Assembly: GCA_017415425.1 (NCBI GenBank)
Contig: JAFQGT010000013.1
Location: 41,755 to 105,754 of the forward strand
DNA length: 64,000 bases
From: Oscillospiraceae bacterium
GTDB taxonomy: Bacteria > Bacillota > Clostridia > Oscillospirales > Oscillospiraceae
Direction: 5' to 3'
The notes beneath the pieces were generated by a model. It was not told the DNA's origin. It saw only the letters and a list, made by a program, of their open reading frames with translations, and did not search any database. A program made the translations under genes and the position numbers. Shown here piece after piece: positions 1 to 64,000 of this stretch. The first letter of the stretch is position 1. Every line of letters begins with the position of its first letter.

Positions 1-481
1 GGCGCAGTTCCACCATAATCTTACCGGCATCGACCAGCTCAGCCTTGGGGAATGCATCACGGATGGCATTGTAGATCACCACGGAGGTATCCAGGAAGGA
101 TGCCACACCGATGCGCAGATGCTCACCGGAAACGTCCAGAGACTTGAATACATCGTGGAAGGTATCAGGCTTCAACTCGGGGTATGCGGGGTCAGCGCCC
201 TCACGGTAAGCCAGCAGGGTGAATATCTTGTCCAGCTGGTTGCGGTCAGCACCGAAAACAGAAGACTCGGGGCCTACCAGCAGAGCGGCATCGCCGTTGG
301 CGGCGATGGCAACACCGGCGCGCTCAAACAGGGGCCAGAAGCCGGAGAAGTAACGGGGGTTGGCATAGTCAGCCTCGTTGCCGTTGACGATCAGAACGTC
401 CAGATTTTCCCGACGCAGGATCTGTGCGCAACGGGCAACTCTTTCTTTGTACTCGTTTCTGGGGATGCAAATTCTTGCCAT
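1..481 (-). CDS. M24-family (creatinase/prolidase-like) protein, N-terminal part
   Basis: Partial gene: the ATG at 481 follows an AGGAGG site, and the 3' part runs off the left edge after about 160 codons. The visible part resembles the non-catalytic N-terminal domain of creatinase/Xaa-Pro aminopeptidase (M24) proteins, with an early helix containing RRENLDVLIVNG, then NPRYFSGFWP and an LLVGPES-type strand. The metal-binding pita-bread domain would lie outside the window, so peptidase activity cannot be judged. It is the third gene of a minus-strand operon after the rhamnose mutarotase and ASRT-family genes. Many M24 homologues in sugar operons have no proven peptide substrate, so a role in sugar metabolism is possible but is inference. 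Confidence 0.7.
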   Translation of the reverse strand, partial: MARICIPRNEYKERVARCAQILRRENLDVLIVNGNEADYANPRYFSGFWPLFERAGVAIAANGDAALLVGPESSVFGADRNQLDKIFTLLAYREGADPAYPELKPDTFHDVFKSLDVSGEHLRIGVASFLDTSVVIYNAIRDAFPKAELVDAGKIMVELR

Positions 482-517
482 TTTAGTTTCCTCCTAAAAT
501 TGTATGTTAATTATTTT

Positions 518-877
518 TTATTCACAATAGCCGGGGGTCGTGTAGAAATTGACGGTTCTGGGTTCTGCGCGGCCATACTGCGCTACCACAGGCACGTCGC
601 TCTCCAGCATAATGGCATACTGCTCTTCAAACGCGGCAGTAAACTGGCCGAAGTCGCACGCTTTGTTGGTACGCAGGCAACGCACCCGTCTTGCCTCCAC
701 CTGGGTGGTAAAGCTGACAGGCTCCTTGTCCGTGTACAGCAGAGTAAACTTTATATTTGCTACCTGATCACCTACATTGGTGATGATCACGGACTCGTGA
801 CCGGGGATCAGATTCGCGCCCACAGGGGGTAGCTCCGCATCGGGGAAGATCCAAACCTTTTTACCGTAAGACATCAT
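518..877 (-). CDS. ASRT-family (sensory rhodopsin transducer-like, DUF1362) small-molecule binding protein
   Basis: A 119-residue protein matching the family named after the Anabaena sensory rhodopsin transducer (Pfam PF07100). Hallmarks are GKKVWIFPDAELPP near the N terminus, GHESVIITNVGD, YTDKEPV followed by ARRVRCLR, and ESDVPVVAQYGR near the C terminus. The family forms small beta-sandwich oligomers, and from comparative genomics it is thought to bind small molecules, probably sugars, in most bacteria; only the cyanobacterial member is linked to rhodopsin. Two in-frame ATGs (877 and 874) follow an AAGGAGG. It sits between rhamnose mutarotase and an M24-like gene, 11 bases after the former stops, so a sugar-sensing or binding role is inferred. 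No rhodopsin gene is visible. Confidence 0.8.
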   Translation of the reverse strand: MMSYGKKVWIFPDAELPPVGANLIPGHESVIITNVGDQVANIKFTLLYTDKEPVSFTTQVEARRVRCLRTNKACDFGQFTAAFEEQYAIMLESDVPVVAQYGRAEPRTVNFYTTPGYCE

Positions 878-888
878 CCATTTCCTCC

Positions 889-1218
889 TTATTCGTGGTA
901 GAAAATCTGCTTCATATCGTGATAGTACTCACTGCCGGGATCAATTGCATATTTTTCAAAGCAGGGATGGGTGTGCTCCCACCACTGCTGTGTAGTCGGA
1001 TCGGCTGCCATTTTTGCCATATCGGCATCGTAATCCTCACCCACATACTCAAAGTAAGAAAAAACCTTGTCACCCAGTAAAAAAATAGAATAGTTGCGCA
1101 GGTTACACTCTGTGATCATCGACAGCACACCGGGCCAGGTGGCGGCGTGGAGCTCACAGTATTCTTCGATTTTCTCCGGTTTCAGCTGACCCAGCTGACC
1201 AAAGCGTACAATTGCCAT
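889..1218 (-). CDS. rhaM: L-rhamnose mutarotase
   Basis: A 109-residue protein of the RhaM/YiiL family (PF05336), which interconverts the alpha and beta anomers of L-rhamnose in the cytoplasm so that rhamnose isomerase receives its preferred anomer. Visible family features are the segment EYCELHAATWPGVL carrying the conserved catalytic-type His and the Trp-Pro pair, the FEYVGEDYDADM segment, and DPTTQQWWEHTHPCFE near the C terminus. Length is usual (about 104-110). The ATG at 1218 is preceded by AAGGAGG. It is the first gene of a minus-strand operon read toward the left edge, with a promoter at 1269-1298. Other rhamnose genes (isomerase, kinase, aldolase) are not in the window. A related sugar mutarotase is the main alternative. 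Confidence 0.9.
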   Translation of the reverse strand: MAIVRFGQLGQLKPEKIEEYCELHAATWPGVLSMITECNLRNYSIFLLGDKVFSYFEYVGEDYDADMAKMAADPTTQQWWEHTHPCFEKYAIDPGSEYYHDMKQIFYHE

Positions 1219-1268
1219 AAGCTGCCTCCTTGCATAATTTGCACAATATGTGTTCTATTTCCCCGTCT

Positions 1269-1298
1269 AGTTTAGTATGAAACCCCGGTTGTTGTCAA
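1269..1298 (-). promoter_or_regulatory. SigA promoter of the rhaM operon
   Basis: Read on the minus strand: -35 TTGACA (1293-1298), 18-base spacer, -10 TAAACT (1269-1274). It drives rhaM, with a leader of about 45 bases. It lies back to back with the rpiB promoter. Confidence 0.6.
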
Positions 1299-1363
1299 TA
1301 GCTGTTCCTCATTTTTGAGAAATTTCACAAATCGTTTTCCTTTTCCGGCTTTTTATCCGCTGA

Positions 1364-1392
1364 TTGACATTCCACAAAAGGGCGTTTATAAT
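1364..1392 (+). promoter_or_regulatory. SigA promoter of the rpiB-like gene
   Basis: Consensus TTGACA (1364-1369), 17-base spacer and TATAAT (1387-1392). The predicted transcript has a leader of about 90 bases before the start codon at 1488. No riboswitch was recognised in that leader. Confidence 0.8.
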
Positions 1393-1487
1393 GATAGCAT
1401 CAACGTGTGTGCGGAGTCATTTTTTTACGTCGATTGGGGCGTGTGTCAACATAAAAAACAATCAGATATTGAAAGGATTTGAAAACA

Positions 1488-2060
1488 ATGAAAACTGTTA
1501 AGAACAAGCAGCTGCTGGTTGGTGCCGACTTTGCCGGTTTCCCCCTGAAGGAGCACGTGGTCGCTTACCTGAAGAACAAGGGCTGGGAAATCACTGATGT
1601 AGGTGTCCGTTCCCTGGAAGATACCGATACCGATCTGATGTTTCACCGTGTTGGCCTGCGCGTCGGCTCTATGATCACCGAGAAAGAATTCGACCGCGCT
1701 CTGATCTTCTGCGGCACCGGTATGGGTATCCACATTGCTGCCAGCAAGTGCCCCGGCGTTCACGCGGGCGTTGTTGAAAGCGTTCCCGCTGCTCTGCGTG
1801 CCATCACCGGTAACGGTGTTAACGTGCTGGCTATGGGCGCTTTCTATGTGGCTCCCCAGATGGCTTGCGACATTGCTGACGCTTATCTGAACGCAGATCT
1901 GGGTACCGGCTACGAGTGGTGGTACAACTTCTACGAGTTCCACAAGCTGGCTATCGACGAGCTGGATGCCTTCAACTATGAAGAGTACAAGGCCAACGGC
2001 TTCAAGGTCAAGCATCTGGGTGACTACCCCCTGAAGCTGGAGACCAAACCCGAGGAATAA
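1488..2060 (+). CDS. rpiB: RpiB/LacA/LacB-family sugar-phosphate isomerase
   Basis: A 190-residue cytosolic aldose-ketose isomerase of the ribose-5-phosphate isomerase B/LacAB family. The N terminus has the expected strand LLVGADFAGFPLKEHV, and the segment FCGTGMGIHIAASK contains the CGTG motif with the catalytic Cys. A C-terminal extension of about 40 residues after the usual core (about 145-150 residues) is seen in related clostridial proteins. I chose ATG 1488 because AAAGGA (1472-1477) is well spaced to it; an in-frame TTG at 1479 is too close to that site. It is divergent from the rhamnose mutarotase operon, so the physiological substrate could be a deoxysugar or hexose phosphate rather than ribose-5-phosphate. 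Confidence 0.85.
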   Translation: MKTVKNKQLLVGADFAGFPLKEHVVAYLKNKGWEITDVGVRSLEDTDTDLMFHRVGLRVGSMITEKEFDRALIFCGTGMGIHIAASKCPGVHAGVVESVPAALRAITGNGVNVLAMGAFYVAPQMACDIADAYLNADLGTGYEWWYNFYEFHKLAIDELDAFNYEEYKANGFKVKHLGDYPLKLETKPEE

Positions 2061-2077
2061 TTCCCAGTTCCATAAAT

Positions 2078-2106
2078 AAAGGAGGTGCTTTCGCACCTCC
2101 TTTTTT
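2078..2106 (+). terminator. Rho-independent terminator after rpiB, possibly bidirectional
   Basis: Perfect stem AAGGAGGTGC / GCACCTCCTT with a TTTC loop and a following T run. It also lies just downstream of the lipoprotein gene on the minus strand. It is nearly identical to the hairpin at 5111-5141. Confidence 0.9.
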
Positions 2107-2126
2107 ATCTGTTTCTATAACCGTCT

Positions 2127-3173
2127 TTATGACTCTAAGAAGATTGGAGTACACTCCAATCCCCGCAACATAGTTTCTTGGTTATAACGAACTTTGATCA
2201 GCGCCGGGATCCCGGTATCCTGCTGCAGTTGCAAGCAAAGCGCCTTTAACGCTTCTTTTCCCTCCGGATCTACCCGGATATCACTGCTCTCCCAGCACGC
2301 CGGGTGACTTGCTTTGTATGGACTATCTTCATCTGCAAGCTCCGCTTCCAGTACTTCCAGCATTTCGGGATTCAGCTCAGTCCAGAAAATATCGCTATGG
2401 CTGCTCTCTGGGTGCTGGATCGTAAACAGGCTGGTTGCCGAAAAAGTGTTCGTCAAGTATGGATACAGCGTGGTTGCCCCTGGCGCTCTGCAATACAGGT
2501 TGATCAGCCGTTCGGACTCGCCGCCCCACTCGATCGCATAGTATAGTCCACCTTCGCACAGCCACACATCAAAAACCCTGCAGGGATTTATCAATGGAGT
2601 AACCTCTCCGGTGATCAGATCCACCTGCATGATCTCGGTATCGCTGTAGACATATGCTGCCCAGCCGTTAGCGCCAGCCAGCTGATAAGCAGTAAGTTGC
2701 TTGGATTCCGGGACCAGGTATGCCTCTTCCATCCCCGTTCCTTCAATGACCAGTCCATTTGCCATCATGCGGATCCGGTACAACTCCTGTTCCCCGTCAA
2801 TGGTAATATGCCATTGGGTAGAAGGAAGGTCATCCATATAATAGATTTCCTCCTGCTGGTCATAGCTTGCATTCTGATTTCTTTCCAAAAACCACACTGG
2901 AAGAGACGGATCTCGTGTTGGTGTTTCAGAGTGTTCTGTGGCTTGCGGCAGAGGGCTTTCCTGGGTGGAGGGTTCGGCGCTTTCCGTAGACTCTTCCGTG
3001 GGTTGATGCTCCGTTGTTGGTGTGGTTGCTTCTGTAGAATTGGTCGTACTTGCTTCTGTAAAAGCGGTCGCGCTTTTTTCTGTTCCGCCGGTCGGTTCCT
3101 CCGGGAGTTGGCCACATCCGGATAAAACCATAATTAGCAGGAAAAGTACTAGCCAAATACATATTCGCCTCAT
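2127..3173 (-). CDS. Lipoprotein with Thr/Glu/Pro-rich linker and beta-rich C-terminal domain
   Basis: A 348-residue predicted lipoprotein. The ATG at 3173 was preferred over 3194 because AGAGGAG sits about 7 bases upstream of it. A lipoprotein signal peptide ends in LSGC (lipidated Cys near residue 20). It is followed by a low-complexity Thr/Glu/Ser/Pro linker of about 60-70 residues that would hold the domain off the membrane or carry glycans. The rest (about 90-348) looks like short beta strands with recurring Tyr/Trp-rich motifs (IYYMDD, AAYVYSD, GLYYAIEWGG), reminiscent of beta-propeller surface proteins; I do not recognise a named family. It lies 38 bases after the frameshifted secreted protein gene and is probably co-transcribed with it. 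Confidence 0.65.
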   Translation of the reverse strand: MRRICIWLVLFLLIMVLSGCGQLPEEPTGGTEKSATAFTEASTTNSTEATTPTTEHQPTEESTESAEPSTQESPLPQATEHSETPTRDPSLPVWFLERNQNASYDQQEEIYYMDDLPSTQWHITIDGEQELYRIRMMANGLVIEGTGMEEAYLVPESKQLTAYQLAGANGWAAYVYSDTEIMQVDLITGEVTPLINPCRVFDVWLCEGGLYYAIEWGGESERLINLYCRAPGATTLYPYLTNTFSATSLFTIQHPESSHSDIFWTELNPEMLEVLEAELADEDSPYKASHPACWESSDIRVDPEGKEALKALCLQLQQDTGIPALIKVRYNQETMLRGLECTPIFLES

Positions 3174-3210
3174 ATATGCTCTCCTCTTAATCATTTGCCT
3201 TAATCATATA

Positions 3211-4787
3211 TTATATATTTACAGGCTCAACAACATTACTTCCCTTGACATAACCGCATACAGTGCAGACCCCTGAGGAAAATGAATGCACTGCCGTTAT
3301 ATAGCCGCTGCAGCAGCTATAGTAGATTCTGTGATTTTGCGTTGACGTAGCTACCGATTGCCTTACAGCAGTATGTGAAGACACTTTGGTAACGCCACAG
3401 CAGGAATAATTAGTGTTATGCACTTGCTGTGTAACAATTACGCTTTGTGAATTGCTGTGCAATTGACGCAGATAACCATCACAATTCTCACAGTCGTATT
3501 TATGGTAACTTGCGTTCTCAAATACTTTTTGTGTACTAAAATTATGGTCGACATAATACAACGCGCGGATATAGTGCCCAAAAATAGTAGTAAATGGATA
3601 GTATTGGTATCCTACACCACATTGACCATCTTGATTACATTCATACACCCAAATTCCCAATCCACTCGAATCAACTCTGTCAAAAACAATTGAATGCGTG
3701 CCATTTGATGGTGTTTGATCATTAACAGACACATATCGCACGAAGGCTCCTTTTGTTAACGATGCGAAAAAAGTTTTCATTGATTCGATACTTGCAAATT
3801 GCCAGTTTTCATGATAATCGGGATTTGTTGCTGTATTCGCAACCCAACTAGGTCCCTGTCTGCTCCAATCTTCAATATGCAAAAAACGGTCATGGGCATA
3901 TTTTGCAAACCCGTCACATTCGTTACTCCAAGCATAATTAGTGGTAAAATATGACAATACGGTGCTAGGAACAAAGCCTGTGCCTGGAACAGCGGGATAT
4001 TCAGGAAGCGGAAAGCTAACATCGTTCGTATTAGGGTCGAAATTTATCAGCGTATAAGTTGAATTCTCAGTTTCTTCTTCATCTGTTTCGAAGGAAATAT
4101 AGGGTGCAATGATACAATTCACCCCATACTCATTTCCTAGCACAGTATTTTCGTCTGAGGTAAGATTATAATAATTAGGAATCCCGTTTTCATCTCGCCA
4201 AATAATTTTATTGTCATCAAACATAAACATTGAACTAAATGTGTGACCGGATAGCACAGTTTCGGCTTCCTTAGTCGTCGTGTTTATGATAACAATGCTG
4301 TTCCCACCTTCAATAAAAGAGAGATACTCACCAAACACAACTGGTCTGTAAATCTCGTTCTCCTCTGATGTGTATATATACTCAAAAAAGGATCCGGAAT
4401 AATCCGTCTTAATAATTTTGCCGTCGACTGTAACGCAATACAGATGGTCTTTGGAAGAAGCATAACACTCTAGGGTTTCGTTCCCTATCTGAAGATTGGT
4501 CAATTCTTTACTGACTATATCAAATATATATAGCGACCCAATTACACAAACATTTGTATCGATATCTAAAGTCTCTGCTGGAGCATACCCTTTATATACA
4601 AATGGAAAAATATTATCCGGAGCCATACCATATGCCATTTTTTCATTGGATTTACCGGGAATTACATTCATTTCGTCCGTGGTAATTGAACCTATGGATA
4701 TATTTCCGTCAGCATATACCACAAAAGGCAATCTAAGAACTAAAATAGCCGCAAGTATTAAACAAAAAAAATAGTTTTTTTATTCAT
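3211..4787 (-). CDS. Secreted beta-propeller plus CHAP/NlpC-like protein, signal peptide frameshifted
   Basis: An open frame from about 4731 encodes 506 residues but starts inside a signal peptide. A good ATG at 4787 follows AAAGGAG but reads into a stop after nine codons, because the A7/T8 tract (4764-4781) is one base out of frame. Adding one base would give a signal peptide of about 27 residues ending VVYA. The N-terminal half has propeller-like repeats (LYCVTVDGKIIKTDYSG). The middle has SNECDGFAKYAHDRF and GTHSIVFDRVD, the Cys and His spacing of CHAP/NlpC-P60-type cysteine peptidases or amidases. The C terminus has Cys pairs (CENCDG, YSCCG, YSCCSG, CTVCG) resembling zinc ribbons. Codon use is AT-rich compared with neighbours. 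The frameshift may be real, phase-variable or a sequencing error. Confidence 0.6.
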
Positions 4788-4852
4788 AGCATGTATCTCC
4801 TTTCTTGATTATCATACACTTAACCCACTGCGATTTTTCACTTATATAAAGA

Positions 4853-4893
4853 GCGCATAAACTGTCCTATGCTTAACGGAACAGCTTATGCGC
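4853..4893 (-). promoter_or_regulatory. Long hairpin between leader ORF and secreted-protein gene
   Basis: On the minus strand, GCGCATAA pairs with TTATGCGC, with a further CTGTTCC/GGACAG stretch inside, followed by a T-rich TCTTTATAT. It could be an attenuator or weak terminator. The stop codon of the small ORF 4886-4987 lies within one arm. Confidence 0.45.
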
Positions 4894-4987
4894 TTTCTGT
4901 GCTCGGTTTATGCTGTTTTCTTGGAAATCGCGTCGAGCAAGTCGGCAGCAATTGCAGATCCCGGATGAGGTTAGATAACATATTCAC
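4886..4987 (-). CDS. Possible 33-residue leader peptide
   Basis: A short ORF with a GTG start at 4987 (or ATG at 4981), preceded by GGGAGG nine bases upstream and lying downstream of a good promoter (5028-5056). The peptide has no recognised domain and no run of one regulatory amino acid. Its TAA falls in the hairpin at 4853-4893, so a translating ribosome would melt that hairpin. That position suggests a leader peptide for the secreted-protein gene, but random occurrence cannot be excluded. The rest of 4788-5110 shows nothing else. Confidence 0.3.
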   Translation of the reverse strand: MNMLSNLIRDLQLLPTCSTRFPRKQHKPSTESA

Positions 4988-5027
4988 AACAACCTGCCTC
5001 CCTACAAGAATCTTAATCCACACCTAT

Positions 5028-5056
5028 ATTATGATACGCAAAATATATTTTGTCAA
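5028..5056 (-). promoter_or_regulatory. SigA promoter upstream of the leader ORF and secreted protein
   Basis: Minus strand: TTGACA (5051-5056), 17-base spacer, CATAAT (5028-5033). The predicted transcript would have a leader of about 230 bases before the secreted-protein start at 4787. Confidence 0.6.
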
Positions 5057-5110
5057 TATTAATGTTTATGGTTAAAGTGTTTTGTTTGATATTATATTTC
5101 ACCCGTACTA

Positions 5111-5141
5111 AAAAGGAGGTGCATTTGCACCTCCTTTTTTA
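5111..5141 (-). terminator. Rho-independent terminator of the ABC transporter operon
   Basis: AAGGAGGTGC / GCACCTCCTT stem with T runs on both strands, directly after the ABC ATPase stop codon. It is near-identical to the hairpin at 2078-2106. Confidence 0.85.
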
Positions 5142-5807
5142 TTATTCCTGCAGCCTTCCATCACGCATAGTCAGCACTTCGTCTGCTAACGCGGCGATCT
5201 CCATATCGTGGGTCACTACAATGACGCAGTAGCCGTCCTGATGGGCAAGATCCCGGAGTAAGCTAACAATGTGCAGGCTGTTTTCCGAGTCCAGATTGCC
5301 GGTAGGCTCGTCCGCCAGCAGGAGTTTTGTCTCCATACTCAGCGCCCGGGCAACAGCCACCCGCTGCTGCTCACCACCGGACAGCATACCGGGAAACCGG
5401 TTCGCCATAGATGCAGGCAGATTCACCTTCTCCAACAGTTCCCCTACCCTTTTCCTTGCGGTCTTTGCCGATACTTTCCGCAGCTCCATGGGATAGGTGA
5501 TGTTCTCCGCCACCGTCAGCAGCGGAAACAGCCGGAAGGACTGATAGATCACCGCTGCCTTTTCCCGGCGGTAGTGGGTCAGATTCAGCTCTTTTGTGGA
5601 CTTTCCCTCATAGAGAATCCGACCCTGCTGAGGCAGGTCCAACCCTGCCATCAGCGACAGCAAGGTGGATTTTCCCGAGCCGGATTTGCCAACCAGGGCA
5701 TAGAGTTTTCCCGGCTCAAATGCATAGCTGACATCCTTCAGCGCATCCACCTGCTGATAACGGGTGCGGTAGCTGTAGGTGACCTGTTCCAGTTCCAAAA
5801 TTGCCAT
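5142..5807 (-). CDS. ABC transporter ATP-binding protein, MacB/LolD type
   Basis: A 221-residue nucleotide-binding subunit. It has Walker A GKSGSGKST (about residues 35-43), signature LSGGEQQRVAVARAL, and Walker B LLLADEPTGNLD followed by the switch His (VVTHDME). The TGNLD sequence after Walker B is typical of the MacB/LolD/FtsE class that partners FtsX-like permeases. The start was set at ATG 5807, preceded by AAGGAGG, rather than the upstream in-frame codon at 5831. It lies ten bases after the stop of the 993-residue FtsX-domain permease and is its obvious partner. Likely roles in Firmicutes are extrusion of or resistance to peptides, or envelope-related signalling. No two-component system lies next to it. 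Confidence 0.9.
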   Translation of the reverse strand: MAILELEQVTYSYRTRYQQVDALKDVSYAFEPGKLYALVGKSGSGKSTLLSLMAGLDLPQQGRILYEGKSTKELNLTHYRREKAAVIYQSFRLFPLLTVAENITYPMELRKVSAKTARKRVGELLEKVNLPASMANRFPGMLSGGEQQRVAVARALSMETKLLLADEPTGNLDSENSLHIVSLLRDLAHQDGYCVIVVTHDMEIAALADEVLTMRDGRLQE

Positions 5808-5817
5808 AGAAACCTCC

Positions 5818-8799
5818 TTATTCCCGTTCATTCATACCGGACAGGGTCTTGGGTCCCAGCATTTGCAGGCACGATACCACTGCACCCACGCACCACGAGA
5901 TCCAGAATCTGACGATCAGCGGCAGGATTTCCTTTAGTTCGGCACCGACCAGATACCATAGACCAAAGCCTGCCATACAACCCACAAGACTCAGCAGCAT
6001 TTGCTCGCCTGCCAGATTCCCGAAGATCCGCAGCCGGGGTGTTCCGAGACTGCGCATTAGGGCGATCTCTCCCCGCCGGGCGTGGAGCAGCAGATATGCC
6101 GCCGCCAGACCGATCAGATCCACCAGCACAAACAAGCAACCGTATACCAGATGCAGATATTGGATCTGCCGTTCCAGCGATCCAGTTGACATAATATACT
6201 CACTGTCGTCGATGACCATATAAGAACGCACCCGTCCCCAAGTACCCGGGGAGGTGTAACCCAGCTCCTCCAGCAGCTGCCGCAGCTGAGGGAGTGTTTC
6301 CGGGCTGGACACTGTGAAGATGGTACTGTCATAATTCAGCGCCTGAAAACTGGGCCGCCAATAGTCCGGCGAGGTTGCGTAGATAGATTCTCCGATGGGG
6401 TAAAAGATGGTGTCCACATCAGCTGAGGTAAAGTATGTACCCACCACCTGTAAGTATCTGTAGTGGACACGCTTATCAACATCCATATCCCTCATATCTG
6501 CAACACTCATCGTCAGAAACGCCATCGTATCACCGAGGCTGACACCATATTCCCGGGCCAGGTCCTCCGGGATCACGCCAATTTCCGTGTTGGCGCTTCT
6601 CATACAGGTCTCGTCATATCCCTCCAGCCAGGTGATCTCCGGCGGGCCGGCGTAGTAAAACGCAGGCGAATGCTCCACCGAAGTGGTGCCCAGGATCTTC
6701 GGCTCCGATGCCATTTGCGTCTTCAAAGTATCCAATGCATAACCGGTGGGGATCGCAGGATAGTCCAGCTTGCATTGTGTGCCGTCAGCCCGGATCGCCA
6801 CACCGATGGGTCTGTAATGTCCAGGCATTTCGGTCATATCCAGCTGGGAGACCAGACCGGAGTCATAGAGGATCTGCATATTTTCATCTGCCACCAGAAG
6901 GCTGTCCATCCGCAGGCCGTCGGTTGCCGAGGCATAGCCACGGATCTGGGTGTTCTGCTTTACATCCGCCAGCTGCTGCTCATAGGCGGTGATATTGCCG
7001 GTAAGCTGTCCGAAGAACACCGCCGTAACGATACTCATTACAATAACCGTCACCGACCGGACAACGCCCCGCTTTGCGGAAAGCAACGCATACTTAAACC
7101 AGCACCGCAGGTAGGACGACCGGGTCTTACCCTGGGGCAGGCACAGCTTCAGCCGGCGGGCCTTTTGCCGTTTCTCCCGGCACAAAAGGCACGATGCCAC
7201 AGTGCTGAACAACGCCAGCAGTGCGATCAGTCCCGCGCCGAAGTAATAGAGACTTGCAGGCGGCTGAGGCCGGAACTCCAGCGGTTCAATAGCCGACAAT
7301 GCTGTTGCAGAGAACCGCAGATCCAGACTCTGGTACTTGGCCGCAAAGCCCTGCAGCAGGCTCATTACCCGATCTTCCAGCAGCTGTCCCAGATAGATAC
7401 CGATCGCGGCTGCCACCAGACTCATCAGCAGTGTACCTATGCCAAAATGCAGCAGGATGTGCCTAATGCCACTGCCCAAAGAGCGCATAATCTGCAGACT
7501 CTCCTGTTGGCGGCAGACAAACAGATACCCGTAAAGACTCAACACCACCGCGATCAGCAGACCACACACAAAAAGAAACAGTTGGCACAATAGCTGCAGC
7601 TCCAAAAACGGCGCCACCGCCACCCGGTAGCCCTGGTCGTATACTGTCAACCGGAATCCCTTGGGCAGACTCTGTCTGACCGTTTCCACAAAGCCATCGG
7701 CCTGATCATTTTCCAGCCGGAACTGGGCCACGTGATAGCCGGTGGGCATCATTTCCTGAGGATAGGCGCTGCTGTCCGGGGCAAAGATCCAGTTTTGATA
7801 GGTCTCATAGCATTTATATACACCTACAATGGTGTAATCTTCATATTCTGTTCCGGCCTGGGGATAGCCTTCATAGAGTCCCCCCTCCGGAAACAGGACA
7901 CTCAGTGGAATGGTATCCCCCACAGAAACATCCAGCTGCTTGGTCAAGATCTCCGAGACCACGCAGACCCGCTTCCCTGCAGCAGCCTCCTCCGGGGTAT
8001 AGAGCCGTCCGTCAGTGAGGGTGATCACATTTTGCTGGAAGGGGTAATACTGCCCCAGAGAATTGACAAGCTGCATCCGCAGGCCGTTGTTCCGCACAGA
8101 AAACAGCTGCGCTGCGGCATAGTAGGGACTGTCTTCAGGCAAACCACCCTCCGGAACAAGAGAGCAGCCGGGAATTTTTACCGTCCCGTTGTGTGTCTGC
8201 AGGTCCATATCGATCGGCACGAACCACAGATAACTGTTCCTACCGTCCACAAACCATCCTGTCAGCACATAACTCTGCCCGTCATCTATGTCAAGAGAGC
8301 CCTCTTCTGCTTGAATGCTCACATACTTATTGGCCACATCGTCCTTGGCATACAGTGCTTGGGAAATAATACCACTATAGCATTTCTGGTTGGTATCCCA
8401 AAACAGCCGGTCGATCACGATCACAGACCGCTTGGCATTCCACACAAAGGCATCCGGGCGGTGCAGAGTGGGATGCACAGCCAGAGCGGAGCGGTTTTCC
8501 GTCACCTCCAGCACACCAGGTATCTGGGACAGCGCTGAAAGATCCACGCTTTCCTGCTGCAGATGCTGCACAAGTTCGGGGTCAGTTACTTTGGTTTCGG
8601 GATACCGGTTGCCCATATACTCTAAGTTGGCAATGGTCAGATAGCTCTCGTTGCAGGTGTCCAGGTAACTGTTTACCGCCTCATTCACACAAAGGCTCAG
8701 CCCCAGCAGCACGATCAGTGCCGTTAACAGCACCACCAAAACGGCGCTGCGAAGCATTGACCTATAGACCGTTTTCAAGCCGTTTCTCAATAAAAACAC
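5818..8799 (-). CDS. FtsX-domain ABC permease, large fused type
   Basis: A 993-residue membrane protein. I set the start at GTG 8799 because AAAGGAGGG lies just upstream; the open frame extends to 8841. It has a transmembrane segment near the N terminus (RSAVLVVLLTALIVLLGL), a large extracellular MacB-periplasmic-like domain of about 350 residues, then three helices of an FtsX domain around 410-550. A second N-terminal-type helix follows near 590, then another extracellular domain and a final FtsX domain (about 880-985). The protein is thus two MacB/FtsX permeases in tandem, giving the eight-helix layout of the BceB/ABC-type permeases. It is paired with the downstream ATPase; the substrate is unknown. 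Confidence 0.85.
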   Translation of the reverse strand: MFLLRNGLKTVYRSMLRSAVLVVLLTALIVLLGLSLCVNEAVNSYLDTCNESYLTIANLEYMGNRYPETKVTDPELVQHLQQESVDLSALSQIPGVLEVTENRSALAVHPTLHRPDAFVWNAKRSVIVIDRLFWDTNQKCYSGIISQALYAKDDVANKYVSIQAEEGSLDIDDGQSYVLTGWFVDGRNSYLWFVPIDMDLQTHNGTVKIPGCSLVPEGGLPEDSPYYAAAQLFSVRNNGLRMQLVNSLGQYYPFQQNVITLTDGRLYTPEEAAAGKRVCVVSEILTKQLDVSVGDTIPLSVLFPEGGLYEGYPQAGTEYEDYTIVGVYKCYETYQNWIFAPDSSAYPQEMMPTGYHVAQFRLENDQADGFVETVRQSLPKGFRLTVYDQGYRVAVAPFLELQLLCQLFLFVCGLLIAVVLSLYGYLFVCRQQESLQIMRSLGSGIRHILLHFGIGTLLMSLVAAAIGIYLGQLLEDRVMSLLQGFAAKYQSLDLRFSATALSAIEPLEFRPQPPASLYYFGAGLIALLALFSTVASCLLCREKRQKARRLKLCLPQGKTRSSYLRCWFKYALLSAKRGVVRSVTVIVMSIVTAVFFGQLTGNITAYEQQLADVKQNTQIRGYASATDGLRMDSLLVADENMQILYDSGLVSQLDMTEMPGHYRPIGVAIRADGTQCKLDYPAIPTGYALDTLKTQMASEPKILGTTSVEHSPAFYYAGPPEITWLEGYDETCMRSANTEIGVIPEDLAREYGVSLGDTMAFLTMSVADMRDMDVDKRVHYRYLQVVGTYFTSADVDTIFYPIGESIYATSPDYWRPSFQALNYDSTIFTVSSPETLPQLRQLLEELGYTSPGTWGRVRSYMVIDDSEYIMSTGSLERQIQYLHLVYGCLFVLVDLIGLAAAYLLLHARRGEIALMRSLGTPRLRIFGNLAGEQMLLSLVGCMAGFGLWYLVGAELKEILPLIVRFWISWCVGAVVSCLQMLGPKTLSGMNERE

Positions 8800-8846
8800 G
8801 GTTTCCCTCCTTTCAGCAGATATGTCCGATCCGTAGAGCAATGATT

Positions 8847-8879
8847 AAAAAAGCAGGCCTGTCTTAAGGCAGGCCTGCT
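8847..8879 (-). terminator. Terminator of the sugar ABC ATPase gene
   Basis: Minus-strand stem AGCAGGCCTG / CAGGCCTGCT with an eight-base loop and a T run, just after the stop at 8894. It separates the lone ATPase gene from the MacB-type system. Confidence 0.9.
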
Positions 8880-8893
8880 GTATGTATGGTTTC

Positions 8894-10108
8894 TTATGCT
8901 TCCAGGTTGATACCGGTTTCCTTGCTGAACACGTGGCAGTTGTGGCCGCCAAAGTCGAAGGAAATCTCAACACCGGCCTTCATAGCTGCAACCTCAGCCT
9001 CGGACATATCCATAGTGGCGATCACTGCCACCACGTCCTTACCGCGGGCATTCAGGTGCAGGTGGACAGAGGAGCCCATCAGTTCGTGCACATCGATAAC
9101 ACTCTTAACACCCTTATCACCAACGGTGATATGTTCAGGACGGATACCCAGAGTGATCTCCTGTTCTTTCACATTGTTAGCCTGCAGAGCAGCCTGCTTA
9201 TCTTCACTCAGCACAACAACATAGTCCTGCAGATTAACTGCATACTTGCCGTCTACCTTGATCAGCTTGGCATCAAAGAAGTTCATCTGGGGTGCGCCGA
9301 TAAAGCCTGCTACGAACAGGTTGTAGGGGTGATAAAACACTTCCTGAGGAGTGCCGATCTGCTGGATGAAACCGTCACGCATAATCACAATCCGGTCGCC
9401 CAGAGTCATAGCTTCCACCTGGTCGTGGGTAACATAAATAAAGGTGGTATTGATGCGCTCACGGAGCTTGATCAGCTCAGCACGCATTTGGTTACGCAGC
9501 TTAGCGTCCAGGTTGGACAGAGGCTCGTCCATCAACATAACCTTGGGGTTACGGACGATGGCACGACCAATGGCAACACGCTGACGCTGGCCACCGGACA
9601 AAGCCCTCGGCTTCCGGTGCAGGAACTCGGTGATGTCCAGAATTTCAGCAGCTTCTCTGACTCTTCTGTCCAGTTCTTCTCTGGGGGTCTTCCGCAGCTT
9701 CAGGGCAAAACCCAGGTTATCATAAACAGTCATATGGGGATACAGCGCGTAGTTCTGGAAAACCATCGCAATATCACGGTCCTTGGGCTGCACATCGTTG
9801 ACCAGACGGTCACCTACATACAGTTCACCCTCGGTGATTCCTTCCAAACCGGCAATCATACGCAGGGTGGTGGACTTACCGCAGCCGGAAGGTCCAACCA
9901 AAACAACAAATTCCTTGTCAGCAATCTCCAGATTGAACTCCTGAACAGCGACAACGCCCTGATCGGTGATCTGCAGATTTGCCTTTGGCTCCTTATAGAC
10001 ATCTTCTGTCTTTTTCTTGCTCTTGTACTTAAACTTTCTTCTTTCCTTCTTTTCTTCGTCGGTGATGGGGTAGATCTTCTTGATGTTTCTTAGGGTTACA
10101 CTTGCCAT
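8894..10108 (-). CDS. Carbohydrate ABC importer ATP-binding protein, MsmX/UgpC type
   Basis: A 404-residue ATPase of the CUT1 sugar-importer class: Walker A GPSGCGKST, signature LSGGQRQRVAIGRA, Walker B MLMDEPLSNLDAKLR, and a C-terminal TOBE/regulatory domain (IRPEHITVGD, about 285-400). Between the first strand and the Walker A region there is an unusual Lys-rich insertion of about 30 residues (EEKKERRKFKYKSKKK, about residues 18-34). No permease or binding protein gene is adjacent, so it is likely a shared ATPase serving several sugar importers elsewhere, as MsmX does in Bacillus subtilis. It has its own promoter, a long structured leader and its own terminator. The start has only a weak ribosome binding site. 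Confidence 0.9.
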   Translation of the reverse strand: MASVTLRNIKKIYPITDEEKKERRKFKYKSKKKTEDVYKEPKANLQITDQGVVAVQEFNLEIADKEFVVLVGPSGCGKSTTLRMIAGLEGITEGELYVGDRLVNDVQPKDRDIAMVFQNYALYPHMTVYDNLGFALKLRKTPREELDRRVREAAEILDITEFLHRKPRALSGGQRQRVAIGRAIVRNPKVMLMDEPLSNLDAKLRNQMRAELIKLRERINTTFIYVTHDQVEAMTLGDRIVIMRDGFIQQIGTPQEVFYHPYNLFVAGFIGAPQMNFFDAKLIKVDGKYAVNLQDYVVVLSEDKQAALQANNVKEQEITLGIRPEHITVGDKGVKSVIDVHELMGSSVHLHLNARGKDVVAVIATMDMSEAEVAAMKAGVEISFDFGGHNCHVFSKETGINLEA

Positions 10109-10123
10109 TTTTTTACGACTCTA

Positions 10124-10149
10124 AGTGTACCGAGCCTTTCGCGTACACT
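10124..10149 (-). promoter_or_regulatory. Stem-loop in the leader of the sugar ABC ATPase gene
   Basis: Seven-base-pair stem AGTGTAC / GTACACT ending about 15 bases upstream of the ATG. The leader also contains an orphan AAGGAGG near 10227 with no convincing ORF behind it. I recognise no known riboswitch here. The rest of 10150-10289 is featureless to my reading. Confidence 0.4.
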
Positions 10150-10289
10150 CTCCCTGCCATCAGTAAATGATGCGCAGAATTACGACAGGTCTCCACACTG
10201 CCGCACCGTGAGTCAGACGGGGTTTTCCTCCTTTTTTTTACGCATAGACTCTATTTTGTGGAGTAGAGCCCACACGCTGGGATAATAAA

Positions 10290-10318
10290 ATCATACCACA
10301 AAATTTGCCAATCCTCAA
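10290..10318 (-). promoter_or_regulatory. Promoter of the sugar ABC ATPase gene
   Basis: Minus strand: TTGAGG (10313-10318), 17-base spacer, TATGAT (10290-10295). It implies a leader of about 170 bases. Confidence 0.55.
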
Positions 10319-10362
10319 CTGTATACTTGCACAGTTTTCGTAGCTCTTTTTTGTATAAAATC

Positions 10363-10404
10363 ACAAACTTCCAGAAAGATTGTTCTTTCCGGAAGTTTGT
10401 ATAT
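10363..10404 (-). terminator. Terminator of the nup operon
   Basis: A 16-base stem with arms 10363-10378 and 10385-10400 and T-rich flanks on both strands, directly after the last permease gene. Confidence 0.85.
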
Positions 10405-10408
10405 TTTT

Positions 10409-11416
10409 TCAGCGTTCCTCTCGGAAATAGGACAGGCCCAAGCTCTGGGGAGGCTGATGCTCCCGTTTCTTTCGCATACTAGTAATGATCAGCACCAGTA
10501 TGGTGACTACATAAGGAAGCAAATTGAACAGTTCCCGATTGGCATCGTGGCCCAGATAGAAGAAGTGGTGAATGTAATTGTAAACATTGCACAGCGCACC
10601 AAACAGGAATGAACCCAAAATCGCCATCGTAGGCTTCCACAGTGCGAAGATCACCAGTGCAATAGCCATCCAGCCCCGGTCACCGAAGGCATTGTTGGAC
10701 CATACGCCGTTGGCGTAAGCCATTACATACTGCAATCCGCCCAAACCTGCAATGGCACTACCGATGCAGGTTGCCAGATACTTGTACCGGGTTACATTGA
10801 TACCTGCCGCATCGGCAGTAGCAGGGTTTTCGCCCACCGCCCGCAGGTTTAGACCTACTCGAGTCCGATTCAGCACAAAGGATACTACCAACGCGATCAC
10901 GATGGAAGCATAGGTCAAAAAATCGTGAGAAAGGAAGATCTGTCCAAACCAACCGCAGTCATCTGCAAAGGGCAGCTGCGCACAGAAGAAATTACTGGTC
11001 TTGGTCAGGATAATGTTAGGCATATCGCTGTCAACCAGCTTTACCAGAGAGCCGCCGAAGAAATTGCCGATGCCGATGCCGAAAGTAGTCAGCGCCAGAC
11101 CGGTCACATTCTGGTTAGCTCGGAGGGTAACGGTGAGAAAGCTATAGATCAGACCCATCAGCACGGAGCCGGCAATGGCGCACAGAAGCGGAATGAGAAT
11201 TGCCAGAGCCGGCACCATATTCTCTTTCGCATTGCCGCAGGACATCTCATACAGAAACGCACCAATAACGCCGCTGATAGCACCCACATACATAATGCCG
11301 GGAATACCCAAGTTCAGGTGACCGGACTTCTCAGTGACGATTTCACCGGTAGAGCCGTACAGCAGAGGCACGCCAAGAGGAATCGCACTACTGATAAAAG
11401 CAACAAAAATATTCAT
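10409..11416 (-). CDS. nupQ: Nucleoside ABC importer permease, NupQ/YufQ type
   Basis: A 335-residue integral membrane protein of the branched-chain/simple-sugar permease superfamily (BPD_transp_2), with about 8-9 hydrophobic segments. It has the family's N-terminal STGEIVTEKSGHLNLGIPG and the AVGENPATADAAGINV loop that contacts the ATPase. It overlaps the upstream permease gene by four bases. It is the last gene of a four-gene operon in the order binding lipoprotein, double ATPase, permease, permease, matching the Bacillus nupNOPQ guanosine importer. Nucleoside uptake is inferred from that layout and from the guanine-type riboswitch ahead of the operon. Confidence 0.88.
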   Translation of the reverse strand: MNIFVAFISSAIPLGVPLLYGSTGEIVTEKSGHLNLGIPGIMYVGAISGVIGAFLYEMSCGNAKENMVPALAILIPLLCAIAGSVLMGLIYSFLTVTLRANQNVTGLALTTFGIGIGNFFGGSLVKLVDSDMPNIILTKTSNFFCAQLPFADDCGWFGQIFLSHDFLTYASIVIALVVSFVLNRTRVGLNLRAVGENPATADAAGINVTRYKYLATCIGSAIAGLGGLQYVMAYANGVWSNNAFGDRGWMAIALVIFALWKPTMAILGSFLFGALCNVYNYIHHFFYLGHDANRELFNLLPYVVTILVLIITSMRKKREHQPPQSLGLSYFREER

Positions 11417-12531
11417 CGTGCCTCACCTCCCTTTTTGCTGTGACGGAACTTCACTGTATAACGAATAAAGAATTCACAACCCACCAAGAACAAAATCACC
11501 ACACCGGACACAATGTCGGAGTAGGAACTGTTCAGGAAGAATGTATCGGCGACTTTGGCTGCGCCGGTTTTCAGGAATGTGACCAAGCCTGCCATACCAG
11601 CCATAATAAAGGGATTAAACTGACCCATCCAAGAGATCATAATAGCAGTAAAGCCCTGTCCGCCCATCGTGTTGGTGTTGATGGAGTGGTCGGTACCGGC
11701 CACCATCAGCATTCCTGCCACACCGCAAATGGCGCCGGAAATCAGCATCGTACGGATGATTACATTCTTAACATTGATACCCACATACCGAGCAGTATTT
11801 TGGCTTTCGCCCACAACGGTGATTTCGTAGCCCTGCTTGCTGTATTTCAGATAGATATACACCGCCACCATCAACACGGTCACCAGCAAGACATTCAAAA
11901 AGTACTCTTCCCCAAACAATATAGGCAGATTGCCATAAGGAACAGGCTTGATGATGTTGGAGCCAGAACCTGCGGAGGTCAGCACCACATAATAGGCCAC
12001 GATCTGGGTCGCCACATAGTTCATCATCAAAGTGAACAACGTCTCGTTGGTTTTGTACTTAGCGTGAAAGAGAGCAGGAATCATACCCCAAACCGCACCT
12101 GCCAGCAAGCTGCAAGCCAGAATGATCAGCAGTAGTACGCCGTGCGGCACTTTGTCACCGATCTCGATCATACAGATCATCGCTGCCAGGCCACCGATCA
12201 GCGCCTGTCCCTCTGCGCCACAGTTCCAAAACCGCATCTTAAAGGCCGGTGTCACTGCCAGCGCAAGGCACAGCAAAATGGCAGCTCTCTGCAAAAAGCG
12301 CCACAACAAAATGGTGTTACCCTTCAGCAGACGGCCAAACACGCCGGTGAACATAATATTATACACCTTGCCAAAGGAGGCTCCTGTGAGGAGGCTGGAC
12401 AAAACACCGATTAGCAAGAAACCCAACCCAATGGCTGCCAGCCGAATCAGCCACGCCTTCCAACCGGGCATATCATCCCGCTTGGCGATGTGCAGCAGCG
12501 GCTCCCGGGTCTTTTTTGCCATATTAGCCAT
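11413..12531 (-). CDS. nupP: Nucleoside ABC importer permease, NupP/YufP type
   Basis: A 372-residue permease with a cytoplasmic N-terminal tail of about 28 residues followed by about 8-10 membrane helices. Family features include KMRFWNCGAEGQALIGGL near the middle of the N-terminal half and VGESQNTARYVGINVKNV, the coupling loop toward the ATPase. The ATG at 12531 follows GGAGGTAGCGACA spacing and overlaps the end of the ATPase gene by eight bases, implying translational coupling. It forms the heteromeric permease with the downstream gene. The substrate is assigned from operon context rather than from this sequence alone. Confidence 0.9.
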   Translation of the reverse strand: MANMAKKTREPLLHIAKRDDMPGWKAWLIRLAAIGLGFLLIGVLSSLLTGASFGKVYNIMFTGVFGRLLKGNTILLWRFLQRAAILLCLALAVTPAFKMRFWNCGAEGQALIGGLAAMICMIEIGDKVPHGVLLLIILACSLLAGAVWGMIPALFHAKYKTNETLFTLMMNYVATQIVAYYVVLTSAGSGSNIIKPVPYGNLPILFGEEYFLNVLLVTVLMVAVYIYLKYSKQGYEITVVGESQNTARYVGINVKNVIIRTMLISGAICGVAGMLMVAGTDHSINTNTMGGQGFTAIMISWMGQFNPFIMAGMAGLVTFLKTGAAKVADTFFLNSSYSDIVSGVVILFLVGCEFFIRYTVKFRHSKKGGEAR

Positions 12532-14080
12532 TGTCGCTACCTCCTTCCGGTGCAGTCTCCACTGTCTTTGTCATCAAAAGACCGATTTCTTCTTTGGTGG
12601 TAGTGCGGGCATCCACAAGACCGGTGATCCGGCCGGAACCGATGACCAGAATCCGGTCACACAGTTCCAGCAACACATCCAGGTCTTCGCCCACGAAGAT
12701 CACAGCTACACCCTTTTCCTTCTGCTGATTCAGCAGATTATAAATCAAGTAAGAAGAGTTGATATCCAAGCCACGGACAGGATATGCTGCCATCAGCACT
12801 GTGGGAGAAGAAGAAATCTCACGGCCCACCAACACTTTCTGAACGTTACCGCCGGACAGACGGCGTACGGGAGTATCCGCACCGGGTGTAACCACTTCCA
12901 GGCTCTCAATAATCTCCTGTGCCAGATCCTTGGGTTTCTTCCGCTCCAGGAATGCGCTTTTGCCTCTGCGGTAGCTGCGGAGCATCATATTGTCAACAAT
13001 GTCCATATTGCCCACAAGGCCCATACCCAGCCGGTCCTCCGGCACGAAAGACAGCCGGACGCCCAGTTCCCGGATCTGCAAGGGTGTCTTGTTCCGCAGA
13101 TCATCCGTCTGACCGGTTTTGGGATTGTGGTAATAAATATCGCCTTGGGTCAAATACTGCAGACCGGCAATGGCTTCCAGCAGTTCCCGCTGACCAGATC
13201 CGGCGATGCCTGCAATACCAAGAATCTCACCAGCACGGGCAGTAAAGGAAATATCGTCCAACACCGTGGCACCCTGTCTGTCCACGCAGCTGACGTGCTG
13301 CACTTCCAATCGGTCCACAGGATTTTTCGGTTCGGAACGCTCAATGTTCAAATCGATCTTTTTGCCCACCATCATCTCAGTCAGCTGGCTCTCATTGGTC
13401 TCGGCAGTAATGACTGTACCCACATATTCACCCTTCCGCAGCACACTGACCCGGTCAGACAGGGACAGCACCTCGTGGAGTTTGTGGGTAATGATGATAA
13501 TGCACTTGCCGTCGTCCCGCATACGGCGCAGGATCGCAAACAGTTTCTGGGTCTCCTGGGGAGTCAGCACCGCGGTAGGCTCATCCAAAATCAGAATATC
13601 TGCACCCCGGTAGAGGACCTTGATGATCTCCACCGTCTGTTTTTCCGAAACGGACATTGTGTAGACTTTCTTCTTAGGATCGATCTCAAAGCCGTACTTG
13701 TGGCAAATCTCGTCGACCTTCTTCTCTGCCTCTTTCAAATCGTATTTGCCCTTTTCTTCCAGACCCAGCACGATATTCTCGGTGGCACTGAACACATCCA
13801 CCAATTTAAAGTGCTGGTGGATCATACCAATTTTGTAGGTGAAAGCATCTTTAGGAGAAGCAATGGTAACCTCTTCACCACCAATAAAAATCTGGCCTTC
13901 ATCGGGAAAATAAATACCGGAGATCATATTCATCAGCGTGGTTTTACCGCTGCCGTTCTCGCCCAAAATAGACAGGATCTCTCCGTGGTTGGCTGTCAGG
14001 CACACATTTTTGTTAGCGATCACCTTCGGACCAAAAGTCTTGGTGATATTTTTCAGCTCAATCGCTACTCTTTTCTCCAA
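12524..14080 (-). CDS. nupO: Nucleoside ABC importer double ATPase, NupO/YufO type
   Basis: A 518-residue protein with two fused ABC domains. Domain 1 has Walker A GENGSGKTT (about 38-46) and Walker B DILILDEPTAVLT. Its signature reads MSVSEKQ where most relatives have SVGxxQ, so the usual signature Gly is Ser. Domain 2 has the degenerate Walker A typical of this class (GIAGSGQRE), signature RLSGGNVQK and Walker B-like VLMAAYPVRGLD. This fits the RbsA/YufO class, in which one ATP site is impaired. It lies 135 bases downstream of the binding-lipoprotein gene and overlaps the permease gene. It energises uptake through the two permeases. Confidence 0.92.
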   Translation of the reverse strand: MEKRVAIELKNITKTFGPKVIANKNVCLTANHGEILSILGENGSGKTTLMNMISGIYFPDEGQIFIGGEEVTIASPKDAFTYKIGMIHQHFKLVDVFSATENIVLGLEEKGKYDLKEAEKKVDEICHKYGFEIDPKKKVYTMSVSEKQTVEIIKVLYRGADILILDEPTAVLTPQETQKLFAILRRMRDDGKCIIIITHKLHEVLSLSDRVSVLRKGEYVGTVITAETNESQLTEMMVGKKIDLNIERSEPKNPVDRLEVQHVSCVDRQGATVLDDISFTARAGEILGIAGIAGSGQRELLEAIAGLQYLTQGDIYYHNPKTGQTDDLRNKTPLQIRELGVRLSFVPEDRLGMGLVGNMDIVDNMMLRSYRRGKSAFLERKKPKDLAQEIIESLEVVTPGADTPVRRLSGGNVQKVLVGREISSSPTVLMAAYPVRGLDINSSYLIYNLLNQQKEKGVAVIFVGEDLDVLLELCDRILVIGSGRITGLVDARTTTKEEIGLLMTKTVETAPEGGSDNG

Positions 14081-14170
14081 AACAAAAGCCTCCTTTTTCT
14101 AATCCTCAAAAGCAGGCTGACCAAAAGCACAGGCTGCTTTTCAACATCAGAACATTGCCCAAAAGTGGGT

Positions 14171-14201
14171 AAGGCGGGGCGGGTAAAACCCGCCTCGCCT
14201 T
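14171..14201 (-). promoter_or_regulatory. Intercistronic stem-loop between nupN and nupO
   Basis: A 14-base GC-rich stem with arms 14171-14184 and 14188-14201 (one mismatch) and a three-base loop. It lies 15 bases after the lipoprotein stop and has no T run. It probably stabilises the upstream mRNA or partly terminates it. Confidence 0.6.
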
Positions 14202-14215
14202 ATATTTCACGAACA

Positions 14216-15409
14216 TTAACCGTAGTTGCGGTCCAGCAGAGTGATGCCGTCGATCTCGATATCAAAGTAGGGACCGGAGCGGAACTTGGATTCCTGGAAG
14301 ATGCCATTGGCAATCACTTCGGTGTCCTTGGTGTATTCAGCGTCGAAGTCAACGTCAGCCATATAGGAGGTCAGAGTCTCGCCATCAACGGTGAAGTTAG
14401 CAGTATCAAATACATTGATGGTGCCGTCCTTCAGACCCTTGACGACTTCGTCCAGTTTCTCCTTGGTGCCTTCAGCAACGTTCTTGCCCATATCGGTCAG
14501 AACAACAGAGCCGGTCTCCAGAGTACCGGTCCAGTCAACATCGATCTCCTTGCCTTCCTTGACCTGAGTGATCATATACTCGAAGTAGGGCACCCAGTTG
14601 ATACGGGAGGAGATCAGGAAGGTCTCGGGGCAAGCAGCGGCGGTGGAGCCGTTGTAGGAAACGTTGGGAACACCGGCGTTCTCACAAGCGGTGGGAGCGC
14701 CCATAGAGTCAGCGTGCTGGCTGATCAGAACACAACCGCCGTCGATCAGAGCCTGAGCAGCCTGCTTTTCCTTGGTCTCGTCGTACCAGGAACCGGTGAA
14801 CTTAACATCCATAGTAACAGAGGGACATACGGACTTTGCGCCCAGGTAGAAGGAGGTGTAACCAGACATAACTTCTGCGAAGGTGAAGGCGCCAACATAG
14901 CCCATCTTAGCCTGCTCAGAAGTGATCTTGCCAGCGTCGATCATCTCGTTCAGCTTCAGACCGGCAACAACACCAGCGGCGTAACGGCCCTGGTAGATAG
15001 ATGCGAATGCATTGTGGAAGTTCTTCAGATCGGTAGCGGTGTGAGCCTGAGTACCGGTAGCGTGGCAGAACTGCACATTGGGGTACTTGGCAGCAGCTTC
15101 CATCAGGAAGGATTCGTGGCCAAAGGAGTCAGCGAAGATGATGTTACAGCCTTCGACTTCGATCAGCTCAACGGCTGCATCGTAGCAAGCCTTGGACTCG
15201 GGGATCTGGGTCTTCTGAACCATAGTAACATTCATATTCTTGCAAGCTTCCACAGCAGCATCGATAAAGTTCTTATCGTAGGTGGACTGTTCGTCGTGCA
15301 GGAAGATGAAACCGACCTTCAGGCTTTCGCCGTCGTCAGCGTTGTTGCCGCAAGCGACCATACCGAATACCATCATGGCAACCAGCAGCAGGGCAATCAG
15401 CTTTTTCAT
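14216..15409 (-). CDS. nupN: BMP-family nucleoside-binding lipoprotein
   Basis: A 397-residue lipoprotein starting at 15409, with signal peptide MKKLIALLLVAMMVFGMVAC (lipidated Cys at 20). The mature part belongs to the BMP/PnrA family of substrate-binding proteins: an N-terminal LKVGFIFLHDEQSTYDKNF strand, a NIIFADSFGHESF motif corresponding to the nucleoside-site region of PnrA relatives, and GRYAAGVVAGLK in the hinge. It is the first gene of the importer operon and captures the substrate outside the membrane. Expression is probably under the riboswitch at 15552-15688 and promoter 15713-15742. The stem-loop after the gene suggests more binding protein than transporter. A simple sugar or purine base is a possible alternative ligand. 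Confidence 0.92.
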   Translation of the reverse strand: MKKLIALLLVAMMVFGMVACGNNADDGESLKVGFIFLHDEQSTYDKNFIDAAVEACKNMNVTMVQKTQIPESKACYDAAVELIEVEGCNIIFADSFGHESFLMEAAAKYPNVQFCHATGTQAHTATDLKNFHNAFASIYQGRYAAGVVAGLKLNEMIDAGKITSEQAKMGYVGAFTFAEVMSGYTSFYLGAKSVCPSVTMDVKFTGSWYDETKEKQAAQALIDGGCVLISQHADSMGAPTACENAGVPNVSYNGSTAAACPETFLISSRINWVPYFEYMITQVKEGKEIDVDWTGTLETGSVVLTDMGKNVAEGTKEKLDEVVKGLKDGTINVFDTANFTVDGETLTSYMADVDFDAEYTKDTEVIANGIFQESKFRSGPYFDIEIDGITLLDRNYG

Positions 15410-15551
15410 TTTTTGTTTCCTCCGTTTTTTTGTTTTATTTTACCGGATTCCGCAGTGTTACCCTATGGCAGCATTCCGGAAAGCGATAGTATACAATAGA
15501 AAAAACCCGATAATGATTCTGGGAAGATCCCGTTACACTTATCCGGTCAAA

Positions 15552-15688
15552 GAAAAAAGGCAGTTTGTACATTGATACAAAACCGCCAGCAACCCCATTG
15601 GGGGTGAAAACCAATAGTCGTGACTTACGGCGTCACGGTAGAAACATTTGGGCCCAACGACACTTCGTTAATCCAAAACTATACTGGC
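15552..15688 (-). ncRNA. Guanine-type purine riboswitch with terminator, atypical P2 arm
   Basis: On the minus strand, J2/3 reads GTTTCTACC (15637-15645). P3 is GTGAC/GTCAC with loop GCCGTAA, then GACTAT, the purine-riboswitch core with a C at the guanine-specificity position. P1 is GCCAG (15684-15688) with TTGGT (15610-15614) around a TATAG junction. P2 is unusual: TTTGG/CCAAA extended by AACGA/TCGTT closing an AGTG loop, without the usual L2 GG. Downstream, about 15552-15587 form a terminator stem with a T run. Its first bases CTGGC are fully complementary to the 5' strand of P1, so terminator and antiterminator are mutually exclusive. Ligand should switch the nup operon off. Confidence 0.8.
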
Positions 15689-15712
15689 AAAAAATATGAA
15701 ATTTACACACTC

Positions 15713-15742
15713 ATAGTAGCACAATCCGCAGGTTTTTGTCAA
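15713..15742 (-). promoter_or_regulatory. SigA promoter of the nup operon
   Basis: Minus strand: TTGACA (15737-15742), 18-base spacer, TACTAT (15713-15718). The predicted start near 15706 is just upstream of the riboswitch P1 helix. Confidence 0.8.
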
Positions 15743-15837
15743 TAAATTTCCTATGTTTTTGGATTTTTCGTTGCTTGTGCAAAAACTGGTTTCAAAGACC
15801 GCCTTTCCTTGTGCAAAACACCGAAAACAATCCAACA

Positions 15838-15872
15838 AAAAAGCAGTGACAGCACACGCTACCACTGCTTTT
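15838..15872 (-). terminator. Terminator after nagA
   Basis: Minus-strand stem GCAGTG / CACTGC with an inner TAGC/GCTG pairing, followed by a run of seven T. It ends the nahK-galE-ROK-nagA transcript. Confidence 0.8.
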
Positions 15873-15883
15873 TGTTGAACACT

Positions 15884-17005
15884 TTATACTTGTTCTCCGG
15901 CGATCCAAACCTGTATGCGGTTCAGTTCCTCATCGCAAACAACAAAATCTGCCCGTTTACCGGGAGCAATGGACCCTACCTCCTGCTGACATCCCAGCGC
16001 CTTGGCAGGATGCAGCGTAGCAGACAGGATTGCCTCCTCTTTGGAAATGCCAAACCTGACCGCATTTTTCATACCTTCATACAAATTGGTGGCTGCACCG
16101 GCGATGGTGCCGTCTGCCAGCTTAGCAATACCGCCTTGGAGCGTAGCCATCTGGCCGCCCAGTTCATACTCTCCGTCAGGCATACCGCAGCAGCGCAGCG
16201 CATCGGAAACTAGCACGATTCTGCCGGGGAACAGCCGGAAGGCCATTCGCACGGAGCTGGGATGAACGTGCAGACCGTCGCAGATCAACTCGGCCTGCAC
16301 CTGTTCATTTTCCGATGCCGCGCCGATCACACCGGGTTTGCGGTGATGGATGGAAGGCATTGCATTGAACAAGTGGGTCAGATGAGTAGCGCCGGCATCA
16401 AATGTGGCTTTGGCATCCTCATAGGATGCGTCCGTATGAGCAACAGACACCGTACAGATCTCAGATGCTTTTTCGGTGAATTCCGCCGCACCCGGAAGCT
16501 CCGGTGCCAAATCCGCGATGGTCACCAGACCGCCGCAGCTGTCAAATAGCTGCTTGAACGCAGCAAAATCAGGCGTTCTCAGGTATGCGCCGTTTTGAGC
16601 GCCTTTTTTCTTCTCAGAGAAGAACGGACCTTCCATTTGAATACCCATAATCCGGGCACAGCCAGCAGGCTTTTCTTCTTTTAATTTCGCAGCGGTTGCA
16701 AAGGCCTTTTCCAGCACTTCGTAAGGCAGTGTCATAGAAGCGGGAGCAAAGGAGGTAATGCCGTTTTGTGCCAGATATCTGGCCATCGTAACCAATCCCG
16801 CATAATCTCCGTCAGAAAAGTCCGCACCGGAATTGCCGTGGTTATGGACATCGATCAGGCCGGGAATGACATAAGCGCCTGCAAGATCCGTGCCCGCTTC
16901 CTCCGGGACAGAATCCAGAATTTCTGTGAACTTGCCGTTTTCTACCCGAAAACTGCCGTGGACAAACTGACCGTCTACAAAAATATATCCGTTTTTATAC
17001 AGCAT
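15884..17005 (-). CDS. nagA: N-acetylglucosamine-6-phosphate deacetylase
   Basis: A 373-residue amidohydrolase that removes acetate from GlcNAc-6-phosphate in the cytoplasm. It has VIPGLIDVHNHGNSG (metal-site HxH region, about 48-62), the GIQMEGPFF segment with the catalytic-metal Glu, SVAHTDASYEDA, THLFNAMPSIHHR (metal His and substrate loop) and LVSDALRCCG with the catalytic Asp. Length is normal. The gene starts three bases after the ROK gene stops and ends the operon. Its product, glucosamine-6-phosphate, would be used by NagB, encoded separately at 26141-26926. The released acetate is a fermentation end product here. Confidence 0.96.
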   Translation of the reverse strand: MLYKNGYIFVDGQFVHGSFRVENGKFTEILDSVPEEAGTDLAGAYVIPGLIDVHNHGNSGADFSDGDYAGLVTMARYLAQNGITSFAPASMTLPYEVLEKAFATAAKLKEEKPAGCARIMGIQMEGPFFSEKKKGAQNGAYLRTPDFAAFKQLFDSCGGLVTIADLAPELPGAAEFTEKASEICTVSVAHTDASYEDAKATFDAGATHLTHLFNAMPSIHHRKPGVIGAASENEQVQAELICDGLHVHPSSVRMAFRLFPGRIVLVSDALRCCGMPDGEYELGGQMATLQGGIAKLADGTIAGAATNLYEGMKNAVRFGISKEEAILSATLHPAKALGCQQEVGSIAPGKRADFVVCDEELNRIQVWIAGEQV

Positions 17006-17008
17006 AGG

Positions 17009-18385
17009 TTACCTCAATTCCGGCAAACTGGCCGCTGCCACAGACTGACCCACCCGGCGGGTCTTCTCGTCGGGAAGCATTACCGTAACAGTTGCAGCCA
17101 AGTCAGGATACTCTTCAGAAAGCACCTTATTGCACTGAGCGATCACGTGGTCGCCGCCTACGCCGGAGGCCACACGGCCCAGTACCAGCAGGCACTTCAG
17201 ATCATAAAACTGAGAGTACAGAACCAAAGTATGGGCAAGGTATGTGCCGATGTCATCAAACACCTGCAGCGCGCCTGCATCATTTTCGTTTGCAAGTTTC
17301 TGCACCACCTTCAGCTTCTCAGCCGGGGTCAGCTCCTCTGCCAGCGCAATACCGGCTCTGGGAGCCAGCTTGATGACCGCATCCTGAGAGAAATACTTGC
17401 AACCAACGCCATAATCTGTAGACCACTCGTCCTGCATTGCGGTTTCATTTACATCCACAGGAGCGAATGCCAGCTCATTGAACCAGCCCAGCAGATTGCC
17501 GTCAGCATTGACATAGCCAACCGCCTCGGAGGTACCCATAGCAAGGCCCATCACGCAGCCCCGTTCCATACTCATCGCGCCTGCCAGAGCAGTCACATCT
17601 CCGTCATTAGCCACCACAATGGGAACATCGCCAATCTCCTTAGCCGCCCGGTCAAAGATAGACTTCACCTCTTCCCGGCGATTTCTGGGCACTTTGATAA
17701 ACAAGGAGGAGACCATAGGACTGTTGCCGATAAACACGCCGGCGGAGGATACACCGATGGCATCCACCCGGGGCATTTTAGAAGCTGCGGTCTTGAAGGA
17801 ATCCACGATCCCGTCGAACTGATACTGGGGATCTGCCTGGGTCTTGGGATGCCAGACTACCTCTTCCGAATAAACAGGTACGCCGTCGATCACCGCGGAG
17901 ACCTTCCGATCGGAACCGCCGGCATCAAAGCCGATACGGCAGCCTTCCATATGTCCACCGGCAGCCACGGTGGCTTCGTTTGCCTCCGGGAAATCTTCCT
18001 TGGAAACAGACAGGATCTCAAAAGGACGCTCGTACACATCCTGCATAAACTGCACATCAAAGGCCCGGTCACCCTGGGGAGTATAAGCCTTCTGAATTCG
18101 GGCAATCACCGCATCGTCGCCGTTTAAGTACACCCGGAAACCGCCTACGCTCCACAAAAGGAACTTGACCGTACGCTCGGCATACCGGTAGTTGGCCTCT
18201 GCAAAATCCGCACCCCGCAGGAATGTATGTAGCACGGTCTTTTTGCCGTCTTCCCGCTCAACCGCCACGGAAAACGGAACGGTGGCACCCTCCAGGAAAG
18301 CTTTTCTCCATACGCCAAAGGGGATAAACTCCGGCTCCAGCTTCGGTGCGTTTTTTACATCGTAAGAAATACCCAAATAGTTCAT
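17009..18385 (-). CDS. ROK-family sugar kinase-like protein with N-terminal extension
   Basis: A 458-residue protein of the ASKHA sugar-kinase superfamily. The kinase-like part starts about residue 148 with IGFDAGGSDRK (phosphate-1 loop), continues with VDAIGVSSAGVF, VVANDGDVTALAGA (catalytic-Asp region) and GLAMGTSEAVG (adenosine-side loop), and ends near LLVLGRVASG. About 145 N-terminal residues precede it, including a Trp/Tyr-rich segment, and are not part of a standard ROK protein. It lies between galE and nagA, so phosphorylation of GlcNAc or a related amino sugar to the 6-phosphate is inferred. I did not see the Cys-rich zinc motif of many ROK proteins, so a regulatory or atypical kinase role remains possible. 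Confidence 0.75.
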   Translation of the reverse strand: MNYLGISYDVKNAPKLEPEFIPFGVWRKAFLEGATVPFSVAVEREDGKKTVLHTFLRGADFAEANYRYAERTVKFLLWSVGGFRVYLNGDDAVIARIQKAYTPQGDRAFDVQFMQDVYERPFEILSVSKEDFPEANEATVAAGGHMEGCRIGFDAGGSDRKVSAVIDGVPVYSEEVVWHPKTQADPQYQFDGIVDSFKTAASKMPRVDAIGVSSAGVFIGNSPMVSSLFIKVPRNRREEVKSIFDRAAKEIGDVPIVVANDGDVTALAGAMSMERGCVMGLAMGTSEAVGYVNADGNLLGWFNELAFAPVDVNETAMQDEWSTDYGVGCKYFSQDAVIKLAPRAGIALAEELTPAEKLKVVQKLANENDAGALQVFDDIGTYLAHTLVLYSQFYDLKCLLVLGRVASGVGGDHVIAQCNKVLSEEYPDLAATVTVMLPDEKTRRVGQSVAAASLPELR

Positions 18386-18405
18386 AAATGTTCCTCCTTT
18401 TCATA

Positions 18406-19422
18406 TTATCCATTATAGCCGTTGGGATTGCCCTTTTGCCAGTTCCAGGCATCCCGGCACATATCTTCCAAGTTTCTTTCTGCTGTCCACCTCAGCAGTT
18501 CCCTGCTCTTGGCAGGATCTGCATAACAAGTTGCCAGATCACCGGGGCGACGGGGCGCAATCACATAGGGAACCGGCACATTGTTCACCTTTTCAAAGGC
18601 CTTGACCATATCCAACACACTATAGCCGGTGCCGGTACCCAAATTGAACACTTCCGAGCCGGTATGCTCCAATGCATATCCAATCGCTGCCACGTGTCCC
18701 TTTGCCAGATCCACCACGTGAATATAGTCTCGGACGCCGGTACCGTCGTGGGTATCATAGTCGTTGCCAAACACGCTCAGTTTCTCTCGGCGGCCTACTG
18801 CCACCTGAGATACAAAGGGCATCAGATTGTTAGGGATTCCCTTGGGGTCTTCGCCGATCAAGCCGCTGCTATGGGCGCCGATGGGGTTGAAATACCGCAG
18901 CAGCACCACTGACCACTGCTTGTCCGCAAAGGCGATATCCCGCAGAATCTGCTCGCCCATATACTTGGTCCAGCCGTAGGGATTGGTGCAGTTGCCGGTT
19001 TTGGAAGTCTCCTGCAGAGGCATTTGATTATCCCCGGAATAGACCGTTGCCGAGGAGGAGAAGATGATCTTCTTTACATTATATTTCGCCATCACCCGGC
19101 ACAGGGTCAGAGTAGAAACCAGATTGTTGGTATAATACCGTTCCGGCATCGCCACAGATTCTCCTACTGCCTTCATACCCGCAAAGTGGATCACACAATC
19201 AATGGAATGTTCCGCAAACACCTCAGACAGTGCCGCTTCATCGCACACATCCAACTGACAGAACACAGGGCGCTTGCCGGTAATAGTCTCGATCCGATTC
19301 AGAACCTCCGGGTTGGAATTGGAAAGGTTATCTGCGATCACCACTTCCATACCCAGATTCAGCAGTTCCACACAGGTATGGCTACCGATATAGCCCATAC
19401 CGCCGGTTACCAAAATTTTCAT
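18406..19422 (-). CDS. galE: UDP-glucose/UDP-N-acetylglucosamine 4-epimerase
   Basis: A 338-residue short-chain dehydrogenase-type epimerase. The N-terminal NAD-binding loop is [10 protein letters not shown], the catalytic pair is in YGWTKYMGE (Tyr-x3-Lys), [10 protein letters not shown] carries the catalytic Ser/Thr, and the C terminus has [16 protein letters not shown] set the start at ATG 19422, preceded by AAGGAG and overlapping the stop of the upstream kinase gene by four bases (ATGA); the open frame runs further to 19461. With NahK upstream, the likely job is interconversion of UDP-GlcNAc/UDP-GalNAc or UDP-Glc/UDP-Gal during use of mucin or milk-type glycans. Specificity cannot be read from the sequence with certainty. 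Confidence 0.95.
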
Positions 19423-20483
19423 TTTGCAATCTCCTTGACAATACTGTGCATCGTCTGCCACTTACTTTCCATATCCGCCACCAGTTTCAGCTGGGTTCTG
19501 GCGCGATCCAGGTTCTGCTCCGGGTAATGGGTACGGAAGTAGGTATCACCATTTAAGTAGTCAGCCAAGAACCGAATGCCGCACTCCAGGGTCATCATCT
19601 TGGCGCCCATCGGCAGCATTTCCAGCTCCAGAGGTGTGAGGCTGCCGTTACAGCCTTCCAAAAATCCCTCCGTATAGGTACGGAACAGTTCCATATCGCA
19701 CCATACTTTGTCCAGATCTTTTTCATCCTCTGCCGCAGTAGATGCGCCAAAACGGATAGAATCACCGTAATCATACAAGGAAGAGCCAGGCATAATGGTA
19801 TCCAGATCAATCACGCACAAAGGTGTTCTGGTATCATAGTCAAATAGGATATTATTCAGTTTCGTATCGTTGTGCGTCACCCGCACAGGCAGCTGACCGT
19901 TTGCCAGCTTGTCCACGATGATGCCGGATTCCTGCTCCCGGGCCAAAGCAAACTCCAGTTCTTCTTTGCACAGGCTCATTCGGTTCTCATAATTCTTTTC
20001 CATCGCTGCGCGCAGCTGCTGGAAGCGAACAGGCGTATTGTGGAAGTCGCGGATAGGCTCGTGAAGGGTCTGCGCCGGGAACTGCGCCAATTGCCCCTGG
20101 AAACGGCCAAAAGCCAGACCGGCATAGTAGAAATCCTTGGGACTTTCCGCTTTCTGCAGGCAGATGGAGGAGGGTACAAATTCATACATTCTCCAGTACT
20201 CCCCTTCTTCGTCCAAAAAGAACGGCTTACCCTCCGTGGTCAGCACCAGATGCAGGCTACTTCTGGAATCCTCGCTGCGCTGGGCAATATAGGCGGTAGT
20301 GGCCGCAATATTCTCCATCAGCTGCTCCGGCTGAGTGAATATTTTCTTATTGATCTTCTGCAAAATGTAATTGAGTCCTGTGTCGCAGGTGACCAAATAG
20401 GTCTCATTGATATGGCCGTTTCCGTAACGGACGCATTCCACCACTTTACCTTTTATTGCAAACCGTGTTGCTAATTCTCCCAT
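19419..20483 (-). CDS. nahK: N-acetylhexosamine 1-kinase-like phosphotransferase
   Basis: A 354-residue protein of the aminoglycoside phosphotransferase/choline-kinase fold. It has an N-terminal nucleotide-binding strand region with [23 protein letters not shown] (conserved Lys), the catalytic loop [14 protein letters not shown] and the metal-binding [10 protein letters not shown]. These match the N-acetylhexosamine 1-kinase (NahK/LnpB) subfamily, which makes GlcNAc-1-P or GalNAc-1-P after phosphorolysis of lacto-N-biose or galacto-N-biose. It is the first gene of nahK-galE-ROK-nagA, a compact amino-sugar salvage operon. The partner phosphorylase (GH112) and a uridylyltransferase are not in the window. 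The promoter region 20484-20614 has no strong match. Confidence 0.88.
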
Positions 20484-20614
20484 ATTTCCAGCTCCTTGTA
20501 TTATTTATGCCGTATGCAGATAGGCGCAAGCCGCCTCAGCCACCTCACGACCATCTTTATAATCTACCACTACACATCTGCTGAGGAAAGGTTTTAAATT
20601 CGAAAACAGAAAAA

Positions 20615-21421
20615 TCAGTAGTACAGCCTGCGTATTATCGTTTCACATTCGTCGGCATTCATACCGCATTGGATCTGCGGATTGTACAGAAGTTTTATAA
20701 GCAATTCGTCCACTTCCGTTAAGCTTTGAGGTTCACTATATCCGCTGAAAATGATACTGTCCTGCCGCAGCTGTGTGTCCTGAATCGGACCCAGGCCATT
20801 ATAGATTTCCTCCAATATTACCGAATTGCGCACGGTTTGGTGTATATCTGTACGGCAGCAAATAATGGCATTGTAAATTTCATTGTTATCATACCAGAAA
20901 GTTACGCCACCGTCCATATAGGAAAAATTTTCTCCCAACAATCTCACCATATCGGAACTTGAGCAAAAATGAATCTGCAGATTTGCCTCGGGGAAAACCT
21001 GAGTTTCATACATACCTGGAAAGCCCTCTATGGTGTTCAGCCAAGAAACGAAATTCGCCAGAACCTGCAGATCCTCTTCTGTGGCACTGCCGTTACACAT
21101 ATAGTAGATGGGTTTCGTCCATTTCTGCAAAAGGCTGGCGTTTCCGCCGTTTACAAATTCCGCATCTAGGCACACTTCATTAAAGTACCGGATCACATCT
21201 TCAACAGCCAGCCCCTCAATGTATAAAGGCGAGTGCTCCGACTCCGTGTCACAGGTAGTTTCCACTGTGGTTGCTTCTATAGTTTCCCCGGTAGTATCCG
21301 CAGCGGTCTGCTCTGTTTCAGTATGTTCCGTGGTCTCTAAGGGTTGGTAAATTCGATTGCAGGCAGAAACGCAAACCGCGAATAAAACAAAGACTGCTAT
21401 TATGATGGATCTTTTCGCCAT
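20615..21421 (-). CDS. Lipoprotein with DUF2927-like domain
   Basis: A 268-residue predicted lipoprotein. ATG 21421 follows GGAGGA and gives a signal peptide ending in VSAC. A Thr/Glu-rich linker of about 40 residues follows, then a domain that resembles DUF2927: paired acidic/aromatic segments, an EANLQIHF strand, and a C-terminal pattern EEIYNGLGPIQDT...DSIIFSG...LTEVDELLIKLLYNPQIQCGM. In the metalloprotease-like relatives the first of these carries HExxH, but here the His residues are missing, so it is unlikely to be an active peptidase. It lies downstream of the two tRNA genes on the same strand, separated by their terminator. Function unknown; surface-exposed by prediction. Confidence 0.65.
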   Translation of the reverse strand: MAKRSIIIAVFVLFAVCVSACNRIYQPLETTEHTETEQTAADTTGETIEATTVETTCDTESEHSPLYIEGLAVEDVIRYFNEVCLDAEFVNGGNASLLQKWTKPIYYMCNGSATEEDLQVLANFVSWLNTIEGFPGMYETQVFPEANLQIHFCSSSDMVRLLGENFSYMDGGVTFWYDNNEIYNAIICCRTDIHQTVRNSVILEEIYNGLGPIQDTQLRQDSIIFSGYSEPQSLTEVDELLIKLLYNPQIQCGMNADECETIIRRLYY

Positions 21422-21582
21422 CGCGCATTCCTCCGTTACCAAATAAGGAAATCACAACGAATCTACTACCCCATAATAACAGTATATCACATATTGCAAG
21501 AAAGGAAAGTAGAAAATAAAAAATTTTATTACATTCATATAAGAGCCGCCTTTCGAGTCCTTCCCTCCAAATGCCCATAGTC

Positions 21583-21619
21583 AGCAAAAAGACCAATCCA
21601 TTCGGATTGGTCTTTTTGC
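21583..21619 (-). terminator. Terminator of the tRNA operon
   Basis: Minus-strand stem of at least 14 pairs (21586-21599 with 21604-21617) around a GAAT loop, starting right after the CCA end of tRNA-Tyr and followed by a T run. Confidence 0.9.
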
Positions 21620-21704
21620 TGGTGGGGGAGGACGGATTCGAACCATCGAAGCGATACGCAGCAGATTTACAGTCTGTCCCCTTTGGCCACTCGGGAACTC
21701 CCCC
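21620..21704 (-). tRNA. tRNA-Tyr (GTA)
   Basis: Minus strand: acceptor GGGGGAG / CTCCCCC, anticodon loop CTGTAAA with anticodon GTA, a long variable arm as expected for class II tRNA-Tyr, a T arm with GGTTCGAATCC, and an encoded CCA (21620-21622) after discriminator A. Confidence 0.97.
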
Positions 21705-21730
21705 AGATATGAAATTCTCTACCGTCTGCT

Positions 21731-21806
21731 TGGAGCCGGTAGACGGACTCGAACCCCCGACCTGCTGATTACAAATCAGCTGCTCTACCAACTGAGCTAT
21801 ACCGGC
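21731..21806 (-). tRNA. tRNA-Thr (TGT)
   Basis: Minus strand: acceptor GCCGGTA / TACCGGC, D arm TAGCTCAGTTGGTAGAGC, anticodon stem CTGAT / ATCAG around TTTGTAA with anticodon TGT, T arm GGGTTCGAGTCC, and an encoded CCA. It is co-transcribed with tRNA-Tyr, 26 bases apart. Confidence 0.97.
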
Positions 21807-21826
21807 GGCTCAAACAGAACACGCTT

Positions 21827-21855
21827 ATTATAGCTATCCGGTATTCTTTTGTCAA
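21827..21855 (-). promoter_or_regulatory. Consensus promoter of the tRNA operon
   Basis: Minus strand: TTGACA (21850-21855), 17-base spacer, TATAAT (21827-21832). A perfect SigA consensus, as expected for stable RNA. Confidence 0.9.
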
Positions 21856-21948
21856 GCACTTTTTTCGTATTTCTATGTAAAGAATCAAATATCCAAAAAT
21901 GTCCGTTGTTTTAACAATTCCCTCAACTTTTTGATAAAAATTTTTGAA

Positions 21949-21977
21949 TTGAATTGTTTTTCATTTCCCCTTATGTT
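21949..21977 (+). promoter_or_regulatory. Possible promoter of the LTA-synthase-like gene
   Basis: TTGAAT (21949-21954), 17-base spacer, TATGTT (21972-21977). A weaker match than the neighbouring tRNA promoter, but well placed 38 bases ahead of the start codon. Confidence 0.4.
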
Positions 21978-22014
21978 ACACTTAATTTAACGTTTCACTT
22001 TGGAGGTATGCTTC

Positions 22015-23904
22015 TTGAACGCCAATCCTACTTCTGCAAAAGAGTCTAGATTTTTTATATATCTCAAACCGTTGCTTCATTTCCTGTTTCTGGCGCTGTC
22101 ATTTATGCTGATTGAGTGTGTCGGTATGATCCTGCTGCGGCCGGAAAGCTCCAACGGACTTCTGTTCGGCGCTTTGTGGTCTGTGATGCTGGCAGCATTT
22201 TTGCTACTCCTGCCCCGTAAAGCCGGCCGGATTCTGTTTGGCATCCTTTACTATGTAGCCTTCCTTTGGACCATCGCCCAAGCCGGATACTATCAGGTGT
22301 TTGGCAAAATGATGTGGCTGTCCACCACCAAATACGCCGGTGAAGGTGCCGCCTTCCTGGGCGACGTATTGGGTGCGTTCTCCTCCGCTTGGTGGATTTC
22401 TCTGGTGGTTATGCTGGCACTGGGTGGAATTCTCATCTGGAAATACCCCAAGGTCACCAACCGCTGGCAGCGCTGTATCCCCTGCGTGTTGATAATCGTG
22501 CTGTGTGTCGGCGGTCTGTTCGGTTTGCCGGAGTTGGTATTCAAGCGGGATCTGGATGTTTGGGGAACCCGCTCGGAATATGGTCAGTCAAGCGCTTACC
22601 GCGCCACCTACAACACGATGTATGATGTTAAGAAAGTCTATGACATTACCGGCATCTATCAGCTGACTTTTCGAGATCTGTGGGTACATGAGATCCACCC
22701 CCTCACCCCCGCTTACCGGAAAGAACTGTCCGAACAATCTGCACAAATTGACGAATATTTTGCCAAACGCGGGGAATCCGGTGATAATTCTATGACCGGC
22801 ATATTTAAGGGAAAAAATGTGATTTTGGTACTGTTGGAGTCTATGGATGACTGGCTGATCACAGAGGAAGATACCCCTAACCTGCTGCGGATGATGGAGG
22901 AAGGTATCAACTTCACCAATTTCTACACCCCCGGCTTCGGCAGCGCCCGGACACTGAACTCTGAGTTCTGTATGAACACCGGCATCTATCTGCCCACCAC
23001 CGGCGCCTACGTATTTAACTATGTTAACAACGCTTTTAACCAGTCCTTTGCAGCCCAGATGACGGACGTAGGCTATTCTTCCCACGTCTTCCACTACAAT
23101 ACACCGGAGTTTTACTCCCGGGGCGTTTTTGAGCCGGTTATGGGATACGAGGCATATAACTGCTACGCCGACTATGAATCCGACAAGGACAAGCTGTATG
23201 ACGACTGTCTGCTGTTTGATATCCCGCAGCTGAATGACCTGTTCTTCCGGGAAGGGCCTACCTTCAACACCATCATTACCCGCTCTGCTCATTTAAGCTA
23301 CAAATACAACGAGGTGCTCAGCCACTGGGCCCTGAAACAGTATCCGGAATACAGAGGTATGTACAGCAGTGAGGAAGAGGATTGCGCCAGACTGAAAGCG
23401 AAACTGGTAGACAATATGTTTGCCCGGCTGTTGGAAGAACTGGCAGCCAACGGTCAGCTGGAAAACACCGTCATCATCGGTATCACAGACCACTACACCT
23501 ACGGCTACAAGAATATGGACGAGCTCTACGCCCACTCCGGCGTAGATAGCGAGCTTCTGCTGGAAAAGACCCCCTGCTTTGTATGGTCCGTCGACTGTCC
23601 CGATATGGAGGTGGACAAGGAGCTGTCTACCGCAGACTTCCTACCCACGATGCTGAATCTGCTGGGCATCGAAAGTCCCCACCGTTATCTGGGGCAGGAT
23701 GCCTTCGACGAAAGTTACCCCGGCTATGTAGTCTTCCCCGACGGCAGCTGGATCTGTGACGGCGTGGCGTGGAAAAACGATAAGATACTGATGAACAAGT
23801 CCGGCCGCGAGGTTACTGCTGAAGAAATCAGCAAAATGGCGGAACTGACCAGTGAGTTCATCGGCATCAGCAACCTTCTGCTTACATCGGACTATTATCG
23901 TTAA
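22015..23904 (+). CDS. LTA-synthase-like membrane sulfatase/phosphoglycerol transferase
   Basis: About 629 residues. I chose TTG 22015 because GGAGGT (22002-22007) is well spaced to it; ATG 22008 is out of frame and hits a stop after 13 codons. Five hydrophobic segments occur in the first 190 residues, then an extracellular alkaline-phosphatase-type domain: VILVLLESMDDWLI (metal-binding Glu), GFGSARTLNSEF (nucleophile Thr expected here), ITRSAHLSYKY and IGITDHYTYG (metal Asp/His). This is the layout of LtaS-type enzymes, which transfer glycerol phosphate from phosphatidylglycerol to polymers or glycans. It is a single-gene unit with its own terminator. Transfer of another phospho-group to a surface glycan is a reasonable alternative. 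Confidence 0.85.
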   Translation: MNANPTSAKESRFFIYLKPLLHFLFLALSFMLIECVGMILLRPESSNGLLFGALWSVMLAAFLLLLPRKAGRILFGILYYVAFLWTIAQAGYYQVFGKMMWLSTTKYAGEGAAFLGDVLGAFSSAWWISLVVMLALGGILIWKYPKVTNRWQRCIPCVLIIVLCVGGLFGLPELVFKRDLDVWGTRSEYGQSSAYRATYNTMYDVKKVYDITGIYQLTFRDLWVHEIHPLTPAYRKELSEQSAQIDEYFAKRGESGDNSMTGIFKGKNVILVLLESMDDWLITEEDTPNLLRMMEEGINFTNFYTPGFGSARTLNSEFCMNTGIYLPTTGAYVFNYVNNAFNQSFAAQMTDVGYSSHVFHYNTPEFYSRGVFEPVMGYEAYNCYADYESDKDKLYDDCLLFDIPQLNDLFFREGPTFNTIITRSAHLSYKYNEVLSHWALKQYPEYRGMYSSEEEDCARLKAKLVDNMFARLLEELAANGQLENTVIIGITDHYTYGYKNMDELYAHSGVDSELLLEKTPCFVWSVDCPDMEVDKELSTADFLPTMLNLLGIESPHRYLGQDAFDESYPGYVVFPDGSWICDGVAWKNDKILMNKSGREVTAEEISKMAELTSEFIGISNLLLTSDYYR

Positions 23905-23922
23905 CAGGCATTCTATTGAGCA

Positions 23923-23960
23923 AAAGCAACCGGAAGGATAGACCTTCCGGTTGCTTTTTT
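23923..23960 (+). terminator. Terminator, bidirectional
   Basis: Stem AGCAACCGGAAGG / CCTTCCGGTTGCT followed by TTTTTT on the plus strand. The minus-strand copy serves the converging DUF4097 gene. Confidence 0.9.
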
Positions 23961-23969
23961 ATTAAAAAT

Positions 23970-24932
23970 TTACTTAGCGATCTCCAGTTTAATGTCTCCG
24001 GTGTCGGTAGTGATCTCACATTTGCCGCCGGATGTGGTCTTGGGAACATTTACGCTGCCTGTGTCGGTCTGGGCAAGGAATATCTTGTCGGTCAGCAAGC
24101 TGCCTGTCACATCACCGGTATCGGTCTTTACAAGGATCTGTCCGGCATCGCAGGCGACAAAATTCACATCGCCTGTACTTCTTACAATGGAGAAGCTTTC
24201 CCCGGCGACCACATTGTGTAAGAATAAATCCCCCGTATCGCCGTAAGATAGGAGATTTTTGCATTTCAGGTCGGTAATGTTTGTCTTACCGGTGGAAACA
24301 CTGGTTTGGATATCCCCCTCGCAGGTAACATTGGCAACTGTGATATGTCCTGTGGAAACAGACAGGTCAAGGGTATCCGCGGTCACATTTTTTACCTGAA
24401 TATCGCCTGTACTGGTCTTGATCTTCAGCGTCTCCGCTACGGAAGCCTCTGTCTCCACATCGCCTGTGCTGGTGGTAATGTCCACGCTCTCAAACCGGAA
24501 AACGTCCGGTATTTCCACATCTCCCGTGCTTTCCTTGATAAGGAGCTTACCGTACTCCCTGCCGGGCAGATACACCGTGATCTCCGGCGTATCAAAGCTG
24601 ATGCCTATGTTTTCATACCACTTCTTTTTCTCCGCACGGATGGTAAGGACGCCGTCTTGCACCGTCACAGAGTGCCTTTCGCTTTCCTTTTCATAACAGA
24701 TCACCTTGCATACGCCATCTTCAGCAGGCAGGAAGACAATATCCGCCGTATCTGTTTGAATGGATATATCCCGGATCTGTTCGTTTGTGGTAACCCCGCT
24801 GGTTCCGAATCTTTCTATGCCCAGCTCATCAAAATCCCAGCTGTAAGCGGACATAACCCCTGCGAACATAACAAGACCCAGGATCACCAGAGCGGTGGCC
24901 GCGATCAGCCAAATTTTCGTTTTTCTGTTCAC
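23970..24932 (-). CDS. DUF4097 (LiaG-type) repeat protein
   Basis: A 320-residue protein. The start is GTG 24932, after GGGGAGGAA and overlapping the upstream stop by four bases; the open frame extends upstream but that part is antisense to the DUF1700 gene. One N-terminal membrane helix (IWLIAATALVILGLVMFAG) is followed by an exported domain built of about ten repeats of roughly 20 residues, each ending in STGD, DTGD or STGH, the pattern of the DUF4097 adhesin-like beta-helix. In Firmicutes such proteins are in cell-envelope stress operons (LiaG). It follows PadR and DUF1700 genes in an overlapping operon. The molecular function is not established. Confidence 0.88.
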   Translation of the reverse strand: MNRKTKIWLIAATALVILGLVMFAGVMSAYSWDFDELGIERFGTSGVTTNEQIRDISIQTDTADIVFLPAEDGVCKVICYEKESERHSVTVQDGVLTIRAEKKKWYENIGISFDTPEITVYLPGREYGKLLIKESTGDVEIPDVFRFESVDITTSTGDVETEASVAETLKIKTSTGDIQVKNVTADTLDLSVSTGHITVANVTCEGDIQTSVSTGKTNITDLKCKNLLSYGDTGDLFLHNVVAGESFSIVRSTGDVNFVACDAGQILVKTDTGDVTGSLLTDKIFLAQTDTGSVNVPKTTSGGKCEITTDTGDIKLEIAK

Positions 24933-25522
24933 AATGCTTCCTCCCCTCTGGAAAACCGGTTTTTGATGCCCAGCGCGGCTTTTTTCGTAAGGGCCGCCAT
25001 ACCCTTTGTGGCTGCTTTGCAACTGTAGTACAGGAAGATGGAAAGTCCCAGACAGGCAATAGCCACGCCCGCCAACGCAATCCCCTTCAGCAGATTTCCG
25101 CCCATAGCAAAAATCACACCGCCGACGATACCGCCCAATGCAACGCCTATCAAGCTGCCAAATACCGTCCACAGGGAAATGATGATTGCCCACAGGGAAA
25201 CATACACTGACAGCACCACCGCAAAGGCAGCCACCAGCAGACTGATCCACAGCGGAGAACCCAGCACCAGAAGCAGGATCTCCCCTGCTCGCAGCCGTTT
25301 TTTCTGTTTTGCGTTTAACTTTGCCGTATGGAATTCTTCTATGATCTGGGCAGCGATCACATCTACAGATCCAATAGATGCCACCGCTGCTTCCTCAGAT
25401 AGGCCTTCTTCCATCCGGTCCTCGATCATCTCACTATAAAAAATCAGCCGTTCCTTTACGTCACCACTGGGCAGAGCGGACAACCGCTGGTGCAGCGATA
25501 AAACAAACTCGATCTTAGTCAT
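24929..25522 (-). CDS. DUF1700-family membrane protein
   Basis: A 197-residue protein. ATG 25522 was chosen over 25528 because of its spacing from GGAGGG. The N-terminal part (1-85) is a soluble helical DUF1700-type domain with a small EMIEDRMEEGLSEEAAV motif shared with HAAS-type sensors. It is followed by a cluster of hydrophobic segments (about 90-175) rich in Gly and Ile. It overlaps the PadR gene by eight bases and the DUF4097 gene by four, so the three form one translationally coupled unit. Such DUF1700/PadR pairs are thought to sense membrane or envelope signals, with PadR as the DNA-binding partner. Direct evidence for the signal is lacking. Confidence 0.88.
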   Translation of the reverse strand: MTKIEFVLSLHQRLSALPSGDVKERLIFYSEMIEDRMEEGLSEEAAVASIGSVDVIAAQIIEEFHTAKLNAKQKKRLRAGEILLLVLGSPLWISLLVAAFAVVLSVYVSLWAIIISLWTVFGSLIGVALGGIVGGVIFAMGGNLLKGIALAGVAIACLGLSIFLYYSCKAATKGMAALTKKAALGIKNRFSRGEEAL

Positions 25523-25835
25523 TATCATTTCCCTCCTTTGTCACAAATCGGTATATGGACAGGATCTCTTTCCAATCCGCCTTGAATTCTTCTATCCGTT
25601 TTTCTCCCGCACGGGTGATGCGGTAGTATTTCCGAAGTCTGCCGCCGTGTTCCGCAGTCTGGACGGTGAGCATATTGGCTGCTTCCAGGCGCTTCAAAAT
25701 AGTATATAACGTGGATTCGGACAATTCAATATACGGTTTCATATCCTTTATGATCTTATACCCGTAGGAATCTTCACTCCGGATAGCGGCCAGCACGCAC
25801 ACATCCAACAGGCCGCGCTTTAACTGTATATCCAT
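25515..25835 (-). CDS. PadR-family transcriptional regulator
   Basis: A 106-residue winged-helix protein starting at ATG 25835. It matches PadR at the N terminus (KRGLLDVCVLAAI), DSYGYKIIKDM, the recognition region ESTLYTILKRLEAANML, and YYRITRAGEKRIEEF in the wing and C-terminal helix. Length is typical of the short PadR subfamily 2. It is the first gene of the PadR-DUF1700-DUF4097 operon, with promoter 25860-25888 directly upstream, so autoregulation is likely. The effector may be an envelope signal relayed by the DUF1700 partner, or a small ligand. Confidence 0.95.
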   Translation of the reverse strand: MDIQLKRGLLDVCVLAAIRSEDSYGYKIIKDMKPYIELSESTLYTILKRLEAANMLTVQTAEHGGRLRKYYRITRAGEKRIEEFKADWKEILSIYRFVTKEGNDND

Positions 25836-25859
25836 TATATACCTCCTCTCTTGTTATAT

Positions 25860-25888
25860 ATCGTATCACGAGGTATTGTTGTTGTCAA
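25860..25888 (-). promoter_or_regulatory. Promoter of the PadR operon
   Basis: Minus strand: TTGACA (25883-25888), 17-base spacer, TACGAT (25860-25865), 25 bases ahead of the PadR start. Confidence 0.7.
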
Positions 25889-25911
25889 GTATTCTTCTGA
25901 AAAGCCCACCA

Positions 25912-26031
25912 AAAGATCCCTTGTGAAAAGGGAGCTGTCAGCCGAACAGGCTGACTGAGGGATTGTCACCGCGAGAACGACCCCTCCGCCCAGTGTGCCC
26001 ACTGGGCACCTCCCCTTACACAGGGGAGGCT
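25912..26031. repeat. Cluster of short palindromes, probable dispersed extragenic repeat
   Basis: Four consecutive small hairpins: CCCTT/AAGGG near 25917-25932, CAGCC/GGCTG near 25939-25953, GCCCAGTG/CACTGGGC near 25989-26007, and CCTCCCCT/AGGGGAGG near 26009-26029. There is no coding potential on either strand. The arrangement resembles the REP-like intergenic repeats frequent in gut Clostridia. Between here and the hairpin at 26065 nothing else was seen. Confidence 0.55.
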
Positions 26032-26064
26032 TGCCGATGTGGCGGGATTGGGCATAGCGAAAGC

Positions 26065-26101
26065 TTTTTGGACCCCCAGCCGTGCTGGGGGGTCCAAAAA
26101 A
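26065..26101. repeat. Long perfect hairpin beside the nagB terminator
   Basis: CTTTTTGGACCCCCAGC pairs with GCTGGGGGGTCCAAAAA around a CGT loop, with one extra G. T and A tracts form part of the stem, so it lacks a free T run and is probably part of the palindrome cluster rather than a standard terminator. Confidence 0.5.
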
Positions 26102-26137
26102 ATCACCCGGCAAGACAAAAACTTGCCGGGTGATTTT
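26101..26137 (-). terminator. Terminator of nagB
   Basis: Minus-strand stem of 14 pairs (26122-26135 with 26101-26114) with a TTTTTGT loop, followed by TTTTTT. Confidence 0.9.
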
Positions 26138-26140
26138 ACT

Positions 26141-26926
26141 TTACTTTTCGTTCTTGTAGATTTCCTTAAAATACTTGTAGGTGTCCACCTTCAGTTCGCC
26201 GCAGGCAGCCTCATCGCAGGCTACGATGCCATCGGGATGCATCTGTAGTGCGCTAATGGTCCAGGCGTGGTCCACACCGCCCTCTACACAGTGGCGCAGA
26301 GCGCGGGCCTTATTGTGACCGGTGATGATCAGCAGCACCTGCTTGGAATCACAAACTGTACCAACACCCACGGACAGGGCCGTCTTGGGCACTTTGTTGG
26401 GATCGTTATCAAAGAACCGGGAATTCACGATCAAAGTATCCTCGGTCAAAGCACGGACACCGGTGCGAGACACCAAAGAGGTGAAGGGCTCGTTGAAAGC
26501 AATGTGTCCGTCAACACCGCTGCCGCCCAAGAACAGGTCAATGCCGCCATAAGAGGCAATCTTCTCCTCATACCGCCGGCATTCTTCCTCCAGATCCTCA
26601 GCCATACCGTTGAGAATATTGATGTTCTCAGCAGGAATGTCGATATGATTGAAGAAATTATCGTGCATAAAGTACCAGTAGCTCTGGTCGTGTTCTCGGG
26701 GCAGACCCACATACTCGTCCATATTGAAGGTCACCACATTCTTGAAAGTAACCTCACCGGCCCGGTTCATCTCGATCAGCTGCTTGTAAATGCCCAAGGG
26801 AGAAGATCCGGTAGGCAGACCCAGAACAAAGGGACGGCCTTCCTTGTGGGCGTTGATGGCATCAGCAATGTGCTGTGCCGCCCAAGCACAAGTATCACCG
26901 TAATTATCCTTAATGATCAATTTCAT
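26141..26926 (-). CDS. nagB: Glucosamine-6-phosphate deaminase
   Basis: A 261-residue enzyme converting glucosamine-6-phosphate to fructose-6-phosphate and ammonia. Diagnostic motifs are [13 protein letters not shown] (phosphate loop), [10 protein letters not shown] with the catalytic Asp, [14 protein letters not shown] with the Asp/His/Glu of the active site, and LIITGHNKA near the C terminus. Length matches the short NagB class without the extended allosteric tail of the enterobacterial enzyme. It is a single-gene unit with promoter 26986-27014 and its own terminator. It completes the route from the nahK-galE-ROK-nagA operon 6 kb away to glycolysis. Confidence 0.97.
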
Positions 26927-26985
26927 AGTTCGTCACGCTCCTAGTTTATACGTTCATTGCCCGCATTGTTTTCAGTGGCATATAT

Positions 26986-27014
26986 AGTATACACCCACGA
27001 TATCGTAAATTCAA
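26986..27014 (-). promoter_or_regulatory. Promoter of nagB
   Basis: Minus strand: TTGAAT (27009-27014), 17-base spacer, TATACT (26986-26991). Confidence 0.65.
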
Positions 27015-27053
27015 GATTTTTCTTATAAGATAGGATGGTATCTTTTGGGCATA

Positions 27054-27689
27054 TCAAAGTGATATCTGTTCCCCTATTTGAGGAATCCAAAGGGTTACGT
27101 TCTCCCTGTTCTTTGTGGTCTGCTCTACAGCATCCCACAGGCCATAGCGGTCATTCTCTCTGTCCGGCAGGTGCAGCAGCACCAGATCATTTGTCAGACT
27201 CGTAGTGACTTCCCATCCGGCCTTGGCGTTGGCGTAGGCGTAGGGAGCGATCAGCACATCCGGGCGGGGCAAATCGGCTCTGCCTTTCCACTGAGAGGGT
27301 GCAGCATCCCCCACAAACCAAACGCATTTACTTCCCTGTATTACAAAACTATTATGCACAAGCCCGGGCTCTACCTTGCCGATATGACGGCTGGGCACGG
27401 GGGTGACCGTCACATTCCCTACTTGCACCGGTTCCGAATACAGCGACTCCGGCCCGAGAACGGGCCGGAGATTCTGTTTTGTGTATTCGGATACCAGCGC
27501 TTTACTGCAGTGATCAGCGTGGCTGTGCGTAAATGCCAAGATATCGGGCGGATCTTGCAGAAGCCTGTCTGCCAGCAGTCTGGGTGTGGGAAGGTATCCT
27601 TCCACCTGTTCACACAGACCGTCCAGCAGGATGGACACACCATCCAGCTTCAGCAGTACGCCGGCATTAGCTGTACGCTGGATCTCCAT
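27054..27689 (-). CDS. MBL-fold metal-dependent hydrolase, UlaG-like
   Basis: A 211-residue metallo-beta-lactamase-fold protein. It has THSHADHC (HxHxDH metal motif, about 54-61), PSRHIGKVE carrying another metal His, VWFVGDAAPSQW (metal Asp) and VLIAPYAYAN near the end. The short form resembles UlaG-like and YcbL-like hydrolases whose substrates vary. It begins six bases after the fused E1 gene stops, so it is the last gene of the dehydrogenase operon. It could hydrolyse a thioester or lactone side product of that pathway, but this is speculative. Confidence 0.8.
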   Translation of the reverse strand: MEIQRTANAGVLLKLDGVSILLDGLCEQVEGYLPTPRLLADRLLQDPPDILAFTHSHADHCSKALVSEYTKQNLRPVLGPESLYSEPVQVGNVTVTPVPSRHIGKVEPGLVHNSFVIQGSKCVWFVGDAAPSQWKGRADLPRPDVLIAPYAYANAKAGWEVTTSLTNDLVLLHLPDRENDRYGLWDAVEQTTKNRENVTLWIPQIGEQISL

Positions 27690-27695
27690 AGTTTC

Positions 27696-30170
27696 TTACA
27701 CGCCTTCCTTAGCGCGGCGGATGTGCTCAGCCTCAGTGCAACCGGTGGTGGACACGTGACCTGCCAGAGGAACCAGCTTGTCGTTGATGGCGTCGATGAT
27801 CCAGGAAGCCTGGGGGAAGAAGTACTCGTCGAACTCGTAGGGAGGAGTGATCCAGTTCTTAGCGCCGATGACAACGGGAGGTGCATCCAGATCGTCGAAG
27901 CACAGCTCGGTGATATTGCGGGCAACATCGTTCATAAAGCAGCCTCTAGCGCAGGCATCGGATACCAGAACTACGCGGCCGGTTTTACGGACAGACTCAA
28001 CGATCTTGGTGTAATCCAGAGGAGCAAGGGAGTGCAGGTTGATCACGTCAGCCTCCATACCGTATTTCTCGGACAGAGTCTTGACTGCGTCCATAGCACG
28101 GTACAGAACAGCACCCAGAGTCAGAATGGTAACATCCTTACCATCGCGGACCTTGTTCACATCACCGATGGTGATCTCGTAACGTTCCTCAGGAACGCCG
28201 CCCTCGTGGAACTGTTCGCCCACGTCGTAAATTCTCTGGCTCTCAAAGAAGACCACAGGGTCAGTGCCCTTCAGAGCGGTCTCCATCAGACCCTTAGCTT
28301 CCCAAGGAGTAGCGGGGAAGCAGACCTTCAGGCCGGGGATATGTGCACACAGTGCAGTCCAGTCCTGAGAGTGCTGTGCGCCGTACTTGGAACCAACGGA
28401 AACACGCAGGATCAGAGGCATCTTCAGAATGCCGGCAGACATAGACTGCCACTTTGCCATCTGGTTGAAGATCTCGTCACCGGCGCAGCCGATGAAGTCA
28501 GCGTACATCAGTTCGACCATCGCACGGCCACCGGACATAGCATAACCAACAGCAGTACCGACGATCGCGCCTTCTGCCAGGTTGGAGTTGAACAGACGGC
28601 AGTGAGGCAAAGCGTCCATCATACCACGATAAACAGCAAATGCGCCGCCCCAGTCACGGCAGTCTTCGCCGTAAGCGATCAGAGTAGGATCCTCATAGAA
28701 ACGGTCCCAGATAACCTCGGAAAGAGCATCACGGAGGTTGAACAGCTTCATCTTAGAAACAGGCTTGCCATCGGGGCCGATGGGGTTGCGGGACTTGGCC
28801 TTAATCTTCTTGTAGCCTTCTGCCTCTTCCTTGGGAACAGTGTACTCAGGCTCGCGATCATCAAATGCAACCACCTGCTGGTTGGAGAACATCAGACGTT
28901 CCACAACAGCGGGATCCTTGTCGAAATCACAGTAGGGGCTGATTTCGGTATCAGCAGCAGCACGGCAAATGGTGGTCATACGCTCCTTGGTCTCTTCCAG
29001 AATCGCATCCACCTCGGCCTGGGTCATAACACCGGCCTCGATCAGAGCTGCAGGATAAGTGGTCAGAGGATCCATCTCCTTCCAAGCATCCATCTCTTCC
29101 TTGGTGCGGTATGCATTCTGGTCGGAGACGGAGTGGCCGGAGAAACGGTAAGTGATGGTTTCCAGCATAACGGGACCCTGGCCGTTCCGCAGCAGCTCCA
29201 GCTTACGCTCCATAGCGTCGATCACTGCCAGAGGATTGAAACCATCCACAGTCTCTGCGTGGAACTGAGTGGGGCTGACACCGGATGCGATCCGGGACAT
29301 ATGACCCTGACCCATCGTCTCGCCGCGGGTCTGGTCGCCCATACCGTAGGAGTTGTTGAAGATATTGTACAGGATGGGCATACCCTCAGTGTGAGACTCC
29401 CACAGAGTCTTATACTGATCCATTGCGGAGAAGTTCAGAGCTTCCCAAACAGGACCGCGGGACATAGCTGCATCACCAACGTTGCAGACACAGATACCCT
29501 TCTTGTTATTGACCTTCTTAAAGAGGGCTGCGCCGGTGGAAATGGTGCCGGAGCCGCCAACGATGGCGTTGTTGGGGTAGATACCGAAGGGCAGGAAGAA
29601 GGCGTGCATAGAGCCGCCCATACCCAGATGGAAGCCGGTCTCGCGGGCGAAGATCTCGCTCAGTGTGCCGTACAGAATGAAGCGGATAGCCAGATCCTTG
29701 GTATCCTTGTAGCCACCGATCTTCTGGGTTGCGCGGAGGCACTTGCCATCCAGGAAGTTCTCCATCACATTCATCAGCTGCTCGTCACTCATCTTGTTGA
29801 TGGTGGACAGAGCCTTTGCCAGAATTTCGGAGTGAGAGCGGTGAGAACCGAATGCGAAGTCGTTCTCATCCAGCAGGTAAGACTGACCGACACAGGCAGC
29901 TTCCTGACCGATGGACAGGTGAGCGGGGCCGGGATAGGTGTGGTCAACACCGTTGTAGCCGCCCTGGGTCTTGATGGAGTTCAGCATTGTCTCGAACTCA
30001 CGCAGAACGGTCATATCACGGAAGATACGAATCAGGTCTTCCTTGGTGAACTTGCCGGATTCCAGTTCTTCCTTAACGGTCTTGTTGTATTGGTTAACAG
30101 GGATGTCGTTGAAGGTGACCTTACCGGGTGCGCGCACCACATTGGGATCTACATATATACTCTTGGGCAT
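27696..30170 (-). CDS. 2-oxoacid dehydrogenase E1, fused alpha and beta subunits
   Basis: An 824-residue thiamine-diphosphate enzyme in which E1-alpha (about 45-400) and E1-beta (about 480-815) are one chain. The alpha part has GPAHLSIGQEAACVG, FGSHRSHSEILAKAL, GFHLGMGGSMH, GDAAMSRGPVWEALN (ThDP-Mg motif, GDA in place of GDG) and FSGHSVSDQNAYRT (phosphorylation-loop-like). The beta part has LIAYGEDCRDWGG, NLAEGAIVGTAVGYA, YADFIGCAGDEIFNQ and VVFFESQRIY. It starts at 30170 after AAGGAGG and follows E2 and E3. Substrate could be pyruvate, acetoin or a branched 2-oxoacid; sequence alone does not settle it. Fused E1 chains are less common than separate subunits. Confidence 0.9.
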   Translation of the reverse strand: MPKSIYVDPNVVRAPGKVTFNDIPVNQYNKTVKEELESGKFTKEDLIRIFRDMTVLREFETMLNSIKTQGGYNGVDHTYPGPAHLSIGQEAACVGQSYLLDENDFAFGSHRSHSEILAKALSTINKMSDEQLMNVMENFLDGKCLRATQKIGGYKDTKDLAIRFILYGTLSEIFARETGFHLGMGGSMHAFFLPFGIYPNNAIVGGSGTISTGAALFKKVNNKKGICVCNVGDAAMSRGPVWEALNFSAMDQYKTLWESHTEGMPILYNIFNNSYGMGDQTRGETMGQGHMSRIASGVSPTQFHAETVDGFNPLAVIDAMERKLELLRNGQGPVMLETITYRFSGHSVSDQNAYRTKEEMDAWKEMDPLTTYPAALIEAGVMTQAEVDAILEETKERMTTICRAAADTEISPYCDFDKDPAVVERLMFSNQQVVAFDDREPEYTVPKEEAEGYKKIKAKSRNPIGPDGKPVSKMKLFNLRDALSEVIWDRFYEDPTLIAYGEDCRDWGGAFAVYRGMMDALPHCRLFNSNLAEGAIVGTAVGYAMSGGRAMVELMYADFIGCAGDEIFNQMAKWQSMSAGILKMPLILRVSVGSKYGAQHSQDWTALCAHIPGLKVCFPATPWEAKGLMETALKGTDPVVFFESQRIYDVGEQFHEGGVPEERYEITIGDVNKVRDGKDVTILTLGAVLYRAMDAVKTLSEKYGMEADVINLHSLAPLDYTKIVESVRKTGRVVLVSDACARGCFMNDVARNITELCFDDLDAPPVVIGAKNWITPPYEFDEYFFPQASWIIDAINDKLVPLAGHVSTTGCTEAEHIRRAKEGV

Positions 30171-30184
30171 TTTATTTTTCCTCC

Positions 30185-31558
30185 TTAAATATGGAAAATT
30201 GCTTCACGAATGATTTCTGCAACTGTGGGGTGCGGGAAGACCAGCTTCTGAAGTCTTTCCGGAGTCAACTCCGTATCCACCATCATCGTTGCTGTCATAA
30301 TAATTTCAGATGCGTAGGAGCCTACCATATGGCAGCCAACCAGCCGATTCCGGTCGGTATCCACCACCAGCTTGATAAAGCCCTTACCGCCCTCGCTCTC
30401 GGCCAGGTATCTGCCGGCGTAGGACATAGGAAGCTTGATTTCCTTGACGTGCATACCCAGTTTCTCCGCACCCTCCTTGCTGTGGCCTACGGAAGCCACC
30501 TCGGGATCGGTGTAAATCACAGCGGGGATCACATCATAGCGCATTTCATCGGGCTTGCCCAGCATATGGTTGACAGCCACTTCCGCCTCACGATAGGCAG
30601 TGTGAGCCAGCATTACCTTGCCGTTGCAGTCGCCGATGGCATAAACATTCTGAACAGTGGTACACAGATGCCGATCGGTTACGATGGCAGCTCTGTCCAT
30701 CTGCAGATTCAGCGTTTCCAGACCGATGCCTGCGGTGGCAGGACGGCGGCCTGCGGAAAGCAGGACCTTGTCGCAGGCGATTTCCTGTTTCTGGCCGTTC
30801 TCTTCATAGATCACGGAATTGGCCTTTACCTCCAGCACCTTGCAGGAGAGCTTGAAGGTCATACCCCGTTTAACAAAAGCATCGGTCAGCACCTTGCAGA
30901 TTTCCGGGTCAGTTGCGCCGGCGATTTTAGGCATCATCTCAATGACAGTTACTGCCACGCCCACAGAGGCAAAGTAGTAAGCCATCTCCAAGCCGATGAC
31001 GCCGCCGCCGATCACCACCAGGTTCTTGGGCAGGGTCTTCAGATCCAGCACTTCCCGGTTCGTTACCACGAAGCCGGATGCCAGACCTTCCTTCAGCCCG
31101 GGAACGGGAGGAACTACGGTCTCGGAGCCGCTGGCAATTGCCAGCCGGCGTCCGTAATAAGTGGTTCCGTTTGCCTGGACGGCAAAGCCGTGGTCGGCAG
31201 GACCGGTGATCTTGGCGTCGCCGGTGATGACCGTAACCTTGTTAGCGCTCATAGTGGCGCCGACGCCGGAAACCAGAGTTTTCACCACTTTGTCCTTCCG
31301 CTCCACCACCTTGGCGTGATCGTAAGTAACGCCGGTGGCGGTGACACCGAAAGCAGCGCTTTCGGTTGCGTGACGGTACATCTTGGAAGAGTTCAGCAGA
31401 GTCTTGGTGGGGATGCAGCCTTCATTCAAGCAGGTTCCGCCAAGGGCGCGCTTTTCAAACAAAGCAACTTTCATACCGCCCTGAGCAGCCCGCTCGGCGC
31501 ACAGATAGCCGCCGGGGCCGCCGCCCACAACCAGTAAATCGAACAGTTCCATTGACAT
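30185..31558 (-). CDS. lpdA: Dihydrolipoyl dehydrogenase (E3)
   Basis: A 457-residue flavoprotein disulfide reductase. N-terminal FAD loop VVGGGPGGYLCA, redox-active disulfide GGTCLNEGCIPTK (about 38-50), NAD loop VVIGGGVIGLEMA (about 172-184), second FAD motif VYAIGDCNG, and C-terminal dimer-interface active-site FPHPTVAEI with the catalytic His. Length matches family norm. It starts six bases after the E2 gene stops and reoxidises the lipoyl groups of E2 to NADH. There is no N-terminal lipoyl domain fused to it, unlike some clostridial E3 proteins. Confidence 0.97.
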   Translation of the reverse strand: MSMELFDLLVVGGGPGGYLCAERAAQGGMKVALFEKRALGGTCLNEGCIPTKTLLNSSKMYRHATESAAFGVTATGVTYDHAKVVERKDKVVKTLVSGVGATMSANKVTVITGDAKITGPADHGFAVQANGTTYYGRRLAIASGSETVVPPVPGLKEGLASGFVVTNREVLDLKTLPKNLVVIGGGVIGLEMAYYFASVGVAVTVIEMMPKIAGATDPEICKVLTDAFVKRGMTFKLSCKVLEVKANSVIYEENGQKQEIACDKVLLSAGRRPATAGIGLETLNLQMDRAAIVTDRHLCTTVQNVYAIGDCNGKVMLAHTAYREAEVAVNHMLGKPDEMRYDVIPAVIYTDPEVASVGHSKEGAEKLGMHVKEIKLPMSYAGRYLAESEGGKGFIKLVVDTDRNRLVGCHMVGSYASEIIMTATMMVDTELTPERLQKLVFPHPTVAEIIREAIFHI

Positions 31559-31564
31559 TTCTCC

Positions 31565-33433
31565 TTACTTGGACAGCAGAACGGTGAAGTTCTCCAGATT
31601 GTAGCCCAGTTCCTTCTGGAACTTAGCAGCAGGAGTGCCGTCCACGGCGCGGTGATCGTAGGTCAGGCTCAGGCCCATTGCCGGATACAGCTCAATGCTG
31701 CCGTCCTTGCCCTTGCGGACACGGTCGGTAGTACCGCAGACACCCAGGATGCCGGTCTGGGGAGGATTGATCACGGGAGTGAAGGACTCAACTCCCATAT
31801 TGCCCAGGTTGGAAACGGTGAAGCTGCCACCGGACAGCTTGTCCGGGCTGATGGCGCCGTCGCGGCACTCAGCAGCCAGCTGCTTAACAGCCTTGGAGAT
31901 CTCCAGCAGGCTCATCTCGTCAGCGTGGAAGATGGTGGGAACCATCAGGCCGCGGGGAGTATCCACAGCCACGCCCAGGTTCACGTGCTTGAACAAGCGG
32001 ATGTTGTTGTCATCCAGCATATGGGCGTTCAGATCGGGGTGGTTCAGCAGGGTACGGGAAACGGCGTACAGCACAATGTCGCCCAGGGTGATGCCTGCGT
32101 ACTCGCCGCCGGCAGCCTTCAGTACCTTGCGGTAGTTCAGGATCGCGGTAGCGTCGAAGGAGGTGTTGTGGGTCAGCTGAGCCATAGTGTGCAAAGAGGT
32201 GGTCATAGACTTGCTGATGGCGCGACGGATACCGCTGAACTTCACATCCTTGTACTCGGCCTCGGTCTCGGCAGCTGCGGGAGCAGCAGCAACAGGAGCG
32301 GCAGCAGCGGGAGTGGCAGCCACAACGGGAGCAGCAGTCACGGGAGGATTCTTCATCAGTTCCCGGACATCCCGCTCAATGATACGGCCATTGGGACCGG
32401 TACCGGTAGCCAGGTTTGCATCCACACCGGCGGTTGCTGCCAGCTTCTTGGCTCTGGGAGATACGGCAGCGCCGGACTTAGCGGCAGCAGGAGCGGCAGT
32501 AGCACCGGCTACGCCGATGGTGCAAACGGCATCCAGGCAGGGAACTTCGTCGCCGTCGTTGAAAAAGATCTCCAGAATGGTGCCCTCTGCGTCAGCCTCG
32601 CATTCGAAGGAGGCTTTGTCGGTTTCGTAAGTAAACAGGACATCGCCCACCTTGACCTGGTCGCCGACCTTCTTGACCCACTCACCGATCAGGCAGCTTT
32701 CCACGGTGATGCCGGCTTTGGGCATAACCACGGTGTGAGCGCCGGTTGCGGCGGGAGCAGCGGGAGCGGCTTCAGCTACAGGAGCAGCTTCGGCAGCGGG
32801 AGCGGGGGTGCCGCCGATGCCCTTCAGGCACTCGGTGGGTTCGCCGTGGGGGCCCACAGCGCAGACATTCTCCAGGCAGGGAACTTCATCGCCCTCTGCG
32901 TAGAAGATATCCAGCAGCTCGCCTTCTGCAGTGGACTCGCACTCGAAGGAAGCCTTGTCAGTTTCATAAGTAAACAGGATGTCGCCAACCTTGACCTGGT
33001 CACCGACCTTCTTCAGCCACTCACCGATGATACAGCTTTCAACGGTGATGCCGGCCTTGGGCATCAAAACGCCCTGTGCCTTGGTAGCGCAGGCTGCGGG
33101 TGCTGCTGCAGGAGCAGCTGCAGGTGCTGCAGCGGGAGCTTCCGCGGGAGTCTCAGCAGAAGTAGCGCCGCCCTTGAGAGCGGAAGTGTCTTCGCCGGGA
33201 TTGCCGATTGCGCAGACATTCTGCAGGCAGGGAACTTCGTCGCCCTCCTGGAAGAAGATCTCCAGCAGGGTACCTGCTGCGGTGGATTCGCATTCAAAGC
33301 TGGCCTTGTCGGTCTCGTAGGTAAACAGAATGTCTCCTACGTTGACAGAGTCGCCCACCTTCTTCAGCCATTCGCCAATGATACAGCTTTCAACTGTGAT
33401 GCCCGCCTTGGGCATAATAACTGCATTTGCCAA
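31565..33433 (-). CDS. 2-oxoacid dehydrogenase E2 acyltransferase with three lipoyl domains
   Basis: A 622-residue core subunit starting at TTG 33433 after AAAGGAGG. Three nearly identical lipoyl domains (about 1-80, 120-198, 238-315) each carry ETDKASFE with the lipoylated Lys and are joined by Ala/Pro-rich flexible linkers. A peripheral-subunit-binding domain (VSPRAKKLAATAGVDANLA, about 335-370), another Ala-rich linker, and the catalytic acyltransferase domain (about 395-622) with YDHRAVDGTPAAKF near the end follow. It is the first gene of the operon E2-E3-E1-MBL. A lipoate ligase gene lies divergently at 34514. Which acyl group it transfers is not resolved. Confidence 0.93.
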   Translation of the reverse strand: MANAVIMPKAGITVESCIIGEWLKKVGDSVNVGDILFTYETDKASFECESTAAGTLLEIFFQEGDEVPCLQNVCAIGNPGEDTSALKGGATSAETPAEAPAAAPAAAPAAAPAACATKAQGVLMPKAGITVESCIIGEWLKKVGDQVKVGDILFTYETDKASFECESTAEGELLDIFYAEGDEVPCLENVCAVGPHGEPTECLKGIGGTPAPAAEAAPVAEAAPAAPAATGAHTVVMPKAGITVESCLIGEWVKKVGDQVKVGDVLFTYETDKASFECEADAEGTILEIFFNDGDEVPCLDAVCTIGVAGATAAPAAAKSGAAVSPRAKKLAATAGVDANLATGTGPNGRIIERDVRELMKNPPVTAAPVVAATPAAAAPVAAAPAAAETEAEYKDVKFSGIRRAISKSMTTSLHTMAQLTHNTSFDATAILNYRKVLKAAGGEYAGITLGDIVLYAVSRTLLNHPDLNAHMLDDNNIRLFKHVNLGVAVDTPRGLMVPTIFHADEMSLLEISKAVKQLAAECRDGAISPDKLSGGSFTVSNLGNMGVESFTPVINPPQTGILGVCGTTDRVRKGKDGSIELYPAMGLSLTYDHRAVDGTPAAKFQKELGYNLENFTVLLSK

Positions 33434-33505
33434 AGGTATAGCCTCCTTTAATTTTTAGGTTGACCCGACGTTCCCGGTCAATACCGGTACCCCTAGTCCC
33501 CCATT

Positions 33506-33549
33506 GTTATAGCCCGTTAATTATAACACCAAATAACATCTCCCGTCAA
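33506..33549 (-). promoter_or_regulatory. Promoter and inverted-repeat operator of the dehydrogenase operon
   Basis: Minus strand: TTGACG (33544-33549), 18-base spacer, TATAAT (33520-33525). A GTTATA (33506-33511) N10 TATAAC (33522-33527) inverted repeat overlaps the -10, with a related AATAAC at 33532-33537. The same boxes occur at the deoR promoter. Confidence 0.65.
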
Positions 33550-33562
33550 TAGGCATTTACAC

Positions 33563-33604
33563 CAAAAAAGAAAGCCGAACCTGCCTCTTTTAAGGCAGGT
33601 TCGG
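33563..33604 (-). terminator. Terminator of the DeoR regulator gene
   Basis: Minus-strand stem CCGAACCTGCC / GGCAGGTTCGG with an eight-base loop followed by CTTTCTTTTTT, so the regulator and the dehydrogenase operon are separate units. Confidence 0.9.
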
Positions 33605-33612
33605 AAGAAATA

Positions 33613-34362
33613 TCACAGCAGTTGCAATCCCGCATTCCGGGCAGCGATTTGGAACGCTTCTGGCATAGGCTCATCGGAGATCAAATAGTCCACGTCGGAC
33701 AACGTAGCAAAGGTATAGGGCATTAGGCAGCGAAGCTTTTCGTGGCTGCACATTACCACACTGGTGCGGGCTTTTTGAATCACCCTGCGCTTCACCAGCA
33801 TATCGCTCTCCGTACCGCAGGTAAAACCTGCGTCCACACTGCAGCCGGAAACACCGATAAACGCCAGATCGATATTGATTTTATCCAGCATTTCCAGGGT
33901 ATTCTGCCCGGATAGCGCCAGATTTTTTCGATTGATCGTGCCGCAGCACAGGGTTACCACCGGATTGTGCAGCCTACACAGTTCCAAAGCAATGCTGGGG
34001 CCAGTGGTAAAAATGTTTAGATTGATATCCGGCAGGTTTCTGGCCAAAACCAGGTTGGTGGTACTGGCATCCAGAAAGATCGCACTGTGAGGCTGGATCA
34101 GTTCCATCGCCTTTTGGGCAATGATTCGCTTGCCGGCGTTGTTCTCGCTGGCCCGGACATTGAACTCCGGATCACCGTTATGCCGAACGGATTTCGCGCC
34201 GCCCCGGAACTTTACCACCGCACCGGCGTGCATAAGCGCATCCAGATCCCGGTGAATGGTCATCAGAGAAACATCCGGAAACAGCGCCTGCAGCTGGCGA
34301 ATGGTAACCACATTTTCTTGTTCTATATACTCTTTTATCTTATTTTGACGAATGTGATTCAT
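33613..34362 (-). CDS. DeoR-family transcriptional regulator
   Basis: A 249-residue regulator: an N-terminal DeoR helix-turn-helix (RQNKIKEYIEQENVVTIRQL and SLMTIHRDLDAL, about 3-50), the linker KFRGGAK, and a C-terminal sugar-phosphate-sensing domain (IFLDASTTNLVLA, NIFTTGPSIA, LAFIGVSG, LMPYTF). DeoR sensors usually bind phosphorylated sugars. It lies between the dehydrogenase operon and lplA, and its own promoter contains three TATAAC half-sites that also occur at the dehydrogenase promoter, so autoregulation and control of that operon are inferred. The C-terminal domain suggests a sugar-phosphate effector rather than a 2-oxoacid. Confidence 0.93.
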   Translation of the reverse strand: MNHIRQNKIKEYIEQENVVTIRQLQALFPDVSLMTIHRDLDALMHAGAVVKFRGGAKSVRHNGDPEFNVRASENNAGKRIIAQKAMELIQPHSAIFLDASTTNLVLARNLPDINLNIFTTGPSIALELCRLHNPVVTLCCGTINRKNLALSGQNTLEMLDKINIDLAFIGVSGCSVDAGFTCGTESDMLVKRRVIQKARTSVVMCSHEKLRCLMPYTFATLSDVDYLISDEPMPEAFQIAARNAGLQLL

Positions 34363-34393
34363 ACCGCCACCTCGAATGTTACATCGTTGTTTT

Positions 34394-34432
34394 TATAACA
34401 TAAATATAACACTGTTATACCAAAATTGTCAA
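34394..34432 (-). promoter_or_regulatory. Promoter and operator of the deoR gene
   Basis: Minus strand: TTGACA (34427-34432), 18-base spacer, TATATT (34403-34408). Overlapping it on the plus strand are TATAAC at 34394-34399 and the perfect inverted repeat TATAAC-ACT-GTTATA at 34405-34419, the first two half-sites being 11 bases apart. Confidence 0.65.
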
Positions 34433-34451
34433 TACCCTTTCAAGATAATCA

Positions 34452-34480
34452 TTGACGAACCACTCTGTGGCTTTTATAAT
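34452..34480 (+). promoter_or_regulatory. SigA promoter of lplA
   Basis: TTGACG (34452-34457), 17-base spacer, TATAAT (34475-34480), 34 bases ahead of the start codon. Confidence 0.8.
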
Positions 34481-34513
34481 AGCTTTGAATCACACCGGGA
34501 GGCTAACCAAAAA

Positions 34514-35500
34514 ATGATCCAATCCATTCGTGTTTTTGAAGGCAACAGTTTCGATCCCTATACCAATCTGGCTACAGAAAAACTGCTGCTGGATACCGTT
34601 CAGACCGGGGAGTGCATCCTCTATTTGTGGCAGAATCAAAACACCGTGGTGATCGGCAAAAACCAGAACGCTTGGGCCGAATGCCGCACCCTGCTGCTGG
34701 AGCAGGAGGGTGGTAAGCTTGCCCGCCGACTCTCCGGCGGCGGTGCCGTATTCCACGATGTGGGAAACTTAAATTTCACCTTCCTTATGTGTAAGGAGGA
34801 TTATGATCTGGACCGGCAAGTGGAAGTGATCCGCCAAGCCTGCGCCCTGGCAGGTATCGTCGCTGAAAAATCCGGCAGGAACGATTTGCTGGCAGAAGGT
34901 CGGAAATTTTCCGGCAACGCCTTTTACCAGGATCGCTTGCACGCCTATCACCACGGCACCTTAATGGTGGCTGTGGATCGGGATAAGCTGGGACGTTATT
35001 TGAGTCCCCCTAAGGCCAAGCTGGAGGCAAAAGGTGTGGCATCTGTCCGTTCCCGTGTGGTCAATCTCACCGAACTGGCACCGGAGCTGACCATTGACGC
35101 TATGAAGCAGTATATGAAGCAGGCTTTTGCGCAGGTATATGGGTGTCCTGTCTCCACCGTAGTGTTGACCCGGACACAGCAGCAGCAAATTTCCGATCTG
35201 GCTTCCGCCTACAGCTCGTGGGAATATCTCTACGGCAGTCCCCTACCCTTCAGTTTCCAATGCGAAGGACACTTCCCCTGGGGGCACATTCAGTTGCAGT
35301 TGGATGCCAAGGCCGGCATCGTTACCGACGCAAAGGTCTACTCCGACGCAATGGATTGGACAATGCCTGAAATTCTGGAGCAGGTACTGGTGGGCTGTCA
35401 GTTTGAAGCTGCTGCCCTGCAGCAGGCGCTGGCTGCCGCCCTGGTAGCGGCGGAGATTCGCAAAGACCTGCATACCCTTTTGGAAGAACAGATTCTATAA
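34514..35500 (+). CDS. lplA: Lipoate-protein ligase A family
   Basis: A 328-residue cytosolic ligase. I set the start at ATG 34514 because the coding pattern begins there (MIQSIRVFEG) and GGGAGG lies 11 bases upstream; the open frame extends to 34376 but crosses the promoter. Family motifs: LWQNQNTVVIGKNQN, RRLSGGGAVFHDVGNLNF (lipoate-AMP site) and the conserved Lys in GVASVRSRVVNL. A C-terminal accessory domain of about 90 residues is present, as in LplA proteins that activate free lipoate with ATP. It likely lipoylates the three E2 domains encoded across the divergent intergenic region. Confidence 0.95.
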   Translation: MIQSIRVFEGNSFDPYTNLATEKLLLDTVQTGECILYLWQNQNTVVIGKNQNAWAECRTLLLEQEGGKLARRLSGGGAVFHDVGNLNFTFLMCKEDYDLDRQVEVIRQACALAGIVAEKSGRNDLLAEGRKFSGNAFYQDRLHAYHHGTLMVAVDRDKLGRYLSPPKAKLEAKGVASVRSRVVNLTELAPELTIDAMKQYMKQAFAQVYGCPVSTVVLTRTQQQQISDLASAYSSWEYLYGSPLPFSFQCEGHFPWGHIQLQLDAKAGIVTDAKVYSDAMDWTMPEILEQVLVGCQFEAAALQQALAAALVAAEIRKDLHTLLEEQIL

Positions 35501-35532
35501 AAAAGAGGACATCCTGCCGGATGTCCTCTTTG
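35499..35532. terminator. Bidirectional terminator between lplA and ldh
   Basis: Stem AAAGAGGACATCC / GGATGTCCTCTTT with a TGCC loop. The T run is better on the minus strand (for ldh), where the transcript ends in TTTTTTA. Confidence 0.85.
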
Positions 35533-35544
35533 TATTTGTAAAGA

Positions 35545-36489
35545 TTACAGTTCGATCTGGGCGATCACAGACTTCAGCTTATCTGCACTGGCGTGCAGCT
35601 TTGCCACTTCCTCGGCAGTCAGCTTATTGAGAATCTTACCCCGAACACCGTTGCGGTCCACCAGTGCCAGAGTAGACAGGCAGACATCCTCCACGCCGTA
35701 CTCGCCGTGCATCATCGTGGAAATAGTCAGCGCAGTGCCTGCACCGTTAAAAATGCATTTGCAGATGTGGCAAACAGACATTGCCACCGCGTAGAAGGTA
35801 GCACCCTTGTTCTCAATGACCACCGCGCCGGACTTCTTTACAAACTCCTCCACCTCATCGTAATCCTGATTCCAGTCGATACGATCTTTATCGGGAGAGT
35901 TTTCTTTATATACATCCACGTGGTTGTTGGCAATGGTCGCCAAAGACCAAGCAACAAAGGAGCTGTCACCGTGCTCACCGTAAACGTGGGCGTGGACATT
36001 CTTGGGGCTGATGCAGAAACGCTTTGCCAGCTCCGATTGCAGACGGCTGGTATCCAGAATGGTACCGGAGCCGACGATCTGATTTTCCGGCAGGCCGGAG
36101 ACCTTGTGGAACACATAGGTCAGCACATCCACCGGGTTGGAAACGATCACATAGATGGCCTTAGGCGCATACTGAACCACATTTTTGGCAACATCCTTCA
36201 GAATATTCACATTGGTCTGCGCCAGATCCAACCGGGACATACCGGGCTTTCTGGCAATACCGCAGGTGATCACAACGATGTCAGAGTTGACGGCATCATC
36301 ATATTCTCCGGAGCGAACAATTGCAGGAGAATGGAACGGGGCACCCTGATAAATATCCAGAGCTTCACCGATTGCTTTTTTCTTGTTAATGTCAATCAGG
36401 ACGATTTCGGAAGCAACACCTTGAACCATCAGGTCGTTTGCCACAGTCGCGCCGACACTGCCGGCACCGATTACACTGATCTTGCTCAT
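35545..36489 (-). CDS. ldh: L-lactate/malate dehydrogenase family, probable L-lactate dehydrogenase
   Basis: A 314-residue NAD-dependent 2-hydroxyacid dehydrogenase. N-terminal Rossmann loop VIGAGSVGATVA, GEHGDSSFVAWS with the catalytic His, and SNPVDVLTYVFHKVSGLP including the substrate Arg region. The mobile loop reads GIARKPGMSRLDL: lactate dehydrogenases usually have Gln just before KPG, while malate dehydrogenases have Arg, so substrate preference is not certain. Overall loops and length still resemble clostridial proteins annotated as lactate dehydrogenase. It is a single-gene unit with promoter 36557-36585. AAGGAG precedes ATG 36489. Confidence 0.85.
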   Translation of the reverse strand: MSKISVIGAGSVGATVANDLMVQGVASEIVLIDINKKKAIGEALDIYQGAPFHSPAIVRSGEYDDAVNSDIVVITCGIARKPGMSRLDLAQTNVNILKDVAKNVVQYAPKAIYVIVSNPVDVLTYVFHKVSGLPENQIVGSGTILDTSRLQSELAKRFCISPKNVHAHVYGEHGDSSFVAWSLATIANNHVDVYKENSPDKDRIDWNQDYDEVEEFVKKSGAVVIENKGATFYAVAMSVCHICKCIFNGAGTALTISTMMHGEYGVEDVCLSTLALVDRNGVRGKILNKLTAEEVAKLHASADKLKSVIAQIEL

Positions 36490-36556
36490 CTGTCAACAAC
36501 TCCTTAAATTCGCAAATTCTTTGCGGAAGGGATCTCACCCCTCTGTATTCGATAGT

Positions 36557-36585
36557 ATTATACCGATAACAGAAACCTCTGTCAA
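36557..36585 (-). promoter_or_regulatory. SigA promoter of ldh
   Basis: Minus strand: TTGACA (36580-36585), 17-base spacer, TATAAT (36557-36562), a full consensus. It implies a leader of about 60 bases. Confidence 0.85.
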
Positions 36586-36674
36586 GTAACTTGCCCGCGC
36601 ATTTTCTGAAAACTCACATTTTCTAAAATAGTACCTAAATTTTGTATCCATCGCCGTTTTTCCTTGTGCAGGAT

Positions 36675-36710
36675 ATAAAAACACCGCAACCAAGCCGTTG
36701 CGGTGTTTTG
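36675..36710 (-). terminator. Terminator of pepT
   Basis: Stem AAAACACCGCAAC / GTTGCGGTGTTTT directly after the stop codon, T-rich on the minus strand. Confidence 0.85.
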
Positions 36711-36714
36711 TATT

Positions 36715-37920
36715 TTAGGTATTCGTCAGGATCTCCACCAGCATCTTGGTGCAAAGTTCCATATCCTCTACCGGGATATACTCAAACCGGCCGTGGTAAT
36801 TTTCGCCACCGGTGCACAGGTTGGGGCAAGGCAATCCCTCAAAGGACAGCCGGGCGCCGTCGGTACCGCCCCGGATTGGAACTGCTACCGGATCCATTCC
36901 CACAGACTTCATAGCTCCCATCGCCCGTTTCACAACATACATACAGGGTTCAATCTTTTCCCGCATATTGAAATAGCTGTCCCGGATGGTCAGTTCTACC
37001 GTACCCACGCCGTACTTGGCATTGATAAACGCAGCTGCAGACTCCATAAGTGCTTTCTTTTCCTGGAATTTGCCCATATGGTGATCCCGGATAATATAGC
37101 GCAGAGTAGACTGCTCCACTGTGCCCTCCATATCGGTCAGGTGGATGAAACCCTCATATCCTTCGGTATGCTCCGGCTTTTGTGCTTGTGGCAGCAGGTT
37201 CTGGAATTCCATAGCGATATATTGGGAGTTGACCATCTTGTTTTTGGCCGCGCCGGGATGGATGTTCCGGCCGTGAAATACCGCTTTTGCACCGGCGGCA
37301 TTGAAATTCTCATATTCGATCTCACCCAGTGTGCCACCATCAACCGTATAGGCATAGTCAGCGTCAAAGGCCTTTACATTGAATCGATCTGCGCCCCGGC
37401 CAATCTCCTCGTCGGGGGTGAAGCCGATTTTTAAGGTAGCGTGGGTACGCTTGGTTTTTAGCAAAAACTCCGCCGCTGTCAAGATCTCCGCAATACCGGC
37501 CTTATCGTCTGCACCCAGCAAGGTAGTGCCGTCGGTGACGATCAGGTGCTTTCCGTGATGGCGGCGCAGGCTCTCGAATTCGGATTCCTTCAGAGACAGC
37601 CCCAGTTCCTCATTCAGCAGAATGTCGCCGCCGTGGTATTCTACAATACGGGGATTTACATTTTCGCCGGAAGCATCTGGGGAAGTGTCCATATGGGCAA
37701 TCAGACCAATGGTGGGAAGACGGGGATCACCGGGTACTGTGCCGTAAACATAGCCGTGTTCATCCATATAGGCATCTTGAATGCCTATCGCCAGCATTTC
37801 CTCCACCAAAGCTGCGCCCAGCAGCTTCTGCCGGTCTGTAGAAGGACAGGTTTCGGAAAATTCATCGGGCGTGGTATTGAATTTTACATAGCGCAAAAAG
37901 CGTTCAGATACACTCGTCAT
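36715..37920 (-). CDS. pepT: Peptidase T (tripeptide aminopeptidase)
   Basis: A 401-residue M20-family zinc aminopeptidase that cleaves the N-terminal residue of tripeptides in the cytoplasm. Start ATG 37920 follows GGAGGT. Motifs: LIAHMDTSPDASG (metal His/Asp), LLGADDKAGIAEI (bridging Asp), GFTPDEEIGRGAD (catalytic Glu and metal Glu), DADYAYTVDGG, and GTDGARLSFEGLPCPNLCTGG with the last metal ligand in the C-terminal region. The lid/dimerisation domain is about 210-320. It follows ackA on the same strand but is separated by a hairpin at 37934-37966. Confidence 0.96.
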   Translation of the reverse strand: MTSVSERFLRYVKFNTTPDEFSETCPSTDRQKLLGAALVEEMLAIGIQDAYMDEHGYVYGTVPGDPRLPTIGLIAHMDTSPDASGENVNPRIVEYHGGDILLNEELGLSLKESEFESLRRHHGKHLIVTDGTTLLGADDKAGIAEILTAAEFLLKTKRTHATLKIGFTPDEEIGRGADRFNVKAFDADYAYTVDGGTLGEIEYENFNAAGAKAVFHGRNIHPGAAKNKMVNSQYIAMEFQNLLPQAQKPEHTEGYEGFIHLTDMEGTVEQSTLRYIIRDHHMGKFQEKKALMESAAAFINAKYGVGTVELTIRDSYFNMREKIEPCMYVVKRAMGAMKSVGMDPVAVPIRGGTDGARLSFEGLPCPNLCTGGENYHGRFEYIPVEDMELCTKMLVEILTNT

Positions 37921-37933
37921 AATTACCTCCACA

Positions 37934-37966
37934 AGAAAACGGGGCGGAGATTCTCCGCCCCGTTGG
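37934..37966 (-). terminator. Hairpin between ackA and pepT
   Basis: Thirteen-base-pair stem (37938-37950 with 37952-37964) and a short T tract on the minus strand. It probably terminates ackA, with some read-through into pepT possible. Confidence 0.75.
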
Positions 37967-37975
37967 GTTTTATAC

Positions 37976-39166
37976 TTACTTGGCAGCGTTGACCAGCTCG
38001 GCGGTATCCTGAGCGATCATCAGCTCTTCGTTGGTGGGAACCACCCAAACCTGAACCTTGGAGTTGGGGGTAGAGATAACCATTTCCTGACCGCGCTTCT
38101 TATTCAGCTCGGGATCGATCTCAACGCCCATAAAGCCCAGATACTCGCACACAGCGGCGCGGACATTGCAGTCGTTCTCGCCGACACCGGCGGTGAAAGT
38201 CAGCACATCGATGCCGTTCAGTGCAGCAGCGTAAGCACCCACATACTTAGCAACTTCATAGCAGAACTTGTCGCGAGCCAGAGCGCAGTTCTCGTTGCCA
38301 TTCTTAGCGCCGTCTTCCAGATCACGGAAATCAGAGGAGACACCGGACATAGCCAGCATACCGGACTTCTTGTTCAGCATATTCAGGCACTCGTCCACGC
38401 TCATAGAGTACTTGTTGCAGATGAACTGCACAACAGCGGCGTCAATATCACCGGAACGGGTACCCATAGGCACGCCTGCCAGAGGAGTCAGACCCATAGT
38501 GGTGTCCTGGCACTTGCCATTCTTTACAGCGGACATAGAGGAGCCGTTGCCCAGATGGCAGTTGACCATCTTGAACTCGGTCTTACCCACCAGCTGAGCA
38601 GTACGCTTGGCAACATACTTATGGCTGGTGCCGTGGAAGCCGTAGCGGCGGATGGAGTCGTTCTCATAGTACTCGGTGGGGATGGCATAGCGGTATGCCT
38701 TGGGAGGCATCGTCATATGGAAAGCGGTATCAAACACAGCAACCTGGGGAGTCTTGGGCATAACAGCCTGGCAAGCCTCGATACCCATCAGGTTTGCAGG
38801 GTTGTGGAGGGGTCCCAGAGGAATGCACTTCTTAATGGCAGTAATAACTTCATCATTGATGATGCAGGAATCAAAGAACTCCATACCGCCGTGCAGAACA
38901 CGGTGACCAACAGCATCGATCTCATCAACAGTCTTGATCACACCAACTTCTGCATCCTGCAGTATCTCCAAAGTAGCGGCAATTGCCTCGGAGTGGGTGG
39001 GCATAGGGATGTCCTTTACCACTTTGTTTTCGCCAACCTTGTGGTTCAGACGGCCATCGATGCCGATACGCTCGCACAGACCCTTGGCGGAAACTTCACC
39101 GGTTTCGGGGTTCATCAGCTGATACTTCAGGCTGGAAGAACCGGCATTGATAATCAAAACATTCAT
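37976..39166 (-). CDS. ackA: Acetate kinase
   Basis: A 396-residue ASKHA-fold kinase producing ATP from acetyl phosphate. Start ATG 39166 follows GGAGGA; the upstream in-frame codon at 39208 lacks a site. Motifs: MNVLIINAGSSSLKYQ, GHRVLHGG, VFDTAFHMTMP, RRYGFHGTSHKYV and NCHLGNGSSMSAV, with GVGENDCNVRA near the C terminus. A phosphotransacetylase gene is not in the window. Promoter at 39238-39266. The gene is divergent from tmcAL, whose enzyme uses acetate, an arrangement worth noting. Confidence 0.98.
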   Translation of the reverse strand: MNVLIINAGSSSLKYQLMNPETGEVSAKGLCERIGIDGRLNHKVGENKVVKDIPMPTHSEAIAATLEILQDAEVGVIKTVDEIDAVGHRVLHGGMEFFDSCIINDEVITAIKKCIPLGPLHNPANLMGIEACQAVMPKTPQVAVFDTAFHMTMPPKAYRYAIPTEYYENDSIRRYGFHGTSHKYVAKRTAQLVGKTEFKMVNCHLGNGSSMSAVKNGKCQDTTMGLTPLAGVPMGTRSGDIDAAVVQFICNKYSMSVDECLNMLNKKSGMLAMSGVSSDFRDLEDGAKNGNENCALARDKFCYEVAKYVGAYAAALNGIDVLTFTAGVGENDCNVRAAVCEYLGFMGVEIDPELNKKRGQEMVISTPNSKVQVWVVPTNEELMIAQDTAELVNAAK

Positions 39167-39237
39167 TAGAATCGTCCTCCTAAATAATTTAGTTTTCTTT
39201 TCGTTCAATTTATGGTAATATAGCCATAGCTAAAGGT

Positions 39238-39266
39238 ATTCTATACCAAATCCCAAAATTAAGCAA
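39238..39266 (-). promoter_or_regulatory. Promoter of ackA
   Basis: Minus strand: TTGCTT (39261-39266), 17-base spacer, TAGAAT (39238-39243), leading to a leader of about 65 bases. Confidence 0.55.
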
Positions 39267-39302
39267 GTCTAAAAACAAATATTTTCGCAAAGGAGGGTTT
39301 TT

Positions 39303-40451
39303 TTGGATATCACCGGCATTATTTGTGAATATAATCCCCTGCATTTGGGGCACAAAAAGCAATTGGATCATATCCGCCGTCAGCATCCGGACAGCGGCAT
39401 CGTGTGTCTGATGAGTGGCAACTTTGTCCAGCGAGGGAAACCCGCCATTGTGGACAAATCCATCCGAGCGGAAGCCGCCGTGGGCTGCGGTGCGGATCTG
39501 GTATTGGAGCTTCCGGTGACCGCCGCCCTGTCCTCTGCGGAAGGATTTGCCGCTGAGGGTGTCCGGATCCTGGGCAGTTTCTGCACTCGGCTGTGCTTCG
39601 GTACCGAGTCCGGCAACAAAGAATCCCTGTTGTCCACCGCCCGGGTGTTGCTGTCGGAGGAATTCTCTGCCGCCCTGCGCAGCCGTCTGGACCAAGGTCT
39701 ATCATTCCCTGCCGCCCGGCAGATGGCTTTGGCGGATTTGAGTGGGCAGGCGCAGCTTTTATCCCAGCCCAACGACATTCTGGCCATTGAATACTGCAAG
39801 GCGATCTTGCAACAGCAACTTTCTCTGGAACCTATGCCCATTATCCGGGCAGGCAGCTATCACGACAGCCAGGCCGATCCGGAAAATCCTTCCGCAACCG
39901 CCCTGCGACGCTTGCTGCTGGAGGGCGGAAACTGGCAGGATTATGTACCTTCTGCCGCCATTCCCCTTATGGAGAAAGCGAATCTCCACGCCCTTTCGAC
40001 AGGAGAAAAGGCTATTTTATATCGCCTGCAAACTATGACAGAAGCCGATTATGAAACCCTTCCATACGGCAGTGAAGGGTTATGGCGAAAGCTGATGCAC
40101 AACGCCCGCTCCCTGTCTTCTCTGGAGGATATCCTCACAGCCACCAAGTCCAAGCGCTATACCCGCACCCGACTGGACCGTATGGTGCTGTGCGCATTTT
40201 TGGGCATCACCGCGGAAGATCTACTATCTCCTGCCCCTTACACCCGGGTACTTGCATTCAATCAAAAGGGGCGCGAAATTTTGAAAGAGGCCCGGCTGCA
40301 GGGGCAATTCCCCAATGCCGGTACCCGTATGGACTCCCCCTACCAACTGCTGGAGGAGCGGTGCGGTGACCTGTACGGTCTGTTTTCCCTGAATGCTCCG
40401 GAGCTGCCCGGAGCAGAGCTCCGCCGAAGAGTGTGCTACACGCAAACATAA
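39303..40451 (+). CDS. tmcAL: tRNA(Met) cytidine acetate ligase
   Basis: A 382-residue protein (formerly YlbM/nucleotidyltransferase-like) that uses ATP and acetate to acetylate C34 of elongator tRNA-Met. TTG 39303 follows AGGAGG. Motifs: IICEYNPLHLGHKKQL with the HxGH nucleotidyl site, VCLMSGNFVQRGKPAIVDK, LELPVTAALSSAEGFA, and QPNDILAIEYCKA. The C-terminal region (about 200-380) is the tRNA-binding part, with RYTRTRLDRM. Length fits the family (about 390-415). It faces away from ackA, sharing the intergenic region 39167-39302. Terminator at 40459-40491. Confidence 0.95.
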   Translation: MDITGIICEYNPLHLGHKKQLDHIRRQHPDSGIVCLMSGNFVQRGKPAIVDKSIRAEAAVGCGADLVLELPVTAALSSAEGFAAEGVRILGSFCTRLCFGTESGNKESLLSTARVLLSEEFSAALRSRLDQGLSFPAARQMALADLSGQAQLLSQPNDILAIEYCKAILQQQLSLEPMPIIRAGSYHDSQADPENPSATALRRLLLEGGNWQDYVPSAAIPLMEKANLHALSTGEKAILYRLQTMTEADYETLPYGSEGLWRKLMHNARSLSSLEDILTATKSKRYTRTRLDRMVLCAFLGITAEDLLSPAPYTRVLAFNQKGREILKEARLQGQFPNAGTRMDSPYQLLEERCGDLYGLFSLNAPELPGAELRRRVCYTQT

Positions 40452-40458
40452 CCGCATT

Positions 40459-40491
40459 AAAAAGCCACCGGAATATTCCGGTGGCTTTTAT
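40459..40491. terminator. Bidirectional terminator between tmcAL and rsgA
   Basis: Stem AAAAGCCACCGGAA / TTCCGGTGGCTTTT; the A and T tracts serve both convergent genes. It overlaps the rsgA stop codon. Confidence 0.9.
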
Positions 40492-41375
40492 TTCAGTTCC
40501 CAGGTTTTGATCTGGCTGGATTTTTCGTACAGTCGCAGGTAGCTGTCATAGCGGGTCTGCTCAAGTTCCCCCACCTCTACTGCCTTGCGGACCGCACATC
40601 CCGGTTCTGCCCGGTGGGAGCAGTCGTGGAATTGACATTTCCCCAGGTAGGGGGCCAAATCCGGGAAGGCATACTGTAAATTCTCTTTCAAAATTACATC
40701 CATCTGTTCTGTATCGAAGGATGCAAATCCCGGGGTATCGGCTACATAGGTATCCTCCCCCAGTTGGTACAGCTCTACGTGGCGGGTGGTATGCCGACCC
40801 CGCCCCAGCTTTTGAGAGACCTCGCCGGTAGCCAGAGAAAGTTTCGGACACAGGGCGTTGAGCATACTGCTCTTACCCACGCCGGTATTACCGGTGAATG
40901 CGGTAAACTTGCCGGTGATCAGCTGCCGCAACTGTTCCACGCCCTCGCCGGTCTCGGCACTGGCTCGAATCACAGGAAAGCCTGCGTGTTCATAAATCCG
41001 TGCCAGATCTGTGGCAGGATCCAGATCGCATTTGTTGATGCAGACATAGACCGCCACCTCCTGATTGCCGGCAATGGCCGCCACCCGATCAATGAGAAAG
41101 GGTTCTGTAACGGGATTGACATTGCTGGCAAACACCACCAAAGCATCCACATTGGCAACTGCCGGACGAATGAAGCGGTTGCGTCTGGGGAGAATCTTCT
41201 CCACCATTCCCTTGTCCCGTTCCACGGTGATCTCCACCATATCTCCCGTCAGGGGGATATCCGGTCCCCGGCGCAAATGACCGCGGCCGCGGCAGGTTAC
41301 CGTACCATCCGGCGTCTGCACCTGATAAAACCCGCTGAGGGAGGAGAGGATCCTGCCGGTTCTTCTATCATCCAT
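40488..41375 (-). CDS. rsgA: Ribosome small-subunit-dependent GTPase A
   Basis: A 295-residue circularly permuted GTPase that acts late in 30S maturation. ATG 41375 overlaps the prkC stop by eight bases, so translation is coupled; the open frame extends upstream but that part is antisense-like. Domains: OB fold (about 1-70, GRILSSLSGFYQVQ), GTPase with G4 NKCD before G1 GNTGVGKSSML, G3-like DTPGFASFD, and a C-terminal zinc-binding CQFHDCSHRAEPGC motif. It is the last gene of the prpC-prkC-rsgA set, a conserved Firmicutes arrangement in which the kinase can act on RsgA. Confidence 0.97.
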   Translation of the reverse strand: MDDRRTGRILSSLSGFYQVQTPDGTVTCRGRGHLRRGPDIPLTGDMVEITVERDKGMVEKILPRRNRFIRPAVANVDALVVFASNVNPVTEPFLIDRVAAIAGNQEVAVYVCINKCDLDPATDLARIYEHAGFPVIRASAETGEGVEQLRQLITGKFTAFTGNTGVGKSSMLNALCPKLSLATGEVSQKLGRGRHTTRHVELYQLGEDTYVADTPGFASFDTEQMDVILKENLQYAFPDLAPYLGKCQFHDCSHRAEPGCAVRKAVEVGELEQTRYDSYLRLYEKSSQIKTWELK

Positions 41376-43791
41376 TGGCAGAAAATTCCTCCCTGACGGT
41401 CCATCTGGTTTCGCTATCGACGATGATCGTGTAGTCCACAACGCCCCAACCGGACTGTTCCTGCAGGATAATATTCTCTGTTCCCTTCACTACCGTACCG
41501 GCGTATACTTCCTTTCCATCTCTGAGGATCTGCACCTGGCAATCTGCCTCCGTAGCAACATTTTGCAGGTCGATCACTACAGTTTTCGTCACTTCCGGTG
41601 GTTCTGTAGGCTGAGCTCCTTTGGAAATTTCTAGTACGATCTCCTCGGTCACCTCATACTCCAGGCCCTTTTCGTGGGACTGGGTGACCACGGTGTCCTT
41701 GGGTTCCTGACTATCCACCTGCTGAATGGTGGGCGTCTTGAATCCGGCACCTACAATGGTGGTAACTGCGTTACCCACATCCATACCCACCACGTTGGGC
41801 ATAACCTTCTTTTCAGCACCCTTACTCATATACAGGGTTATGGTCTGACCGTCCTTCAACTCCTCACCCTTCTTAGGGTCGGTGCGGCAAACATAATCCT
41901 TTTCCACGGTGTTGCTGAACTCTTCTTCCTGCTTGACCTTCAGTTCCAGTTCCAGACTGTTCAGCCATTCAGTCGCCTCTAAAAAGGTCTTTCCCTGCAG
42001 ATCTTCCATCGTAATCACCGGGCCCTTGCTCACATACAGGATCACCGTGTCACGGGTCTTGATGGTTTCGTTCTTGGAAGGCTCGGTCTTAATCACGCGG
42101 CCCGCCTCAACCTCTGCATCATAGACCTCCTCGATCTGGATGGTCAGTTTCATTTCCAGCAATTCCAGTTGCTTCTTTGCAGCCTCCAGTTCTTGATTGA
42201 CCACATCCGGCATCAAGATCTGTCTGATTTCCTCGCCGTTGCTCACATAGAGGATAACTGTATTGCCACTGAGCAGTTCCGCGCCCTGTTCCGGCTCAGT
42301 GCGGATCACCTTACCCGCCTCTACGGTATCATTGAACTCAAGTTCTACCTCGATATCCAGTTCCAACTGCAAGCTGTCCAGCCATTCTTTTGCTTTATCC
42401 TCTGTCTGGTCTTCCAGATTTCCCATTGTGATCTTAGGGCCCTTGCTGACCGTGACGACAACTACCGCATTCTTTCCGTCTTTTTTAACCTGCGTGCCGG
42501 CATCCGGTTTCTGGCTGATGATCACACCGGCTTCCACAGTGTCGTGGTAGCTTTCTTCTTTCCGAATGATCACGCCGGGATGTTCCTGATTTTGTACTTC
42601 CGTATAGAGTTTGTTGGTAAAGTTCGGGATATCAAAGAACTCCTCCGCAGGCTTTAAGCCTCCTCCGCCCAGGAAGATCACCATAAATACCACAATGGCG
42701 ATCACCGCCACCAACGCACAGGAAATAATGGCAATGGTGGTTACACGGCTGCGCTTTTCCTCCATCTCCTGCTTTCTGCGACGATCCGCCTCTTGGCGGC
42801 GTTGACTCTGTATTGCCCGAATGGACGGCGTTTCTGTGCGCAGTGCCTGGTTTTCCGCCACCTTCTGGGCTGTGGTCGCCGGGGTCTGCAGTACCAGCGG
42901 AGGCTTCTGCATACGGGTCACCGCATCCAAAGGCGGTGTGTTGTAATCAAACAACATCGTAGGATCTTTCCGGAACTCGTCCATATCGCTGAGCATCCGG
43001 GTGGCAGAGGGATACCGGTCCGCCACATTATGGGCCATTGCCTTCATAATGATCTGCTCCAGACCGCCGGGGATATTGGGGTTGAGCAGAGAAGGCATCG
43101 TTGCTCCGCCGTTGATGTGCTTAATGGCCACCGCTACGGGAGTCTCTCCATCATAAGGAGGCCGTCCGGCCATCATTTCATACATCACCACGCCCAGAGA
43201 GTACAGATCCGACCGGTCATCCACGCGACCGCCTTTGGCCTGCTCCGGGGAAATGTAGTGTACAGAACCCAGTGCTTCCTTGGTCAGGGTATTACCCCGG
43301 GAGATCATACGGGCAATACCAAAGTCCATCACTTTCACTGAGCCGTTTTTCAAAACCATAATGTTATGAGGCTTGATGTCCCGATGCACGATACCCTTGC
43401 CGTGGGCGTGTTCCAGCGCTTTGGCGATCTGAATCGCGAAGTGCAGGGTCTCCTTCCAGTTGAGGATCCCCTTTTTCTCCATATACTGCTTCAGAGTAAT
43501 GCCCTCGATCAGCTCCATAACGATATAGTCCGCCATAATAGAGGTGGACACATCGTACACAGAAACAATATTGGGGTGACTGAGCATCGCAACCGCCTGA
43601 CTTTCCGCGTGGAAACGGCGGCGGAAATCCTCGTCCTCCAAATTGTCATCTTTCAAAATTTTAATGGCTACCAGCCGGTTGAGCCGGTGACAGCGGGCTT
43701 TATAAACAACTGCCATACCGCCGGTGCCGATCACTTCCAGGACCTCATATCGGTTGTCCAGCAGGCGGCCTATGTATTTATCCTTTTCCAT
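41368..43791 (-). CDS. prkC: PASTA-domain Ser/Thr protein kinase
   Basis: An 807-residue membrane kinase. ATG 43791 follows AAAGGAG. The cytoplasmic kinase domain (about 10-270) has GTGGMAVVYKA, VAIKIL, HRDIKPHNIM, DFGIAR and a Thr-rich activation loop SRGNTLTKEALGSVHY. A charged linker and one membrane helix (about 368-392, VTTIAIISCALVAVIAIVVF) follow, then five extracellular PASTA-like repeats (about 400-735) and a final beta-rich tail domain of about 70 residues. PASTA repeats bind peptidoglycan fragments, and this kinase family controls cell-wall growth and germination. It pairs with the phosphatase gene just upstream and RsgA downstream. Confidence 0.97.
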   Translation of the reverse strand: MEKDKYIGRLLDNRYEVLEVIGTGGMAVVYKARCHRLNRLVAIKILKDDNLEDEDFRRRFHAESQAVAMLSHPNIVSVYDVSTSIMADYIVMELIEGITLKQYMEKKGILNWKETLHFAIQIAKALEHAHGKGIVHRDIKPHNIMVLKNGSVKVMDFGIARMISRGNTLTKEALGSVHYISPEQAKGGRVDDRSDLYSLGVVMYEMMAGRPPYDGETPVAVAIKHINGGATMPSLLNPNIPGGLEQIIMKAMAHNVADRYPSATRMLSDMDEFRKDPTMLFDYNTPPLDAVTRMQKPPLVLQTPATTAQKVAENQALRTETPSIRAIQSQRRQEADRRRKQEMEEKRSRVTTIAIISCALVAVIAIVVFMVIFLGGGGLKPAEEFFDIPNFTNKLYTEVQNQEHPGVIIRKEESYHDTVEAGVIISQKPDAGTQVKKDGKNAVVVVTVSKGPKITMGNLEDQTEDKAKEWLDSLQLELDIEVELEFNDTVEAGKVIRTEPEQGAELLSGNTVILYVSNGEEIRQILMPDVVNQELEAAKKQLELLEMKLTIQIEEVYDAEVEAGRVIKTEPSKNETIKTRDTVILYVSKGPVITMEDLQGKTFLEATEWLNSLELELKVKQEEEFSNTVEKDYVCRTDPKKGEELKDGQTITLYMSKGAEKKVMPNVVGMDVGNAVTTIVGAGFKTPTIQQVDSQEPKDTVVTQSHEKGLEYEVTEEIVLEISKGAQPTEPPEVTKTVVIDLQNVATEADCQVQILRDGKEVYAGTVVKGTENIILQEQSGWGVVDYTIIVDSETRWTVREEFSANG

Positions 43792-43816
43792 AAAAGATTC
43801 ACTCCTTTCAAACCGG

Positions 43817-44548
43817 TCACAATGTAACCAGCACACAGGTTACATTGTCCGGTGCGCCCCGCTTTTTAGCGATATCCAGCAGACGCTGACAGCACTGCTC
43901 TCTATCCTGGCCGTGGGCCACCTCAAACAGCATCTCCTGCTCATCCAGCAGGTTAGACAAGCCATCGGAGCACAGCAGGAATGTATCGCCCCGTTCTGCT
44001 TTCTGATGGTGTGTATCGCACTCCACCATCGCTTCCGTGCCGATGGCGCGGGTAATCAAATTCTTACCGGGATAACGCTTGGCCTTTTCCGGTGTCAGTT
44101 CACCCCGGGCGACCATCATCTGCACCAGAGAATGATCGGTAGTCAGCTGCTTGATACCTTCCTTATCCACCAAATAGGCACGGCTGTCACCGATATTTAC
44201 GATGGTTGCCTTTTTCCCGTGGATCAGCAGCGCAACTAAAGTAGTGCCCATACCCTCAAATTCCGGGAATTGCTGGGCCTGATCGTACACCGTAAAGTTG
44301 GCAAGCTTCACGGCATTGCGAAGTATGTGATCCAGTTCTTCCGGATCCATACCTGACTTCCAGGTATCTTTGATCTCCTGTGCGAAAACCTCTGCCGCAA
44401 GAGTGCTGGCCACATTGCCGGATTTGGCGCCGCCCATACCGTCACATACCACACACAGCAGTGTGTTTCTGTCCAGTATCTCAATTTGATAAGCATCCTG
44501 ATTCTGGTCACGGATGCAGCCGGAGTCGGTTACTGCCCAATATTGCAT
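43817..44548 (-). CDS. prpC: PP2C-family Ser/Thr phosphatase
   Basis: A 243-residue metal-dependent phosphatase of the Stp/PrpC group. Motifs: DQNQDAY, VVCDGMGGAKSG, TTLVALL, VNIGDSRAYL, LCSDGLSN and DNVTCVLV, all of the PP2C metal centre. It lies 25 bases before the kinase gene and reverses its phosphorylations. The start at 44548 gives MQYWAVTDSG, the usual N terminus for this group, after AAAGGAG. It follows rlmN within the long cluster. Confidence 0.97.
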   Translation of the reverse strand: MQYWAVTDSGCIRDQNQDAYQIEILDRNTLLCVVCDGMGGAKSGNVASTLAAEVFAQEIKDTWKSGMDPEELDHILRNAVKLANFTVYDQAQQFPEFEGMGTTLVALLIHGKKATIVNIGDSRAYLVDKEGIKQLTTDHSLVQMMVARGELTPEKAKRYPGKNLITRAIGTEAMVECDTHHQKAERGDTFLLCSDGLSNLLDEQEMLFEVAHGQDREQCCQRLLDIAKKRGAPDNVTCVLVTL

Positions 44549-44577
44549 AGGACTTCACTCCTTTCACAGATTCTTTC

Positions 44578-45612
44578 TTACAACGTATTTTGTTTGGTAT
44601 ATTTCCGTCGCAGCTGACCGCAGGAAGCATCAATGTCACTTCCCAGGGTGCGCCGCACGGTTGTGGTGAGACCGCCGTCCTCCAGTGTTTTCTGGAAGGC
44701 CGCCACCGCTGCCTTGGTGCTGGGTTTTAGGGGACTCTCCTCCACGTGATTTAAGGGGATTAGATTCAGGTGGGCAGGCAAGCCCTTCAGCCGGCTCAGC
44801 AATTCCTTGGCGTGCTCTTGAGTGTCGTTCACACCGTCGATCATCGCATACTCAAAATGGATGCGCCGGGAGGTTTCTTGATAGTACCGGCGGCAGGCAT
44901 CCAAAAGTTCCTCGATAGGATAAGCCTTGTTCACCGGCATAATTTTGTTGCGGATCTCATTGTTGGGACCGTGCAAAGAAATAGCCAAGCTGATCTGTAG
45001 CTTTTTTTCAGCCAATTCGTCGATCTTCGGCACCAAGCCGCAGGTAGACAGGCTAATGTGCCGCATAGAGATATTCATTCCCTCGGGGCTGTTCACCAGT
45101 TCCAAAAACCGCAGCACATTATCCAAATTATCCAGCGGTTCACCAATGCCCATTAGCACGATATGAGATACCTGCAGACCGGAGTCCACCTGTGTAAACA
45201 ACACCTGGTCCAGCATTTCATAAGGTTCCAGCTGCCGCACCAGACCACCCAGCGTGGAGGCGCAGAAAGCACAACCCATTCGACAGCCTACCTCCGTGGA
45301 GATACAGACAGTGTTGCCGTAATGATAGCGCATCAGCACCGTCTCCACGCAGTTGCCGTCGGACAGTTTCCAGAGATATTTGATGGTTCCGTCCTTCTGG
45401 GACTCCTGCTTACGGACCACTTCCGGAATGCGCAACGGGTACCGCTCAGACAGTGTATCCCGCAACGCTTTGGGCAGGTTGGTCATCTCGTCAAAGCTGC
45501 GCACGCCCTTGTGCAGCCAAGTATAGACCTGCTTGGCACGAAAGGCCGGCTGACCCAGTTCCTTAAGAACCGCCCCGATCTGCGTTATGGTCATGGATTT
45601 CAAATGGTTCAT
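44578..45612 (-). CDS. rlmN: 23S rRNA/tRNA adenine C2-methyltransferase
   Basis: A 344-residue radical-SAM enzyme that methylates A2503 of 23S rRNA and A37 of some tRNAs. It has the CRMGCAFCAST cluster motif (CxxxCxxC), LVRQLEPYEMLDQV, GIGEPLDN, and NLIPLNHVEESPLKPS near the end; a conserved Cys near the C terminus (GSDIDASCGQL) is the methyl-carrier. The ATG at 45612 overlaps the rsmB stop (ATGA), showing translational coupling. It lies within the conserved def-fmt-rsmB-rlmN-prpC-prkC order. Confidence 0.98.
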   Translation of the reverse strand: MNHLKSMTITQIGAVLKELGQPAFRAKQVYTWLHKGVRSFDEMTNLPKALRDTLSERYPLRIPEVVRKQESQKDGTIKYLWKLSDGNCVETVLMRYHYGNTVCISTEVGCRMGCAFCASTLGGLVRQLEPYEMLDQVLFTQVDSGLQVSHIVLMGIGEPLDNLDNVLRFLELVNSPEGMNISMRHISLSTCGLVPKIDELAEKKLQISLAISLHGPNNEIRNKIMPVNKAYPIEELLDACRRYYQETSRRIHFEYAMIDGVNDTQEHAKELLSRLKGLPAHLNLIPLNHVEESPLKPSTKAAVAAFQKTLEDGGLTTTVRRTLGSDIDASCGQLRRKYTKQNTL

Positions 45613-46925
45613 ATTGCTCTCCGCAAACGGCAGATAAAGAAGCCGTCGGTATCATACTCCCCGGGCACCAGCGCCAGCATTCCGCTGTCATTTTTGGGGA
45701 AATTTGCCGGCAGGGGCAGGGGTTCTGTGGTAAATTCAGAATGGGTTTGGAGGAACTTTTCCACCACAGCCTCATTCTCCGCCCGTACCAATGTACAAGT
45801 GGAATACAGCAGCAGACCGCCTGGTTTTACATAGCGAGCGGCATTGCAGAGGATCTTCTCCTGCAGCTGCGGCAGTTGCGCCATATCCTGCAGATTCTTA
45901 TAGCGGATGTCCGGTTTCTTCCGGATAATGCCATAGCCGGAGCAAGGCACATCCGCGATCACCGCATCCATCGCATTCTCCCACCGGGGGCAGAACACTG
46001 TAGCATCCTGCACCATAGGGGTGATGTTATCCAGTCCTAATCGCTCCGCACCCTTGCCGATCAGCTCCGCCTTGTGGGGGTACACATCGCAGGAAATGAT
46101 ACTGCCCTTCCCTGCCATACCCATCGCCGCGGCAAAACTCTTGCCGCCGGGGGCGGCGCAGCAATCCAGCACCTGCCGGGTATCTTCCGTCAGATCGGCG
46201 CACAATACACTGAGTCTGGCGGCGGGATCCTGTACGTAAAACAGTCCCTCCCGGAAGGAGTGCAGCTGCTCGATATTGCCCGTGCCGGTGAGTACCAGAC
46301 AACCGGCAAGCCAGCCGTGGGGTTCTGCGGTGACGCCTTCCTCCTCCAGCTGCGCCGTCAGCGCCTGGGGCGTGATCTTCAGTGTGTTCACCTGGACGGT
46401 CATCGGAGGGATCTGATTGTTGGCCCGGAGCATCGGTTCTGTCCGCTCCTTACCCACATAGCCTTTCAAAAGGTTAATGATATCTGCCGGGTGACTGTAT
46501 TTGTCCTCCCAGGAAACAGGCTCTTTCAAAGTACCTTTGGTGCGAACTGCGTTTCGCAGTACGCCGTTTACAAGGCCGGGAGCCGAAGGTTGTTTTTTGC
46601 AGTATTGTTTGGCCAGCTCCACGGATTCGTGGACTGCCGCAGATTCCGGGATCTTATCCATCAGATAGATCTGATACAAACCCAGATGAAGAATGTCCCG
46701 CAAGGCAGGATGCAGTTTCTTGATGCTGCCGGTAAGCAACTGCTGCAAATAAAAGTCCAGATATCCCCGGTTCTGAAGCACGCCGTAGCAAAGCCGGGTG
46801 GCCAGCGCTCCGTCCCGGCGGTCCAGCCGATCCCGAACAAGATACTCCTTCAGCACCCCGTTGGACCAGCCACCGTCCTTCCGGCAGGCGATCAGCACAT
46901 TCAGTGCGGTCTGTCTGGCACTCAT
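45609..46925 (-). CDS. rsmB: 16S rRNA (cytosine-967 C5)-methyltransferase
   Basis: A 438-residue enzyme; ATG 46925 starts at MSARQTALN, just after the fmt stop. An N-terminal NusB-like RNA-binding domain (about 1-140, TRLCYGVLQNRGYLDFYL) is followed by a methyltransferase domain with the SAM motif DCCAAPGGKSFAAA, DATVFCP, and DVPCSGYG with a catalytic Cys, then the second catalytic-type Cys in LYSTCTL. It overlaps rlmN by four bases. Confidence 0.97.
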   Translation of the reverse strand: MSARQTALNVLIACRKDGGWSNGVLKEYLVRDRLDRRDGALATRLCYGVLQNRGYLDFYLQQLLTGSIKKLHPALRDILHLGLYQIYLMDKIPESAAVHESVELAKQYCKKQPSAPGLVNGVLRNAVRTKGTLKEPVSWEDKYSHPADIINLLKGYVGKERTEPMLRANNQIPPMTVQVNTLKITPQALTAQLEEEGVTAEPHGWLAGCLVLTGTGNIEQLHSFREGLFYVQDPAARLSVLCADLTEDTRQVLDCCAAPGGKSFAAAMGMAGKGSIISCDVYPHKAELIGKGAERLGLDNITPMVQDATVFCPRWENAMDAVIADVPCSGYGIIRKKPDIRYKNLQDMAQLPQLQEKILCNAARYVKPGGLLLYSTCTLVRAENEAVVEKFLQTHSEFTTEPLPLPANFPKNDSGMLALVPGEYDTDGFFICRLRRAI

Positions 46926-46926
46926 A

Positions 46927-47841
46927 TTACAGCTCCAGAGGATGCCCGCGGAAATAGTCCAGGGCAGCCATCCGCTTGCCGCCTTCGGCCTGCAAAACCC
47001 GGACCTCCACAGCGCCCTGTCCACAGGCGATCTGAAGGCCGGTCTTGGTCAGACCCAAAACCGTACCGGCAGGAGCTTCCGTGGGATTGTCTACTACCGC
47101 AGTGGTGTACACCTTGAACAGTTTGCCCTGCAAAAGCATCGTGGCAACCGGCCAGGGGTTGAGACCTCTTACCTGGTTGTGCACCTGGCAGGCGGTTTTT
47201 GTAAAGTCAATGGGACACATTGATTTATCCAGCATCGGTGCGTAGCTGACCTGGCTGGGATCTTGGCTGGTAGCGCAAACCGTTCCCTTTTCTACGCTGC
47301 TCAGTGTTTCACTAAGCAGTTGAGCTCCCAGCACCGCCAGGCGATCCAGCAGTTCTCCGGCGGTTTCGTCGGGACCGATGGGGGTCTTTTTGCAGGCGAT
47401 CATATCGCCGGCGTCCATCTCCCGGCACAGGTACATCGCGGTCACGCCGGTCTCCTCCAAACCGTTCAGCACCGCCCACTGATAGGGGGCAGAGCCGCGA
47501 TACTGAGGCAGCAGGCTTGCGTGAATATTGATAAAACCCTTGGGAGCAATGTCCAGTACCTTCTGGGGCAGAATGCGGCCATAAGCCACCACCGCCACCA
47601 CATCCGGCTGCAAAGCTGCCAGCTGCTCCACGGTCTCTTCCTCCCGGAAATTCTCCGGTTGGTAGACAGGGATCCTGTGCTCTAACGCCACTTCTTTCAC
47701 AGGGGAATACACCAATTTCATCCCCCGACCCTTGGGCCGATCCGGCTGGGTATAGACGCCCACCACATCAAAACCGTCCGCAAGGAGCTTCTTCAAACAG
47801 GTCGCCGAAATATCCGGCGTACCCATAAACACAACCCGCAT
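46927..47841 (-). CDS. fmt: Methionyl-tRNA formyltransferase
   Basis: A 304-residue enzyme that formylates initiator Met-tRNA. It has VFMGTPDISATCLKKL, YTQPDRPKGRG, HASLLPQYRGSAPYQW with the catalytic His/Asn region, and MYLCREMDAGDM. The C-terminal domain (about 210-304) is the OB-like tRNA-binding part. It lies 17 bases after def, and the pair marks the translation-initiation part of the cluster. Confidence 0.98.
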   Translation of the reverse strand: MRVVFMGTPDISATCLKKLLADGFDVVGVYTQPDRPKGRGMKLVYSPVKEVALEHRIPVYQPENFREEETVEQLAALQPDVVAVVAYGRILPQKVLDIAPKGFINIHASLLPQYRGSAPYQWAVLNGLEETGVTAMYLCREMDAGDMIACKKTPIGPDETAGELLDRLAVLGAQLLSETLSSVEKGTVCATSQDPSQVSYAPMLDKSMCPIDFTKTACQVHNQVRGLNPWPVATMLLQGKLFKVYTTAVVDNPTEAPAGTVLGLTKTGLQIACGQGAVEVRVLQAEGGKRMAALDYFRGHPLEL

Positions 47842-47858
47842 TGAGGTTCCTCCCTCGA

Positions 47859-48341
47859 TTATTCTTCCTCGTCGTCACCCATCAGTTCTTCTTCTGTGAG
47901 ATACTGCTCCATCAGCTGAGTGTAGAGGATGCCGTCCAGGTGATCCAGCTCGTGGCAGAAGCAGCGAGCGATCAATTCCTCACCCTCGGCCTCGTACCAA
48001 TTGCCATTCCGATCCTGCGCCCGGACCTTAGCATAGTATGGCCGTTTTACAAGACCATATTTACCAGGCACACTCAGACACCCTTCCGCGCCTTCCTGCT
48101 CTCCATCGGTCTCCACCAGTGTAGGGTTCACCAGTTCCAGGATCTCCTCCCCGGTATCCACCAACACCACTCGGCGCAAAATGCCCACCTGCGGGGCCGC
48201 CAGACCCACACCGCCGGACTCGATCAAAGTGTCCTTCATATCGTCCAGTAATCTGTGCAGTTTGGCATCAAAATTCACAACTACCTTGCATACCTTATGC
48301 AGCGCCGGTTCTTGATCTGTCAAAATATTCCGAAGTGCCAT
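47859..48341 (-). CDS. def: Peptide deformylase
   Basis: A 160-residue metallo-enzyme that removes the formyl group from nascent proteins. All three motifs are present: GGVGLAAPQVG, EGCLSVPG and CHELDHLDG with the metal-binding HExxH. The acidic tail (GDDEEE) is unremarkable. Located between priA and fmt. Start 48341 is 12 bases after the priA stop. Confidence 0.98.
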   Translation of the reverse strand: MALRNILTDQEPALHKVCKVVVNFDAKLHRLLDDMKDTLIESGGVGLAAPQVGILRRVVLVDTGEEILELVNPTLVETDGEQEGAEGCLSVPGKYGLVKRPYYAKVRAQDRNGNWYEAEGEELIARCFCHELDHLDGILYTQLMEQYLTEEELMGDDEEE

Positions 48342-48353
48342 AGTCGTTCCTCT

Positions 48354-50801
48354 CTAATCAAATCCGTTTACATCGATAAAGACGGACACGCCCCGGTTCT
48401 CTCGATCCTGAGAGAACTGTCGCAGCAGATGCGCCAGAAGCAGCCGCAAGGGCCGGGTCATTTTGCATCGCAGGGTCAACCGATAACGGAAATTATAGTT
48501 TATCTTGGGCACGGGACAAGGGGCTGGCCCCAGAACCGTACAAGTCTCGTTTTGATACATAGGCTCCTGCAACAGCTGCTGCAGGCTGGCCTTCAGCTTT
48601 GCCGCTCCGTGCAGAACCCGCCGCTCCTCCTGTCCGATCAGGGTGATCTCTGCCAGATCACCAAAAGGCGGGCAGCTCTGCATTTTCCGAAGACCGATCT
48701 CCATCTGGTAGAAGCTGTCATAATTTTGCTCCGCTGCCAGGGTGATCACATTATGCCCCGGCACAAAAGTCTGAATCATCGCCCGTCCGGCAGTATCTCC
48801 CCGACCGGCGCGTCCTACCACCTGGGTAAGCATATTAAACGTATTTTCCGCAGCACGATAGCTGTCGGTATACAATCCCAGATCTCCATCCAGCACGCCC
48901 ACCAGCGTTACATCCGGCAAATTCAGTCCCTTGGCAACCATCTGGGTGCCGATCAGTACCGGAATATGCTCTTGCTGGAAGCGATCTAAGATCATCTCGT
49001 GGGTATTGGTGGCAGATACGGTATCCGCGTCCATCCGCTGCACCCGAATATCGGAAAAACGGCTTTCCAGCTCCTGCTGGACTTTCTGTGTGCCCACGCC
49101 CATCCGTTTCATTGGGCCGCCGCAGTTGGGACAGCGGGTGGGAGCAGGCTGAGAAAAGCCACAGTAGTGGCACATCAGTCGCTCATTGGCGCTGTGATAG
49201 GTCAGCCGCGCGTTACAGCGGGGACATTCAGGACTCTCCCGGCAATCCACACACACCAACGCCCGGCTGTTACCCCGGCGGTTCAAAAACAAAATTGCCT
49301 GCTTGCCTGAGCGCTCCGTATCCCGAATGGCATTCTGCAATGGTAGGCTTAAGGACAGATCATTGCCCAGCTTCAGCTCTTCCTTCATATCCACGATCTC
49401 TACCTTGGGCAGCGCCCGACCGCCAAAGCGGTTTTGCAGGCGGTAGAGGGTATGGGTGCCGGATTTGGCGTGAAACATTGTTTCGATACTGGGGGTCGCA
49501 GAGCCCAACAACACCAGTGCCTGTTCCTTCACGCCCCGCCAAATAGCAATATCCCGGGCGTGATACCGGGGGGCATTTTCGGATTTATAGGAATGCTCCT
49601 GCTCCTCGTCCAGAATCAGCAGACCCAGATTGGGACAGGGGGCAAACACCGCTGAGCGAGTGCCCACAATGACCTTGGCTTCTCCGGAGCGAACCCGTTT
49701 CCACTGGTCATAGCGTTCGGTAACCGGCAGGCTACTGTGGAGCACCGCCACCGCATCTCCGAAGTAGCCGGCCATACGGCCAAGCAGCTGGGGAGTCAGA
49801 GCAATTTCCGGCACTAAGAGCACCGCCTGTTTGCCCATATCCAGGGTTTTTTGAATCAATCGAATATAAACAGCAGTCTTTCCCGAACCGGTAACGCCGT
49901 ATAAAAGCGCACTGCCAGGAGTCTGCTGCTCCATTTGGGCAGCCAGTCCATCAAAAGCTGCCTGCTGTTCATCATTGAGCGTCAGCGGGCCATCCGGCAC
50001 TTCCGACCGGATCTGCCGGCAACGGAGGACCTCCCGCTGGGTCAGCGTCAAATATCCCATCTCTGCCAAACGGCGTACTGTGGCAGACTTGGCACCGGTA
50101 AAATAGCAGATCTCCTTCACAGGGGCAGCGCCCGCAGTACACAGCAGTTCCAACACACTGCGCTGCATCGCCGCGCTTTTGGGCCGATGGGATGCATATT
50201 CCAGGGCTTCCTCCGCAGGAACGGCCAGAGTGGCGACTTGCTCCTGCTTGTCGCCGGTTCTGCGCAAGAAATCCCGGTGGGCGGTGATCCACTTCTTTTT
50301 CAGAAGATAAGCCACAGCCTGTTCAAAATCTTCCTCGCAAGGCAGCGCGCTCCGCAGCACCTTGCCGTCGGTCTGGCCACCGCAATCCAGCAGCAGCTGC
50401 AAAAGGCATTGGGCGTTGCATTGACGGAGATTTTTCTCCTGCCAGCTGCGATCTTCCGTCAGGGCATAGGTATCCTGACTTTGAAACCACAGACCTGCAG
50501 GCAGCATCACCCGGACCGCATCGTAAAAGGTACAGAAATACCGTTCCCGCATAAACGCTGCCAGACGCAGCATCGTACCGCTCAACAACGGCGTTTCATC
50601 CAGCGGCCTTTCGATGGACTTCAGCCCTTCAGGACTGCCTTGTTCGACTGAGAGCACCACGCCCTCTGTGTGGCGATTGCTACGGCCGAAGGGTACGATG
50701 ACCCGCATACCGGGTAAAACACCCATTTCCTCCGGATAAAAGTAGGAATAGGGCTTATCAATGGCAAAATTAGCCGCCGAAACAGCAATTTTTGCAATCA
50801 T
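48354..50801 (-). CDS. priA: Primosomal replication-restart helicase PriA
   Basis: An 815-residue DEXH helicase. ATG 50801 follows GAGGAGG. The N-terminal DNA-binding domain (about 1-195), winged helix, then Walker A GVTGSGKTAVY, DEEQEHSYK (Walker B), the zinc region CVDCRESPECPRCNARLTYH followed by a second Cys set (CHYCGF, CPNCGG), GTQMVAKGLNLPDVTLVGV and the C-terminal domain. It restarts stalled replication forks. It precedes def and follows rpoZ in the cluster. Confidence 0.97.
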   Translation of the reverse strand: MIAKIAVSAANFAIDKPYSYFYPEEMGVLPGMRVIVPFGRSNRHTEGVVLSVEQGSPEGLKSIERPLDETPLLSGTMLRLAAFMRERYFCTFYDAVRVMLPAGLWFQSQDTYALTEDRSWQEKNLRQCNAQCLLQLLLDCGGQTDGKVLRSALPCEEDFEQAVAYLLKKKWITAHRDFLRRTGDKQEQVATLAVPAEEALEYASHRPKSAAMQRSVLELLCTAGAAPVKEICYFTGAKSATVRRLAEMGYLTLTQREVLRCRQIRSEVPDGPLTLNDEQQAAFDGLAAQMEQQTPGSALLYGVTGSGKTAVYIRLIQKTLDMGKQAVLLVPEIALTPQLLGRMAGYFGDAVAVLHSSLPVTERYDQWKRVRSGEAKVIVGTRSAVFAPCPNLGLLILDEEQEHSYKSENAPRYHARDIAIWRGVKEQALVLLGSATPSIETMFHAKSGTHTLYRLQNRFGGRALPKVEIVDMKEELKLGNDLSLSLPLQNAIRDTERSGKQAILFLNRRGNSRALVCVDCRESPECPRCNARLTYHSANERLMCHYCGFSQPAPTRCPNCGGPMKRMGVGTQKVQQELESRFSDIRVQRMDADTVSATNTHEMILDRFQQEHIPVLIGTQMVAKGLNLPDVTLVGVLDGDLGLYTDSYRAAENTFNMLTQVVGRAGRGDTAGRAMIQTFVPGHNVITLAAEQNYDSFYQMEIGLRKMQSCPPFGDLAEITLIGQEERRVLHGAAKLKASLQQLLQEPMYQNETCTVLGPAPCPVPKINYNFRYRLTLRCKMTRPLRLLLAHLLRQFSQDRENRGVSVFIDVNGFD

Positions 50802-50858
50802 ACAGCCCCTCCTCACTTTCTATGGACAGCAGAGGATTACACCTCTGCTGTAGGATTA

Positions 50859-51065
50859 TCAATGCCTATAATATTCCTTTAAGGTTGCGGAAAGCTTGCC
50901 TTCCGCAACTTCCCGAATTGCCAAAGTCACAGGCTTCTCAGTCAGTTCTTCCTGCATCTCTTCCGCTTCGGAAGCAATCTGTCTTGCCCGGTCGGCAACC
51001 ACATTTACCAGCAGGTAACGGCTATCCACATACTTCAGCATATCTGCTACAGGGGGGTACAACAT
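50859..51065 (-). CDS. rpoZ: RNA polymerase omega subunit
   Basis: A 68-residue omega subunit: the N-terminal LYPPVADMLKYVDSRYLLV and RARQI motif match the conserved omega core, and EKPVTLAIREVAEGKL the C-terminal part. The position directly after gmk is the usual Firmicutes order. It assists RNA polymerase assembly. Confidence 0.93.
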   Translation of the reverse strand: MLYPPVADMLKYVDSRYLLVNVVADRARQIASEAEEMQEELTEKPVTLAIREVAEGKLSATLKEYYRH

Positions 51066-51083
51066 AATCTATTTCCTCCATTT

Positions 51084-51641
51084 TCAGTCCGCCTCTCGGG
51101 CGATGATTTGTAAAATTTTATCGGCGCAGGTATCTACCCGGTCATTGATCACAATATGATCGTACTGCCTGCTCTGCTCCATTTCCCAGGCGACCCGCTT
51201 CTGGCGCACCTGGATCTGTTCCTCAGAGGTATCGCCCCTTCCACGAAGTCGGCTCTCCAGTTCCGCAAGAGACGGAGGCGCAATAAAGATCAGCACCGCG
51301 TCTTGTCGCTCCCGACGGACATTGAATGCGCCGTTTGGCTCGATATCCAGAATCACATTGCCTGTCAGAAGCTTTTCTTCCAGCTGTGCCTTGGGTGTTC
51401 CGTAGAAGTTCTCCATATGGGCGTCGTATTCCAAGAACTCGTTATTGGCGATCATCTTCCGGAACTTTTCTTTTGTCACAAAATAGTAACTGACGCCGTC
51501 GATCTCACCAGAACGGGGGCTGCGGGTGGTGGCAGAGACAGAGAATTGCAGATCTTTTCTTGCCGCCATCACTTTGGCAAGAACTGTACTCTTTCCCACG
51601 CCGGAAGCACCGGAGATCACAAACAATCTTCCTTTAGACAT
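51084..51641 (-). CDS. gmk: Guanylate kinase
   Basis: A 185-residue enzyme phosphorylating GMP to GDP. ATG 51641 follows GGAGGAGC and overlaps remA by eight bases. Motifs: [12 protein letters not shown] (P-loop), [18 protein letters not shown] (GMP-binding), [15 protein letters not shown], and [14 protein letters not shown]. Normal length (about 190-205). The step feeds GTP pools that also serve the guanine-regulated operon elsewhere in the window. Confidence 0.97.
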
Positions 51642-51891
51642 CTTTCTGCTCCTCCTGCTTCTCTCCCCATCTGGCGCCCAGCACATCCGGTGTCAGAGCA
51701 GACAAAATCACGTGGTCCGTATCCATCAGAATCACCGCTTTGGTCTTTCGTCCGTAGGAAGCATCGATCAGCATCCCCCGGTCTCTGGCTTCCTGGATCA
51801 CACGCTTAATGGGAGCTGAGTCCGGCTCCACAATGGCCAATACACGCTGAGCGGCCACCATACTTCCAAAACCAATTCCAATCAGTTTCAT
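51634..51891 (-). CDS. remA: RemA-type DNA-binding regulator (DUF370)
   Basis: An 85-residue protein of the extracellular matrix regulator RemA/YlzA family. It has [18 protein letters not shown], the Arg-rich [19 protein letters not shown] and [20 protein letters not shown], the family core. RemA forms ring oligomers that bind DNA upstream of matrix and osmoprotection genes in Bacillus. ATG 51891 was chosen since MKLIGIG is the family N terminus. Located between yicC and gmk as usual in Firmicutes. Confidence 0.93.
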
Positions 51892-51898
51892 ATCTGCC

Positions 51899-52777
51899 TC
51901 ACTCAATATTCTGGGTCTGTTCCCGGATCTTTTCCAGTTCGGCCTTGATCTCCACCACGATTCGTGTCAACTTCACATCGGTGCATTTCGAGCCGATGGT
52001 GTTGGCCTCCCTGTTCATTTCCTGCAGCAGGAAGTCCAGCTTCCGGCCCACGGCACCGCCGGTGCTAAGCATTGTGTTCATCTGCTGCAAATGGCTGCGC
52101 AGACGGACAGTCTCCTCGTCCACAGCAACCTTGTCCGCAAAGATGGCAGCCTCCGTCAGAATGCGACTCTCATCAATAGCGATATTTGCCAGCACTTCCT
52201 TTAGTTTATTCTCCAGGCGGGTGCGATAGTCTACAACTGTCTGAGAATTTCCCTGCTCTACCTGGCTAACCAAAGAAAGGATGGTCTCGCCCCGGCTGCG
52301 CAGATCCCGATCCAGAGCCTGTCCCTCAGCCTCGCGCATAGCATTATAACCTTCCAGAGCCTTGTTTACCACGCCCATCAGATCAGCCAGCAACTGCTGC
52401 TCATCCACCTGGGGTTTTTCCAATACAAACACCTCGGGCAGCCGGGAAAGGCTGCTGGTGGTGGCATCATTCTGGACACCAAACTCCTCTGTCATCCGCT
52501 GCATAGCAGACAGATAGCTCTTCAGCACCTCGGTGTTCAGTGTTACCTGCACCTCATCGCCGCCCTCACTGCGGACGGTGATGAACACATCCACCTTACC
52601 CCGGGAAATGGCGTTTTTCACAGCCTGTTTCACCGCGTCCTCACCAAAGGACAAAATTCTGGGAAGGCGGACGGAACAGTCCAGATAACGGTTGTTCACG
52701 GAGCGCAGCTCCACGGTAAATTCCCGGCCGTTTACCACTTCCACGGCACGGCCGTAGCCGGTCATACTCTTGATCAA
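51899..52777 (-). CDS. yicC: YicC-family endoribonuclease
   Basis: A 292-residue protein. The likely start is TTG 52777, giving (M)[10 protein letters not shown] as in the family, after GAGGAAGAG; the open frame runs on into the mobile element upstream. Conserved parts: SMTGYGRA, the [18 protein letters not shown] segment, and the C-terminal [25 protein letters not shown] with [15 protein letters not shown] at the end. YicC proteins are endoribonucleases involved in small-RNA decay in E. coli. Here the gene begins the yicC-remA-gmk-rpoZ-priA run, and its upstream region is occupied by a miniature inverted-repeat element starting 20 bases away. Confidence 0.93.
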
Positions 52778-52797
52778 GTCTCTTCCTCTTTTCCTTA

Positions 52798-53067
52798 GCC
52801 TGAGCAATATAATCCGAACACGCCTGAGTGGGCGTCTGATTGGCTCAAACTTCCTTTTATTCATTGATGGGCGTCAGCCCATCTGCTTCATATAAGATCG
52901 CCCGATCCAATCATTCATCCCCCTCAGGTCGAAGATTTCTGAACTGTGCGGTCGGTTTGAGGCGAGGCGTCGCTTTGCAGACGGGCTTTGTGCCCTTCAA
53001 GAAGCGACAACGATGCATCGGGGCGACCCCACTGTTCAGAAACGGGTTCGGGTTATATTGCTCAGGC
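52798..53067. mobile_element. Miniature inverted-repeat element flanked by TA
   Basis: A 270-base element with terminal inverted repeats of about 22 bases, reading GCCTGAGCAATATAA...CCGAAC from either end with one mismatch. Both ends are flanked by TA (52796-52797 and 53068-53069), the duplication expected from IS630/Tc1-mariner-type transposition. Internally it has a second inverted pair (TTTCTGAAC at 52936-52944 and its complement at 53034-53042) and short hairpins such as GATGGGC/GCCCATC. No convincing coding frame is present. It separates cdaR from yicC. Confidence 0.7.
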
Positions 53068-53104
53068 TAGCAGTCCGGCGGATATTCCGCCGGATATGCT
53101 CTTA

Positions 53105-54364
53105 TTACTCAGATTGTGTTGCAGGCTCCGTTTCTTCTATCACCGGCTCCTGCAAAGTGGCCGATACCTGATAGGTATCAATGGCACCCACATCCTTGTA
53201 TTTGCTGTTAATGGTAACTTGTGCCTTCATAGTAGCCGCTCCGATCTGCGCGCCGGAGAAGTCTACTGTGATAGAAATATCCGTTTCCTGCATCGCTTCC
53301 ACATCGCTGATAGGACCGCGGACCGTCACATCCAAAGCCTCTGTGATCACATCCACTTCCAGACCTTCCGGCACATTGACTGGAGTGATATTGGTGATGC
53401 GGAAGGTTTTCTTCTGCAGCTGTGGGAATTTGATCTCCACCTTCGCTTCCGTTACGGCGGTCTCATTGGTAACACCCTCCGGCAATTTAATCTCATAGCT
53501 CAGGTCCTGATCCGACAGGATCTCCGCCAGATTGATGCTGCCCAGCTCTACCGTTTCCAATTCCTCCAGATCCTTGTCGCTGCCGGATACCCAAATAGTC
53601 TTGGGGTTGATATTGATGGAACTGTTCTTTCTGGTAGCACCGCCGCCGTCAGTGACATTTAAGGTCAGTTTGATTTCTTTCATCCGCTGGATCTTCAGAG
53701 TAACGGTTACCTTCTCCACTTCTGTGGTGACCATTTCCGCATCCACTGGGTTTCCTTCCCCATCGCACAGGGTGTAGATGCACTCTTCGATCAGAAGCTC
53801 CCTTGCCTGGCTCAGATCCACCCGGATTACCGCCTTTTCCACGTTCCGCATCACGGACTCCGGACCGGAAACCGGAATGGTGGTGTGGCTAAGCTGAACA
53901 TTCTCTTTGTCGGCAATAAAGCCTGTCGGCACAGATGTTCCGCCGTAGTCGATCTCCACAGGAATATTCTTGCTGATTTTGTTTTCCACCTTAATGGTGA
54001 TCAGGTCTGTACTGGTGCTTTGCACCGTCACCGCATTGTCGGCAATGTTACCGGGATAAGCAACCGAGTAGGTCAGATTATGAGTGCCGGGTTCCCGGAT
54101 ATTCACCACGTTGGACAAAACATTGATGTTGGATTCGTTCAGTAAATTCAAATCTGTGCGGTTTCCCTTCAAAGCCAGAGTTACCACCGGATTTTCACTG
54201 ACGATCATCAGTCCCCGCTGATCCAGTGTATCGATGTTTTGCAACACCACCGGAATGTTGTAATAGGTCTTTTCCGATTCGGGACTGATCACCGTGATCA
54301 CATAAACCCACAGAGCAAAAGCAATGACAGCTGACAGTAGGATAGAGAGAATTTTATTTTTCAT
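53105..54364 (-). CDS. cdaR: CdaR/YbbR-domain regulator of diadenylate cyclase
   Basis: A 419-residue exported protein with one N-terminal membrane helix (ILSILLSAVIAFALWVYVITV, about 4-24) and about four YbbR repeats of roughly 80-90 residues outside the membrane (first from EKTYYNIPVVLQN). The C terminus is acidic. CdaR binds and modulates CdaA. It overlaps the cdaA gene by 11 bases. A short hairpin (53075-53094) without a T run follows, then the mobile element. Confidence 0.94.
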   Translation of the reverse strand: MKNKILSILLSAVIAFALWVYVITVISPESEKTYYNIPVVLQNIDTLDQRGLMIVSENPVVTLALKGNRTDLNLLNESNINVLSNVVNIREPGTHNLTYSVAYPGNIADNAVTVQSTSTDLITIKVENKISKNIPVEIDYGGTSVPTGFIADKENVQLSHTTIPVSGPESVMRNVEKAVIRVDLSQARELLIEECIYTLCDGEGNPVDAEMVTTEVEKVTVTLKIQRMKEIKLTLNVTDGGGATRKNSSININPKTIWVSGSDKDLEELETVELGSINLAEILSDQDLSYEIKLPEGVTNETAVTEAKVEIKFPQLQKKTFRITNITPVNVPEGLEVDVITEALDVTVRGPISDVEAMQETDISITVDFSGAQIGAATMKAQVTINSKYKDVGAIDTYQVSATLQEPVIEETEPATQSE

Positions 54365-55229
54365 CGTTGCTTCCCCCCTTATCCTTTTTCTGTAGCATTT
54401 GCGTCAATTTTACCGTCAAACTCTTCTGCGGAACCTCTTCATCGGGACACAGCTCATTCCGCAGCAAGCGTTCCAATGTTTGTGCAGCCAGATGGCGCTT
54501 CAGCATACCGCCCACCGCCACGGAAATGGCACCAGTCTCCTCAGAAACCACCACCACCACAGCATCGGATACCTCACTCATACCGACCGCCGCACGATGC
54601 CGAGTTCCCAGATCCAGGCTGAGCCGCTCACTTTCCGACAACGGCAGCACACAGCCTGCCGCAGTGATCATACCGTCGCGGATGATCATAGCGCCGTCGT
54701 GGAGCGCAGCTTTCGGGAAAAAGATGTTCCGGATCAATTGCTCGGACACCTTGCCCTCGATCATCGTACCGGTCTTAAAATATTCATCCAGCCGGTTATC
54801 CCGGGCAAAGACGATCAGTGCACCCACTCGCTCCCGGCTCATACTTTCGCAGGCACGAACCGTCTGGGCAATGATCTGCTCCATCTCCTGCTGGGGTTTT
54901 CTGGTGCCCAGAAACGTGGTCAGCTTCACATAGCTTAAATGATCGATCATCCGGCGCAGCTCCGGCTGAAACAACACCACCAACGCGATCAAGCCAACCG
55001 CAAACACCTGATTGATGATGAAATTCAACACATTCAATCCCAGCGCATTGGGACCTGTTATCCAGGAAATGATCAGAGCGATCACCAGAATCCGGGCGAT
55101 CCGCATTGTGCCGCTGGATTTCAACAGAGGCAACAGCTTATAAATCAGAAAAGCTACGATTACAATATCCAGATAGTCCTGCCAACGCATTCCAAGGATC
55201 TGTTGACCGATTGCTTGCAAACCTTCCAT
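54354..55229 (-). CDS. cdaA: Diadenylate cyclase CdaA
   Basis: A 291-residue membrane-bound cyclase that makes c-di-AMP from two ATP. ATG 55229 was chosen after AGAGGGG; the longer frame lacks a site. Three N-terminal membrane helices (about 18-105) are followed by the DAC domain with KAALHDGAMIIRDG (DGA motif) and LGTRHRAAVGMSE (RHR motif). c-di-AMP controls potassium, osmotic balance and cell-wall status. The usual third gene, glmM, is not next to it here; the mobile element and yicC follow instead. Confidence 0.97.
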   Translation of the reverse strand: MEGLQAIGQQILGMRWQDYLDIVIVAFLIYKLLPLLKSSGTMRIARILVIALIISWITGPNALGLNVLNFIINQVFAVGLIALVVLFQPELRRMIDHLSYVKLTTFLGTRKPQQEMEQIIAQTVRACESMSRERVGALIVFARDNRLDEYFKTGTMIEGKVSEQLIRNIFFPKAALHDGAMIIRDGMITAAGCVLPLSESERLSLDLGTRHRAAVGMSEVSDAVVVVVSEETGAISVAVGGMLKRHLAAQTLERLLRNELCPDEEVPQKSLTVKLTQMLQKKDKGGSNDEK

Positions 55230-55310
55230 AATTGCCCCTCTTCTCCAGTAATTTCTATCTATTTGCCAGCACTTTTTAGCACTTGGCATAACTAGCCTAT
55301 TATCTATTCT

Positions 55311-55339
55311 ATTATAGCGGATTGTGTTTGTGATAGCAA
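55311..55339 (-). promoter_or_regulatory. SigA promoter of cdaA
   Basis: Minus strand: TTGCTA (55334-55339), 17-base spacer, TATAAT (55311-55316). Confidence 0.7.
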
Positions 55340-55357
55340 TAGTTATTCACAATTTTT

Positions 55358-56464
55358 TTACGAATAACCGGTCAGTTTTTCTGCAGCCAGCAACAGATTT
55401 CCCGTCTGCCAGGCAGCGGCATCGTGACCGAAGCTGACCCGCACCGTTCCCGTTTCCAGAGTGCCTGCGCTTTGATGGGCCAAGGGGGCGCAGTGCAGAC
55501 CTGCACGGACAGCGATCCCCTGCTGTGCCAAAATTTTCGCGGCATCCTCACAGTCCATATTGGGTACAAATGACACCGTTCCGCTCTGGTGGTCACCTGA
55601 GAACACACGCATACCCAGTTTCTTCAGTCCCTGTACGCAGCGCTGCACCTGATGCTGCTGCTTTGCCAGTATCTGCGGAATTTCTGCCTGCTGCAGATAG
55701 GCGATTCCCGCAGATAAGCCGGCGATCCCCGGTACATTCAGCGTACCGGCCTCCGCACCATCCGGTAAAAAGTCCGGCATCTGTTGCTCCCTCGACATAC
55801 TGCCGGTTCCGCCTTGTACCAGAGACACCGGCAATCCTCCACACAGCAAAAGACCGGTCCCCATAGGTCCCAGCAGACCCTTGTGACCGGGCATCGCGAT
55901 AAAATCCGCACCCAGTTCCCCCATATTCACAGGCAAAATCCCCGCGGACTGGGCGGCATCTATCACAAAGGGCACTCTGTGCAATTTGCATAATCTCGCC
56001 ATTTCCTCCACTGGCAGAATATATCCGAACACATTGGATACGTGGGTAAACACTGCCGCATCCACCCCTTGTTTCAACGCCCTCTTCCAATCTTCCAGGG
56101 TATCTTCCCAGTCAAACAGCTTGCGGCCTGCTACGATTACTTTCGCCCCCAGGGCATACAGCGGGCGGGTGACCGCATTGTGCTCAAACCCGGTGATCAG
56201 TACCCGATCACCGGGTTTTACCAATGTCCGGATGGCCATATTCAGCCCATAGGTGCACGAAGATGTCATTACCACCTGCTCCGGACTACAGGAAAACAGT
56301 TCCCCCGCCCGCTCCCGGCAACGCAGCACGGTTTTAGCTGCGGCCAGAGTGGCAGGATAACCTCCCCTGCCGGGATTGCCGCAGTTTTCCAGTGCGCAGC
56401 GCACCGCCCTGTATACCGATTCCGGTTTGTGAAAGGAGGTTGCGCCGTGATCCAGATAGGTCAT
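55358..56464 (-). CDS. Cysteine desulfurase/selenocysteine lyase-type PLP enzyme
   Basis: A 368-residue class V aminotransferase. Motifs: TYLDHGATSFHKP, FTHVSNVFGYILP, FVIDAAQSAGILPVNM, MPGHKGLLGPMGTGLL with the PLP Lys, and the active-site Cys region VRAGLHCAPLAH. It belongs to the SufS/CsdB-like group often called selenocysteine lyase-like. Its start overlaps the DUF3343 stop by four bases (ATGA). DUF3343 proteins are regarded as putative Se/S carriers, so the pair probably handles sulfur or selenium transfer. No selD or selA gene is present in the window. Confidence 0.9.
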   Translation of the reverse strand: MTYLDHGATSFHKPESVYRAVRCALENCGNPGRGGYPATLAAAKTVLRCRERAGELFSCSPEQVVMTSSCTYGLNMAIRTLVKPGDRVLITGFEHNAVTRPLYALGAKVIVAGRKLFDWEDTLEDWKRALKQGVDAAVFTHVSNVFGYILPVEEMARLCKLHRVPFVIDAAQSAGILPVNMGELGADFIAMPGHKGLLGPMGTGLLLCGGLPVSLVQGGTGSMSREQQMPDFLPDGAEAGTLNVPGIAGLSAGIAYLQQAEIPQILAKQQHQVQRCVQGLKKLGMRVFSGDHQSGTVSFVPNMDCEDAAKILAQQGIAVRAGLHCAPLAHQSAGTLETGTVRVSFGHDAAAWQTGNLLLAAEKLTGYS

Positions 56465-56715
56465 AGCCGCAATTCCTCAACTCTTCCTTCCTCTCCCAGT
56501 GAATAGGCGCTGCGGAACGACACTCCTGCGTTCCGTAGCAGAGACGCAGCCACCAGCATATCCCCGCAAGGCATCCGCAGACTGTAGCCGCAACCCTTCT
56601 CCTCCATCCATCTGGGTGTCCGCTGAATCGTACACTCCACTCCCGCCCGTCTTAACACATCTTCTGCCCGCTGGGCAGGTGTCACGGAACGGAAGGTTAT
56701 GATACAATTCTTCAT
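56461..56715 (-). CDS. DUF3343 putative Se/S carrier-like protein
   Basis: An 84-residue protein of the DUF3343 family (PF11823). ATG 56715 gives MKNCIITFRSVTPAQRAEDVL, the family start, and the conserved Cys-Gly pair occurs in KGCGYSLR (about residues 38-45). The ribosome binding site is only the GGGGGG within the 3' arm of a terminator-like hairpin. It forms a two-gene unit with the desulfurase-type enzyme, and the small thiol protein may accept the sulfur or selenium. Confidence 0.85.
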   Translation of the reverse strand: MKNCIITFRSVTPAQRAEDVLRRAGVECTIQRTPRWMEEKGCGYSLRMPCGDMLVAASLLRNAGVSFRSAYSLGEEGRVEELRL

Positions 56716-56750
56716 AAAAAACCCCCCGAACCAATTTATGTTCGGGAGGG
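56716..56750 (-). terminator. Terminator after ispF that also masks the DUF3343 start
   Basis: Minus-strand stem of ten pairs (56740-56749 with 56722-56731, one G-T pair) and a run of T ending at the DUF3343 ATG. The G-rich arm is also the only candidate ribosome binding site for that gene. Confidence 0.75.
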
Positions 56751-56771
56751 AACTTCTGTGTTGGATTTGTC

Positions 56772-57245
56772 TTAGGATTCTTCCAGCAGACACACTGCGT
56801 GGCAGGCCATACCACTGCCGTCGCCGGTGAAGCCCAGCTGTTCTTCCGTTGTGGCCTTCACATTGATCCGGGATAACTCCACCTGCAGTGCCTGGGCGAT
56901 ATTTTTCTGCATCTGGGGAATATATTCCTTTAATTTGGGCCTTTGGGCAATCATCGTCACATCCACGTTGCCCACCCGGTAACCAGCGGCGGCGATTTTA
57001 TCCGCCACCTGCATCAGCAGTTTCAGAGAATCTGCACCCTTGTATGCAGGGTCAGTGTCAGGAAAATGTCTGCCGATATCCCCCAAACCGGCGGCACCCA
57101 GCAGGGCATCGGATACTGCGTGGAGCAGAACATCCGCATCGGAGTAACCCAAAAGACCCTTTTCAAAAGGAATGGTGACACCACCCAGGATCAGATCCCG
57201 GCACTCCACCAATCTATGCACATCATATCCGTGTCCGATTCTCAT
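56772..57245 (-). CDS. ispF: 2-C-methyl-D-erythritol 2,4-cyclodiphosphate synthase
   Basis: A 157-residue enzyme of the MEP isoprenoid pathway, starting at ATG 57245 with [12 protein letters not shown] (metal Asp/His). It has [45 protein letters not shown] and the C-terminal [12 protein letters not shown]. Normal length. It overlaps the ispD stop by four bases. Confidence 0.98.
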
Positions 57246-57964
57246 TGTGCTTCCTCCAAACAAATGCGGGCTATGGTCAGATCCATCGGAGTCGTAACCT
57301 TGATATTGCGCTCGTCACCCTCCACGATCCGCACCGCCATTCCCATACGCTCCACCGCCGAGCAATCGTCGGTAATGGTGGCGTTGTCTTTTTTTGCCTG
57401 TTCCAGCGCGCCCTTCAGCAGGTCAATGTCAAAGACCTGAGGAGTCTGGATCGCTTGCAGGGTGCTGCGATCCGGGGTAGCTGTCACCAGGCCGCCGGAA
57501 ACCACCTTTACGGTGTCCTTCACCGGCACACCGGGCGCTGCTGCGCCGTAGGTACTGGCTGCGCGGACGGTTCGGTCAATCACCGCTTGGGTGATCAGCG
57601 GTCTTGCTCCATCGTGAATGGCTGCCAGCCGGACTTTTTTCGACAGAGCCGACAAGCCGCTACGGACAGATTCCGCCCGATCTGCGCCCCCGACCACTAC
57701 CGCCCGGACTTTATCCATATCCCGGCAAAGAGCCGCGATCTGCTCGATCAGATCTGTACGGGTCACGATCACGATCTCCCGAACTGCATCGCAGGCTTGA
57801 AACGCCCGGACCGAGTGGACCACCATCGGCTCTCCTGCCAGCGGTGCCATTACCTTATCGATGCCACCCATCCGGGAAGCATTGCCGGCGGCCACGATCA
57901 CCGCGCCGCAATACGGCAAAGGCAGCACCTTGCGTATGGCATTTGTTAGTTTGGAAACATCCAT
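57242..57964 (-). CDS. ispD: 2-C-methyl-D-erythritol 4-phosphate cytidylyltransferase
   Basis: A 240-residue MEP-pathway enzyme. [20 protein letters not shown] is the CTP-binding start, [15 protein letters not shown] the substrate segment, and [10 protein letters not shown] the C-terminal motif. It lies one base after murD and is coupled to ispF downstream, giving a murD-ispD-ispF unit that makes cell-wall and isoprenoid precursors. Confidence 0.97.
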
Positions 57965-57965
57965 A

Positions 57966-59333
57966 TTACAGCTCCTTAATCAGCTTCTTAAAGTACTCTC
58001 CCCGAACCATAAAATTCTTAAACTGGTCAAAGGCCGCAGCTGCGGGGCTCAGCAGCACCACATCCCCCGCCTGGGCGTCCGCTGCAGCTTTGTACACAGC
58101 GGACGTCAGATCGCCGCAATCTATGATCTGCGGATAACCGGTTCTGTAATTGGGCGCATTTTCCACCGCAGCGCGGATCTGCCCGGCGGTGGCGCCGTTT
58201 AAGTACAGTTTCTTTACCCGCTCGCAGATCACCGGCCCTAGCACATCGTAGGGAATGTGCTTATCATAGCCGCCGGCGATCAGCAGCACCTGTTGGCTGA
58301 AACTGTTAAGGCCCGCAATGGTCCGGCTGGGAGAGGAGGCGATGGAGTCGTTATAATAGCGCACGCCGTCTTTGACCCGCACCAGCTCGATCCGATGCTC
58401 CACACCGCCAAACTCCCGGGCTACCTTGCGTATGATTTCGTCTTCCACCAGACCCTCTACCGCCAAAATGGCAGCCATATAATTTTCCACATTATGCACC
58501 CCGGGGATAAGAATATCCCGGGTATCCAAAACCGGATCGCCGTTCCGGCAGATCATATCCCCCTGCAAGCATACGCCGTTTTCGTTGTGGTGCAGGCGGG
58601 AGAAATACCGGGTCCGGCCTTTTCCGGAAAATTCCCTGGTAATGGCATTGTCTGCATTGAGAACCAGCAGGTCGTCCGCCATCTGGAAACGGAACAGATT
58701 CTTTTTCGCCTCCACATATTCATCCATATCCTTGTGGACATCCAAATGGTTGGGTGCCAGATTGGTGACCACCGCCACGTGGGGGCTGCGGCGCATATCC
58801 ATCAGTTGGAAGGAGCTCAGCTCTACCACCGCAAAATCTATCACCTGCATCTCATCCAGCAGGGGCAGCAGGGGCGTACCGATATTGCCACCCAGCCACA
58901 CGGTCTTCCCCGCCGCCTTCAGCATTTCGGAGATCAACGTGGTGGTAGTGGTCTTTCCGTCAGAGCCGGTGACTGCCAGAATGGTACAGGGGCACAGTTC
59001 AAAGAACACTTCCATCTCGCTGGTCACTTCCGCGCCGGATTGACGCAGCTGCTCCAATGCAGGATTGGCAGGATGCATACCGGGGGTGCGGAACACCATA
59101 TCCGCTGCCAGTCCATCCAGATAGGTTTCTCCCACCCGGAGCTGACAACCAAGCTGCTCCAACTCCAGCACTTCTTCCTCCAGCTGTTCCCGTGGCGTTT
59201 TGTCACAACCGATGACCCAGCAGCCATACCGGAGCATCAGCCGCACCAACGGGCGGTTGCTGACGCCCAATCCCAGTACCGCAATGGTTTTTCCCTGCAG
59301 AGAGGTAAAATAATTTTCCAAAATTCGTTCCAT
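57966..59333 (-). CDS. murD: UDP-N-acetylmuramoyl-L-alanine--D-glutamate ligase
   Basis: A 455-residue peptidoglycan ligase adding D-Glu in the cytoplasm. ATG 59333 follows GAGGTGG; the longer frame reads across the promoter. N-terminal VLGLGVSNRPLVRLML, central ATP site VTGSDGKTTTTTLI, NLAPNHLDVHKDMDEY, HRIELV and YNDSIASSPSRT, with the C-terminal ligase domain ending LSPAAAAFDQF. Typical length. Promoter 59372-59400. Confidence 0.98.
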   Translation of the reverse strand: MERILENYFTSLQGKTIAVLGLGVSNRPLVRLMLRYGCWVIGCDKTPREQLEEEVLELEQLGCQLRVGETYLDGLAADMVFRTPGMHPANPALEQLRQSGAEVTSEMEVFFELCPCTILAVTGSDGKTTTTTLISEMLKAAGKTVWLGGNIGTPLLPLLDEMQVIDFAVVELSSFQLMDMRRSPHVAVVTNLAPNHLDVHKDMDEYVEAKKNLFRFQMADDLLVLNADNAITREFSGKGRTRYFSRLHHNENGVCLQGDMICRNGDPVLDTRDILIPGVHNVENYMAAILAVEGLVEDEIIRKVAREFGGVEHRIELVRVKDGVRYYNDSIASSPSRTIAGLNSFSQQVLLIAGGYDKHIPYDVLGPVICERVKKLYLNGATAGQIRAAVENAPNYRTGYPQIIDCGDLTSAVYKAAADAQAGDVVLLSPAAAAFDQFKNFMVRGEYFKKLIKEL

Positions 59334-59371
59334 TCCTGCCACCTCGTCTCGGCAATACTTTTCTAAGATAT

Positions 59372-59400
59372 AGTATAGCCATTTTCCTGTAAATTTGCAA
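59372..59400 (-). promoter_or_regulatory. Promoter of murD
   Basis: Minus strand: TTGCAA (59395-59400), 17-base spacer, TATACT (59372-59377). Its -35 is five bases from that of the divergent PHP-phosphatase promoter. Confidence 0.6.
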
Positions 59401-59405
59401 GATAT

Positions 59406-59434
59406 TTGACAACCGGACCCAAGCGCAGTACAAT
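59406..59434 (+). promoter_or_regulatory. SigA promoter of the PHP phosphatase gene
   Basis: TTGACA (59406-59411), 17-base spacer, TACAAT (59429-59434), giving a short leader of about 25 bases. Confidence 0.8.
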
Positions 59435-59465
59435 AACGGCAAATAAGGCATAAGGACAAGCTATT

Positions 59466-60248
59466 ATGAAAGAGAATTTTCACACCCATACAGCCCGATG
59501 CCGTCACGCCACCGGTACGGAGGAAGAATATGTGCAGCAGGCCATCGCAGGCGGACTGCAGATTCTGGGTTTTTCCGATCACACCCCCTTTCGCTTCCCC
59601 GGCTCTTATTATTCCCATATGCGGATGTATCCGGAGGAACTAAAAGACTATGTGACTACCGTTCTGGCACTGAAAGAAAAATACGCCGGACAGATCGATA
59701 TTCGGCTGGGTCTGGAGGTAGAATACTACCCCGATCGCATCCCTGCCCTGCTGGATATGATCGCGCCGTTTGAGATTGAGTATTTGCTTCTGGGGCAGCA
59801 TTGGTGCGGAAACGAGCAAAACGAGCCCTACAACGGCCGCCCCACCGAGGATGTGGCACTTTTGAGCCGGTATTGCGATCAGGTGATCGCCGGAATGCAG
59901 ACGGGACTGTTTTCCTATGTTGCCCATCCGGACCTGCTGTATTTTGTGAGTGATCCAAAGGCTTACGCCACCCAAATGACCCGGCTGTGTCTGGCTGCCA
60001 AGGAGTTATCTGTACCGCTGGAACTGAATTTCCTGGGTCTGCGGGAGCATCGTCAGTATCCCCGGGAGGATTTCTGGAAGATCGCGGGAGAAATCGGCTG
60101 CCCGGTGGTTTTCGGCTGCGATGCCCACCAGCCACAGCACGTAACGGATGCCCCCTCAGAAAAAACAGCGCTGGAAATGGTAGACACTTACCGGCTGCAG
60201 TTTCTGGATTCCGTTCCTATCCACCCCTGGAGCAACGGGGGTATTTGA
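59466..60248 (+). CDS. PHP-domain phosphatase, histidinol-phosphatase-like
   Basis: A 260-residue protein of the HisK/HisJ class of PHP phosphatases. The PHP metal motif is at the start (NFHTHTARCRHA), followed by GFSDHTPFR, RLGLEVEYYP, LLGQHWCGNE, YVAHPDLLYF and FGCDAHQPQHV, which supply the metal ligands. It would hydrolyse histidinol phosphate to histidinol, but no other histidine gene is adjacent, so another phosphoester substrate is possible. AAGGA lies about ten bases before the ATG. Its stop codon lies inside the -35 box of the rnpB promoter. Confidence 0.85.
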   Translation: MKENFHTHTARCRHATGTEEEYVQQAIAGGLQILGFSDHTPFRFPGSYYSHMRMYPEELKDYVTTVLALKEKYAGQIDIRLGLEVEYYPDRIPALLDMIAPFEIEYLLLGQHWCGNEQNEPYNGRPTEDVALLSRYCDQVIAGMQTGLFSYVAHPDLLYFVSDPKAYATQMTRLCLAAKELSVPLELNFLGLREHRQYPREDFWKIAGEIGCPVVFGCDAHQPQHVTDAPSEKTALEMVDTYRLQFLDSVPIHPWSNGGI

Positions 60249-60273
60249 CAATTGCCTTACTTTGGGTTACAAT
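60245..60273 (+). promoter_or_regulatory. SigA promoter of rnpB
   Basis: TTGACA (60245-60250) containing the stop codon of the upstream gene, 17-base spacer, TACAAT (60268-60273). Predicted start near 60280. Confidence 0.8.
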
Positions 60274-60280
60274 ATTTCAG

Positions 60281-60637
60281 CGACCAGGTCGGACAGCCGC
60301 GGCTGAGCTCCGAAAGGGCTCAGGTGAGGAAAGTCCGGGCTTCACAGGGTAAGGATAACGGGTAACGCCCGCCGGGGGTGACCCCAGGACAAGTGCAACA
60401 GAGATATACCACCTAATAGCGGCAAAGCCGCCGTTAGGCCAGGGTGAAAAGGTGGGGTAAGAGCCCACCCGGCCTATGGAGACATAGGTTTTACGATGTA
60501 AACTCTATCCGAAGCAACACCGTGGGAGAACATATGGCTGACCCGGCCGTTCTCAGGAGGTGGCTGGAACCCGTGAGTAATTGCGGGTCTAGATAGATGG
60601 CTGTCAAGACAGAACCCGGCTTATAGGCCCGGTCGCG
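60281..60637 (+). ncRNA. rnpB: RNase P RNA, bacterial type A
   Basis: The catalytic RNA that trims the 5' ends of tRNA precursors. Helix P1 is closed by CGACC (60281-60285) and GGTCG (60631-60635). Conserved blocks: GAGGAAAGTCCGGGC near the 5' end, ACAGAGATATACC, GGTGAAAAGGTGGGGTAAGAG, and AGATAGATGGCTGTC with ACAGAACCCGGCTTA near the 3' end. Ends are estimated to within a few bases. A strong terminator follows at 60650-60688. Confidence 0.96.
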
Positions 60638-60649
60638 CCCCAAAAAATC

Positions 60650-60688
60650 AGCACCGCAGAAGAATACTTCTGCGGTGCTTTTCTATTT
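60650..60688 (+). terminator. Terminator of rnpB
   Basis: Stem AGCACCGCAGAAG / CTTCTGCGGTGCT with an AATA loop and TTTCTATTT. The opposite strand may also end the P-II operon. Confidence 0.9.
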
Positions 60689-60690
60689 GC

Positions 60691-61023
60691 TTATTCTGCC
60701 TTCGGCTGGGGCGCTGCCAGGCCTGTCACATCGGACACAGGCAGAGAAAATGCAATGCCTTGCGCCTTTTTGCCCATACCCATTCTGTTGTAGAGGGCGT
60801 TGAGCACCTTATCCCGCAGTTCCTTTTCCACCACCATCATCAGGATCTCCTTATCCGCGTGGATGGTAATGCCGAAAAAGGCCGCCTCAGATTCCTTAGC
60901 CACGCCGCGGGCGTTGAGGATCGTGCCGCCCCGGACACCCTGCTCCCGGGCTACATCCATCGCCTCTTCGGCAAAACCGGCATTCACTATAGCAAAAATC
61001 ACTTCGTGGTTGTTGGTTATCAT
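60691..61023 (-). CDS. P-II-like regulatory protein (second)
   Basis: A 110-residue protein of the GlnB/P-II-like ferredoxin fold. It has EVIFAIVNAGFAEEAMDVA, RGGTILNARG, which occupies the start of the T-loop region, and MVVEKELRDKVLNALYNRM; the C-terminal GIAFSLPVSDVTGL repeats a motif in the upstream paralogue. The usual uridylylated Tyr of GlnB was not found. It overlaps the first P-II gene by four bases. P-II proteins usually bind 2-oxoglutarate and adenylate nucleotides and control a membrane partner; here the likely partner is DUF1538. The effector is unknown. Confidence 0.8.
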   Translation of the reverse strand: MITNNHEVIFAIVNAGFAEEAMDVAREQGVRGGTILNARGVAKESEAAFFGITIHADKEILMMVVEKELRDKVLNALYNRMGMGKKAQGIAFSLPVSDVTGLAAPQPKAE

Positions 61024-61394
61024 TGGTTCTCCTCCTTCTTCAGGCGGTTATTACTCAAAAATTGATACAAACTCACACCGATCACACTGGACAGCGGTAC
61101 CGCAAAGGCAATGCCCTTGCCGTTGCGGATGGTGGCAAACTTCTCCTCCAGGCACTGCATAACCGTCTCCACCATATCCTCCCGGACCACGCTGAGGATC
61201 ACACCTTTGTTGATATTCAGACCCAGCATATCAATCAGCTCTGAATTGGCAGTGCCTTTGCCTGCCAAAACGGTCTGAAAATTCACTTCAAACTGGCTCA
61301 ACACATCCAAATAGAACTCGGTCTTGGAGCGGTCCACCACGGTAAATACCAGTTTGAGCTTTTTGATCGCCGATTCGTTCACTGTATTTGCCAT
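61020..61394 (-). CDS. P-II-like regulatory protein (first)
   Basis: A 124-residue P-II-like protein starting at ATG 61394 after a GGGGGCGG site; the upstream in-frame codon at 61442 lies inside DUF1538. Core features: KKLKLVFTVVDRSKTEFYL, GLNINKGVILSVVREDMV, EKFATIRNGKGIAFAVPLSSVIG, and a C-terminal FLSNNRLKK tail. It differs from its downstream neighbour by a longer T-loop-like region (FQTVLAGKGTANSELIDMLG). Two diverged P-II genes directly after one transporter gene suggest a heteromeric or two-signal regulator. Confidence 0.78.
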   Translation of the reverse strand: MANTVNESAIKKLKLVFTVVDRSKTEFYLDVLSQFEVNFQTVLAGKGTANSELIDMLGLNINKGVILSVVREDMVETVMQCLEEKFATIRNGKGIAFAVPLSSVIGVSLYQFLSNNRLKKEENQ

Positions 61395-61407
61395 TCCGCC
61401 GCCCCCT

Positions 61408-62931
61408 TTACATAAAGTTGATGATCTGCTGATCATCTGCATCCAGGATCCGCTTCATAGCCCGCTTCTCCTGAATCCGGTTATGGATGATTCCCCGGAA
61501 GCCCAAAAACTGAATGGTGATCAGCGGAGCCATTGCCACCAGAGCCACCACGCCGAAGGCGTCCCGCAGCACCGCATCGGCACCGTGAGTACCCACACAC
61601 ACGCCGATGGCAAAGGGCAGAACGAAGCCGGAGGTCATCGGACCGCTGGCCACGCCGCCGGAATCGAAGGCAATGGCTGTGTACACAGGGGGAACAAACA
61701 GCGACAGAGCAAGGGACAGGAAATATCCGGGAATGATGCAATAGACCAAAGAGAAATCGAAGACGATCCGTACCATAGACAGAGCGATGGCTGCGCCCAC
61801 ACCGATGCACAGGCCCACCAGCATTGACTTGCGGGTGATATAACCGCCGGTCACTTCCTCCACCTGGGAGTTCAGCACGTGGATGGCCGGCTCAGCCAGC
61901 ACCACCAGAATGCCCATCAGAAGGCCCAACCCTGTAACCAACCAGGGATTCATCGTCGAAAGGGCCATGCCCAGCTTGTAGCCGATGGGCATAAAGCCCA
62001 CATTGACGCCGGTAAGGAAAATCACCAGACCTGCATAAGTGATTACCACACCTACGCCGATCCGCATCAGTTGCCGCATCGGCAGGCGCAGGAAGGCGAT
62101 CTGGCAGCCAACAAAGAACAAGACGATCATACCCAAGGCAATAGCCACCTCTTTGGAAGTATGAGCAGCTGTATGCAAGAAAGAACCGAAAATATCCGCA
62201 TTTACAGAAAAATCCGGCACGGAATAGGACAGATCAGATGTGGAAAAAACACCCAGCAGCAGCACTGCCAGAATGGGGCCTACCGAGCACAGGGCCACCA
62301 TACCGAAGCTATTCTCCTGGGAACGCCGGTCACCCAGCACGCTGGAGATACCCACGCACAATGCCATAATAAAGGGTACTGTGATGGGTCCGGTGGTCAC
62401 GCCGCCGGAGTCAAAGGCCATCGGCAGCAGCGGCAGCCGATCTCCCACCGCCAGCATCAGTGCCAGTGAGAACAGCAGCATATAAAACAGCATCAGGATC
62501 ATTGCCAGCCGACGACGGAACACGATCCGCAAAATGGCAACGATCAAAAATGCGCCCACACCGATACCAACCGCATAGATCAGCACTGTACCGTTCATCA
62601 CGGAGCTGACCTGCTTAGCCAGCACCTGCAGGTCCGGCTCTGCCACGGTGATCAGCAGGCCCATAGCAAAACACACACTCAGCAGCAGCCACAGTTTCTT
62701 CTGCCGGGACAGGCCGGCACCTATGTGAGTACCCATCGGAGTCATTGCCAGATCCGCACCCATATTAAAAAGGCCAATGCCCAGGACTAGCAGAATCGCG
62801 CCTACCGTGAAGGTGATCAGTTCTGTCCGTGTCATAGAAAACCACGGCAGCAGCGCAACCAGATAGACGATCAGTGTGATCGGCAGGGCGGAAATCAACG
62901 CTTCTTTGATTTTCGCTTGCAGCTCTCTCAA
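61408..62931 (-). CDS. DUF1538 membrane protein, internally duplicated
   Basis: A 507-residue integral membrane protein with about 12 hydrophobic segments and two DUF1538 halves. Each half carries the motif FDSGGVTTGP (about residue 178) or FDSGGVASGP (about 428) followed by a helix ending in CVG; other Gly-Ala-rich segments such as MGADLAMTPMGTHIGAG and MPIGYKLGMAL match between halves. This inverted-repeat-like layout is typical of transporters. TTG 62931 follows GGGAGTG. The P-II genes start 13 bases after its stop, so control by P-II proteins is inferred. The substrate is unknown. Confidence 0.88.
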   Translation of the reverse strand: MRELQAKIKEALISALPITLIVYLVALLPWFSMTRTELITFTVGAILLVLGIGLFNMGADLAMTPMGTHIGAGLSRQKKLWLLLSVCFAMGLLITVAEPDLQVLAKQVSSVMNGTVLIYAVGIGVGAFLIVAILRIVFRRRLAMILMLFYMLLFSLALMLAVGDRLPLLPMAFDSGGVTTGPITVPFIMALCVGISSVLGDRRSQENSFGMVALCSVGPILAVLLLGVFSTSDLSYSVPDFSVNADIFGSFLHTAAHTSKEVAIALGMIVLFFVGCQIAFLRLPMRQLMRIGVGVVITYAGLVIFLTGVNVGFMPIGYKLGMALSTMNPWLVTGLGLLMGILVVLAEPAIHVLNSQVEEVTGGYITRKSMLVGLCIGVGAAIALSMVRIVFDFSLVYCIIPGYFLSLALSLFVPPVYTAIAFDSGGVASGPMTSGFVLPFAIGVCVGTHGADAVLRDAFGVVALVAMAPLITIQFLGFRGIIHNRIQEKRAMKRILDADDQQIINFM

Positions 62932-63023
62932 GATTTTTCACACTCCCATTTATTTTTCAAAATTATAACATAACTTCCCGGAAAATCCTAGTGTAAAACC
63001 GGAAATAATTGTAACGAAAGGGT

Positions 63024-63055
63024 AAAGACCCCCAGTCCGAAGACTGGGGGTCTTG
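63024..63055 (-). terminator. Terminator of tuf
   Basis: Stem AAGACCCCCAGTC / GACTGGGGGTCTT with a TTCG loop, just after the tuf stop; the T tract is short. Confidence 0.8.
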
Positions 63056-63076
63056 TAAGCGTTTTGGAATCAAGAA

Positions 63077-64000
63077 TTACTCGTAGATCTCGGTAACAAC
63101 GCCGGAACCAACGGTACGGCCACCTTCACGGATAGCGAAACGCAGGCCCTTCTCGATAGCGATGGGGGTGATCAGCTCAACATTCATAACAACGTTGTCG
63201 CCGGGCATACACATCTCAACGCCCTCGGGCAGGCTGATGATGCCGGTAACGTCAGTGGTACGGAAGTAGAACTGAGGACGATAGTTGTTAAAGAAGGGGG
63301 TGTGACGGCCGCCTTCTTCCTTGGACAGGACGTAAACCTGACCTGCAAACTTGGTCAGAGGCTTGATGGAACCGGGCTTGCACAGAACCTGGCCGCGCTC
63401 GATTTCTTTCTTGTCAACGCCACGCAGCAGAGCACCGATGTTGTCGCCAGCTTCTGCGTAATCCAGTAGCTTGTGGAACATTTCGATATCGGTACAAACA
63501 GTTTCCTTCTTCTCCTCACGCAGGCCGACGATCTCGACCTTATCGTTCTTGTTGATCTGGCCACGCTCAACACGACCGGTAGCAACAGTACCACGGCCGG
63601 AGATGGTGAAGACGTCCTCAACGGGCATCAGGAAGGGCATATCAGCCTTACGGTCGGGAGTAGGAATGTACTCGTCGACAGCATCCATCAGAGCCTTGAT
63701 GCAAGCGTACTCGGGAGCGCTGGGATCGTTGGACTCGGAGATCAGAGCGTTCAGAGCGGAACCCTGGACAACAGGGATGTCGTCGCCGGGGAACTCGTAG
63801 AAGGACAGAGTCTCACGGATCTCCATCTCAACCAGCTCCAGCAGCTCGGCATCGTCAACCAGGTCAGCCTTATTCATGAACACAACGATAGCGGGCACGC
63901 CAACCTGACGAGCCAGCAGCAGGTGCTCCTTGGTCTGAGCCATGGGGCCGTCGGTGGAAGCGATAACCAGGATAGCGCCGTCCATCTGAGCAGCACCGGT
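63077..64000 (-). CDS. tuf: Elongation factor Tu, C-terminal part
   Basis: Partial gene: 308 codons are visible and the N-terminal part (with the P-loop) runs off the right edge. Visible: [14 protein letters not shown], the G4 motif NKADLVDD, G5-like [10 protein letters not shown], then domain 2 ([13 protein letters not shown]) and domain 3 ([27 protein letters not shown]-like [27 protein letters not shown]) ending in EIYE. Codon usage is strongly biased as expected for a highly expressed gene. It delivers aminoacyl-tRNA to the ribosome. Confidence 0.98.

Follow-up and report, generated by a model that had tools for sequence, protein, structure and literature searches.

The P-II paralogues NifI1 and NifI2 are encoded together in one operon and act on one target, nitrogenase, and the pair formed by GlnK and AmtB works with the canonical P-II effectors. 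GlnK is described as acting on the ammonium transporter AmtB (PMC3831643, PMC8395244), and the P-II relative PII-NG as being clustered with the proton/cation antiporter CzcABC (PMC7726332). In the DUF1538 family, the only characterised proteins that we found are UmpA and UmpB from Halomonas zhaodongensis, two homologous 7-TM subunits that form a heterodimeric Na+(Li+,K+)/H+ antiporter with an optimum at pH 9; the cloned Halomonas fragment stops at umpB, and umpAB alone is functional in E. coli (PMC5484666). The available text of that paper contains neither "P-II" or "PII" nor "topology" or "antiparallel". DUF1538 is also listed in a table of growth-pH features (PMC13255231).

Another group of described systems is related by architecture. 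UPF0016, DUF606, SMR and Fluc include dual-topology single genes, opposite pairs and fused antiparallel forms (PMC4067407, PMC3962082), and in 2014 DUF606 and UPF0016 were, to the knowledge of the authors, the only families with such diversity (PMC4067407). Their units are smaller than the seven predicted TM of DUF1538, with three TM in UPF0016 (PMC4067407) and three to four in the five tabulated dual-topology candidates (PMC3962082). The available text of both sources mentions no P-II linked to these families.

The locus described here resembles GlnK-AmtB in that a P-II gene is paired with a transporter gene, but the transporter belongs to another family and its P-IIs have lost key residues for the effectors of that system. 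Two different P-IIs per operon are shared with NifI1-NifI2, although the target there is nitrogenase and not a membrane protein. The likeness to PII-NG is one of neighbourhood, and CzcABC is a metal exporter, whereas the neighbour in the window is DUF1538. UmpAB belongs to the same Pfam family, and its 7 TM per unit match the halves of the window protein; the latter, however, is fused, lies under the UmpA and UmpB equivalog cut-offs and is placed by its profile scores. Among the literature matches listed, from a search of freely available journal papers, we found no description of the DUF1538/P-II pairing or of DUF1538 topology, and among the listed publications naming DUF1538 none contained "P-II family". 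What appears to be new here is the joining of two known kinds, a P-II-controlled transporter and an antiparallel two-domain transporter.

Genes and proteins of the operon

The window, the whole stretch of 64,000 nucleotides analysed from the genome of an Oscillospiraceae gut bacterium (GCA_017415425.1), carries on its minus strand the genes DUF1538, P-II A and P-II B, in this order and in an apparent single transcription unit, flanked by an EF-Tu gene and by the convergent RNase P RNA gene (rnpB). The original prediction described an operon in which a duplicated DUF1538 gene is joined by a diverged pair of P-II genes, and the coordinates and Pfam matches agree with it; the ATGA overlap it reported is real and joins P-II A and P-II B (61023-61020). 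The features are as follows:

62962..62970, minus strand: candidate extended -10 box TGTTATAAT, picked by eye and absent from the consensus-scan output
62943..62947, minus strand: GGGAG, ribosome-binding-site-like, upstream of the DUF1538 TTG (from the sequence)
61408..62931, minus strand: fused two-domain DUF1538 membrane protein, UmpAB antiporter family (PF07556, NCBIfam)
62248..62931, minus strand: DUF1538, N-terminal half (approximately aa 1-228), 7 TM predicted, N-in/C-out (hydropathy, K/R profile)
61498..62154, minus strand: DUF1538, C-terminal half (approximately aa 260-478), 7 TM predicted, N-out/C-in (hydropathy, K/R profile)
61408..61461, minus strand: C-terminal DUF1538 tail with ILDADDQQII, predicted cytosolic, candidate P-II docking site (motif count)
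61020..61394, minus strand: P-II A, 124 aa, fast-diverging first paralogue with most of the T-loop lost (PF00543, alignment, tree group)
61020..61023, minus strand: ATGA overlap of the P-II A stop and the P-II B start (from the sequence)
60691..61023, minus strand: P-II B, 110 aa, second P-II paralogue (PF00543, alignment)
60650..60679, no strand assigned: hairpin resembling a two-way terminator, between the P-II B and rnpB genes (13-bp stem, both strands)

The DUF1538 ORF (62931-61408, 507 aa) has a TTG start and is separated from P-II A by 13 nt. The open frame of P-II A begins at 61442, and its start is likely the ATG at 61394, behind the GGGGGCGGCGG stretch, which gives a protein of 124 aa. 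A consensus scan of 60500-63300 returned 4 sites resembling promoters, where 1.8 would be expected, and 5 resembling terminators, where 3.4 would be expected.

The DUF1538 protein matches Pfam PF07556 in two stretches (E 1.3e-124, 413.9 bits, cut-off 22.6). Its NCBIfam matches, to UmpA (NF041627, 3e-41, 141.3 bits) and UmpB (NF041628, 5e-33, 114.6 bits), are under the equivalog cut-offs of 490 and 500, and with eight other DUF1538 proteins added the scores range from 80 to 141 bits against the same two cut-offs. The original prediction held the substrate to be not known, which has to be amended, as DUF1538 includes the UmpAB antiporter (PMC5484666), of which the window protein is only a distant relative (141 vs 490 bits). 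Its nearest named relatives, among the matches listed, come from Oscillospiraceae and Clostridia assemblies (73-77% identity) and from an isolate, Pseudoflavonifractor sp. MSJ-30 (locus L111), whose DUF1538 protein is 71% identical to it. The N-terminal half is 34% identical to a member of a Methylocystis DUF1538 pair. PDB sequence searches gave no real match to DUF1538. The N-terminal half carries the motifs AEPDL and AFDSGGVTTGP, and the C-terminal half AEPA and AFDSGGVASGP. In all 344 aligned DUF1538 domains position 98 is E (D in three rows), position 135 is R or K and position 174 is D (E in five rows), a conservation of charge that would fit a coupled ion transporter.

The small proteins had been predicted to be P-IIs, and their profile matches uphold the assignment, each by a narrow pass of PF00543 (27.4 bits for P-II B and 26.0 for P-II A, cut-off 25). 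Neither receives a name from NCBIfam. In PDB sequence searches, P-II B and one homologue matched P-II-family entries weakly, and P-II A had no real match; in PADLOC, P-II B has a 14-bit match, and DUF1538 and P-II A have none.

Residues were compared in 31 rows of B-type and single P-IIs and 24 rows of A-type P-IIs, with E. coli GlnB/GlnK as reference. We take K90, R101 and R103 to be phosphate-binding in GlnB and Y51 to lie in the T-loop, and neither window P-II retains the canonical GlnB/GlnK set made up of these three residues and a T-loop with Y51. In the B-type and single P-IIs, G27, G35, G89 and F92 are kept in 31/31, while K90 is replaced by I or L in 31/31 and R101 by G in 29/31; part of the T-loop (six alignment columns) is deleted in 31/31, and position 51 is Y in 2/31. 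In the A-type P-IIs, G35 and G89 are retained, K90 is replaced by I or V and R101 by G (24/24 each), and most of the T-loop is deleted, Y51 included, in 24/24. Because K90, R101 and part of the T-loop are lost, ordinary 2-oxoglutarate sensing by the window P-IIs seems unlikely.

In the P-II tree (108 columns, many weak forks), the first P-IIs form one group with 69 of 70 rows, the exception (L081) being a label swapped by overlapping frames, and the second and single P-IIs are scattered. Three canonical P-IIs form a 100/100 group with a branch length of 3.67. This group branches off within five second P-IIs, with L187 as its neighbour (86/0), and not outside the subfamily. The point of attachment is unsure, since this branch is so long, and with the canonical proteins nested among second P-IIs the tree is no proof that canonical P-IIs fall outside the DUF1538-type ones.

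Linkage of DUF1538 and P-II genes

The loci were gathered by a DUF1538 search and P-IIs were looked for afterwards, so that their presence was not built in. Duplicates sharing an identical stretch of 90 residues were dropped, and the system had to lie at least 150 bases from the end of the sequence obtained. Of the resulting 171 non-identical uncut loci, from a sample weighted to one phylum, 169 have a P-II as the next gene after DUF1538, on the same strand and no more than 600 nt away, a count that speaks for the original prediction, which had offered conservation beyond the host genome as its own refutation test. The two exceptions are a degenerate remnant with stops inside the match (L225) and a spurious frame (L200). 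Copy numbers are unreliable for three loci within the 169 (L160, L203 and L229), which are frame-broken or fragmentary. A P-II is still visible in 27 of 30 further loci that are cut by an end. The 39 extra loci were hand-picked to seek exceptions, many of them low-ranked.

A scan of named genomes covered the best 80 of 584 confirmed DUF1538 places, nearly all from metagenome assemblies and assigned by record title to Clostridia, Bacteroidales, Fibrobacter, Erysipelotrichaceae and others. Two P-II genes follow DUF1538 in 78 of these 80, and in the other two (L057 and L086) one P-II is followed by the contig end. DUF1538 matches were found in 139 of 398 sampled genomes of the host phylum, in 48 of 101 genomes of the host family Oscillospiraceae, one of which (G459) is a spurious frame, and in 8 of 198 genomes in the phylum of a Bacteroidales record (L095). 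For the host family, 20 loci from the 48 matching genomes were inspected, all 20 with a P-II-P-II fusion.

The reverse test used a P-II profile that includes E. coli GlnB/GlnK over the 101 host-family genomes. With a cut at E <= 4.1e-19, chosen after the list was seen, 47 of 48 P-II places lie within 3 kb of DUF1538, and the remaining one (G434) is at a contig end. Below the cut there is a mix of more places from these same systems, a P-II of G465 that adjoins DUF1538 (3.1e-15) and P-IIs elsewhere. The two inspected P-IIs away from DUF1538 adjoin ammonium transporters (G429:C12 = L205 and G404:C9 = L206), and the first of them has E 1.5e-16 with the DUF1538-type P-II profile. In plasmids, tblastn with DUF1538 matches 9 of 72,556 records, and tblastn with a proteobacterial P-II of the DUF1538-linked type matches 9 of 72,556, the same nine records. 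A "DUF1538 domain-containing protein" adjoins a "P-II family nitrogen regulator" in five annotated plasmid records, two of them from alphaproteobacteria. The linkage of DUF1538 and P-II is deeply conserved and mutually specific.

In 125 loci, the next gene clusters beyond DUF1538 and P-II were ABC-transporter ATPases (21 loci, at scattered positions and strands) and frames antisense to P-II (21 and 9 loci). No further linked neighbour was seen in this set, where the ORF picking let antisense frames displace some P-II and DUF1538 genes. A riboswitch search of 49 loci at gathering scores found none directly leading the operon. Two candidates were rejected as leaders on account of their position: the c-di-AMP riboswitch of L009 comes after the P-II genes, and the SAM riboswitch at the locus of strain MSJ-30 lies about 2.8 kb upstream of DUF1538. 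The host genome encodes a c-di-AMP synthase domain, and c-di-AMP is a possible P-II effector, one that nothing singles out.

Opposite orientation of the halves and the architecture series

Seven TM were assigned to each of the ANTIPARALLEL halves, with limits set by hand on the averaged hydropathy of 51 fused proteins. The charge bias was taken as K+R in odd minus even loops (PMC3962082), for non-identical proteins within set length limits, 470-620 aa for fused and 215-300 aa for single-domain ones, all others being excluded. Fused N-halves have a mean bias of +7.14, above zero in 136/136, and fused C-halves of -6.01, below zero in 135/136 with one zero. The separate genes of DUF1538 pairs show the same opposition, the first genes with a mean of +4.38 (positive in 29/29) and the second with -4.34 (negative in 28/29). 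The sign is kept after thinning to less than 60% identity (39/39 fused N-halves, 23/23 fused C-halves, 12/12 first and 11/12 second genes). First and second units are alike in the D+E and N+Q controls (Mann-Whitney p 0.88 and 0.91), whereas they differ in K+R (p 3.6e-15). When the count is restricted to internal loops, the thinned means become +5.64 for fused N-halves, -2.30 for fused C-halves, +2.83 for first genes, -1.25 for second genes and +1.00 for singles. Each DUF1538 unit has an odd number of predicted TM, and the K+R bias is opposite in paired or fused units. Since the controls stay flat while the K+R bias is reversed, it is well supported that the two halves are antiparallel 7-TM repeats of opposite orientation.

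Lone single-domain DUF1538 proteins have a mean bias of +0.14 (n=14, range -2 to +4), with seven at zero, 12/14 between -2 and +2, and two at +3 and +4. As this mean is near zero, they are likely dual-topology homodimers, a reading of few independent sequences that weakens once these are thinned to five clusters (mean +1.20, two leaning positive). To our knowledge, the 7-TM DUF1538 unit would be the largest dual-topology protomer.

The single-domain genes were surveyed by re-searching 20 genomes, 6 of which proved contig-cut or degenerate. In each of the other 14, an intact single-domain DUF1538 gene is accompanied by one P-II and no more within the adjoining 1.5 kb or so that was examined. 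In 13 of these genomes this gene is the only DUF1538 match; the remaining one, G040, carries a fused system as well. Among the uncut loci, DUF1538 pairs occur with one P-II (11 loci, plus 2 with the unit twice), with a P-II-P-II fusion (8) or with two P-II genes (7). Fused DUF1538 occurs with two P-II genes in 78 and with a P-II-P-II fusion in 44, plus one with the unit twice. In L157, fused DUF1538 is accompanied by a chain that matches the subfamily P-II profile three times, of which Pfam counts one stretch. The sole uncut fused DUF1538 with a single P-II is L203, a broken gene. The P-II copy number mostly follows the single, paired or fused state of DUF1538.

A maximum-likelihood tree of 91 thinned DUF1538 domains has three groups, each on a starred branch: fused N-halves with first genes (51 rows), fused C-halves with second genes (35) and singles (5). 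It agrees with a history of one duplication, divergence to opposite orientations and then fusion. The fused label changes twice on each side of the tree because L145, from Bacteroidota, lies among the pairs, and either two fusions or one fusion followed by a split would account for this.

We tentatively propose, at somewhat under even odds, that DUF1538, in the manner of DUF606 and UPF0016, preserves dual-topology single, antiparallel pair and fused forms (in at least two lineages), that P-II breaks the symmetry of the homodimer, and that the regulator evolved in step, with one P-II beside a single gene, one or two beside pairs and at least two beside fused forms. An antiparallel homodimer would look identical from either side of the membrane and P-II would reach only one of these sides, so its binding would break the symmetry of the transporter and the exchanger could gain a direction or a lock. 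If the single genes do insert both ways, they would offer a new natural series for the evolution of inverted-repeat transporters, with the soluble P-II as an internal marker of orientation.

Proposed function and alternatives

We suggest, with a probability of about 0.6, that these three genes specify an antiporter of the UmpAB/DUF1538 family, exchanging monovalent cations for protons, together with a dedicated P-II switch that responds to an effector other than the 2-oxoglutarate of GlnB. The transporter would be formed by two antiparallel 7-TM repeats in one chain, P-II A and P-II B would assemble on its cytosolic face, and binding of a small effector to them would raise or lower transport. 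This effector would not be 2-oxoglutarate plus ATP in the manner of GlnB, because the key residues are gone. Exchange of Na+, K+ or Li+ against H+ is suggested by analogy with one distant characterised member of the family, and the substrate could differ from that of UmpAB since the window protein is far under the UmpA and UmpB cut-offs. Judging from the gene linkage, P-II probably binds and gates the transporter. A role for it as tuner or lock is more likely than one as a component required for transport, because the Halomonas clone ends at umpB and umpAB alone works in E. coli. For the widespread DUF1538 family this gives a concrete, testable P-II partner, and it suggests that P-II signalling here serves something other than nitrogen control, probably cation or pH balance.

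Some weight goes to a P-II-gated transporter that carries another substrate, for instance an organic ion, bicarbonate or ammonium, in which case the activity of UmpAB would be confined to one branch; we consider this possible but doubtful. The large distance to UmpAB would suit it, as would the existence of P-II-type partners for ammonium and bicarbonate transporters, the latter in SbtA/SbtB. However, the only measured activity that we found in the family is Na+(Li+,K+)/H+ antiport (PMC5484666), and the charged residues are conserved in all 344 DUF1538 domains. Slightly less probable is that the P-IIs are constitutive structural subunits or assembly factors and not a reversible ligand switch, as the near-obligate linkage, the matched copy number, the P-II-P-II fusions and the loss of known effector residues might suggest. 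Two observations are harder to reconcile with subunits of that kind: none of the 31 B-type and single P-II rows has lost G27, G35, G89 or F92, and UmpAB is active in E. coli when cloned on a fragment that stops at umpB.

The P-IIs could also be ordinary nitrogen sensors (ATP/ADP/2-oxoglutarate, uridylylation) that have the transporter as a neighbour by chance, and their Pfam matches, the nitrogen-regulator annotation in the five plasmid records and the nesting of the canonical rows among five second P-IIs, next to L187 (86/0), are what such a reading would draw on. We regard it as very improbable, given that K90, R101 and Y51 are substituted or deleted in most or all rows and that the nesting depends on a branch of length 3.67 with an unsure attachment. 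In the host genome (97.4% complete), P-II B is the only Pfam P-II match over the cut-off, the subfamily profile, which includes E. coli GlnB/GlnK, matches only the two window P-IIs, and no ammonium transporter match was found. A nitrogen-type use is less likely because neither an ammonium transporter nor a further P-II was matched in this genome, and because the inspected P-IIs of the host family that lie away from DUF1538 adjoin ammonium transporters.

For the preferred reading, a P-II-switched antiporter, the C-terminal tail of DUF1538 may mark the place of contact. The strict motif ILDADDxQII is found in none of the 55 fused systems with a fused P-II and in none of the remaining DUF1538 architectures, and it is present in 33 of 83 fused-DUF1538 systems with two P-II genes (the window being counted twice, as L001 and L033) and in 2/2 fused systems cut after one P-II. 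The tail is a possible docking site for P-II.

P-II chains and tandem units in other genomes

In a Bacteroidota genome (G586), a single chain of 380 aa (L157:2247-3389) has three matches to our own P-II profile (Pfam counts one P-II stretch) and is located 3' of a fused DUF1538, the form with both halves in one chain. It may represent a natural covalent P-II trimer. The complete DUF1538-P-II unit is present twice in tandem in three genomes (loci L188, L189 and L195).

Unusual DUF1538 frames

At locus L018 (1159-2988), the fused DUF1538 has an additional charged C-terminal tail of ~100 residues. A 1596-aa open frame in L083 (4734-9524) contains DUF1538 as its last part; the Pfam search returned no match for its first ~1000 aa, and this long frame is probably an open-frame artefact.

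Surroundings of the operon

Two further features of the window:
57966-59618, minus strand, MurD-like frame (Pfam MurD-like_N from residue 110)
60281-60679, RNase P RNA gene (rnpB), convergent with the operon

In the MurD-like frame, ~100 residues precede the first Pfam domain, and the true start is probably internal. The RNase P RNA gene and the operon share a two-way terminator-like hairpin; rnpB is also found in L019 and L031, there upstream of DUF1538. In another locus, L009, a c-di-AMP riboswitch (2913-3085, 102 bits) starts directly past the second P-II gene, and the gene it leads would be the next one after that P-II.
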